DNA of 33,920 bases from Candidatus Pelethosoma merdigallinarum (GTDB lineage: Bacteria > Bacillota_I > Bacilli_A > RF39 > UBA660): assembly GCA_018716065.1 (NCBI GenBank), contig DVKJ01000063.1:1-33920 (forward strand). The letters are read 5' to 3'. The notes beneath the pieces are model-generated. The model was not told where the DNA came from and made no database searches. It was given only the letters and a program-made list of their open reading frames with translations. A program made the position numbers and the translations under genes. How positions within the stretch are numbered: position 1 is the first letter of the stretch; each line of letters starts with the position of its first letter. Shown here one piece after another: positions 1 through 33,920 of the stretch.

Positions 1-51
1 CTTCTTTCTTTTCTTTCTTTTTCTCATTCTATCATCTACTTCTATTTTCAT
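1..51 (-). CDS. possible 5' end of a gene running off the left edge
   Basis: An ATG reads leftwards into a very Lys/Arg-rich start (MKIEVDDRMRKRKK) that stays open to the window edge. A SigA-like site (TTGATA, 18-bp spacer, TACAAT) lies at 63..92. However, transcription from it would start only about 5 nt before the ATG, and no good Shine-Dalgarno sequence is visible. The low-complexity purine run could be fortuitous. No function can be given. Confidence 0.22.
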   Translation of the reverse strand, partial: MKIEVDDRMRKRKKRKK

Positions 52-130
52 TCTTCTCTTCTATTGTACAAAAAAAAGAATAAAATTATCAATGTCAGAT
101 ACCCTCTCCCATGCATGTTTTATCAAAAAC

Positions 131-157
131 AAAAAAAGATAACTTTTTATGGTTATC
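131..157 (-). terminator. rho-independent terminator after the decayed gene
   Basis: On the minus strand GATAAC, a short loop and GTTATC are followed by a seven-T run. The hairpin directly follows the stop codon of the decayed reading frame at 158..160, which supports that frame once having been the last gene of a transcript. Confidence 0.55.
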
Positions 158-370
158 CTAAACATTTTTACCAGTTTCTAATACTTTAAATTCTAAAACT
201 TCACGAATTAAAACATATCCTTCTGAATCAATGATCTCAACTAATTATTTTTTCGTATAATTAAAGTTTATTATTAGAAATTCATTCAGAAACTTTATTT
301 CTTTTTTTATCATAAAATATAAACTTAGTTTCAGGAAAATCTTTCTTCGTTGTTATCCCACTCTTTTGTC
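158..370 (-). pseudogene. decayed coding sequence, function unknown
   Basis: No intact ORF exists here, but the minus strand still reads like protein in pieces. The distal segment is LVEIIDSEGYVLIREVLEF up to a TAG just before a terminator. It is preceded in the same frame by a short stretch (NEFLIINFNYTKK) ending in a TAA, and in another frame by KDFPETKFIFYDKKRNKVSE. The frame change falls at an A7 run. Amino-acid composition and the abutting terminator favour a dead gene over random sequence. It could be the former 3' part of a gene co-transcribed with the membrane protein at 374..850. The family is not recognised. Confidence 0.35.
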
Positions 371-373
371 AAA

Positions 374-850
374 TTAATCGTGAGACCATTTTTTCTTTGT
401 TTTTACAAGGCTTTTTGCCTTTTCTGGAACATATGAATTTACCAGTTCCATTTCTACTACATTAGGTTCCACATAAGAATCAAATTGTGGCTCATAAACA
501 TCTACTCTATCAGGAATAATTTCTTCTTCCCATTTTTGTTCAATTTCTTCAAGTGTCTTCTGCAACTTTAATTCTTCGAGTGTCTCTCCTAAACACTCTC
601 CATAACAACTCTCATAATGATCTCTCATTTCTTCAAATTTGTCACGCATCTTACGATAGGCATCAGAATTCACTTTTAAAATTGGAACAGCCGCAAGTAA
701 TGGAAAAATGAAAAAATACCATTCCGTATATATAGGTAAAAGAATCCCTAATAATACCGCAATCGCCATGATAATAAGATACAAACTACCAGTGATATTT
801 GATAGTCGTTGATAATAAATCGCCTTTTTGATCATATCAATTTTCTCCAT
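374..850 (-). CDS. small membrane protein of unknown function
   Basis: This 158-residue protein is not recognised. Residues about 18-60 form two closely spaced hydrophobic helices (LYLIIMAIAVLLGILLPIY, then WYFFIFPLLAAVPIL). The rest is an acidic, charged cytosolic-type tail with predicted coiled-coil character (DKFEEMRDHYES, EELKLQKTLEEIEQKWEEE) and a short basic end. The ATG is preceded on the minus strand by AGGAGA at good spacing, so the start is secure. It is divergent from the PASTA-like gene at 996, with about 145 bp shared between them, and is followed by decayed coding sequence. A two-helix hairpin plus coiled coil is compatible with a scaffold or accessory envelope protein, but nothing specific can be claimed. 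Confidence 0.6.
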   Translation of the reverse strand: MEKIDMIKKAIYYQRLSNITGSLYLIIMAIAVLLGILLPIYTEWYFFIFPLLAAVPILKVNSDAYRKMRDKFEEMRDHYESCYGECLGETLEELKLQKTLEEIEQKWEEEIIPDRVDVYEPQFDSYVEPNVVEMELVNSYVPEKAKSLVKTKKKWSHD

Positions 851-950
851 AAACAGTCTCTCCTAAACGAATAAAATTATTCTAACATGAAAAGAATAAA
901 AAAACAACGACAAACCTTTACATTTTTCGACAAAAATCAAGTTCTATGAG

Positions 951-979
951 TTTACTGGAAAAACAAAATAAGATATAAT
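951..979 (+). promoter_or_regulatory. SigA-like promoter for the PASTA-like gene
   Basis: TTTACT and TATAAT are separated by 17 bp, 17 bp upstream of the ATG at 996. GGTGA lies 6 nt before that ATG, which makes 996 the preferred start over the in-frame TTG at 984. Confidence 0.55.
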
Positions 980-995
980 ATAATTGGTGATAAAT

Positions 996-3104
996 ATGGT
1001 AAAGAAAAAGAAGAGGATAGAAATGGATCCAAGATTATCTACAAATACAGATTTTATTGACGCTCTTCCGAAAAGAGAACAACGTCGATTAAAAAAACAA
1101 CAACAAGTATTAGAACAACAAACGAAAGTACAAGAACAAAAAAAGGTCGAAAAACAAAAAGAAGAACTTGCACATAAGTTACAAATAGAAGAAAAGAAAG
1201 AAACCCCAACTCGAGAGATGAGAAGACAAAATATATATCCCAAACCATCTCGTAATATAGAAACCAATAAAGTTCCTATCAAAAAAGAAAAGTCATGGGG
1301 TACTAATTTATTTTTAACACTTGTTGTTTTATGTTCTTTTGCTTTTTTAGGATACAGTATTTATATTGCGCCTAATAAAGTCGATGCGATCTTTACCATT
1401 GTTAATGCCTCTATGATTACTTTAACCATTCTCTTATTTGCTTTAGCTGGATGGTTAAAAAATACCAAAATGAAAAAAGCTATGATTATACTGACTGGTT
1501 TTTCATTTATTGCCTTACTTGGATTACATGTAGGAACCAGTTTAGAATTCTTTGAATTACCTACTCAACCTGTGGTAGAAGACTTAACTTCTAAAACCAT
1601 GAATCAAGCGATGAAATGGGCCGCAGAAAATAAAGTTAATTTATCAGAAACGAAAGAATATAGTGAGACCGTAGAAGAAAATGTCATTATGAGTCAAAAT
1701 GTAGAACCTGATACTTTATTAAAAGAAGTAAAAGAAATTGAAGTCATTACTTCAGAAGGACCAAATCCTGAATCATCCGTTGAATTACAAGATATGATTG
1801 GATGGAATGTAGATGAAGTCGTAAAAGAAATCAAAAAATTAAAATTAAGTAATGTGGACATTCAATTTGAATTTTCTACCATTGAACGTGATACTTTATT
1901 TGAACAAAGTAAAACTGGAAAAATTCATCGTAATGAAGAACTTCATTTAAAATTTTCATTAGGTAACGAAGAAGACTTAATGCCTGTAGAACTTATCGAT
2001 CTAATAAAAAAAGATGAATTTGATGCGACACTTTGGCTAAAAAGAAATGGTATTAAATATGAGATTAAATATGAATTTAGTGACAAGATCAAAAAAGGAA
2101 AAGTAATCTCCACTACTCCTGAAAAAGGAACGGTCATTGATCAAAAAACACAAAGTGTAACGCTCGTTATTTCTAAAGGTCCTAAAATTATTGTTCCTGA
2201 TTTGATGAACATGAGTTTAGAAGAAATTGCGGAATGGGCAATTAAATATAATGTAAACATTAGTTATAATAGCGAATACGATAGTAAAGTCAAAAAAGGA
2301 AAGATTAAAACCGTTAGTCATAAAAAAGGAGATGTGATTGAAGAAGGTGGAATTATTTATATTACAACTTCTAAAGGAACACTTCGTATGATTGAATATG
2401 GTGATGGAGATATTAACAAAATAAGAACCTTTGCGACAACGTATAAAATCACATTAAATGAAAGTAGTGAGTATTCTAACACAGTAGAAAAGGGAAAAAT
2501 TATTAGTATTTCACATAAAAAAGGAGATATTATTAATTCAGGAGATTCTATCGATGTTGTTGTTTCTCTAGGTAAATCTCTAGAAGTTCCTGATTTTACT
2601 GGTATGAGTTTAAGTAACGCGAAAAAGATTTGTAGTGAAAAAGGATTTGATTGTACAGTTACTTATGTAAAATCTTATGAAGATAAAAATATTGTAACAG
2701 GACAAAATAAAAGAGCAGGATCAGAAGTGATTGCTGGAACTAATATTGTTTTATATGTAAGTAATGGTCAAGCACCATCAAGTAATTCAGGTGGTTCTAG
2801 TAACAATAATACGCCAAGTTGGGGAGGTGGTTCTGGAGGAGGAAGTAAACCAACAAATCCAGTTACCCCACCTACTCCAACTTGTAACACAACAACTATG
2901 TATATACTGCCAAGTGATATTGATACTCAAGCCCCAGAAAACACATGTGTTAATATTAAGAACAGATATCCTGGATATTCTATTTCATGTGCTTATCAAC
3001 CATCAAATAGCGGTATAAAAGGACAAGTATTAAACTCTCAAGAACTAAAAGGAATTACTATTAACTCTTGTCAAAACGTTACTATTGTAATTAAAAACAA
3101 TTAA
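996..3104 (+). CDS. membrane-anchored PASTA-repeat protein without a kinase domain
   Basis: The 702-residue protein starts with a highly charged Lys/Gln/Glu-rich cytosolic segment of about 100 residues. Three hydrophobic helices follow at about 105-190. After them come about six consecutive PASTA-like modules at about 195-600, each near 65 residues and many ending in SKGP- or SLG-type turns (PDLMNMSLEEIAEWA, PDFTGMSLSNAKKIC, GSEVIAGTNIVLYVSNG). A Gly/Ser/Pro linker leads to a last module with four cysteines that could form two disulphides. PASTA domains bind muropeptides or beta-lactams in PknB/StkP kinases and some PBPs; here no kinase or PBP catalytic domain is present. Expected topology puts the PASTA array outside, so a peptidoglycan-sensing or scaffolding role is inferred. 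The gene is monocistronic, with its own promoter and a strong terminator. Confidence 0.72.
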   Translation: MVKKKKRIEMDPRLSTNTDFIDALPKREQRRLKKQQQVLEQQTKVQEQKKVEKQKEELAHKLQIEEKKETPTREMRRQNIYPKPSRNIETNKVPIKKEKSWGTNLFLTLVVLCSFAFLGYSIYIAPNKVDAIFTIVNASMITLTILLFALAGWLKNTKMKKAMIILTGFSFIALLGLHVGTSLEFFELPTQPVVEDLTSKTMNQAMKWAAENKVNLSETKEYSETVEENVIMSQNVEPDTLLKEVKEIEVITSEGPNPESSVELQDMIGWNVDEVVKEIKKLKLSNVDIQFEFSTIERDTLFEQSKTGKIHRNEELHLKFSLGNEEDLMPVELIDLIKKDEFDATLWLKRNGIKYEIKYEFSDKIKKGKVISTTPEKGTVIDQKTQSVTLVISKGPKIIVPDLMNMSLEEIAEWAIKYNVNISYNSEYDSKVKKGKIKTVSHKKGDVIEEGGIIYITTSKGTLRMIEYGDGDINKIRTFATTYKITLNESSEYSNTVEKGKIISISHKKGDIINSGDSIDVVVSLGKSLEVPDFTGMSLSNAKKICSEKGFDCTVTYVKSYEDKNIVTGQNKRAGSEVIAGTNIVLYVSNGQAPSSNSGGSSNNNTPSWGGGSGGGSKPTNPVTPPTPTCNTTTMYILPSDIDTQAPENTCVNIKNRYPGYSISCAYQPSNSGIKGQVLNSQELKGITINSCQNVTIVIKNN

Positions 3105-3136
3105 AATAGTGTCGGTATTTATTTACCGACACTATT
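3105..3136 (+). terminator. strong terminator after the PASTA-like gene
   Basis: A perfect 13-bp stem (AATAGTGTCGGTA with its complement) encloses a 6-nt loop, starting at the stop codon. The 3' T-run is weak, but the stem is very stable. Confidence 0.75.
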
Positions 3137-3175
3137 ATTCTATAATAAGCTTATCATAACAGATGAACTCTTTAT

Positions 3176-3216
3176 AAAAAATACTCTTTGACATAATTAC
3201 AGGCAAAGAGTATTTT
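3176..3216 (-). terminator. terminator after the glucosaminidase gene
   Basis: AAAATACTCTTTG pairs with CAAAGAGTATTTT across a 12-nt loop, with T-runs on both sides, so it can serve the minus-strand gene ending at 3220 and act bidirectionally between convergent genes. Confidence 0.7.
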
Positions 3217-3219
3217 ATT

Positions 3220-6192
3220 TTATTCTATTACTAGTTCAATACGATTTCTTTTCTCTTCATTCAACTCAAAATGATATTTTTTTCCATTTATTGTTGCACT
3301 AGCTTTACTTAAATCGCTAAATAGCAAATCATTTAATTCACCATAATCCGAAATATTAGAGTCGGTTGAAAGATAAATAGCATACGTTCCCTTAGGTAAT
3401 TTTGATATATCTAATTCTTTGTCAAACCATGCTCTATCTTTTTGTTTTCCAAATTGATCAGCAACTACTAATGATATAGGATAAATCGGAGTACTTAGAC
3501 TACCGACATCAAATCTTGTTTGTTCAAAAGTTTTAATGTTTTCAAAAATGATTTCTCGTTTCATAAATGTATTACCTTTACGCATATCCATTCCTACCGA
3601 ATATGAGGCTGCAATAATATGCAACTTATTATTTTCAAACGCTAGTTGATTAAATAAGCTATACTGGTTTACATCGTATGAAGTTTCTTTAACACCTAAA
3701 ACTTCATCACGAATAATAAATTCTACAGGAATATTTTCATCCATATAATTATTTGTTATAGTTACATATTTTGCATCTGTATTGTATTGTGTGGTTTGTT
3801 CATTTAACAACATGTTTTGAACATATGACTTTGCATAATAATTATCAGTTCTAGATCTAAAGTATGCTGTATAATCACCTGCTTCAACATTATCTAATTC
3901 AATAACATCTTCAAACCAAGCATATTTATAATTATATTTTTCATCTGACATAATAGGAATCGTCATTTCTGTTTCATCAATCATACGATCTAATACTTGC
4001 GTATATTGTTTTCCCGTTGTCTGATTTTCTAAAACTAATTCATATATAATAGGAGTACGTAAATCATTATTAATACCTTTGATAATATGGTAACCCTTCA
4101 TTTTTAACTTTCCATCAACAACTTTAAGATATTCTAAATAAAATTCACCATCTTTTTCCGTTAAATAATCTTCAACCGTTCCTTTTTTCCAAATAGCTTC
4201 ATAAGAAGTTGGACCTGTTGTTTCTGTTAATTCAGGTGTCCATCCAACAAAGACATATCCATCTTTAAATGGTGTTTCGACACTTGGGATCGTTCCTTCG
4301 GCAGTTTCTACTACTAACTCTTCTTTTCCATTACTAAAGGTTCCACCATCGGCATTAAAAGTTACATCATGGAACACAGCTTCTTCCCAAATGGCTTTAT
4401 AAGTAGTCTCACTCGTTGCCACTACAACTTCTGGTTCCCAACCTTTAAAGATATAATTCTTTTTCGTTGGCTCATCAACAACTGGTTTTTGGTTATAAGT
4501 TGTTTTTACCACTCGTTTAGTATTTCCATCTTTAAATGTTCCACCATTCGCATCGAATGTAATATTATATTCTTTCGCTTTCCATTGTGCAGTGTAAGTT
4601 TTATTTCCTGTTGCTGGAGCAATGGTTTCATTCCATCCTGTAAAATCATAACCCTCTCTAGTTGGATTTTCTACTGTTGGTGTTACTCCACTTTGGACAT
4701 TGACCGTTTTACTACTTGTTTGATCACTAAATAATCCACCATTCGCATTAAATGTAATATTATAAGTTGTGTTAATTCGACCCACACCATTTTCTACAAT
4801 AACATCAATCGCACTAGAATGAATATAAGCATAATTATTACTATAGTTATATTCTCCCACATCTTGAACAAAAGCGGTTCGATTACTATTTAATACAGGA
4901 TCTGCTTGTATTTTATACCATTTATTATTTCCATTGACACTACTTCCTGTTACTTCTCCTAAAATAATGACTGAGTAATCCACAACATTCGTCGTTGTAT
5001 AAAGAGCATTGGAATTCGTATCTGGTTCTTTATAAATCGTATAATTATTCGAACTTGTTTTAATTCCTAACGTATAATATCCATAATCTTGGAATCCATA
5101 AGCTTGATCAAAATAATAATAATATTTGGTAGCTTTTTCACCCCAATAAGGGTCTGAAGCATATTTTACATTAAATCCACTGGCTTTATTTCCTAAATGA
5201 CCACCATTATATCGTGACTTATAATCATTAGGGTCCATAAAATCAATCGAGATAAAGAATCTTGCATGAGCATTAATACTATCTTGTGGTGTATTATATC
5301 CATCTGCATTCGCACCAGGGGCATCATCATAAGCACCATGTCCATATAAGTTATTGGTACGTAATGGAATCGAAGCTCTTCCTCCACCACTTTCATTATA
5401 AGCTACACCGTAGGACATAATCGCATTCGCTCCATATGCATTCTGAGCGCTAATAAAAGTATTCTGTGTTCCATATAATAAAGATTCATAATCTTTTATA
5501 TTATATCGATCTTGTACCGTACTTGTATAACCTAACACATTGGTAATATAGTTTGCAATATCTGCGGCTGTATAATTCGTCTTACTACGATGTGATAAAT
5601 ATTGATAATAGCTGTAATATGGTCTACCAGCATTAATGGCATGTTCATGCGTTCCATTCAATACATCATCCGTCATTTGTTTATATCCTTGTAAGGAAGC
5701 TGGATAAAAATAATGACCATCATAACTTAAATAATCTTTTCCTTCTTCTAAACCGATAGTATCTGGACCTAAAGGAGCAGTTCCATAAGAAATTCCATGA
5801 ACAGCTATAGCAAATTTATGAACAATTGCTCCATCTACCTTTTCATAAAATGACATATAGTACTTATCATAGTCCGCTTGTGTTTCCATTGGTAATAATT
5901 CAACTTCCCAAGAATCTACATAACCAATGACACCTGATAACATAAATTTTACTTTTCCATTTTCCGTTCCTAAATATAGGGCATCCGCACCATAATATCC
6001 ATTGGTATACCCTTGTTCACCGGTTACAGCTTCTATGTAGTGCGTATTGATCATATTGGAAGATTTTGTTCTAAAATTAACTAACTTATATCCACCACTA
6101 GGAGCCGCATTCGCAAATTCGCAAATAAATGGGATGCATAAAAAACAAAGAAAGAAAATAGATACAATCCCATATTTTATTTTTTGTTTCAT
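3220..6192 (-). CDS. secreted N-acetylglucosaminidase with InlB-like B-repeats
   Basis: A peptidoglycan hydrolase exported by an N-terminal signal peptide (KQKIKYG, hydrophobic core, probable cleavage after ANA). The glucosaminidase core lies at about residues 210-370, with the likely catalytic Glu in YNESGG (about 271 of the long ORF) and typical downstream text (NLYGHGAYD, DSINAHARFF). An SH3-like region (about 375-470) follows. Three B-repeats of the Listeria/InlB type come next at about 480-690, each beginning NITFNANGG or similar and ending TYxAxWK. The last 300 residues look like beta-rich Ig-type modules of unknown family. There is no LPXTG motif. I prefer the ATG at 6192 over 6204: AAGGAG touches the 6204 ATG, whereas GAGGGG sits 4 nt before 6192. 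The substrate is inferred to be GlcNAc-MurNAc bonds. Confidence 0.8.
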   Translation of the reverse strand: MKQKIKYGIVSIFFLCFLCIPFICEFANAAPSGGYKLVNFRTKSSNMINTHYIEAVTGEQGYTNGYYGADALYLGTENGKVKFMLSGVIGYVDSWEVELLPMETQADYDKYYMSFYEKVDGAIVHKFAIAVHGISYGTAPLGPDTIGLEEGKDYLSYDGHYFYPASLQGYKQMTDDVLNGTHEHAINAGRPYYSYYQYLSHRSKTNYTAADIANYITNVLGYTSTVQDRYNIKDYESLLYGTQNTFISAQNAYGANAIMSYGVAYNESGGGRASIPLRTNNLYGHGAYDDAPGANADGYNTPQDSINAHARFFISIDFMDPNDYKSRYNGGHLGNKASGFNVKYASDPYWGEKATKYYYYFDQAYGFQDYGYYTLGIKTSSNNYTIYKEPDTNSNALYTTTNVVDYSVIILGEVTGSSVNGNNKWYKIQADPVLNSNRTAFVQDVGEYNYSNNYAYIHSSAIDVIVENGVGRINTTYNITFNANGGLFSDQTSSKTVNVQSGVTPTVENPTREGYDFTGWNETIAPATGNKTYTAQWKAKEYNITFDANGGTFKDGNTKRVVKTTYNQKPVVDEPTKKNYIFKGWEPEVVVATSETTYKAIWEEAVFHDVTFNADGGTFSNGKEELVVETAEGTIPSVETPFKDGYVFVGWTPELTETTGPTSYEAIWKKGTVEDYLTEKDGEFYLEYLKVVDGKLKMKGYHIIKGINNDLRTPIIYELVLENQTTGKQYTQVLDRMIDETEMTIPIMSDEKYNYKYAWFEDVIELDNVEAGDYTAYFRSRTDNYYAKSYVQNMLLNEQTTQYNTDAKYVTITNNYMDENIPVEFIIRDEVLGVKETSYDVNQYSLFNQLAFENNKLHIIAASYSVGMDMRKGNTFMKREIIFENIKTFEQTRFDVGSLSTPIYPISLVVADQFGKQKDRAWFDKELDISKLPKGTYAIYLSTDSNISDYGELNDLLFSDLSKASATINGKKYHFELNEEKRNRIELVIE

Positions 6193-6235
6193 AGATCCCC
6201 TCATCTCCTTTTATTAATCCTATTTTTACATTTTA

Positions 6236-6264
6236 ATTATAACAAATTTCGACGTCAATCTCAA
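6236..6264 (-). promoter_or_regulatory. SigA-like promoter for the glucosaminidase
   Basis: On the minus strand TTGAGA, a 17-bp spacer and a perfect TATAAT lie about 45 bp upstream of the start. Confidence 0.55.
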
Positions 6265-6303
6265 CTTCTTTCTCTTATTCCATATAAATTTGTCACAATA
6301 TGA

Positions 6304-6340
6304 CAAAAAAAGGAACCGTAAACGCTACGAATTCCTTTTA
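6304..6340 (-). terminator. terminator after the HAD phosphatase gene
   Basis: AAAAGGAA pairs with TTCCTTTT, with an inner CGTA/TACG helix, and runs into a long T tract on the minus strand. A second perfect hairpin (GATTAAGA/TCTTAATC) lies just upstream at 6343..6362. Confidence 0.65.
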
Positions 6341-6393
6341 AACGATTAAGAATACTCTTAATCTACTATATTATATGCATAAAGTTTCAAATG

Positions 6394-7062
6394 TTACAAT
6401 AAAATTTGGATCAGTTCAGCCACACTTTTTACCACTGGTGTAGAAAAGTCTAAATCATTCTGAACCATCGCACAACCAATAAAATCCAGTAACATTTCAC
6501 GATCGTTTTGATCGTCGCCAATCGTATAAACTAAAACAGGATTTAATTTTTCTAATTCTAGTAATTGATGAATCGCACTAGATTTCGTTACGGTACGATT
6601 GGTAATATTAATATAATGAGTACTTAAATAACCATGAATCTGTGGAAAACGTTTTTGAAGACAAGACAAAGCATAATTAGCCATTTCTGCTTTTCCTTCA
6701 TCATAAGGTGCATAAATCGCACTAATCTTTCGATCATTCATATTTGCCCCTTCGATTAAATCAATGTCGCCAAAACAATCATTGACACGTAGAATTTCAC
6801 AAACTCCATCGACCACTTTAGGCGCAATATCACTTCGATAAATTTCATTAAAATGAGAATCATAAATGACTGCCCCATCTGAACAAATCAAATAATTAAA
6901 CTTTAAATTACGATCTAAGTCCTTCAATAATCGATTTAAGTCTCTTCCGGTCGCAATGGCAAACAAATTTCCAGCATCGACAAATCGATTAACCGCCTCA
7001 ATATTTTCTTTATAATGATCATTAAAAAGTGTTCCATCAAAATCACTTACTAATAACTTCAT
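6394..7062 (-). CDS. HAD superfamily hydrolase, Cof type
   Basis: This 222-residue protein begins with HAD motif I (VSDFDGTLFND, nucleophile Asp then Asp). It has motif II-type ATGRD and ends with motif IV (IGDDQNDREML), the arrangement of Cof/YidA-like sugar-phosphate or cofactor phosphatases. A shortened cap lies between. Substrates in this family are promiscuous and cannot be read from sequence. The ORF track begins at a TTG (7071). The ATG at 7062 has AAAGGG at 9 nt and starts exactly before the core strand (MKLLVSDFDGT), so it is preferred. It has its own promoter and terminator. Confidence 0.83.
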   Translation of the reverse strand: MKLLVSDFDGTLFNDHYKENIEAVNRFVDAGNLFAIATGRDLNRLLKDLDRNLKFNYLICSDGAVIYDSHFNEIYRSDIAPKVVDGVCEILRVNDCFGDIDLIEGANMNDRKISAIYAPYDEGKAEMANYALSCLQKRFPQIHGYLSTHYINITNRTVTKSSAIHQLLELEKLNPVLVYTIGDDQNDREMLLDFIGCAMVQNDLDFSTPVVKSVAELIQILL

Positions 7063-7089
7063 ACTTATCAACCCTTTATTCTTACTTTT

Positions 7090-7117
7090 ATTATATCAGA
7101 AAAAACAAGTTTTTCAA
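7090..7117 (-). promoter_or_regulatory. SigA-like promoter for the HAD gene
   Basis: TTGAAA, a 16-bp spacer and TATAAT with an upstream TG (extended -10) sit between cca and the HAD gene on the minus strand. Confidence 0.5.
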
Positions 7118-7122
7118 CATTC

Positions 7123-7776
7123 CTAAAAACCTTTTTTTAAAAGAAAGTCATATTTATCTTTTCTTACACTAAAAGATAACCCTTTTTTGATCTCTTTTTC
7201 TATTCGCTTTTCACTAACTGTCTTTATTAACAATTCTTGAATTTCAAGATCTTTCAATGCTTGTTCAACTGCAGGATCTAATGTAAAATTTAGTTGCCAA
7301 GAAAAACGAACGGCACGAATCATTCGTAAAGGATCTTCTCTAAAACTACGTTTAGGATCCCCAATCGTACAAATTTTACCATCTTTAAGATCTTGAAGTC
7401 CACGATGAGTGGGATCTAAAATCTTACCATTTTTATTCATATAAAGTGCATTAATGGTAAAATCACGTCTCAACGCATCTTCTTCTAACGTCGATACAAA
7501 CTCTATTTGTGGAAAACGATTCCCTATATTATATGTATCTTTGCGATAAGTGGTGATTTCCATTCCATCGATCACTACATTTCCAAATCTTTCTTGGGGA
7601 AACGTTTCTTCGATGTGAAACAAATCTTTTATTTGAGAAGGCGTCGCATTCGTAGCGATATCAATATCAGTCGTTGTTCTTCCCAATAAAAAGTCACGAA
7701 CATAACCTCCAACTAACCAAGCATCAAAGCCCTGTTTTTCTAACTTTTCTAACACATTCTTTATTCTATCTTCCAT
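7123..7776 (-). CDS. cca: CCA tRNA nucleotidyltransferase / poly(A) polymerase-type protein, short form
   Basis: Class II nucleotidyltransferase that would add or repair the 3' CCA of tRNA using CTP and ATP. Visible motifs in order: the head (WLVGGYVRDFLLG), the metal-binding DID (TTTDIDIATNA), the LRRDFTINAL strand and the substrate-selecting DPLRMIRAVRF, then part of the neck. The protein stops at 217 residues, whereas bacterial class II CCA enzymes usually have about 380-460, so the body and tail that grip the tRNA are missing. No downstream frame continues it before the HAD promoter. The ATG at 7776 follows GGAGG by 5 nt and is preferred to the longer ORF start. The RBS directly abuts the hup terminator. 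It may be a genuine minimal enzyme, one half of a split CC-/A-adding pair, or decaying. Confidence 0.75.
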   Translation of the reverse strand: MEDRIKNVLEKLEKQGFDAWLVGGYVRDFLLGRTTTDIDIATNATPSQIKDLFHIEETFPQERFGNVVIDGMEITTYRKDTYNIGNRFPQIEFVSTLEEDALRRDFTINALYMNKNGKILDPTHRGLQDLKDGKICTIGDPKRSFREDPLRMIRAVRFSWQLNFTLDPAVEQALKDLEIQELLIKTVSEKRIEKEIKKGLSFSVRKDKYDFLLKKGF

Positions 7777-7789
7777 CAGTACCTCCAAA

Positions 7790-7811
7790 AAAAAGACCAA
7801 CAGGTCTTTTT
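7790..7811 (-). terminator. hup terminator abutting the cca RBS
   Basis: On the minus strand AAAAAGACC, a 4-nt loop and GGTCTTTTT with further Ts form a clean terminator. The T-run is immediately followed by the GGAGG of cca, so any read-through transcript has the hairpin next to the cca ribosome binding site. Confidence 0.72.
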
Positions 7812-7814
7812 ATA

Positions 7815-8087
7815 CTAGTTTAAAGCTTCTTTTAATTTAGAACCAGCTTTAATAGTAACAGCTACACGAGCAGGAATTTTTACAGCTTCACCAGTTTTTG
7901 GGTTACGTCCCATTTTAGCCTCTTTATTTTTAGCTGTATAAGTACAGAATCCAGTTAAAGTAACTTTACCTTCTTCTTTTAATCCTTTTACTACACCGCT
8001 CATCATAGCTTCTAAAGCACGTGATGCGTCAGCTTTTGTTAATCCTGTTTCTTCTGCAATATAGTTTACTAAATCTGTTTTACTCAT
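7815..8087 (-). CDS. hup: HU family DNA-binding protein
   Basis: A 90-residue histone-like protein, the normal HU length. It shows the family start (SKTDLVNYIAEETGLTK), the helix-turn-helix dimer core, the beta-arm with the intercalating-type segment (RNPKTGEAVKIPAR), and the VTIKAGSKLKEALN end. It dimerises, bends DNA and compacts the nucleoid. GGGAGG lies upstream of the ATG at good spacing. A compact terminator follows. The gene is single here, with no obvious partner. Confidence 0.95.
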   Translation of the reverse strand: MSKTDLVNYIAEETGLTKADASRALEAMMSGVVKGLKEEGKVTLTGFCTYTAKNKEAKMGRNPKTGEAVKIPARVAVTIKAGSKLKEALN

Positions 8088-8202
8088 TCTAAGTACCTCC
8101 CTATATGTTTAAGCTATCTTGCTTACAATCTAAGAATACCATGTTTTCAAAGGGAAATCAACACTTTTTATTAGAATTTAATGTTTTTTTGAATTATCTT
8201 AC

Positions 8203-8290
8203 CTATTTTGTTGATAGAATCGTTTTTTTCTGAGTTTCTTCTATATTCTCAAACTCACTTAATTCTTCATAATCCTCTGCACTGATACCA
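8203..8290 (-). other. orphan coding-like fragment behind the Fic gene
   Basis: Immediately after the Fic stop, a different minus-strand frame reads AGISAEDYEELSEFENIEE and ends at a TAG, with no start codon of its own. It may be the former C-terminal tail of the Fic protein after a frameshift, or the 3' scrap of a lost gene. It is too short to identify. Confidence 0.25.
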
Positions 8291-8291
8291 G

Positions 8292-8951
8292 CTAATTATT
8301 TATTTCTAAACCAAAAAGACATTTTTCATAAAGAAAATCAACTATTTTTTCTTTTTCACCAGTATTGTAATATTCTGTTAATAGCGTATTAAATTCACTA
8401 ATATATTCTTCTTTAATACTGATGATACCACAACCATTTTCGATTAATAATTTATTCGCAACAATCATACTCGTTCTTTTATTACCATCCCAAAACAATT
8501 GACTACGCATTAAGTAAAGCATAAGATCAATACTTTTTTTGGTCACTAAAGTTTCTTCTAAGATTTGCATTATTTTTTCTTTTACTTCTGACTCTTTAGG
8601 AATATCAGGAATATAATACACCCCATTAATTCCAACACGACCATTTCGTAAAACTCCCCACTCTAAAGATTCATTTCTTGAAACATAAGAATTTACTTTA
8701 CAAATAAAATCTAAACTAACTTCTGTATCTATATTTGAAAGTGTAAAGTTCCAAGCATCTCTTAAATTTAAAATACAATTAATTTCATCTAATTTTAAAG
8801 TGGGAACATTTACTCCCTCTAAAATAGCTTTGATATCCAGATAAGTAGTATCAATTCCTTCAAGTCTTGCACTATTATAAATATTAGAAACTAAAACTTT
8901 TTTGGCAAGAAATACATTTTGTTCTTTTGTTAAATAATATTTATTTTCCAT
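8292..8951 (-). CDS. Fic-domain protein with catalytic His replaced by Gln
   Basis: Fic enzymes transfer AMP or another phosphate-containing group to target hydroxyls. In this 219-residue protein the core motif HPFx(D/E)GNxR appears as QLFWDGNKR (residues 151-159), so the catalytic His is Gln while the phosphate-binding GNKR loop is intact. The N-terminal helix carries SARLEG (27-32), matching the (S/T)xxxE(G/N) autoinhibitory motif of class II Fic proteins. The target-docking flap is recognisable (GVYYIPDIP). The ATG has GAGGTTGG upstream. There is no antitoxin gene beside it. The family call is firm; AMPylation activity is doubtful, and a changed chemistry or a regulatory role is possible. 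Confidence 0.8.
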   Translation of the reverse strand: MENKYYLTKEQNVFLAKKVLVSNIYNSARLEGIDTTYLDIKAILEGVNVPTLKLDEINCILNLRDAWNFTLSNIDTEVSLDFICKVNSYVSRNESLEWGVLRNGRVGINGVYYIPDIPKESEVKEKIMQILEETLVTKKSIDLMLYLMRSQLFWDGNKRTSMIVANKLLIENGCGIISIKEEYISEFNTLLTEYYNTGEKEKIVDFLYEKCLFGLEINN

Positions 8952-8981
8952 AAGACCAACCTCACTAAATTAATTACCATG

Positions 8982-9003
8982 AAAAAACTCTCAAAAAGAG
9001 AGC
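8982..9003 (-). terminator. spoIVA terminator
   Basis: GCTCTC, a T5 loop and GAGAG followed by six Ts on the minus strand, directly after the spoIVA stop codon. Confidence 0.75.
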
Positions 9004-10479
9004 TTATAATACAATCGCAAACAAGTTGCCTGAGCCTTTATTAACTAATTTTGACAAAGTTTGTTGTAATTTATAACGTACATTTTCTGGAAGTAATGAA
9101 AGTTTCGCTTGAATTCCTTCTTGAACAATCACATCTAAACTACGTCCAAAGATTTCACTTTTCCAAATACTTTCCGCATCCGTCTCACTATCTTTCATTA
9201 AGTAGTTAATGAGTTCTTTACTTTGTAATTCTGAACCAATAATTGGTTCAAAAGTAGATTCTACATCCACACGAATCATGTGAATACTAGGAGCCACTGC
9301 TTTTAATTTTATACCATAGCGACTTCCTTGTTTAATGACTTCTGGTGTATCTAGTTTCATATCCGATAGTGTTGGGGTTGCGACTCCATAACCGGTTTGT
9401 TTTACCATTTTTAACGCACCTTTAATTTGATCGTATTCTTGTTTTGCAATTTTCAACTCTTGGAAAAGAGTTAAGACTTCCGCACGATTATTAATATCAA
9501 CATCAATAATTTCCTTTAAAATTTGATCATATAAAGCATCTGGAGCTTCTAACGTAACCGTTACAATTCCCGTTGACGTATCCACGTTGGTTAAACTAGA
9601 TTTAGAAATATATTCACATTCACTAAAATGTTCCATAATATGATTAATATCTCTTAATTTATCAATTTCAACCACACTTTCTCTGATCTTTTCAATATAT
9701 ACTTTCTTTAACCAATGATTTGCTTTTAAACAAGCAATCCAGCTTGGCATATTGACTTCTACTTCCACTACTGGGAATTCATATAAAGCTTCACGTAGAA
9801 CACTATAAATATCACGTTCGGTCATATCTTCTACACTCATTGGAAGTACAGGAACACCATAAGATTCATTTAATTTTTCTGCCAATCTCTCTGTTTCTGG
9901 TAACATCGGATGACTAGAATTTAATACTACAATAAACGGTTTTCCTAAATCTTTTAACTCATTAACGACACGTTCTTCCGCTTCTACGTAATCATTACGA
10001 TGAAGTTCTCCAAAAGAACCATCTGTGGTTACGACAATTCCAATCGAAGAATGATCCTTGATGACTTTTTCCGTTCCTACTTCGGCAGCTTCTACAAAAG
10101 GAATTTGTTCATCATACCATGGTGTTTTTACCATACGTGGACCATTTTCATCCTCATATCCTTTGGCATTTGGAATGACATAACCTACACAATCAACAAG
10201 ACGAATACGTGTACTAAAATCATCAATTTGAATTTCTGCCGCTTGACTTGGAACAAACTTAGGTTCAGTTGTCATAATTGTTTTTCCTTGTGCGGATTGG
10301 GGAATTTCATCCAACGCACGTTTCTTTTCATATTCATCTTGAATATTAGGCACAACTAAATTTTCAATCACTTTCTTAATGAAAGTGGACTTACCTGTAC
10401 GAACAGCTCCTACAACCCCTAAATAAAGATCGCCACCTGTTCGTTCCGTAATACTTTTAATGATATCAATCTTTTCCAT
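9004..10479 (-). CDS. spoIVA: stage IV sporulation protein A, coat basement ATPase
   Basis: SpoIVA polymerises on the forespore surface using ATP hydrolysis and forms the platform for coat assembly; SpoVM anchors it in Bacillus. The 491-residue length matches the family (about 492). The Walker A (GAVRTGKST, residues 24-32), the downstream DCVGYVIPNAKGYEDENGP block and the Walker B-like region are present, and the protein ends with the conserved GSGNLFAIVL-type tail. AGGGATC precedes the ATG. A SigE-type promoter is upstream, fitting mother-cell expression. No spoVM-like ORF is evident beside it, although such a 26-residue gene could lie elsewhere. It is not in an operon with its neighbours. 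Confidence 0.95.
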   Translation of the reverse strand: MEKIDIIKSITERTGGDLYLGVVGAVRTGKSTFIKKVIENLVVPNIQDEYEKKRALDEIPQSAQGKTIMTTEPKFVPSQAAEIQIDDFSTRIRLVDCVGYVIPNAKGYEDENGPRMVKTPWYDEQIPFVEAAEVGTEKVIKDHSSIGIVVTTDGSFGELHRNDYVEAEERVVNELKDLGKPFIVVLNSSHPMLPETERLAEKLNESYGVPVLPMSVEDMTERDIYSVLREALYEFPVVEVEVNMPSWIACLKANHWLKKVYIEKIRESVVEIDKLRDINHIMEHFSECEYISKSSLTNVDTSTGIVTVTLEAPDALYDQILKEIIDVDINNRAEVLTLFQELKIAKQEYDQIKGALKMVKQTGYGVATPTLSDMKLDTPEVIKQGSRYGIKLKAVAPSIHMIRVDVESTFEPIIGSELQSKELINYLMKDSETDAESIWKSEIFGRSLDVIVQEGIQAKLSLLPENVRYKLQQTLSKLVNKGSGNLFAIVL

Positions 10480-10505
10480 TTGATCCCTACTTTCTTGTTC
10501 AATTA

Positions 10506-10534
10506 ACTATATGAATTAATATTTTTATTTATGA
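10506..10534 (-). promoter_or_regulatory. SigE-like promoter for spoIVA
   Basis: TCATAAA, a 14-bp spacer and CATATAGT lie upstream of spoIVA on the minus strand, close to the SigE consensus (TCATATT-like -35, CATACAnT -10). B. subtilis spoIVA is SigE-controlled. Confidence 0.5.
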
Positions 10535-10537
10535 ACA

Positions 10538-10570
10538 AAAAAAAAAGAAAATATCTACGATTTCTTTTTT
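10538..10570 (-). terminator. terminator of the two-gene paralog operon
   Basis: AAAAAAGAAAT and ATATTTTCTTTTTT pair around the stop codon of the gene ending at 10555, followed by a long T-run on the minus strand. The stem is A/T-only, so strength is uncertain. Confidence 0.45.
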
Positions 10571-11547
10571 AAATAGGTATGATAATTATCTCCATAATTG
10601 TACAGTTCTACACCAGCTAATAAAACACCTGTTAAAAACTGTACATCTTTATTTGGTTTCATTTCATCATGTAAATAATCATCTATATTTTCCGCAAGCA
10701 ACTTTACTTTATCATCTCGATAATCATTTAAATAATAATCATAACCTTCTTTCATTTGTTCTTGATCAAAATAAGAATCATCCGCATATAAATCATAATT
10801 ATAAAAATATCCATAGATCAAATAATCATTTTTATAAATAGAAGGAATCTGAGAATCTTGATAAAAATCCAATATAAATTTACTAATATCTAATATCGTA
10901 TTTTGCGAAGGCAAACATTCTCCTAATACATAATTAAAACGATCTTGATAATCTAAAGTTAAATCAGAAATTTCATCATAAGAGATCAAAATTTTTTCTT
11001 TTATCAGGTCTGGATCAACTTCTTCTTCTCGTTCTTTATATAACTTTATCATATTATCAAACAAATACTCACAAAGTGTCACATTTTGAAGATATAAATT
11101 TTTATTGGAAGAATCTACATAATTTTTTAATTCTAAATAAAACCATTCATAAACATGATCTTGAGCATATAAGTAACCATAATACTTAGAAATTAAAGCT
11201 TTCTTAATATATTGTTTAACATATTTTTGTTCAGAAGTGGTTAGTTTTCCCATAGAACCATAGATCTTTACATGGTTTCTAACCATTTCTTCAAGTTCTT
11301 CTAATGACCATGCATCAAAAATATTAGTTTGATAATCCTCTATTTTAATTTGTGCGTTAGAAAGAGTGTGCCAAATTTTTTGTAAGTGAGTATAAGTGTT
11401 TATTTCTGCACCATCATATATAGAAATAATAGAATCCAAAGTCATACCATAATGAGTTTGATAAAATTTCCACAACATTTTTATATTTTCTTCTGATATT
11501 TCATTAAAATTTTGTCGCATTTTCCTTACAAATCCTTGGTCATTCAT
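10555..11547 (-). CDS. acidic protein of unknown function, paralog 1
   Basis: Not recognised. It is 330 residues from the ATG at 11547, which has GTGGTGATAAA before it; the ORF-track start at 11565 lies inside the preceding gene and lacks an RBS. Composition is Tyr/Asp/Glu-rich with no signal peptide or membrane helix, so a soluble cytosolic, helix-rich protein is likely. The C-terminal third aligns by eye with the preceding gene product (SQIPSIYKNDYLIYG here, SQILSKYKNKYYNYG there; then a similar LLAGVELYNY / LNQGLHYFKE end), so the two arose by tandem duplication. They are separated by 11 bp and follow one promoter, indicating co-expression. Confidence 0.6.
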   Translation of the reverse strand: MNDQGFVRKMRQNFNEISEENIKMLWKFYQTHYGMTLDSIISIYDGAEINTYTHLQKIWHTLSNAQIKIEDYQTNIFDAWSLEELEEMVRNHVKIYGSMGKLTTSEQKYVKQYIKKALISKYYGYLYAQDHVYEWFYLELKNYVDSSNKNLYLQNVTLCEYLFDNMIKLYKEREEEVDPDLIKEKILISYDEISDLTLDYQDRFNYVLGECLPSQNTILDISKFILDFYQDSQIPSIYKNDYLIYGYFYNYDLYADDSYFDQEQMKEGYDYYLNDYRDDKVKLLAENIDDYLHDEMKPNKDVQFLTGVLLAGVELYNYGDNYHTYLKKKS

Positions 11548-11558
11548 TTTATCACCAC

Positions 11559-12620
11559 TTAACAATATTTTTTTATTTTTTCTTTACTTTCTTTTGTATC
11601 TTCTTGAAAGAAATAATTCCAAAAGTTTTCGGTTTCTTTAAAATAGTGAAGTCCTTGATTTAAAATGCCATATTGAAATGATTTATTCTTTTCCTTTTGC
11701 ATCAAATCATTCCAATAAAGATCTACTTCTTCAGCAGTAATCCATACGGTATCACCATCTTCATAAGAATCGAAATCATCCTTTGAAAAGTATTTTTCAC
11801 CTTGTTTTACTAATTCGTGGTTAGATTCATAATGATCTAATAAATTCCAATCCACGCAAGATAATAGGCCATAATTATAATACTTATTTTTATATTTAGA
11901 AAGAATTTGTGAATCACTATAGTGCTTAAATAATAAATCATTTATTTCGGTTAAATCATTTACTTGATTTAAAGAACATAGACCAATCGCTAAAGAAATA
12001 ACATCTTCTATTTCCCATGTTTCATTCACATAGTGATGATCAATGATCTCTAAAATGGCAAGCTTCTTTTGAATCAAAGGAACTTCTTTTAGAAAATCAA
12101 GTGAATTTAACTCGTCATACCATTGAATCGCTTGTTCAACTTGTTTAAAACTAGGTTCTTCTTCTTGATGATAAATTTCTTCGTAAATACAATCTTCAAA
12201 TCTTTGGTGATACAATTGATTTCTTCTTTGATGCATATAATCTAATATATATTCATTGAAACAATCCTTCATTTCTTCCGTATAAGTAGAAGGAACCTCT
12301 GCAAAACAGAGTGTTTGAATACTAGAAATCGTATCTTCTGCCTTTTCATCTACAAAATCTCCCAAATAATAGTAAGAAATAACATCGCGATAATATAATA
12401 AGAAATAAACAAAATGAAGACTTTCTTCAAATGGAATTTTTAGCAAAAGTAAATAATCATCGGTTATAATACGAATGATTTCTTTCGATAATTCTTCATT
12501 AAATTCTTGATTATTTGTATAATAATCTTCTAAATCGTAGTAAAGATCCCAAAGTTGAGTCTCTTCTTCTTTTGAAAGATTTAAACTACGTATTTGATTG
12601 ATAAAATCATGTTTTGTCAT
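11559..12620 (-). CDS. acidic protein of unknown function, paralog 2
   Basis: Not recognised. This 353-residue soluble, Glu/Asp/Tyr-rich protein starts MTKHDFINQIRSLNLSKEEE and is first in a two-gene operon under a perfect-looking SigA promoter. It shares the C-terminal SQI-S-YKN-Y-YG block with the next gene and has a similar N-terminal pattern (a short helix, then a residue run ending WDLYYDLEDYY / WKFYQTHYG). A weak AGAGAG lies upstream of the ATG. The pair lies between spoVIF and spoIVA, but the promoter type gives no sign of sporulation control. No catalytic motif is visible. Confidence 0.6.
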   Translation of the reverse strand: MTKHDFINQIRSLNLSKEEETQLWDLYYDLEDYYTNNQEFNEELSKEIIRIITDDYLLLLKIPFEESLHFVYFLLYYRDVISYYYLGDFVDEKAEDTISSIQTLCFAEVPSTYTEEMKDCFNEYILDYMHQRRNQLYHQRFEDCIYEEIYHQEEEPSFKQVEQAIQWYDELNSLDFLKEVPLIQKKLAILEIIDHHYVNETWEIEDVISLAIGLCSLNQVNDLTEINDLLFKHYSDSQILSKYKNKYYNYGLLSCVDWNLLDHYESNHELVKQGEKYFSKDDFDSYEDGDTVWITAEEVDLYWNDLMQKEKNKSFQYGILNQGLHYFKETENFWNYFFQEDTKESKEKIKKYC

Positions 12621-12646
12621 AAGTTTCTCTCTTTTCTATGTGAATT

Positions 12647-12675
12647 ATTGTAATCAAACCTAGTTTATTTGTCAA
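12647..12675 (-). promoter_or_regulatory. SigA-type promoter of the paralog operon
   Basis: Perfect TTGACA, 17-bp spacer, TACAAT on the minus strand, about 27 bp before the ATG at 12620. Confidence 0.7.
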
Positions 12676-12685
12676 GAAAAAAGAT

Positions 12686-12928
12686 TTAGATATACTTATC
12701 CAAATCCTTTGGTACTTGGTCATTCACAACCGCTTGAATGATTTTATCTTCCTTTTCTTTACTCACTGTTTTTCCAGTCATTTGACCTAATTCATGAATA
12801 ATCTCACGTAAGGTTCCTTCGCTTTTCATATCACTTTGTTGCAACTTCTTCGCAAGATCTAAAATGGTTTCCTTTCCAACATTGGTTTTCTTCTCAATCT
12901 TATTAAAAAAACTATCTGAAAAATTCAT
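12686..12928 (-). CDS. spoVIF: stage VI sporulation protein F
   Basis: SpoVIF (YjcC) is a mother-cell protein needed late in coat assembly, upstream of the GerE regulon in B. subtilis. The 80-residue product carries the family signature: DSFFNKIEKKTNV at the start and SKEKEDKIIQAVVNDQVPKDLDKYI at the end, matching the known length of about 87. The ATG at 12928 follows GAGGTGAAGGT; the extra upstream residues in the ORF track (MFFIYYDRGEG) are leader translation. A SigK-like -10 sits just upstream, overlapping the terminator of the preceding gene. It is a single-gene unit. Confidence 0.88.
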   Translation of the reverse strand: MNFSDSFFNKIEKKTNVGKETILDLAKKLQQSDMKSEGTLREIIHELGQMTGKTVSKEKEDKIIQAVVNDQVPKDLDKYI

Positions 12929-12944
12929 ACCTTCACCTCTATCA

Positions 12945-12971
12945 TAGTATATGAAAAACACCCTAAAGGGT
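12945..12971 (-). promoter_or_regulatory. SigK-like promoter for spoVIF
   Basis: CATATACTA matches the SigK -10 consensus CATAnnnTA, with an AC 16 bp upstream as the minimal SigK -35. That AC lies within the stem of the preceding gene's terminator. spoVIF is a late mother-cell gene in B. subtilis. Confidence 0.5.
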
Positions 12972-12974
12972 GTT
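12954..12974 (-). terminator. terminator of the TasA-DUF6273 gene
   Basis: AACACCC, a 4-nt loop and GGGTGTT followed by Ts on the minus strand. It starts at the stop codon of the frame ending at 12973. Confidence 0.7.
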
Positions 12975-13440
12975 AAATTTCATATGGTGAATTAAAGGTT
13001 CCGTTACCTGAAGTAATTTGAACATCTGGAGAAATCATGATCACTGGGCGGACAGCATTTTTATTTTGTATAGAATATCCATATGCATCTCCAACACTAT
13101 ATGTAGACCAAGCTAAAGAAGAATTATTATGTGGTGTAGCATTCCAAAAAGGTTGAGCATATTGATGATTATTTTCACTTAGATGTTTTTTTGAAAGTAT
13201 GGTTTCACTTTGTTCAGATAATATTTCTCCAACTCTTATTAAACCTATTCGTCCTTCATAAGAATTACTTGTACTTTCTAAATTTGTTTTATAATTATCG
13301 CCATAATCAAAATTATCTCCTCGATACCATGTTGTTGAAACTAGTTTATTTTTATCTACTTCATTATTATTACTAATCCAATTTATAAATGGTTCTTCAT
13401 TTATGGTTGTACATAATGTACAATTAGTCCCATATGCCAT
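12973..13440 (-). CDS. detached C-terminal half of the TasA-DUF6273 protein
   Basis: This ORF is the downstream part of the gene at 13527..14771, separated by a frameshift. Coding text continues upstream of its ATG without a stop to about 13538, reading NYRVVETSSTGTKLILDGYY, then an EF-hand-like DSNNDGIIEETD loop, then MAYGTNCTLC. It has no RBS of its own. It forms a second DUF6273-like domain: WYRGDNF, GRIGLIRVGE, WSTYSVGDAYGY and a closing VRPVIMISPDVQITSGNGTF. That close mirrors VRPVVNIKSDVTITGGNGTL of the first domain. It is translated only if the ribosome or polymerase slips at the A6 run, or if the frameshift is a sequencing or strain-specific event. Confidence 0.6.
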   Translation of the reverse strand: MAYGTNCTLCTTINEEPFINWISNNNEVDKNKLVSTTWYRGDNFDYGDNYKTNLESTSNSYEGRIGLIRVGEILSEQSETILSKKHLSENNHQYAQPFWNATPHNNSSLAWSTYSVGDAYGYSIQNKNAVRPVIMISPDVQITSGNGTFNSPYEI

Positions 13441-13526
13441 TTTATCTGTTTCTTCTATTATGCCATCATTATTACTATCATAATATCCATCTAAGATTAA
13501 TTTTGTTCCTGTACTACTTGTTTCTA

Positions 13527-14771
13527 CTACGCGATAATTTTTTCCGCGTATGTTACATATTCTCCTACATGACCTTTATCTTTTAAATTTCCTGTTACAT
13601 TATGAACTTCTCCGATTAAGTATGGATCCGTTAGAGTACCATTACCTCCAGTAATGGTCACATCAGATTTTATATTCACGACTGGACGAACACCACCTGC
13701 TGTTGTAATAGAATAATTATATTTAGTATTTTTATAACTAATATACCAACCATCAGAAGTATTATATACAGTTAAAGTCCAAAAGATTTGTGAATTCATT
13801 AAATAATTAACATTACTATTCACAAGATTATATTCATCTAAAGATAATAGACCAACAGGTTTCTGCAAACTTGACAAGTTATTCATACAAGATGTTCGTG
13901 TTGATGTTTCATCTGTTATTGTTTCACTACACCATGTCTGATTAACAAGTAAATCTTTATCTTTTAATTTTGGATAAAAATAATTATTCAACCAATCATT
14001 CACATAACTATTGTCATAATCTAAAGCTGTATTTTCGGATCCCCATGGAATTGCAGTTACATTTTCTTCCGTAATCATACGAATACTTCCATCACTATTC
14101 TTTCCCATGATTCGCCATAAGAATCCATCAAACCATACATAGTTTGAATCTTGATTTCCTTTTAAATAGGTTCCATCCACATAATTATAAGTTCCATCTG
14201 TACTAGAATCTAATAAATTCTGTGTCACACTTGCAAGTGCAGTTTCACTGGGTGTGGTAGATCCTGTATCTTGAACGAAGTTTATTTTTAATGTTAAGTC
14301 TTTATTTGTATTTGGAATACTCGTTGAATTACTATCCCAATTTACTTTTACTTTAAATACTTTGGATTCTTTCGCTTTTAATTTGTCATTTACTGCAATA
14401 TCTTCTATACTAAAGGTAATATCCGTTGGAACTGTTGAATTAGCTTCTTCAATACCATTGATACTTTCTACATAGGCATCAATATTACCTCTATTCTCTA
14501 CCGTAATCAAATACTCTCCACTAGAACTTGGTTTTTCTAAAGCTATTGTAAAAGTTGCCGTAGTGGAGTTTGTAATTTGTTTATTGATGGTTTTCGCTCC
14601 ATTCATTGTTCCTTCTTCGATATTGGTAAATAAAATATTAAAATCCGATGTAATTCCACTTGTTCCATTAATATTTAATTGCCCGCTTAGTACCGCATAA
14701 CCTACAGTTAAACCTACAATCACCGCGCAAAGCGTTCCTATTATGACTCTCTGTTTCTTTCGCGTTCTCAC
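13527..14771 (-). CDS. TasA-like N-terminal and DUF6273-like surface protein, frameshifted 3' end
   Basis: Residues 1-40 are a basic stretch and a SipW-type signal anchor (RVIIGTLCAVIVGLTVGYAVLSGQ) like those of the TasA paralogs at 24965 and 26740. About 150 residues of TasA/camelysin-like beta domain follow, then a DUF6273-like domain (SNYVWFDGFLWRIMGK to VRPVVNIKSDVTITGGNG). The predicted cell location is the surface, processed by the SipW-type peptidase at 23719. I place the start at the GTG at 14771, which has AGAGGTGG 4 nt upstream. The ATG at 14819 is fused to the TATAAT of a perfect promoter and should not be in the transcript. The frame breaks at an A6 run near 13538..13543; one extra A would join it to the frame ending at 12973, giving a protein of about 600 residues. 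Confidence 0.72.
   Translation of the reverse strand: MRTRKKQRVIIGTLCAVIVGLTVGYAVLSGQLNINGTSGITSDFNILFTNIEEGTMNGAKTINKQITNSTTATFTIALEKPSSSGEYLITVENRGNIDAYVESINGIEEANSTVPTDITFSIEDIAVNDKLKAKESKVFKVKVNWDSNSTSIPNTNKDLTLKINFVQDTGSTTPSETALASVTQNLLDSSTDGTYNYVDGTYLKGNQDSNYVWFDGFLWRIMGKNSDGSIRMITEENVTAIPWGSENTALDYDNSYVNDWLNNYFYPKLKDKDLLVNQTWCSETITDETSTRTSCMNNLSSLQKPVGLLSLDEYNLVNSNVNYLMNSQIFWTLTVYNTSDGWYISYKNTKYNYSITTAGGVRPVVNIKSDVTITGGNGTLTDPYLIGEVHNVTGNLKDKGHVGEYVTYAEKIIA
13538..13543 (-). other. frameshift point at an A6 run
   Basis: The minus strand reads GCGGAAAAAATTATCGCG. With six As the frame ends AEKIIA-stop. With seven As it would read AEKNYRVVETS and stay open to 12973. Homopolymer slippage, a real mutation or a sequencing error would all give this pattern. 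Confidence 0.75.
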
Positions 14772-14817
14772 AAAACCACCTCTACTTCTATTATGGTTTA
14801 TTCTACTATCTTTATTC

Positions 14818-14847
14818 ATTATACAAAAAGAGAGGGATTATTGTCAA
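14818..14847 (-). promoter_or_regulatory. consensus SigA promoter of the TasA-DUF6273 gene
   Basis: Perfect TTGACA and perfect TATAAT with an 18-bp spacer. The -10 box overlaps the ATG used by the ORF track, which moves the real start downstream to the GTG at 14771. Confidence 0.75.
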
Positions 14848-14958
14848 TATCAATACCCCCCTCCGTGGACATTTTAAAAGTTACCATTTTTTTCTAACCC
14901 TTGTTATTAAAGGGTTAACAAGAGTTTGACAAGATATAAAAGCTTGCTATTTGTTAAC

Positions 14959-14991
14959 AAAAAAGAAAACAAGTTTAGAATTCTTGTTCTC
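14959..14991 (-). terminator. der operon terminator
   Basis: GAGAACAAG pairs with CTTGTTTTC across a 9-nt loop and is followed by TTTTTT on the minus strand. The stem overlaps the last codons of der. Confidence 0.6.
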
Positions 14992-16297
14992 CTTTGTTTT
15001 TGAATTGTAAAACAATAGGTGTTCCTTCAAAATCGAAGGCTTCACGTAATTTATTTTCTAAATATCTTTTATAGGAAAAATGAATTAAACCTTTACTATT
15101 TACCTGAATATTAAACGTTGGAGGTTGTGTGCGTGCTTGTGATGAGAAATAAATTTTTAAACGTTTTCCTTTATAAGAAGGTGGTAAATTAAGACTATAG
15201 GCTTCGGTAATAACATCATTTAACACATTAGTTGGTATTTCACGACGACTATTTTCATACACTTTTAAAATTTCAGGCATTAATGTATGAATACGTTTTT
15301 TGGTTAAAGCAGATAAGAAGACAATTGGTGCATAAGTCATAAATTGGAATTGATTACGTATATCTTCTTTAAATCGTTTCATTGCTTGATCTTTATCTTC
15401 GATCGTATCCCATTTATTCACTACGATAATAATAGCTTTACCTGCCTCTAATGCGTAACTTGCGATATGTTTATCATGTTCAATGATTCCTTCTTCGGCA
15501 TTAATCACAAGTAGACATACATCACTACGATCAATCGCACGTAAAGAACGTAATAAACTATATTTTTCAATCGATTCATAAATCTTTCCACGTTTACGCA
15601 TTCCAGCGGTATCAATCACGACATATTCATTTCCGTGATAAGTAAATACCGTATCCGTCGCATCTCTGGTTGTTCCGGCCTCATCGGATACAATCGCACG
15701 TTCTTCACCAAGTAAAGCATTCACTAAACTACTCTTTCCTACGTTTGGTCTACCAATCACGCTAAATTTAATCATCCCATCTTCGTAATCGTCATCGGGA
15801 ATTTCTTTAAAGTCTTTGGTAATTTCATCTAATAAATCATAAATTCCTTCGTGTTGTTCCGCGGATACTGGAACATAAGCATCAAAACCCAATTCGTAAA
15901 AATCATAAATGTTTTCGTGCGCTTTTTTACTATCCGTTTTATTAATCGCAACTATGACTGGTTTTCCAGCACTTTGAAGCATTCCTTTTACTTCATGATC
16001 ATTCGCAGTTAATCCTTCTTTACCATCTACGACAAAAACAACAAGATCTGCCTCATCAATCGCAATTTCTACTTGTACTTTAATTTCTTTATTAAATAAT
16101 TCTTTGGATAAATCGATTCCTCCAGTATCGATTAGGTGAAACTGGTAATCACGATAAGTTACTAGTCCGTATAAACGATCGCGAGTGACTCCAGGGGTAT
16201 CTTCAATAATTGCTTGTTTTTTTCCTACTAGACGATTAAATAAGGTCGATTTCCCTACATTTGGTCTTCCGACTAACGCTACAGTTGGTTTTCTCAT
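14975..16297 (-). CDS. der: ribosome biogenesis GTPase Der (EngA)
   Basis: Essential tandem GTPase for 50S subunit maturation. Both G domains are complete. The first has GRPNVGKSTLFN, DTPGVTRD, DTGGID and NKTD. The second (from about 178) has GRPNVGKSSLVN, DEAGTTRDATD, DTAGMRKRG and NKWD. The C-terminal KH-like domain follows. The length of 440 residues is standard. It begins 10 bp after the preceding unknown gene and is the last gene of an engB-unknown-der transcript. Confidence 0.97.
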   Translation of the reverse strand: MRKPTVALVGRPNVGKSTLFNRLVGKKQAIIEDTPGVTRDRLYGLVTYRDYQFHLIDTGGIDLSKELFNKEIKVQVEIAIDEADLVVFVVDGKEGLTANDHEVKGMLQSAGKPVIVAINKTDSKKAHENIYDFYELGFDAYVPVSAEQHEGIYDLLDEITKDFKEIPDDDYEDGMIKFSVIGRPNVGKSSLVNALLGEERAIVSDEAGTTRDATDTVFTYHGNEYVVIDTAGMRKRGKIYESIEKYSLLRSLRAIDRSDVCLLVINAEEGIIEHDKHIASYALEAGKAIIIVVNKWDTIEDKDQAMKRFKEDIRNQFQFMTYAPIVFLSALTKKRIHTLMPEILKVYENSRREIPTNVLNDVITEAYSLNLPPSYKGKRLKIYFSSQARTQPPTFNIQVNSKGLIHFSYKRYLENKLREAFDFEGTPIVLQFKNKGEQEF

Positions 16298-16307
16298 AAT
16301 ATCCCTC

Positions 16308-16793
16308 CTATAATACCAATTCTATATATTGGGCACGTTTTAATATTTGATCGGTATCTTGATAAATTAAAGTCGTAAATTCTTCAATCATTCCTAATTG
16401 ATATAAATCTAATGGTTTTGTAATCTTTAAATAAATTTGATCTTGATCTTTATAAAGATCTCCAAAAGCACTTAATTTTTTAATACCATCTTCTTCGTGG
16501 AAACGATATAAAAAATCTACTTTTTTGATACGAATACGCATATCGACAACTTCTAAATCAAAATAATCAAAATCTTCTTTTGTAATTTGTAATACCATTC
16601 CATAAAAGGAATCTTGATACACTTGAATGATATAAAATCCTTCCATAGAAATATGATAGTGATTTTTCAATGTTAAAAAGAAAGACTTGAAGTACTCTTC
16701 TAAGTCCTCATCCGTTTCCAATTCTTTTTCTTTTATATAAAATTTATTCAAATAAACTTGAAAGCGACTTTCACTTAACTTTTCTATTTTCAT
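16308..16793 (-). CDS. protein of unknown function between engB and der
   Basis: Not recognised. It is a 161-residue soluble, acidic protein starting MKIEKLSESRFQVYLNKFYI, with a beta-rich, amphipathic pattern and a long conserved-looking middle (YHISMEGFYIIQVYQDSFYGMVLQI). The opening resembles, only superficially, adaptor proteins such as MecA, which begin with a short beta-hairpin and an acidic helix; this is too weak for a call. The ATG has AGGTGATT before it. Its position 10 bp ahead of der and about 45 bp behind engB suggests co-transcription with two ribosome-assembly GTPases. Confidence 0.6.
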   Translation of the reverse strand: MKIEKLSESRFQVYLNKFYIKEKELETDEDLEEYFKSFFLTLKNHYHISMEGFYIIQVYQDSFYGMVLQITKEDFDYFDLEVVDMRIRIKKVDFLYRFHEEDGIKKLSAFGDLYKDQDQIYLKITKPLDLYQLGMIEEFTTLIYQDTDQILKRAQYIELVL

Positions 16794-16803
16794 AGAATCA
16801 CCT

Positions 16804-16820
16804 ACACATAGTATATGTGT
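16804..16820. repeat. perfect inverted repeat between engB and the unknown gene
   Basis: ACACATA, 3 nt, TATGTGT: a 7-bp perfect stem just upstream of the RBS of the gene at 16793. There is no T-run, so it is not a classic terminator. It may be an mRNA processing or stability element, or fortuitous. Confidence 0.4.
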
Positions 16821-16837
16821 TCAATGAAGTTTTGATA

Positions 16838-17425
16838 TTAGTCTATAATGGTTCTTTGAATTTTGTCGTGAATCAAATCTTTTCCGGTTTTATCCACGTT
16901 AGAAAACAATATAAAATCATTTCCTAAGGTTAATTCTAATTCATTTAAAATCAAGTTACGTTGACGTTGATGATGAGTAATTCCTACTTTATCTACCTTA
17001 GTTGCGACAATGGTAACAGGAATGTGATAATGTTGTAGGAAATGATACATTAAAATGTCATCTGCGGTTGGTTTATTACGAAAATCAATTAACATGAATA
17101 CTTGTTTTAAATTCGGACGATTGGTTAAATAATCTTCCATCATTAACCCAAATTTTTTCTTTTCTTTTTTTCCTAATTTTGCAAATCCATATCCTGGTGC
17201 ATCGACTAAATAAAAGGCATCATTTACTAAATAAAAGTTAATGGTTTGTGTTTTTCCAGGTGTTGCCGATGTACGAGCTAAGTTTTTACGATTAATAATC
17301 GTATTAATAAAACTACTTTTTCCTACATTAGAACGACCAACTAATAAAAATTCTGGTTTATTATCCGTTGGATACTGACTTTCACGTACGGCACTAATGG
17401 TAAGTTCAACACTTTGAATTTTCAT
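16838..17425 (-). CDS. engB: ribosome biogenesis GTP-binding protein YsxC/EngB
   Basis: Essential Obg-type GTPase for large-subunit assembly. At 195 residues it is the normal length. The G motifs are complete: G1 GRSNVGKSSFIN, G2/switch I with ATPGKTQTINFYL, G3 DAPGYGFAKLGKKEK, G4 TKVDK, and G5-like FSNVDKTG. GAGGTG lies upstream of the ATG. A consensus SigA promoter drives it, and the following unknown gene and der are probably in the same transcript. Confidence 0.97.
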   Translation of the reverse strand: MKIQSVELTISAVRESQYPTDNKPEFLLVGRSNVGKSSFINTIINRKNLARTSATPGKTQTINFYLVNDAFYLVDAPGYGFAKLGKKEKKKFGLMMEDYLTNRPNLKQVFMLIDFRNKPTADDILMYHFLQHYHIPVTIVATKVDKVGITHHQRQRNLILNELELTLGNDFILFSNVDKTGKDLIHDKIQRTIID

Positions 17426-17452
17426 GTCATCACCTCTTTTTTAAGCTGTTTC

Positions 17453-17482
17453 ATTATAACATTATTTTTCATAGTTTGTCAA
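17453..17482 (-). promoter_or_regulatory. consensus SigA promoter of the engB operon
   Basis: Perfect TTGACA, 18-bp spacer, perfect TATAAT on the minus strand, about 28 bp from the engB ATG. Confidence 0.8.
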
Positions 17483-17490
17483 AAAAATGG

Positions 17491-17519
17491 TGGAAAAATA
17501 AGTTCCTTTATAGTATAAT
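17491..17519 (+). promoter_or_regulatory. SigA-like promoter of recU-pbp
   Basis: TGGAAA, 17-bp spacer, perfect TATAAT. It lies divergent from and adjacent to the engB promoter, with AGGTGAT before the recU ATG. Confidence 0.55.
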
Positions 17520-17536
17520 GAAGTATAGGTGATGTT

Positions 17537-18115
17537 ATGTTATATCCTAATGGTTTAAAAAAAAACTACAATCATACTGTTCATTATGGAAACCGTGGGA
17601 TGAATTTAGAAGAAGATATTAATGAATCCAATCTCTTCTATCGAACACATAATATCGGAATCATCCACAAAAAACCAGTACCTTTAACGATTGCGAAGGT
17701 AGAATTTCCTTCCCGTCGAGAAGCAGTGGTTCGGGAAGCTTATTTTAAGACTCCTTCCACTACCGATTATAATGGTATTTATCGTGGAAAATATATTGAT
17801 TTCGATGCCAAAGAAAGTAAAAGCAAAACTGCTTTTCCTTTAAAGAACATACATCCACATCAATTAAAACATCTAGAATCTATTTTACAACATGGAGGAA
17901 TTGCTTTCTTAATTGTACGTTTCACAACACTTGATGAGACTTATTTTCTCAAAGCGGACGATCTTCTTTCTTTTATAGAAACAACGGAAAGAAAGTCGAT
18001 CCCAATCACATTTTTTAGACAACATGCGATTCCAATTCCCAATAAAATTCATCCAAGAGTAGATTATTTAAAAATAATTGATGAATTATATTTTAAAGGA
18101 GGGTATCGTGAATAA
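17537..18115 (+). CDS. recU: Holliday junction resolvase RecU
   Basis: RecU resolves Holliday junctions during recombination and repair in Bacillota. The 192-residue product has the family layout: NRGMNLEEDINESNLFY near the start, the metal-binding DYNGIYRGKYIDFDAKES (residues about 76-95, Asp/Glu/Lys of the PD-(D/E)XK core), FPLKNIHPHQLKHL, and the C-terminal PRVDYLKII. AGGTGAT precedes the ATG. Its last 8 bases overlap the start of the class A PBP gene, the same recU-pbp order as the B. subtilis recU-ponA pair, so translation is probably coupled. Confidence 0.95.
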   Translation: MLYPNGLKKNYNHTVHYGNRGMNLEEDINESNLFYRTHNIGIIHKKPVPLTIAKVEFPSRREAVVREAYFKTPSTTDYNGIYRGKYIDFDAKESKSKTAFPLKNIHPHQLKHLESILQHGGIAFLIVRFTTLDETYFLKADDLLSFIETTERKSIPITFFRQHAIPIPNKIHPRVDYLKIIDELYFKGGYRE

Positions 18116-21077
18116 GCGACAAATCATTTATTTATTAAAAAAATACAAAGAATTAGTTCTTTTAGGAAGTATTAGTCTGATTGCTTTTATCATTGGAAGT
18201 CTTGTGATAGGTTGGCTTCTTTCATTCGTGATTATTGGTGCGATTGACTTACTTCTATTTTTTCCAAACAAAGATCAATGGTTAAAGAAGGATAAAGGTG
18301 GTAAAAACGTGAAAATTGATAATTATACGCAAAACACGAGAAGTGCAAGAAGTGCGAATGCTAAAACAGTAAATAAAAAAACAAAGAAGAAAAAAAATAA
18401 AAAGAAAAAATGGAAAATTATATTATTAACTTTATTAGGATTAGGAATACTTGCGATTATCGCATTTATCATATTTATGATGATGATTATTAAAGATGCG
18501 CCTAAGTTTGATCCTGAAAACTTATATCATCAAGAATCTAGTATTGTTTATGACAAAAATGGTAATCAGGTAGCGAAATTGGGAGCCGAAAATCGTGAAA
18601 AAGTAACTTATGATCAACTTCCAGAAGTTTTAGTGGATGCGATTGTAGCAACAGAGGATTCTAGGTTCTTTGAACATAACGGATTCGATTTACCTCGTTT
18701 CTTAAAAGCAAGTTTTGGACAGCTCCTTGGGAAAAACGCAGGTGGAGCTTCTACCTTGACCATGCAGATTGTAAAGAATCACTTTACTTCTACTACAGCA
18801 ACAGGATTCGAAGGAATTAAACGTAAATTTACAGACATTTATATGTCAATCTTCCAAGTAGAAAAACACTATTCGAAAAAAGAAATTATGGAATTCTATG
18901 TAAATGCACCTTATTTAGGAAGTGGTGCATGGGGTGTGGAACAAGCTTGCCAAACTTACTTTGGTAAGTCTGCAAAAGATATTAACTTATCAGAAGCAGC
19001 TATGATTGCTGGACTATTCCAAGCACCAAACTCTTATGATCCAAATCTACATCCAGAGTTAACAGAACAACGTCGACAAACTGTATTATATTTAATGGAG
19101 CGTCATGGATATATTACTTCTAAAGAACGTGAAGCAGCAGAAAAATTAACGGTAGAAAAAATTGTAAAAGATCGTTCAACCAATACCGAAGGATCAACCA
19201 ATGAGAACAAATATCAAGCCTTTGTAGATACTGTAGTAGAAGAAGTTCAAGAAGATACAGGACAAGATCCATATTCTGTTTCTATGGAAATCTATACAAC
19301 TCTCGATCCAGAAAAACAAGAACACATTTCTAATATTATGGATGGAGACGGATTTACTTGGGAAAATGATAGTGTTGATGCTGGTATTATGGTTTTAAAT
19401 AATCAAACAGGTGAAATTGTGGCAGTAGGAGCCGGACGTAATCGTACTGGAAAACGTGGATATAATACGGCTACTATGATGAGAAAGCAAATTGGATCTA
19501 CAGCTAAACCAATCTATGATTATGCACCTGGTATTGAATATGAAAACTGGTCTACTTATACACCATTTGTAGATGAAAAACATAGTTATTCTAATGGTGT
19601 TGAAATTTATAACTGGGATCGTACTTATAATGGTTGGATGACTTTACGTGATGCACTTGCTCAATCTCGTAATATTCCAGCATTAAAGGCATTCCAAGCA
19701 AATAAAAATAAAAATATTAAAAACTTTGTTACTAGTTTAGGATTATCTCCTGAATTAGAAGATAATATTGTTCACGAAGCACATGCTTTAGGTGGTTATA
19801 ATGGAGAAAATCCATTAACTATGGCTGCGGCTTATGCGGCTTTTGGAAACGGTGGATATTATATTAAACCACATAGTTATACTAAGATCGTATTTAAAGA
19901 AAATGGCGAAACTATTGAAAATAAACCTGAAAAGAAACGAGTAATGAGTGAAGAAACTGCTTATATGATGACCGATTTATTAAAATCTAGTGCACAAGGT
20001 GGTTTAGGTGCTCAAGCTAATTTAGGTAGTGATATCGTTTATGGTGCTAAAACCGGTACTTCCAACTTCGATGAAGAAACGATTAAAAAATGGGGATTCG
20101 GTCCAAATGCCGTTAACGACTTATGGGTAAATTCAGTTTCTCCTGATTATGCAATTTCTATTTGGTATGGATATAAAGAAATTGATCCAGATCATGTTAG
20201 TACTTCTTATAATATTCAACATCGTAAGTTGTTCCAAGCAGTCGCAAAAGGAATTTATAAATCAGGATCTAATTGGACAAAACCAGAAGGTGTTTCAGAA
20301 GTAACGATTGAAAAAGGAAGTTATCCTGCCCAATTGCCAAGCGAATTTACTCCTGATAATTATAAAATTACAGAATTATTTAAAAAAGGAACCGAACCTA
20401 CAGAAGTATCAAAACGTTTTGCAAAACTAGATAATCCAACCAATGTAAAAGCTACATTAAGTGGTAGAACTGCTACTATTACATGGAATGCGATTAAAAC
20501 ACCATGGGCTCTAGATTCAGCTAGTATCGCAGGTAGTTGGGCAAAAGTATACAACGATCCAAATTATGGAGCTTCTGTAATACTAGGACAAAATCAAAGT
20601 ATTTTAGGTAGCCTTACTTACGATATTTATAGTAAAGATAGTGCAGGTAATTTATCTTATTTAGGAACAACTGCAGATACAAAATATACATTTAACGTTC
20701 GTTCTACATCACCAAATACTTATGTTGTAAAAGCAACTTATACGAACTTCAAAGCAAACGCTAGTGATGGTGTAAGTGTAAGTATTCAAACGAGTGGTAT
20801 TAAACAAGAAGTTACAGCAACTTTAAATGGTAGTGAACAAATGACCCTTGCGGTAGGTGAGACTTTCACAGATCCAGGCGTTAGTGTTAAAATAGATGGT
20901 ACTCCAGCTAGTGGAAACAACTATACTACTTCTATCAGTTTTGTAGGTGCAGATGGTATTCCTCAAAAAGTATCAGAGGTAGATACCGATACACCAGGAA
21001 CTTACACAATTACTTATAAAATAACAAATGAAAATTATACTGGTGAAGATTTAGAAAGAACTGTAATTGTACAATAA
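18108..21077 (+). CDS. class A penicillin-binding protein, PBP1 type
   Basis: Bifunctional transglycosylase/transpeptidase polymerising and crosslinking peptidoglycan (the ponA counterpart by position). The true start is the GTG at 18108, with AAAGGAGGG upstream. Residues about 8-50 hold two membrane helices and about 100-128 a third after a Lys-rich linker; most PBP1 proteins have one. The GT51 domain shows ATEDSRFFEHNG (catalytic Glu about 183) and GASTLTMQIVKN. The transpeptidase has STAK (Ser about 464), SRN and KTGT. The last 220 residues add a fibronectin-like segment (NPTNVKATLSGRTATITWN) and an Ig-like module (LAVGETFTDPGVSV to TYTITYKI). At 989 residues it is long for the family. A clean terminator follows. 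Confidence 0.92.
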   Translation: MNKRQIIYLLKKYKELVLLGSISLIAFIIGSLVIGWLLSFVIIGAIDLLLFFPNKDQWLKKDKGGKNVKIDNYTQNTRSARSANAKTVNKKTKKKKNKKKKWKIILLTLLGLGILAIIAFIIFMMMIIKDAPKFDPENLYHQESSIVYDKNGNQVAKLGAENREKVTYDQLPEVLVDAIVATEDSRFFEHNGFDLPRFLKASFGQLLGKNAGGASTLTMQIVKNHFTSTTATGFEGIKRKFTDIYMSIFQVEKHYSKKEIMEFYVNAPYLGSGAWGVEQACQTYFGKSAKDINLSEAAMIAGLFQAPNSYDPNLHPELTEQRRQTVLYLMERHGYITSKEREAAEKLTVEKIVKDRSTNTEGSTNENKYQAFVDTVVEEVQEDTGQDPYSVSMEIYTTLDPEKQEHISNIMDGDGFTWENDSVDAGIMVLNNQTGEIVAVGAGRNRTGKRGYNTATMMRKQIGSTAKPIYDYAPGIEYENWSTYTPFVDEKHSYSNGVEIYNWDRTYNGWMTLRDALAQSRNIPALKAFQANKNKNIKNFVTSLGLSPELEDNIVHEAHALGGYNGENPLTMAAAYAAFGNGGYYIKPHSYTKIVFKENGETIENKPEKKRVMSEETAYMMTDLLKSSAQGGLGAQANLGSDIVYGAKTGTSNFDEETIKKWGFGPNAVNDLWVNSVSPDYAISIWYGYKEIDPDHVSTSYNIQHRKLFQAVAKGIYKSGSNWTKPEGVSEVTIEKGSYPAQLPSEFTPDNYKITELFKKGTEPTEVSKRFAKLDNPTNVKATLSGRTATITWNAIKTPWALDSASIAGSWAKVYNDPNYGASVILGQNQSILGSLTYDIYSKDSAGNLSYLGTTADTKYTFNVRSTSPNTYVVKATYTNFKANASDGVSVSIQTSGIKQEVTATLNGSEQMTLAVGETFTDPGVSVKIDGTPASGNNYTTSISFVGADGIPQKVSEVDTDTPGTYTITYKITNENYTGEDLERTVIVQ

Positions 21078-21108
21078 AAAGAATGGAATTGATTCCCATT
21101 CTTTTTTT
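21076..21108 (+). terminator. recU-pbp terminator
   Basis: AAAAAGAATGG pairs with CCATTCTTTTT over a 9-nt loop and ends in eight or more Ts, beginning at the PBP stop codon. It also lies at the 3' end of the convergent gene ending at 21109. Confidence 0.85.
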
Positions 21109-21864
21109 TCATAAATTTAATATATCTTCATATTTCAGATTAGTTATCTCACTGATTTCTTCTATCGAATAATTTCGCTTGTGTAACTTAGAAACAATCA
21201 TTTCTTTTGCTTCTTTAACGCCGTCCCAAAAAATAGAAGATTTAAGCATAAATCCCGAAGCAAGTCCATTTCCAAAGCTACCGTTTTTCTCACCAATCGT
21301 AATAATTTTTTCAATGACTTCATTTGGCGCGATATCCTTTAGTGCTTCTCTTATTTGAGATGAATCATCCGCATAAAATATAGATGCCCAACGGTGTTTT
21401 TTGTCATCTGAATTATTTTGATATAAACGATTACAATTTGGTAGATTATATGAATAAGCAACAAAGTTTTCAATCTTCGCATCGTCATCAGACATATAAT
21501 GTTCTTCAAGATCTTTCATGTCATCTGGTAAACCTTCGAAATGAATTTGAACATAAGACCATGAAGAATTCTTTTCTGCCTCATAAAGAAACAAACCAAA
21601 ATAATTTATTAGATGATCGACATAATCCCATGTATAAAATGGTGAGAATAATTGAACTCGTATTTTTTTCTCTTTTAAACGAATGAATAAATTAATACTT
21701 TCATCACAATTATAATGCTTTTTATCCGAAAGCAATACGATATTTCCATTAATCTCTTCATAAGGGATATCTAAAAAACTACTTAAAAAACTCGCTAATA
21801 TATCAAGGTTTTCTTTGTTAAAAAACAATTCATTAAATTTATGATTCAAAGCCAATATATTCAT
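21109..21864 (-). CDS. Rpn/YhgA-like PD-(D/E)XK protein with degraded active site
   Basis: The 251-residue product resembles Rpn-family recombination-promoting nucleases (transposase_31 / PDDEXK_2 type). It opens with FNELFFNKENLDILASFLSSFL and closes with the family's MIVSKLHKRNYSIEEISEIT helix pair. In active members the core reads roughly D-x-R then I-E-x-Q; here the aligned text is FIRLKEKKIRVQ (60-71), replacing the Asp by Phe and the Glu by Arg. Nuclease activity is therefore doubtful. GGAGGAAAA precedes the ATG and a SigA promoter lies upstream, so it appears expressed. The family is often mobile or phase-variable; no element ends are seen here. Confidence 0.6.
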   Translation of the reverse strand: MNILALNHKFNELFFNKENLDILASFLSSFLDIPYEEINGNIVLLSDKKHYNCDESINLFIRLKEKKIRVQLFSPFYTWDYVDHLINYFGLFLYEAEKNSSWSYVQIHFEGLPDDMKDLEEHYMSDDDAKIENFVAYSYNLPNCNRLYQNNSDDKKHRWASIFYADDSSQIREALKDIAPNEVIEKIITIGEKNGSFGNGLASGFMLKSSIFWDGVKEAKEMIVSKLHKRNYSIEEISEITNLKYEDILNL

Positions 21865-21885
21865 ATTTTCCTCCTTTCCAATGTC

Positions 21886-21914
21886 ACTATAACACTTTAA
21901 AAATCAAGGGTCAA
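21886..21914 (-). promoter_or_regulatory. SigA-like promoter of the Rpn-like gene
   Basis: TTGACC, 17-bp spacer, TATAGT on the minus strand, about 20 bp before the ATG. Confidence 0.6.
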
Positions 21915-21982
21915 ACGACACTTTTAAGGTTTCTGAATGAATATTTTTACAGATATCTAAAATCTGTTTAGACAAAAATAAA

Positions 21983-22010
21983 AAATTGGTAAATTCATTC
22001 TTACCAATTT
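21983..22010 (-). terminator. terminator after the third TasA-like gene
   Basis: AAATTGGTAA pairs perfectly with TTACCAATTT over an 8-nt loop, and is followed by a T-run on the minus strand. Confidence 0.75.
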
Positions 22011-22053
22011 CTTATATCTGTCATATTGAACATTTTTTAAATTTTACACTTTT

Positions 22054-22590
22054 TTACAGTTGAACAAATTGAAAGTTTGCTAAAATGGTACTATAAGCTC
22101 CTTCTGTTACATTGGTAACAGCTGGATCCCACTCTACTTTGATACGAACTGTTGCTTTTTGTCCGGCACGTAATACATATCCTTTTTCTACTCCACTAAC
22201 TGTATAACGAATCGCATTGTTTGTATTTTGGTCATTATCAATATCAATTAACATTTGGTCTAAAACAGCATCTAAACGCCCTTTATTGTGGATTTCTACG
22301 TCATAGGTTACACTATCCCCTGGTGAATTTAAAATCACGTAGAAATAGAGTGTATTGGCAATACTATAAGGTTTAAACTTTTCACTCGCACTCCCTTCAA
22401 TCGTTCCAGAGGTAGTTACGTTCGTTTGAATATCCCAAAATTTTGATTGATCTACAATACCAAATTTTGCTTTATAGGCTAGTGGTATATAACCAATTGC
22501 CATAATTAAAAAAGCAATAAATAAACAAAATAAAATTCTTCCTTTATATGTTCTTGGTTTTTGTTCTTGATTTTTTGTTTCTGGATTCAT
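22054..22590 (-). CDS. divergent TasA/camelysin-like secreted protein
   Basis: A 178-residue protein with a basic N-terminus, one signal-anchor helix (ILFCLFIAFLIMAIGYIPLAYKA) and a beta-rich ectodomain with the TasA-type core: NSPGDSVTYDVEIHNKGRLDAVL, then GQKATVRIKVEWDPAVT and a closing ANFQFVQL. It is clearly homologous to, but much more diverged than, the two near-identical TasA-like proteins upstream. It is probably cleaved by the SipW-type peptidase at 23719 and could be a TapA-like minor or anchoring subunit; that role is inference. The gene has its own promoter and a terminator on each side. Confidence 0.72.
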   Translation of the reverse strand: MNPETKNQEQKPRTYKGRILFCLFIAFLIMAIGYIPLAYKAKFGIVDQSKFWDIQTNVTTSGTIEGSASEKFKPYSIANTLYFYVILNSPGDSVTYDVEIHNKGRLDAVLDQMLIDIDNDQNTNNAIRYTVSGVEKGYVLRAGQKATVRIKVEWDPAVTNVTEGAYSTILANFQFVQL

Positions 22591-22611
22591 GATCTCACCT
22601 ACTATAATATT

Positions 22612-22640
22612 ATTGTATAAAATTATTGAGAAATAGTCAA
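22612..22640 (-). promoter_or_regulatory. SigA-like promoter of the third TasA-like gene
   Basis: TTGACT, 17-bp spacer, TACAAT on the minus strand. The -35 overlaps the T-rich end of the preceding terminator. Confidence 0.6.
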
Positions 22641-22669
22641 GAAAAGAACAAGAATTCTATTCCTGTCCT
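22638..22669 (-). terminator. terminator overlapping the end of the DUF5305 gene
   Basis: AGGACAGGAAT pairs with ATTCTTGTTCT (11 bp including two G-U pairs), followed by TTTCTT on the minus strand. The stop codon at 22657 lies within the loop. Confidence 0.5.
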
Positions 22670-23700
22670 TCACGTAAAACGAAACGATATAATTGAGTTC
22701 CTTGAATAATCATAAACCAACCTTCATTTCCATTACCATAATATAGAATTGGAATACGAACTTCAGCTTCTAAATCAATTAATTCATTAAATGATTTTAC
22801 TTCAACAATGGTCATATTAGAAATATCCATTAATGTATTAATTTCTACAATGATATCTCCATATTCTTTTAAGATACGATTAACTTGACGTTCAAATGCA
22901 CTTTCATTCTTTTTCGCAAATGTCTTACAATACTTATAGAAAGCAAATGCGGTTACAACAAAGGCTCCAAGTGCAACAATAATTTTTAAAGCATTAACAG
23001 TTCTTGTTGCCGTTGTAACTTTAGAAATATTTTGAACTTCATTAGTCTTAGATTTTGTTGTAATTTGGAATGCTTGTTCATTAAGAGGAATCTTCATTTC
23101 ATAAGAACTTTCCTCATTTACCGTTCCCACGTTAGAAGTTGGAACACCACGAACACTTACTTTAAATACTACTGATAAATAAGCATCCATTGGAATACTG
23201 ATTTCTTTATAGAAGTTTTCTACAATCGCATTATATTGTTCATAATCAATCACTAAATCTTTTGATAAAGTAAATCCTAATTCATTATGAAGTGTTTTTG
23301 TTTCAGATGGCACTAAAACATAACTCTTATTCCATACTTCATTATTTTCTAATTCATCTGTTGTTTGATACTCACCAATAATATTTGCATTTACACTATA
23401 AGTATAGGTAAGATCAGCTTCTGTACTTCCACTATATTGATAGTTAAATTTTGCATTAATATTATTAACTAATTTAGAAATATATAACTTATTCATTCCT
23501 ATAGTTTTAGAATCTGTATAGTTATTATCTTTTAAATTAACAGAATATGTTCCTGATGGTGTTGCTTTATAAGAATAAAGAACATCTTGTTTTCCTTCTG
23601 TAACGTTGATTGCACTAAAACCAATCACCGCTTCAACACTAAAAATAATTAAGAAGATTAAAGGAATAATCACTTTCCTTAACATTTTATTATCTTTCAT
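22657..23700 (-). CDS. DUF5305-type membrane protein of the SipW/TasA locus
   Basis: A 347-residue protein with an N-terminal signal anchor (VIIPLIFLIIFSVEAVIGF), a beta-rich extracellular domain of about 210 residues, a second membrane helix (about 235-258, ALKIIVALGAFVVTAFAFY) and a cytosolic tail of about 80 residues. The architecture and wording (VLYSYKATPSGTYSVNLKDNN, YIVVPSETKTL-like strand) fit DUF5305 proteins, which commonly sit beside SipW-type peptidases. The function is unknown; an anchor or assembly factor for the TasA-like fibre is inferred from context. AGAGGG precedes the ATG. It lies 18 bp after sipW, so the two are co-transcribed. Confidence 0.75.
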   Translation of the reverse strand: MKDNKMLRKVIIPLIFLIIFSVEAVIGFSAINVTEGKQDVLYSYKATPSGTYSVNLKDNNYTDSKTIGMNKLYISKLVNNINAKFNYQYSGSTEADLTYTYSVNANIIGEYQTTDELENNEVWNKSYVLVPSETKTLHNELGFTLSKDLVIDYEQYNAIVENFYKEISIPMDAYLSVVFKVSVRGVPTSNVGTVNEESSYEMKIPLNEQAFQITTKSKTNEVQNISKVTTATRTVNALKIIVALGAFVVTAFAFYKYCKTFAKKNESAFERQVNRILKEYGDIIVEINTLMDISNMTIVEVKSFNELIDLEAEVRIPILYYGNGNEGWFMIIQGTQLYRFVLREGQE

Positions 23701-23718
23701 TTTGTTCCCTCTTTTCTT

Positions 23719-24879
23719 TTATCTTTTTGAAAACATGTCATTCAACCATACAGAAGGATATCCAATCTTTGGTATAACATATTTTACAACGCCTCGAATC
23801 TGTGACTCTGTCACTGGATTCGAATCTGGTGCATTATTATTATCACCTTTCGTAATATAAGTAAATGCTCCATTATCATCTTCTTTTATTTTTACAATAC
23901 GATGCACAATGTAACGTCCATCCGCTTCATACTGTAAAACATCTCCTACTTTTAATTTATCAGTTTCATCCACATCTAACTTTCGTACTACTACGACATC
24001 CCCACGACTAAAAGCAGGAACCATACTGTTTGAAACAATCGCAACTGGTTCATTTTTAAATAAACCTAATACGAATCCTACAAACATAATCAAAATCGCA
24101 TAAATTGGTAGTATATTTAATGGATTATCTCGATTAATACGCCTTCGCGAGACATTCTCTTCCACTTTGATTTGTGCATAATTCATATAGAAATATACAA
24201 TAGATGGTGTAATAATCTCAAATAATGCGGTTCCAAACCAATCTAAATTTGGGAAAATAGGAGTAATAAAGAAAACAATTTGGATTACACTACGATAGAT
24301 AATATTAGGAATAAATCCTGCAATCGTTGCAATATAAGTAAATAAGCTATTTTTAACAACCGATGGGATTAACACAGAAGAGATATATTCAAAAGATGTC
24401 TGCATATTTGCAAAATTCTTATCGATCTCTGTATAGTTTAATTCCACCGCAACAAATAAGACCGTTACAATTGCTAGAATATATTTTTTTCGGCTTGTAT
24501 AGTTAACCAAAATAGAACGTACATATTCTTGACAAATAAAAGCTGGGATATAAGACCAAATATTAACCAGGATCTTCCCAATATCATGAGAATATGGACT
24601 ATATTGATATCCAAATACTAAACCTGATAAAAAATAAACAATCAAGTATAAAATAACGGCAATAACTACTGTTTGTATTTTATCTACTTTATTTTTATAC
24701 CGAGGATGTTCATTCGATGAAAATAAAAAGGCAAGCCCTGCGATGAACAACCAAAACAAAGGGTTGATCACATTATAATATATTTTTGCAGAAAAAATAA
24801 TATTTAATGCAGGGTAAATTGTCAAGTATAAAAATATAAGTACATAAATACTAATAATTTTCAAATTAATTCTCTTCAT
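23719..24879 (-). CDS. sipW: SipW-type (ER-type) signal peptidase with polytopic N-terminal extension
   Basis: S26B signal peptidase expected to mature the TasA-like proteins of this locus. The C-terminal 110 residues hold the catalytic Ser in SNSMVPAF (about Ser285), the His of YIVHRIVK (about 326) that replaces the bacterial Lys, and the TKGDNNNAPD box. Residues 1-275 add roughly seven to eight membrane helices not present in B. subtilis SipW (about 190 residues, two helices). This extension contains QEYVR (117-121), faintly like the motif 1 of CPBP/Abi membrane proteases, but without the other motifs. AGGGG lies upstream of the ATG. It sits between the tasA-like gene at 24965 and the DUF5305 gene and is co-transcribed with the latter. 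Confidence 0.85.
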   Translation of the reverse strand: MKRINLKIISIYVLIFLYLTIYPALNIIFSAKIYYNVINPLFWLFIAGLAFLFSSNEHPRYKNKVDKIQTVVIAVILYLIVYFLSGLVFGYQYSPYSHDIGKILVNIWSYIPAFICQEYVRSILVNYTSRKKYILAIVTVLFVAVELNYTEIDKNFANMQTSFEYISSVLIPSVVKNSLFTYIATIAGFIPNIIYRSVIQIVFFITPIFPNLDWFGTALFEIITPSIVYFYMNYAQIKVEENVSRRRINRDNPLNILPIYAILIMFVGFVLGLFKNEPVAIVSNSMVPAFSRGDVVVVRKLDVDETDKLKVGDVLQYEADGRYIVHRIVKIKEDDNGAFTYITKGDNNNAPDSNPVTESQIRGVVKYVIPKIGYPSVWLNDMFSKR

Positions 24880-24947
24880 ACTTTTCCCCTAGTTTCCTAT
24901 CATAATTATAGTTTAACAAAAAATTAGATAGAAATCAAGTAAAAGAA

Positions 24948-24972
24948 AAGCTTAAAATTAAATTTTAAGCTT
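24948..24972 (-). terminator. terminator or attenuator between tasA copy 1 and sipW
   Basis: A perfect 11-bp stem (AAGCTTAAAAT with its complement, 3-nt loop) encloses the tasA stop codon and is followed by TTTTCTTTT on the minus strand. It should lower sipW expression relative to the fibre subunit. Confidence 0.7.
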
Positions 24973-25558
24973 GTACATATTCTAGAGTAACAGTTAACTT
25001 TTTAATTGTGTTTTCTGGAACTGTAGTTGCAGCTGCATCCCACCATACTTTTACATGAATTGTAGAAGTTTTTGCAGGGCCGTCTGAAGGTTTTCCGGCT
25101 AGTACAGTATTTTGGGCACTTGCATATGGTCGACCATCAATAGTGATTTCATAATTAATGCCATTAGCTTCTGTCAATTGTAAATCACCAGAACCATCTG
25201 CCGAAGAAGCAGTCGCTACTACATTAGCTAATTTTGCGTCCAAAGAACCGTTATTTGTTACAATGATATCATATTCCATCGTATCACCAGGTGTTTGGAA
25301 TTCCACATCAAAAGTAGCTGTTGTTTGTCCAGAAATAACTGCTGGTGTTTTATTTGAAGCTGTTGGAGTAACTCCTGTTGAGTTGCTTGGAGTTCCCTCA
25401 CTAATTGACGTAAATTTTACATCCCAAGTACTAGTTACTTGAGCTGTACCATTAATCGTTAATTGTTGAGCTAAAGCTGCATATCCAACTGCCATCGCAA
25501 TAATTGCCACTAATAAAGCACCAATAAGAATGTTCTTCTTTTCTTTTTTCTCTGACAT
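24965..25558 (-). CDS. TasA/CalY-like fibre subunit, copy 1
   Basis: A 197-residue SipW-dependent secreted protein. The N-terminus has a Lys-rich start and a signal helix ending GYAALAQQ, a typical SipW-type cleavage context. The mature part is a TasA-like beta domain (TINGTAQVTSTWDVKFTSI, QTPGDTMEYDIIVTNNGSLDAKL, TIHVKVWWDAAATTVPENT, LTVTLEYVQA). TasA and camelysin form amyloid-like or donor-strand fibres on Bacillus surfaces; a matrix-fibre role here is inferred. It is a tandem duplicate of the gene at 26740, nearly identical at both ends and variable in the middle. It keeps its own promoter, so the IS upstream does not obviously silence it. Confidence 0.85.
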   Translation of the reverse strand: MSEKKEKKNILIGALLVAIIAMAVGYAALAQQLTINGTAQVTSTWDVKFTSISEGTPSNSTGVTPTASNKTPAVISGQTTATFDVEFQTPGDTMEYDIIVTNNGSLDAKLANVVATASSADGSGDLQLTEANGINYEITIDGRPYASAQNTVLAGKPSDGPAKTSTIHVKVWWDAAATTVPENTIKKLTVTLEYVQA

Positions 25559-25585
25559 ATATACCCTCCTATATCTTACAAATAT

Positions 25586-25614
25586 ATTCTATCACGTTAC
25601 AATTTAAATTGCAA
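25586..25614 (-). promoter_or_regulatory. SigA-like promoter of tasA copy 1
   Basis: TTGCAA, 17-bp spacer ending TGA, TAGAAT (extended -10 type). The architecture and the following GATATAGGAGGGTA leader match those of copy 2, showing the duplication included the promoter. The IS ends 25 bp upstream of the -35. Confidence 0.6.
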
Positions 25615-25625
25615 GAAAAAAAACT

Positions 25626-25638
25626 TAAAACAAATTAA
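25626..25638. repeat. 13-bp direct repeat, left copy
   Basis: TAAAACAAATTAA, identical to 26731..26743 on the other side of the IS. It is probably the duplicated target. Confidence 0.8.
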
Positions 25639-25640
25639 TT

Positions 25641-25660
25641 GTGAAATGAAAAAGTAAATT
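25641..25660 (+). repeat. IS terminal inverted repeat, left
   Basis: GTGAAATGAAAAAGTAAATT; 18 of 20 positions match the right end read inward. Confidence 0.75.
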
Positions 25661-25700
25661 GCCCTTAAATATTTGAAACTGAAATTTAATCTTTCACTCG

Positions 25701-25751
25701 TTTTAGTCAAGGACTAGGCTTGCCTGGTTCATCGAAGATCCTTGACTAAAA
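25701..25751. repeat. long stem-loop inside the IS
   Basis: TTTTAGTCAAGGA and its exact complement (13 bp) enclose a 25-nt loop that is richer in G+C than its surroundings. It occupies the place where the transposase N-terminus would be encoded, and the TTG that opens the ORF lies within the right arm. It could protect the transposase from read-in transcription, or be a scar of internal deletion. Confidence 0.7.
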
Positions 25752-26500
25752 ACTTTTATTATATAATTTTTTATGGCAAAAGAACTTTATATAATTATGT
25801 TGAAAAAGGCTATTTAGATATTATTAATTTAGACTTACCTAGAAAAGTTAGATATAAAAAACGTAAGAGAAACAACAAAGATACACCTAAAAAAGATACT
25901 AAAATTAGAATCAATCGCACATATGAAGATTTTAAAGACTACGTAAAAAACTATAATGATAATAATTTTAATATTAATATTGTTGAAATGGATACTGTTG
26001 AAGGTGTGAAAGGCGAATCGTTACTTCTTACTCTTCTTTGGAGACAAGCTAATTTTATGTTAGCCTTCAAAATTGAAAATAAAGAACCCGATTCGGTTAA
26101 CGCATTCTTTTCTTATTTAAAGGAGATTTTAGGATATGAAAAATTTCATGAATTATTTCCTATTATTTTAACCGATAATGGTATTGAATTTTCTAAACCT
26201 GATGAAATCGAATTTAATGGTTATCATGTTTATAAAACAAGATTGTTCTACTGTGATCCAGGGCATTCGGAACAAAAAGGTAAGATTGAAGTTAATCATG
26301 AATATATTAGGAGATTTATCCCTAAAGGAAATACTTTTGAGGCCTATAACCAAGAAGATATAAATTTAATGTTAAATCATATTAATTCTGTTAAAAGAGA
26401 TTCATTAAATGGTGATAATCCCTATACTTTAATGAAAGACTTTTTGACTAGAGAGATTATTTTAAAAAATAAATTATTTAAATACAAAAACAAAAGATAG
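25742..26500 (+). pseudogene. IS30-family transposase lacking the N-terminal HTH
   Basis: DDE transposase of the IS30 family. The recognisable homology begins at GKRTLYNYVEKGYL and continues NLDLPRKVRYKKR. The catalytic residues are all visible: first Asp in VEMDTVEG, second in ILTDNGIEF, and Glu in HSEQKGKIEVNHEYIRRFIPKG. The ORF encodes 252 residues from a TTG that lies inside a stem-loop; intact IS30 transposases have about 320-380, including an N-terminal helix-turn-helix region for end binding that is absent here. A TAG in the same frame 27 bp upstream blocks extension. The catalytic domain looks well preserved, so the loss may be recent or the HTH may be supplied in trans. Confidence 0.75.
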
Positions 26501-26710
26501 CCTTCACCACAAAAGCTATCAAATTTGATATACAAGTAATATATCACATACTGAAATTTAATTATGCACGAAAGCTAAGTGTATACTTTTTTTCATGCAA
26601 TGAAATATTAAATTTCGGATATATATTAACATATTTATAGGAAAAATGGTAGCTTTTTTTTTAAAAAATGCCATTTACTCTTACAAATATGTATTTAGAA
26701 CAAAATCTGA

Positions 26711-26730
26711 AATTTAACTTTTCATTTCAC
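26711..26730 (-). repeat. IS terminal inverted repeat, right
   Basis: GTGAAATGAAAAGTTAAATT on the minus strand, partner of the left end. Confidence 0.75.
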
Positions 26731-26743
26731 TAAAACAAATTAA
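26731..26743. repeat. 13-bp direct repeat, right copy
   Basis: TAAAACAAATTAA; includes the TAA stop of tasA copy 2 read on the minus strand. Confidence 0.8.
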
Positions 26744-27330
26744 GCTTGTACATATTCTAATGTAACTGTTAACTTTTTAAGCGCATTTTCTGGTATTGTA
26801 GTTGCGTTTTGATCCCACCATACTTTTACGTGTACAGTAGAAGTTTTAGCAGCTCCATCTGCTGGTTTTCCAGCTAATACAGAATTCTTAGCTTCTCCAA
26901 TTTGTTTACCATCAATAGTGATTTCATAATTAATTCCATTTGCTTCGGTTAATTGTAAATCACCAGTACCACTTGCAGAAGAAGCAGTCGCTACTACATT
27001 AGCTAATTTTGCGTCCAAAGAACCACCATTGGTTACAACGATATCATATTCCATCGTATCACCAGGTGTTTGGAATTCCACATCAAAAGTAGCTGTAGTA
27101 TTAGTAATTTTTGGTGGAGTTTTATTTGTTGCTGTAGAAGCTACTCCAGCCGAGTTACTTGCCGTTCCAGCACTAATTGACGTAAATTTTACATCCCAAG
27201 TACTAGTTACTTGCGCTGTACCATTAATCGTTAATTGTTGAGCTAAAGCTGCGTATCCAACTGCCATCGCAATAATTGCGACTAACAAACCACCAATGAG
27301 AATATTCTTCTTTTCTTTTTTTTCCGTCAT
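26740..27330 (-). CDS. TasA/CalY-like fibre subunit, copy 2
   Basis: This 196-residue paralog of the protein at 24965 has the same SipW-type signal helix (NILIGGLLVAIIAMAVGYAALAQ) and TasA-like core. The first 50 and last 20 residues are almost identical between the copies. Differences cluster at about 55-75 (SAGTASNSAGVASTATNKT here) and around the DGKQIGEAKNS loop, as expected if exposed loops diverge. The stop codon is part of the IS direct repeat. The gene begins about 70 bp after divIC with no terminator between them, so it may receive transcripts from the spoVG-yabP-yabQ-divIC run as well as from its own promoter. GGAGGG precedes the ATG. Confidence 0.85.
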   Translation of the reverse strand: MTEKKEKKNILIGGLLVAIIAMAVGYAALAQQLTINGTAQVTSTWDVKFTSISAGTASNSAGVASTATNKTPPKITNTTATFDVEFQTPGDTMEYDIVVTNGGSLDAKLANVVATASSASGTGDLQLTEANGINYEITIDGKQIGEAKNSVLAGKPADGAAKTSTVHVKVWWDQNATTIPENALKKLTVTLEYVQA

Positions 27331-27358
27331 GTCTACCCTCCTATATCTTGCTGTAATT

Positions 27359-27387
27359 ATTTTATCATTCTAAAATGGAAAAAGCAA
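27359..27387 (-). promoter_or_regulatory. SigA-like promoter of tasA copy 2
   Basis: TTGCTT, 17-bp spacer ending TGA, TAAAAT (extended -10), with the same layout as the copy 1 promoter. It lies between the divIC stop and the tasA start. Confidence 0.55.
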
Positions 27388-27402
27388 GAACAAATCAGGA
27401 TT

Positions 27403-27825
27403 TTACTTTTCGTTTACTTTTTTAATCAACCAAATCACTAAGAGTAAAACAAAAAATCCCCCACCAATTAAAACGTTTTTATAATCTTTCCAATCTACTT
27501 TTTCCTCTTTTTTTTCTTCTTTTTCTTCTTCATCTAACTTAATGATATATTCACCATCTTTAGAGTATAAATAATTTTCACGCGCATAACGAGCTAAATA
27601 ATCAGGATCTTTTAATTTTTCAATTTCGACAGCTAAATCCGTTTCTTCTTTTTTTAATGATTTTAATTCGGTATTGAGAGCTTTTTTCTCACTATTTAAA
27701 TTAACAATTTTAATTACTGCTAAAGTTGTTGAGAAAATAAAATACGCAATCATAAAACAAGAAAGTGTTCCAAAAATCATTAATCGTCGTTTTGCTTTTT
27801 TCTTCATACTCTTTTTTCTGGCCAT
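27403..27825 (-). CDS. divIC: septum formation initiator, DivIC/FtsB family
   Basis: Bitopic divisome protein that pairs with FtsL and DivIB. The 140-residue product has a basic N-terminus, one membrane helix (about 15-38), a leucine-zipper-like coiled coil (KALNTELKSLKKEETDLAVEIEKL) and the hallmark DPDYLARYARENYLYSKDGEYIIKL. Unusually, an acidic linker leads to a second hydrophobic segment at the C-terminus (NVLIGGGFFVLLLVIWLIKK), which canonical DivIC (about 125 residues, one helix) lacks. The order yabP-yabQ-divIC is that of B. subtilis. No terminator separates it from tasA copy 2. Confidence 0.85.
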   Translation of the reverse strand: MARKKSMKKKAKRRLMIFGTLSCFMIAYFIFSTTLAVIKIVNLNSEKKALNTELKSLKKEETDLAVEIEKLKDPDYLARYARENYLYSKDGEYIIKLDEEEKEEKKEEKVDWKDYKNVLIGGGFFVLLLVIWLIKKVNEK

Positions 27826-27852
27826 ATTATCATCCTCTATTAATAGAGTATA

Positions 27853-28125
27853 TCATTGTTTTCTTAATTTTTCAACGCCATGTTCCACAATAAAACCTAA
27901 AATAATCATAATAAAATAGTAAATGTGTAAAGCTCCGTAATTTAATTTTTCCAATATAATAAAATAAATTAAAGTACTGAGTAACACAAAAGCAAATGTA
28001 AATAGAACTTGAATCACTTTATTAGAGTGATATATAAAACGATAATTAATGGAAATTAAAAAGGCAAAAAGAAAACCAAAGACAAAAGAAAAAAGCAAGG
28101 TAGAAATTTGAACACTTAATGTCAT
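27853..28125 (-). CDS. yabQ: spore cortex biosynthesis protein YabQ
   Basis: A 90-residue polytopic protein with three hydrophobic helices (SVQISTLLFSFVFGFLFAFL; VIQVLFTFAFVLLSTLIYFI; IYYFIMIILGFIVEHGVEKL). YabQ localises to the outer forespore membrane and is needed for cortex formation in B. subtilis. The length is shorter than the B. subtilis protein (about 211) but the three-helix core agrees. Its ATG overlaps the yabP stop by 4 bases, which implies translational coupling. Identification rests on position between yabP and divIC plus topology. Confidence 0.8.
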   Translation of the reverse strand: MTLSVQISTLLFSFVFGFLFAFLISINYRFIYHSNKVIQVLFTFAFVLLSTLIYFIILEKLNYGALHIYYFIMIILGFIVEHGVEKLRKQ

Positions 28126-28412
28126 TTAAATAATTTGGTAAATAAACCATCACTTTCTTCTTTTTTAGATCCTTTCTCAACATAACTTAGACTATCTAAA
28201 GTACCTTTAATGGATACATTCCCTTGATACGTATCTAATTTAATAATTTCTAAACCATGACCTTTAATCACAATATATCCCATCGTGGTGTCCATTAAAA
28301 ATTCCTCATTATCAAAACTATCAATTTTTTTAACACCAGTAATTGATAATAATTTACGATCCGTAATACTAACACTATGATTTGCCGTTGAAAGATTCAT
28401 TTCGTTTTCCAT
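28122..28412 (-). CDS. yabP: sporulation protein YabP
   Basis: A 96-residue protein of the YabP/YqfC family: NHSVSITDRKLLSITGVKKIDSFDNEEFLMDTTMGYIVIKGHGLEIIKLDTYQG carries the family's GVxxVxSFDxxEixLxTxxGxLxIxGxxL pattern (quoted here only as a pattern). It acts in the mother cell on cortex and coat formation. The start is the ATG at 28412 with AGGAGGT upstream; the longer ORF in the track begins in the spoVG 3' region and is not used. A near-consensus SigE promoter stands directly upstream, so yabP-yabQ(-divIC) can be switched on separately from spoVG. Confidence 0.88.
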   Translation of the reverse strand: MENEMNLSTANHSVSITDRKLLSITGVKKIDSFDNEEFLMDTTMGYIVIKGHGLEIIKLDTYQGNVSIKGTLDSLSYVEKGSKKEESDGLFTKLFK

Positions 28413-28429
28413 AAGATACCTCCTAGTAA

Positions 28430-28457
28430 AATGTATGAAACTAAAAAGAAAATATGA
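28430..28457 (-). promoter_or_regulatory. SigE-type promoter of yabP-yabQ
   Basis: TCATATT, 13-bp spacer, CATACATT on the minus strand, an almost perfect SigE site in the gap between spoVG and yabP. B. subtilis yabP and yabQ are SigE-dependent. The expected start site would leave a very short leader beginning near the AGGAGG. Confidence 0.65.
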
Positions 28458-28470
28458 AAAAAAGAAGCAA

Positions 28471-28755
28471 TTATGCCTCTTCTGTTTTTTCTTCTGTTTC
28501 TGCTTTTTGATAAGCATCTAAAATTGCTTCAGAAAACATATTACGTGTTTCTTGATTTAATGGATGAGCTACATCGCGATAACCATCTGCGACTTTACGA
28601 CTTGGCATAGCTACAAATAATCCATTATTTCCTTCAATAACACGAATATCTCTTACAATAAAGCAATTATCTAATACGACAGAAGCTAACGCTTTCATAT
28701 TAGAACCATTGTCATATCTACGGACATCTACTTTTGTGATTTTCAAAGCACCCAT
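28471..28755 (-). CDS. spoVG: septation / sporulation regulator SpoVG
   Basis: A 94-residue nucleic-acid-binding regulator involved in septation, sporulation and gene control in Bacillota. The diagnostic text is complete: ITKVDVRRYDNGSNMKALASVVLDNCFIVRDIRVIEGNNGLFVAMPSRK (given only to mark the family block, residues 5-53), then RDVAHPLNQETR and an acidic tail. The N-terminus has two to three extra residues before the usual start. GGGAG precedes the ATG. A SigA promoter lies upstream; no SigH site was recognised. It heads a minus-strand run leading into yabP-yabQ-divIC. Confidence 0.96.
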   Translation of the reverse strand: MGALKITKVDVRRYDNGSNMKALASVVLDNCFIVRDIRVIEGNNGLFVAMPSRKVADGYRDVAHPLNQETRNMFSEAILDAYQKAETEEKTEEA

Positions 28756-28782
28756 CTCCCTTCAGTAGTAGTACCTATTTCT

Positions 28783-28811
28783 ATTATATACTAATTTTTC
28801 TTTCTTGGCAA
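28783..28811 (-). promoter_or_regulatory. SigA-like promoter of spoVG
   Basis: TTGCCA, 17-bp spacer, perfect TATAAT on the minus strand, about 28 bp before the spoVG ATG. Confidence 0.7.
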
Positions 28812-28869
28812 CTATCAGAATCTGTACTATTTTATCTTTCATTTTCATATAACTAAATAGGGTGAGTAT

Positions 28870-29649
28870 ATGAAATATAAAATCGGAGATTTAGTAACTC
28901 GTAAGTCCCACCATCATGATATGGTTTTTATGATTACTTTTATTGATAACGATGATATTTGTTACTTAAAAGGGGTTAATATTCGTCTACAAGCAGATAG
29001 TCCTATGGAAGATCTAACATTATATGATCAAGAAGAAGACGTAGAACAAGAAGAAGATTTTCTGAAACGAGCAAGTGTGGATTATTCATTGAATCGTGAT
29101 GATTATTTTTATCTACCTGGTAAAATCTTACATATCGATGCTGATCAAGATTATTTAAAACGTTGCCTCGATTACTATCACAAAGCTTCACTAGATGCGG
29201 TCGGTGTCATGATGAATGAGAAAGAAGTACCAAATGAAATTCATAAATTATTAGAACAATATCGACCATCCATCGTCGTTATTACTGGACACGATGCTTA
29301 TTACAAAGATAAAGAAATACCAGATCATTATAAAAATAGTGCCTCCTTCGTACAAGCGGTAAAAGAAGCTCGAAGTTATGAAAAATCACATCAAAAATTA
29401 GTGATTATCGCAGGTGCTTGTCAATCCAATTATGAAGAACTGATTAAAGCCGGTGCGACTTTTGCATCTAGCCCCAAACGAATTAATATTCATGCCTTAG
29501 ATCCAGCGATTATTGCCACTAAAATCAGTTTAACATGCACCAGTGAAAATATTGATCTGAAAGAATTATTAAATCGTACTAAATATGGTCCTGAAGGAAT
29601 TGGAGGTCTTCAAACTAGTGGCATGATGTACATGGGATATCCCAGATAG
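28870..29649 (+). CDS. yabG: sporulation-specific protease YabG
   Basis: Cysteine-type protease of the mother cell that processes coat proteins (and SpoIVA/SpoVFa-type targets) in Bacillota and Clostridia. The 259-residue product has the family start (KYKIGDLVTRKSHHHDMVFMI), the central PGKILHIDADQDYLKRCLDYY block, the ITGHDAYYKDKE motif with a conserved His, and the IIAGACQSNYEELIKAGATFASSP motif containing the active-site Cys. AGGGTGA precedes the ATG. CATATAACTA about 20 bp upstream recalls a SigK -10 but is not exact. It is followed after 12 bp by veg, the same order as in B. subtilis. Confidence 0.93.
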   Translation: MKYKIGDLVTRKSHHHDMVFMITFIDNDDICYLKGVNIRLQADSPMEDLTLYDQEEDVEQEEDFLKRASVDYSLNRDDYFYLPGKILHIDADQDYLKRCLDYYHKASLDAVGVMMNEKEVPNEIHKLLEQYRPSIVVITGHDAYYKDKEIPDHYKNSASFVQAVKEARSYEKSHQKLVIIAGACQSNYEELIKAGATFASSPKRINIHALDPAIIATKISLTCTSENIDLKELLNRTKYGPEGIGGLQTSGMMYMGYPR

Positions 29650-29661
29650 AAAGGGGTGTTT

Positions 29662-29880
29662 ATGACCGTCACACAAATAAAAAATGATTTACTAGAACAC
29701 TTAGGAGAAGAAGTTTATATCAAATACCATTTAGGCCGTAATCGCATTGAAGAATATGAAGGTACCATAAAAAGCCTATATAATCATATTTTTCTCGTAG
29801 AAGTTATTGGTAATAACGAAATCAAGTCTTTTTCTTATACGGATGTTATTACCAGAACCATTTGTATTTTCTATGAATAA
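29662..29880 (+). CDS. veg: Veg protein
   Basis: A 72-residue product: TVTQIKNDLLEHLGEEVYIK, then the LGRNRIEEYEGTIKSLYNHIF core and SYTDVITRTICIFY end, the standard Veg family (about 86 residues in B. subtilis). In B. subtilis Veg stimulates biofilm gene expression by antagonising SinR, which controls tapA-sipW-tasA; that function may or may not hold here. The ATG at 29662 with AAAGGGG upstream is preferred to the GTG at 29656. It lies 12 bp after yabG with no separate promoter seen. Confidence 0.9.
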   Translation: MTVTQIKNDLLEHLGEEVYIKYHLGRNRIEEYEGTIKSLYNHIFLVEVIGNNEIKSFSYTDVITRTICIFYE

Positions 29881-29886
29881 ACACTT

Positions 29887-29917
29887 AAAATCCCGCTCCT
29901 TCAAAGAACGGGATTTT
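29887..29917. terminator. bidirectional terminator between veg and the acyltransferase gene
   Basis: AAAATCCCG pairs with CGGGATTTT, with an inner TTC/GAA and flanking A- and T-runs. It serves convergent genes. Confidence 0.75.
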
Positions 29918-29921
29918 ATCT

Positions 29922-31175
29922 TTAAATAGGAATTTTTATTTTATGGCGATAGCGAATACATATCATAGATAATAAATGAGTAATGACTAATACAATACCA
30001 ACATTCATCCAACCATTGATAATGTTTTGTTCTGATTCAAAATGAATAATCTTTAACACCCATAACCAAAAGTAAATAACACCTGGATGAATTAAATAAT
30101 AATATTTTGATAAACTGCGTAAAGAGTTTTTTCCTTTCCACTCAAAAATACGATGACTATATAAAAGACATAAGAAAAAATAATAAGTCAATGGAAAACA
30201 AGATAGAACAATATTACTATTCAAACGTTCTGTTGTTTGTAAAAATAAAGTTTCTCCTATAAGTAATACCACACATATAACAAACTTCAAAAAACTATAG
30301 GATACAAAAGGATCTTTCTTTTGACCAATGTGATACCCTAATGTTACATAAAACAATCCAAAGAACAAAAAGTTGCGTGTCGTAAAGAAAAATTTAAAAT
30401 AATAAGAAAGAATAACTTGGAACGAATGAGGTAATATTCCATAATACGTTTCAGTCGCCCCAAATAGTAATAACACAAAAGATATAATTAATAAATATTG
30501 TATTTTCCATCGCTTTTTCCACCAACGTAATATCAACAAAGATAATATAAGAGCTGGAAAATACCATAAGTGATAATAAGTTCCGGAATATAATAAAATA
30601 AGTAATAAAAGTACAGGAGAAAAAAGAAGTATAAGTGGAATAAGTAACCATATAGGAATCGGTATTTGTTGAATATAAGAAAGAATGGTTGGTAAATAAG
30701 AACTACCATAAAGTAGAATAATGGGAATATAAAGAATACTCCAAGTGATATAAAGAGGAAGCATTCCTTTTACATACTTTTTGATATATTCTTTATTCTG
30801 GTTCTCTTTTTGCGCTACAAAGTAACCACTCACTAAAAAGAAGAACGGTACACAAATACGACCTATAATATTATTAAAAAATAAATCCAAAGAGTAAGAA
30901 GTATTTAAAAATGGTCGTAAATGAAGAATCATAATCACAATGGAAAATAAATAACGAAATAAATCTAAATTTTCATAACACTTTTGATTTTTTTGATGAT
31001 TTTCATTCATTTGTTTTTCTATCTTTGAAACCCCTATACTACCACATAGAATAAAGATAATTCCAACAAAAATTGCCATTAAAATATTAGGAAATTGCAA
31101 AATCTTTAACAAAAGCATTCCCAAATATAATAATGTGATTATACTCATAATAAACATTTTTCTCTTATATTTCAT
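29922..31175 (-). CDS. acyltransferase-3 family membrane protein
   Basis: Integral membrane O-acyltransferase candidate (OafA/WecH-like), which would acetylate or acylate a surface glycan. About 417 residues with roughly ten membrane helices. The family's early block is clear: NLDLFRYLFSIVIMILHLRPF, followed by NNIIGRICVPFFFLVSGYF. The His of MILHLRPF fits the catalytic His. An extra N-terminal pair of helices and a charged loop (about 1-65) precede the usual start. Several start codons cluster (GTG 31184, ATG 31181, ATG 31175) without a good RBS, and an extended -10 promoter lies only about 15 bp upstream, so the leader would be very short. The acceptor substrate is unknown. Confidence 0.78.
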   Translation of the reverse strand: MKYKRKMFIMSIITLLYLGMLLLKILQFPNILMAIFVGIIFILCGSIGVSKIEKQMNENHQKNQKCYENLDLFRYLFSIVIMILHLRPFLNTSYSLDLFFNNIIGRICVPFFFLVSGYFVAQKENQNKEYIKKYVKGMLPLYITWSILYIPIILLYGSSYLPTILSYIQQIPIPIWLLIPLILLFSPVLLLLILLYSGTYYHLWYFPALILSLLILRWWKKRWKIQYLLIISFVLLLFGATETYYGILPHSFQVILSYYFKFFFTTRNFLFFGLFYVTLGYHIGQKKDPFVSYSFLKFVICVVLLIGETLFLQTTERLNSNIVLSCFPLTYYFFLCLLYSHRIFEWKGKNSLRSLSKYYYLIHPGVIYFWLWVLKIIHFESEQNIINGWMNVGIVLVITHLLSMICIRYRHKIKIPI

Positions 31176-31190
31176 ACACATCACATATTC

Positions 31191-31199
31191 ATTATAGCA
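31191..31199 (-). promoter_or_regulatory. extended -10 promoter of the acyltransferase gene
   Basis: TGCTATAAT on the minus strand is a perfect extended -10. No -35 is evident. It lies only about 15 bp before the ATG at 31175. Confidence 0.5.
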
Positions 31200-31210
31200 C
31201 AGACAATTGT

Positions 31211-31243
31211 CAGAAAAAACACCTTCAAATTTGAAGGTGTCTT
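31211..31243 (-). terminator. terminator of the RNA repair gene
   Basis: ACACCTTCAAATTTGAAGGTGT, a 22-bp perfect palindrome, is followed by TTTTT on the minus strand, just after the stop at 31247. Confidence 0.8.
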
Positions 31244-31246
31244 TTA

Positions 31247-33430
31247 TTATACAACAATAGATCTATGTTTCAGAAATTCTTCTCTTTCCTTAATAATATT
31301 CAAAGAAGAAGAATCTATTTTTTTATTTTCATACTTTTCTTTTAAATAACTCATAAACTCATTTTCTAATAAATTTTTTGAATTTGTTTTAAAAGTATTC
31401 TTAGCTACAGCATTTTCCATCTTAGTACGCAATACTTTCCACTGTTTATAATAATCCGTTTTAAATTTTACAATATGATTTTCATCATCTTCTAGAACAA
31501 AACCTTCTATATTGTGATGATCCAAAAGATAATTCTGTTCTTGGATGGTAGAATATAATGTTTCTAATTCTTCTAATTGATTTGCAACATATACTAACCT
31601 CTTTACTTCTATTTGATAAGTATCTGCAAATTTTTGTAATTTTTGATATGGCATTTTTTTATAATCCAGTTGATTATAAACCATATCGAGTAGTATCAAA
31701 TGAGCTTCATCATACTTTATTATGTGAGGATCATGGATCGGATCGATCACTTCAAAAATCATTGAAACAGAATGTTCACGCAAATAATCTTTAATACTAT
31801 CAACTTGTTGTTCATTAAAAAGTGTATAAAAAATAGTTTTAAAATACTCTACATATGTACCTTGATTAGTACTTTTAGTGGCGAAGAACAATTCTCCTTT
31901 ATAATAAGATAAAATACCTAAAAATCCGTTATACTTTAAATAGAAAGAAACAGGAAAATGAAAACTGGTCTTAATATTTTCAAAAGATGACTCTTCTCTT
32001 TCATTAATATTAAAAAATTTATCATAGCTACGAGCAACAACATGATACTGTTTTGTATCAATAAATAATCCTCTAGCTTGTGTCGTCATTTGATTCCATA
32101 CTTGATTATAAAATGCTTGCTTCGTAAAATTAAATGATGAAAGACCTGGTTCTAATTCTTTTTCATATACATATTTATTGCTTCTTAGATTTGATACTAG
32201 TTGATAAACTTGTGTTTCTTCCTTTAAATGACAATTATAAATTTCATTTCTTACCGTTTTTGAACAAATCGAACCATCATCATTTAAATCCAAAATTCTA
32301 AGAAATCCACCATGTTCAATATCTCCTTCTAAGTTATAAGAATAATTGTACTTTCGCGGATCTATCTGGTAATAGTTTCGATGACCGTGAACTTGATATA
32401 CTTTATTTTTTCTCTTTTTCATTGCTTCTTCATATAAACCATCAATATCAACATCATATTGATCAATTCCATATACAAAGGAATTAGTACTATAATATTC
32501 TAATGGAGATTCTGGAAAATAAGGGATTCCACCATGAGTCACTAAATAGTTTTTATTTCTAAATGTGATATAAGAAATCTGTGCCAGTTTTTGCATGAAT
32601 TTCCTTAAATCACTTTTGCTAATACCATTTTGTTCAAATTCTTCAATTGTATTTTTTATGTCATAATCCATTTTAAATTCATCATCACATGCATATTTAT
32701 ACAATTTATCTTCATGATTTCCTAATAAGAAAATCATATTTTTATAATTCATTAATTCTGTCAATAAAAGATAAGTAGAATAGTTTTCAATTCCTCGATC
32801 AAAATAATCACCCAAAAAGATATAAGCATCTTCTTCTCTTATCGGATATTGATCAAAATAATTTTTCAAAGCACTAGAACATCCATGAATATCACCAATA
32901 ATATGAATATTTCGATAATGATTAAAATCTTGTGGCATTATTCTAAATATAGAAGCCCACTGATTTGGTTTTAATACCGTAAAAACACTTGGTACTTTTT
33001 CTTTAGAAAATAATTTATAAACTCGATCAATAGACTCCTTAGGGACAATTTTGTAAGATTCTCTTGCCTCATTACGCAATAATACCTCTTCTTTAGGCAC
33101 ATCAGTAAAATCTATTACATAGAGACGATAACGATACTTTTTAGCTAATTTTTTATAAATAGTAAAATCATGTTTTTTTGCATGAACCGCATCCACAATG
33201 GTAAATTCACCTTTTTTCATTCTCTCTTCTAATAAATAGTACAAAAGATTCCATACTTTTGTGTTATTATATTGAGGTATTTGTTCAGAAAATTGAGAAG
33301 TAAGTTCTGGAGCATTGAACATTAATCGTATTTGATCTGAAGACAAAGTAAATCTTTCTAATTTTTTTGATTTGATAAAGGTTGTTTTTCCAACCCCCAT
33401 TGCTCCTCTTAATATAACTAATTTTCTCAT
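31247..33430 (-). CDS. polynucleotide kinase / metallophosphatase / Rnl1-type RNA ligase fusion
   Basis: A 727-residue protein with three catalytic modules for healing and sealing broken RNA. Residues 1-160: 5'-OH kinase with P-loop GAMGVGKTT (9-17), SSDQIR (30-35) and a lid (LLRNEARESYK). Residues 173-400: calcineurin-type 2',3'-phosphatase with GDIHG (179-183), GDYFDRG, GNHED, THGG and HGHRN, all metal ligands present. Residues 430-670: ligase with ARSYDKFFNINE, the nucleotidyl Lys in KYNG (Lys499), SMIFEVIDP (Glu560), EGFV (643-646) and KFKTDYYKQW. The kinase-phosphatase order is that of bacterial Pnkp, but the ligase reads like T4 Rnl1. No hen1 or rtcB gene is adjacent. AGGTGAT precedes the ATG. 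Substrate (probably tRNA cut by a toxin or stress nuclease) is inferred. Confidence 0.85.
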   Translation of the reverse strand: MRKLVILRGAMGVGKTTFIKSKKLERFTLSSDQIRLMFNAPELTSQFSEQIPQYNNTKVWNLLYYLLEERMKKGEFTIVDAVHAKKHDFTIYKKLAKKYRYRLYVIDFTDVPKEEVLLRNEARESYKIVPKESIDRVYKLFSKEKVPSVFTVLKPNQWASIFRIMPQDFNHYRNIHIIGDIHGCSSALKNYFDQYPIREEDAYIFLGDYFDRGIENYSTYLLLTELMNYKNMIFLLGNHEDKLYKYACDDEFKMDYDIKNTIEEFEQNGISKSDLRKFMQKLAQISYITFRNKNYLVTHGGIPYFPESPLEYYSTNSFVYGIDQYDVDIDGLYEEAMKKRKNKVYQVHGHRNYYQIDPRKYNYSYNLEGDIEHGGFLRILDLNDDGSICSKTVRNEIYNCHLKEETQVYQLVSNLRSNKYVYEKELEPGLSSFNFTKQAFYNQVWNQMTTQARGLFIDTKQYHVVARSYDKFFNINEREESSFENIKTSFHFPVSFYLKYNGFLGILSYYKGELFFATKSTNQGTYVEYFKTIFYTLFNEQQVDSIKDYLREHSVSMIFEVIDPIHDPHIIKYDEAHLILLDMVYNQLDYKKMPYQKLQKFADTYQIEVKRLVYVANQLEELETLYSTIQEQNYLLDHHNIEGFVLEDDENHIVKFKTDYYKQWKVLRTKMENAVAKNTFKTNSKNLLENEFMSYLKEKYENKKIDSSSLNIIKEREEFLKHRSIVV

Positions 33431-33446
33431 AATATCACCTAATTAA

Positions 33447-33475
33447 ATTATACAATAAAGAAGAAATGATGTAAA
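33447..33475 (-). promoter_or_regulatory. SigA-like promoter of the RNA repair gene
   Basis: TTTACA, 17-bp spacer, perfect TATAAT on the minus strand, about 17 bp before the ATG. Confidence 0.65.
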
Positions 33476-33513
33476 ATCATTTATGGCAATCGCTTAAAAA
33501 TTAAATGTAAAAA

Positions 33514-33920
33514 TTATTGACAATCATCTAAAGATGGTATCACCTCAAAAATCAATCTTTCTATCTTACTAAAATCTAACATATAATTTGTTAATTTTCT
33601 TTTGAGTGGTACTTTTCCAAAACTAGTATCTAAACTGGCTAAATTAAATACTATCTTTCTTAATATTGACAAATTATTAATACTATTTTTTATTCTATTT
33701 CTTGAGTTATCCTCATTCATTATTACATCTAGTCTCCAATGTAATCCACATTCTATATTCCAATGATCTCTTATAACTTCTTCAAGTCCGTTTATCTCTA
33801 TAGGATAATCTATAATATAGTAATTATCTGTTATTGTAACTTCTTCATTTATCATTGTTTGTACTTTAACATAAGCGATTGCTTTTACTGTTTTCCATTT
33901 CTCTTTATCAGTAATTGTAT
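33514..33920 (-). CDS. ISAs1-family transposase, C-terminal part
   Basis: The minus-strand frame is open from the right edge to 33514. Upstream of the ATG used by the ORF track it reads TDKEKWKTVKAIAYVKVQT, so the gene continues beyond the window. The C-terminal block VIRDHWNIECGLHWRLDVIMNEDNSRNRIKNS matches the H-repeat/ISAs1 transposase end (IR-HW-IE--LHW-LDV-F-ED--R), including the catalytic Glu region. The ending LRKIVFNLASLD also fits. The IS end should lie between 33476 and 33513, but I cannot place a terminal repeat because the partner is outside. Whether the element is intact is unknown. Confidence 0.75.
   Translation of the reverse strand, partial: TITDKEKWKTVKAIAYVKVQTMINEEVTITDNYYIIDYPIEINGLEEVIRDHWNIECGLHWRLDVIMNEDNSRNRIKNSINNLSILRKIVFNLASLDTSFGKVPLKRKLTNYMLDFSKIERLIFEVIPSLDDCQ

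Follow-up and report, generated by a model that had tools for sequence, protein, structure and literature searches.

A conserved SipW–DUF5305 gene pair in a TasA-like fibre-type locus of an uncultured member of the Bacilli

The window analysed here is a stretch of 33,920 nucleotides, representing one contig (G000:C47) of a 1.32-Mb genome that is 91% complete. A sequence-only reading of this DNA had described five minus-strand genes as a coherent fibre-type set, and an ORF check of the window showed that all five ORFs are real and lie where they had been placed. In minus-strand order, divIC is followed by tasA1 (26740..27330, 196 aa), an IS30-like insertion on the plus strand (25639..26730), tasA2 (24965..25558, 197 aa), a long sipW gene (23719..24879, 386 aa), the gene for a DUF5305 protein (22657..23700, 347 aa) and tasA3 (22054..22590, 178 aa). 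The tasA1 and tasA2 genes encode the major TasA-like subunits, and tasA3 a divergent TasA-like protein. The same order, with one to four TasA-like genes followed by the long sipW, the DUF5305 gene and tasA3, is syntenic in each of the five genus genomes compared, and it is flanked there by divIC and a gene for a penicillin-binding protein. The number of TasA-like copies before sipW in these genomes is 2, 2, 1, 4 and 4. The locus can therefore be regarded as a coherent conserved unit, while the "three subunits" of the sequence-only reading turn out to be the number of this particular genome.

The IS30-like element, which had been overlooked in that reading, splits the near-identical pair tasA1 and tasA2. 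It contains an IS30-family transposase ORF on the plus strand (25742..26500; NF033563, 96.5 bits, with the first 73 model positions missing) and is bounded by imperfect terminal inverted repeats (arms 25641-25660 and 26711-26730) and by a 13-bp target duplication, TTAATTTGTTTTA, present as direct repeats at 25626-25638 and 26731-26743. Among the five genomes of the genus the element is unique to this one; the closest relative (G002) has a 78-nt spacer at that place. Because of the inverted repeats and target duplication, the interruption of the tasA1 terminator hairpin by the element, and the short spacer in the relative, the insertion most likely entered a pre-existing tandem tasA pair as a passenger and stands outside the system described here.

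The proteins encoded by tasA1 and tasA2 are 84% identical, whereas the tasA3 protein is only about 27% identical to either of them but homologous by profile comparison (hhalign E 7.4e-28). This agrees with the earlier description of two near-identical proteins and a divergent one; the label "TasA" itself had to be relaxed. In fact, tasA2 (20.5 bits) and tasA1 (16.6 bits) miss the curated cut-off for TasA/camelysin (PF12389, NF046066; 22.5 bits), tasA3 gives no match, and sub-threshold camelysin matches were found in 9 of 46 members of the subunit family. A profile of the subunits matched bona fide PF12389 relatives over the N-terminal half (E 1.9e-7, 94%), and its best PDB matches include the donor-strand fibres AbpX and TasA (E 0.003-0.05), the AbpX matches (E 0.003 and 0.02) being weak and restricted to the beta-sandwich region. 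A PDB search with a single subunit sequence returned no match. The AlphaFold2 model of tasA2 (pLDDT 89.6), which also has to stand for its 84%-identical neighbour tasA1, has the form of a beta-sandwich; residues 31-46, directly after the helix, are loose, and this is where a donor strand would be expected. The best 50 Foldseek matches of this model comprise Ig-like domains and the pilins CfaB and FimG, all weak fold matches, and do not include TasA. Furthermore, the proteins of the window do not match the BsaA model in NCBIfam, and an NCBIfam scan with SipW-type signal peptide models gave weak matches only, in relatives. Since the family matches are sub-threshold, the profile and PDB evidence is weak and TasA is absent from the best 50 Foldseek matches, we use the name TasA-like rather than TasA; judged from the sequences, the evidence for a relation to TasA is weak but consistent. 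The tasA1 protein consists of an N-terminal helix, an A-L-A cleavage site (A30|Q31, assigned by inspection), a conserved LTINGTA segment and a beta-sandwich. In the tasA3 protein, PLAYKAKFG stands in place of ALAQQLTING; throughout the genus, tasA3 has Pro at position -3 and lacks the LTINGT segment. This protein may accordingly be retained in the membrane, or may form a terminal or capping subunit of the fibre.

The product of the long sipW gene carries an S26 domain of the ER/archaeal type (TIGR02228, 91.8 bits; cut-off 51.85), and the best PDB matches of this catalytic domain are SEC11C and SEC11A (E ~1e-22). The S26B catalytic residues S285-M286, H326 (His for Lys) and D346/D352 show full or near-full conservation in 43 proteins. 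With 62.9 bits the protein misses the Bacillus SipW equivalog NF046067 (cut-off 190); by its length and profile scores, it is a longer, separate subtype. The additional part is a polytopic N-terminal domain (residues 1 to about 255) with some five helices by hydropathy ahead of the one that enters the catalytic domain. It contains the invariant residues G86, E118, R121 and P210 and has no consistent match to a Pfam family; this domain is previously undescribed.

The DUF5305 protein matches the whole of PF17231 (positions 1-217 of 217; 79.6 bits, cut-off 29). Its AlphaFold model is confident (pLDDT 92) and shows a transmembrane helix (5-29), a long-stranded beta-sandwich ectodomain (31-235), a second transmembrane helix (237-262) and a cytosolic alpha/beta domain (268-347), in which the block RILKEYGDIIVEINTLMDIS is invariant in the genus. 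A Foldseek search with this model gave a single match below 0.001, with a TM-score of 0.16/0.30 and no close PDB relative, and a fold assignment from this lone match was dropped. A literature search that covered little of the subscription journals and preprints returned no paper on DUF5305, and with the same coverage the literature on SipW and TasA dealt with Bacillus and Clostridium systems only.

To follow the pair beyond the genus, we examined 145 genomes of the family. A co-occurrence of DUF5305 with sipW in relatives, set beforehand as a test of the sequence-only reading, was clearly observed: DUF5305 lies immediately downstream of 79 of 86 long-SipW genes, 74 of these neighbours scoring over the cut-off and 5 below it. 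One of the seven remaining long-SipW genes lies at a contig end, and another has DUF5305 directly upstream. By genome, DUF5305 is over the cut-off in 68, full-length long SipW is present in 66 and both occur in 63 (Fisher P 4.6e-31); TasA-like proteins and long SipW also co-occur (P 1e-22), and both P values are descriptive because the genomes share ancestry and the species are not independent. The five genomes with DUF5305 but without a detected long SipW are G015, G048, G053, G064 and G112, two of which are about 70% complete, and most genomes that have only short SipW-type peptidases lack DUF5305. In the loci that were fetched, DUF5305 adjoins the long sipW in 67 of 72, and the median distance is 9 nt; the two genes overlap or are separated by at most 25 nt in 64 of these 67, and overlap or lie within 30 nt in 66. 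The adjacency holds at protein identities of roughly 20-40%, in nearly as many genera as loci, and also outside the family, where the pair was found in G161 and G214 and, with a shorter peptidase, in G326. At class level the pair is rare: a threshold of E <= 1e-5 is reached in 27 of 395 genomes, and 23 of these belong to the family itself. A scan of the collection with the genus DUF5305 alignment matched only the same four genus relatives. A further class-level match, in which DUF5305 lies beside a peptidase (G223), comes from a contig of 60% GC whose twin-arginine signal sequences look archaeal, and it was treated as a probable contamination.

Linkage to the TasA-like genes was observed as well. 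Of 70 testable loci, 59 have a TasA-like gene directly upstream of the long sipW, which is far above chance (a background of 3 in 150 genes elsewhere in the same fetched regions). The proposed association of a third TasA-like gene was seen in all five genus genomes; beyond the genus it held in only about half of the loci, a TasA-like gene of very variable length (101 to 2229 aa) following DUF5305 in 34 of 66. About 20 DUF5305 genes over the cut-off are not beside a long sipW, and several of them follow a TasA-like gene. Because such paralogues often still follow TasA-like genes where no long SipW adjoins them, DUF5305 is linked to both partners. Nevertheless, the main partner of DUF5305 is the atypical 386-aa SipW rather than the fibre subunits. 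This modifies the role that the sequence-only reading had assigned to DUF5305, namely a substitute for TapA or a membrane anchor. The predicted helices are in line with membrane anchoring, whereas a TapA slot among the subunits does not fit a protein that tracks the long SipW. TapA is soluble and secreted and has a TasA-like N-terminal donor peptide, whereas DUF5305 has two predicted membrane helices and no obvious donor peptide of this kind; it did not match the TapA models of Pfam and NCBIfam, and no homology to TapA or CapP was detected.

The presumed transcription signals of the locus suggest that its genes are not all expressed alike. A hairpin followed by T-rich sequence lies behind nearly every major tasA gene in the five-genome comparison, including the terminator- or attenuator-like hairpin after tasA2 (AAGCTTAAAAT-TTA-ATTTTAAGCTT with a T-rich tail; 24948..24972, minus strand). 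A terminator-like hairpin after tasA3 (21971..22022, minus strand) was identified by inverted-repeat search and the same comparison, and a promoter-like sequence, TTGACT-N17-TACAAT (22612..22640, minus strand), precedes tasA3 and is conserved as TTGACT-N17-TA(C/A)AAT in 5/5 genus genomes. In contrast, the sipW–DUF5305 spacer, 14-23 nt in all five genomes, has no hairpin or promoter-like signal, and these two genes look like one unit. A generic consensus scan for promoters and terminators was no better than shuffled sequences (60 versus 50, sd 8.7, and 3 versus 2.7, respectively), so that the claim of individual promoters and terminators with graded stoichiometry draws nothing from it. As the terminators and the separate promoter are conserved across five genomes, it is nonetheless plausible that much major subunit is made with less peptidase and DUF5305, tasA3 being controlled separately. 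A terminator with read-through is known behind the polymer gene of the C. perfringens sipW-bsaA operon (PMC7395162), and the start-stop overlap of tapA and sipW in B. subtilis has been cited as a hint of association (PMC10151520).

Based on the present data, we favour the view, with a probability of roughly 0.6, that SipW and DUF5305 form a membrane complex that cleaves TasA-like pre-subunits and hands them to the growing fibre. Both proteins would be expressed from a single bicistronic unit and would most likely associate, DUF5305 sitting with SipW in the membrane through the SipW N-terminal domain. SipW would cut the pre-proteins at the A-L-A site behind the N-terminal helix, and the outside beta-sandwich of DUF5305 would receive the freed subunit and promote or anchor its polymerisation, presumably by donor-strand exchange, in a role comparable to that of TapA in B. 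subtilis or CapP in B. cereus. The bulk subunits would come from tasA1 and tasA2 as terminator-limited units of their own, and tasA3, with its altered cleavage site and donor segment, would occupy the cell-proximal end as a minor subunit, or act as an anchor. A mirror-tree analysis fits this model: distances of the SipW N-terminal domain track DUF5305 better than those of the catalytic domain do (r 0.60 versus 0.48). With the subunit, the correlation of the catalytic domain equals or exceeds that of the N-terminal domain (0.56 versus 0.49). The joint contrast is modest (bootstrap P ~0.015), with phylogeny as a confounder.

In the strongest competing explanation, DUF5305 belongs to the signal peptidase itself as a non-catalytic subunit that would keep SipW in place or stable and choose its substrates, with no direct role in assembly. 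In the eukaryotic signal peptidase complex, accessory subunits surround SEC11, and the SipW catalytic domain has its closest matches of known structure in SEC11A/C. DUF5305 is linked more closely with the long SipW than with any of the subunit genes, is missing from most short-SipW-only genomes and co-varies with the SipW N-terminal domain, all of which could be read in this way. We nonetheless consider it rather unlikely, given that DUF5305 resembles no subunit of a signal peptidase complex, either by sequence or among its best 50 Foldseek matches, and that some of the DUF5305 genes away from long sipW follow TasA-like genes. If DUF5305 were instead simply the cell anchor, its ectodomain would bind the first subunit and hold the finished filament to the membrane, and the protein would take no part in processing. 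The two helices with an outside beta-sandwich would suit this function, as would the lack of a sortase or wall-anchor domain in the five locus proteins (Pfam/NCBIfam), but its gene is translationally coupled with sipW and not with a gene for a subunit, and the conserved cytosolic domain is one that a passive anchor could do without, which makes this function improbable. Finally, the pairing of tasA with sipW is itself well known (PMC9674648; PMC7395162), and the locus might be an ordinary biofilm operon with DUF5305 as an unrelated conserved neighbour. An adjacency that persists in nearly all long-SipW loci at such low identity of the proteins, in almost as many genera as loci and beyond the family, leaves this explanation very little room.

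The preferred reading, a SipW–DUF5305 complex for cleavage and assembly, can be compared with systems described elsewhere. The B. subtilis tapA-sipW-tasA operon likewise combines a SipW-type peptidase, TasA-like subunits and one accessory protein (PMC10151520, PMC9674648), with a short overlap or gap between the accessory gene and sipW (PMC10151520). Here, however, there is no TapA homologue, a DUF5305 protein with two TM helices is the accessory factor, the 386-aa SipW carries an additional polytopic domain, and several subunits are present that score under the TasA family threshold. The B. cereus locus sipW-tasA(calY1)-capP(bc1280)-calY shares two related subunits, SipW, an accessory assembly factor and separate (here predicted) transcription units (PMC13082335, PMC10151520); CapP differs in being a secreted, wall-bound DUF4047 protein. 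In C. perfringens, sipW-bsaABCRSD also encodes a polymer protein that depends on SipW, together with accessory genes, and a terminator follows the gene for the polymer, but the operon as described includes two-component regulators and no DUF5305 (PMC7395162). The archaeal bundling pili built from AbpX are donor-strand fibres and gave the best, though weak, PDB sequence matches of the subunit profile; they are archaeal, and the match is limited to the beta-sandwich region.

The locus is part of a larger set of TasA-domain proteins. The genome encodes one SipW of the long kind and about 24 proteins or protein fragments whose N-terminus is TasA-like, and the ORFs of these 24 sum to about 2% of the assembly; other genera have at least 22 scored TasA-like matches. 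Many of these proteins are long and carry DUF6273, such as the one encoded at 13527..14819 on the minus strand of the window, or, in relatives, Listeria-Bacteroides repeats. Apparently, a single SipW serves some 24 TasA-domain proteins in a 1.3-Mb genome. It is possible, although we put this forward only tentatively, that SipW–DUF5305 is a dedicated secretion and assembly complex for modular display, in which more than 20 proteins share a TasA-like N-terminal domain, differ in their C-terminal parts (DUF6273 or Listeria-Bacteroides repeats, with lengths of up to 2229 aa in relatives) and either join the fibre or are processed in the manner of its subunits. If the TasA-domain proteins share one rule of fibre assembly, the fibre would be a display scaffold. 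The widespread and translationally coupled SipW–DUF5305 pair is a concrete candidate for a TapA-type fibre-starting factor beyond B. subtilis, and it provides a candidate function for DUF5305, a domain for which we found no papers. A two-protein machine for cutting and assembly would differ from the systems described in model species, and the locus suggests that uncultured Bacilli with small genomes have an extensive surface-protein system.

Giant TasA-domain proteins are encoded directly 3' of the DUF5305 membrane protein gene at three loci of relatives (L127:300-6989, 2229 aa; L076:7007-13001, at least 1998 aa; L084:3025-6177, 1050 aa). These proteins contain Listeria-Bacteroides repeats, and one of the three also matches the phage baseplate Gp10 C-terminal domain. 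In the window, a secreted protein of 994 aa (3220-6204) has recurring 'YNITFDANGGTF' segments, which by eye look like Listeria-Bacteroides repeats. At L153:5576-7993, the class-level match in G223, the gene for DUF5305 adjoins that of a signal peptidase, and the contig also encodes TasA-like precursors of the twin-arginine type. This contig, at 60% GC and binned into a Bacilli genome, looks like archaeal contamination.

An IS30-like insertion (window 25639-26730) sits within the terminator hairpin of tasA1, the major TasA-like subunit gene. Among the five genus genomes it is present only in G000, which carries the window, and a search of the G000 assembly found no second copy. Elsewhere in the window (12950-14819), the sequence 3' of a TasA-domain gene with DUF6273 runs on in another frame to a second DUF6273-like end (ORF 12973-13440). 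This frame change could represent a frameshift in the gene, an assembly frameshift or a switchable cassette.

Six G000 contigs (C48, C12, C3, C43, C4 and C64; loci L025, L024, L026, L031, L032 and L033, respectively) terminate inside TasA-domain genes whose N-termini are near-identical. Because the contig ends fall within these genes, the repeats that they form probably break the assembly. Recombination among the G000 TasA-domain genes sharing such N-termini is possible.
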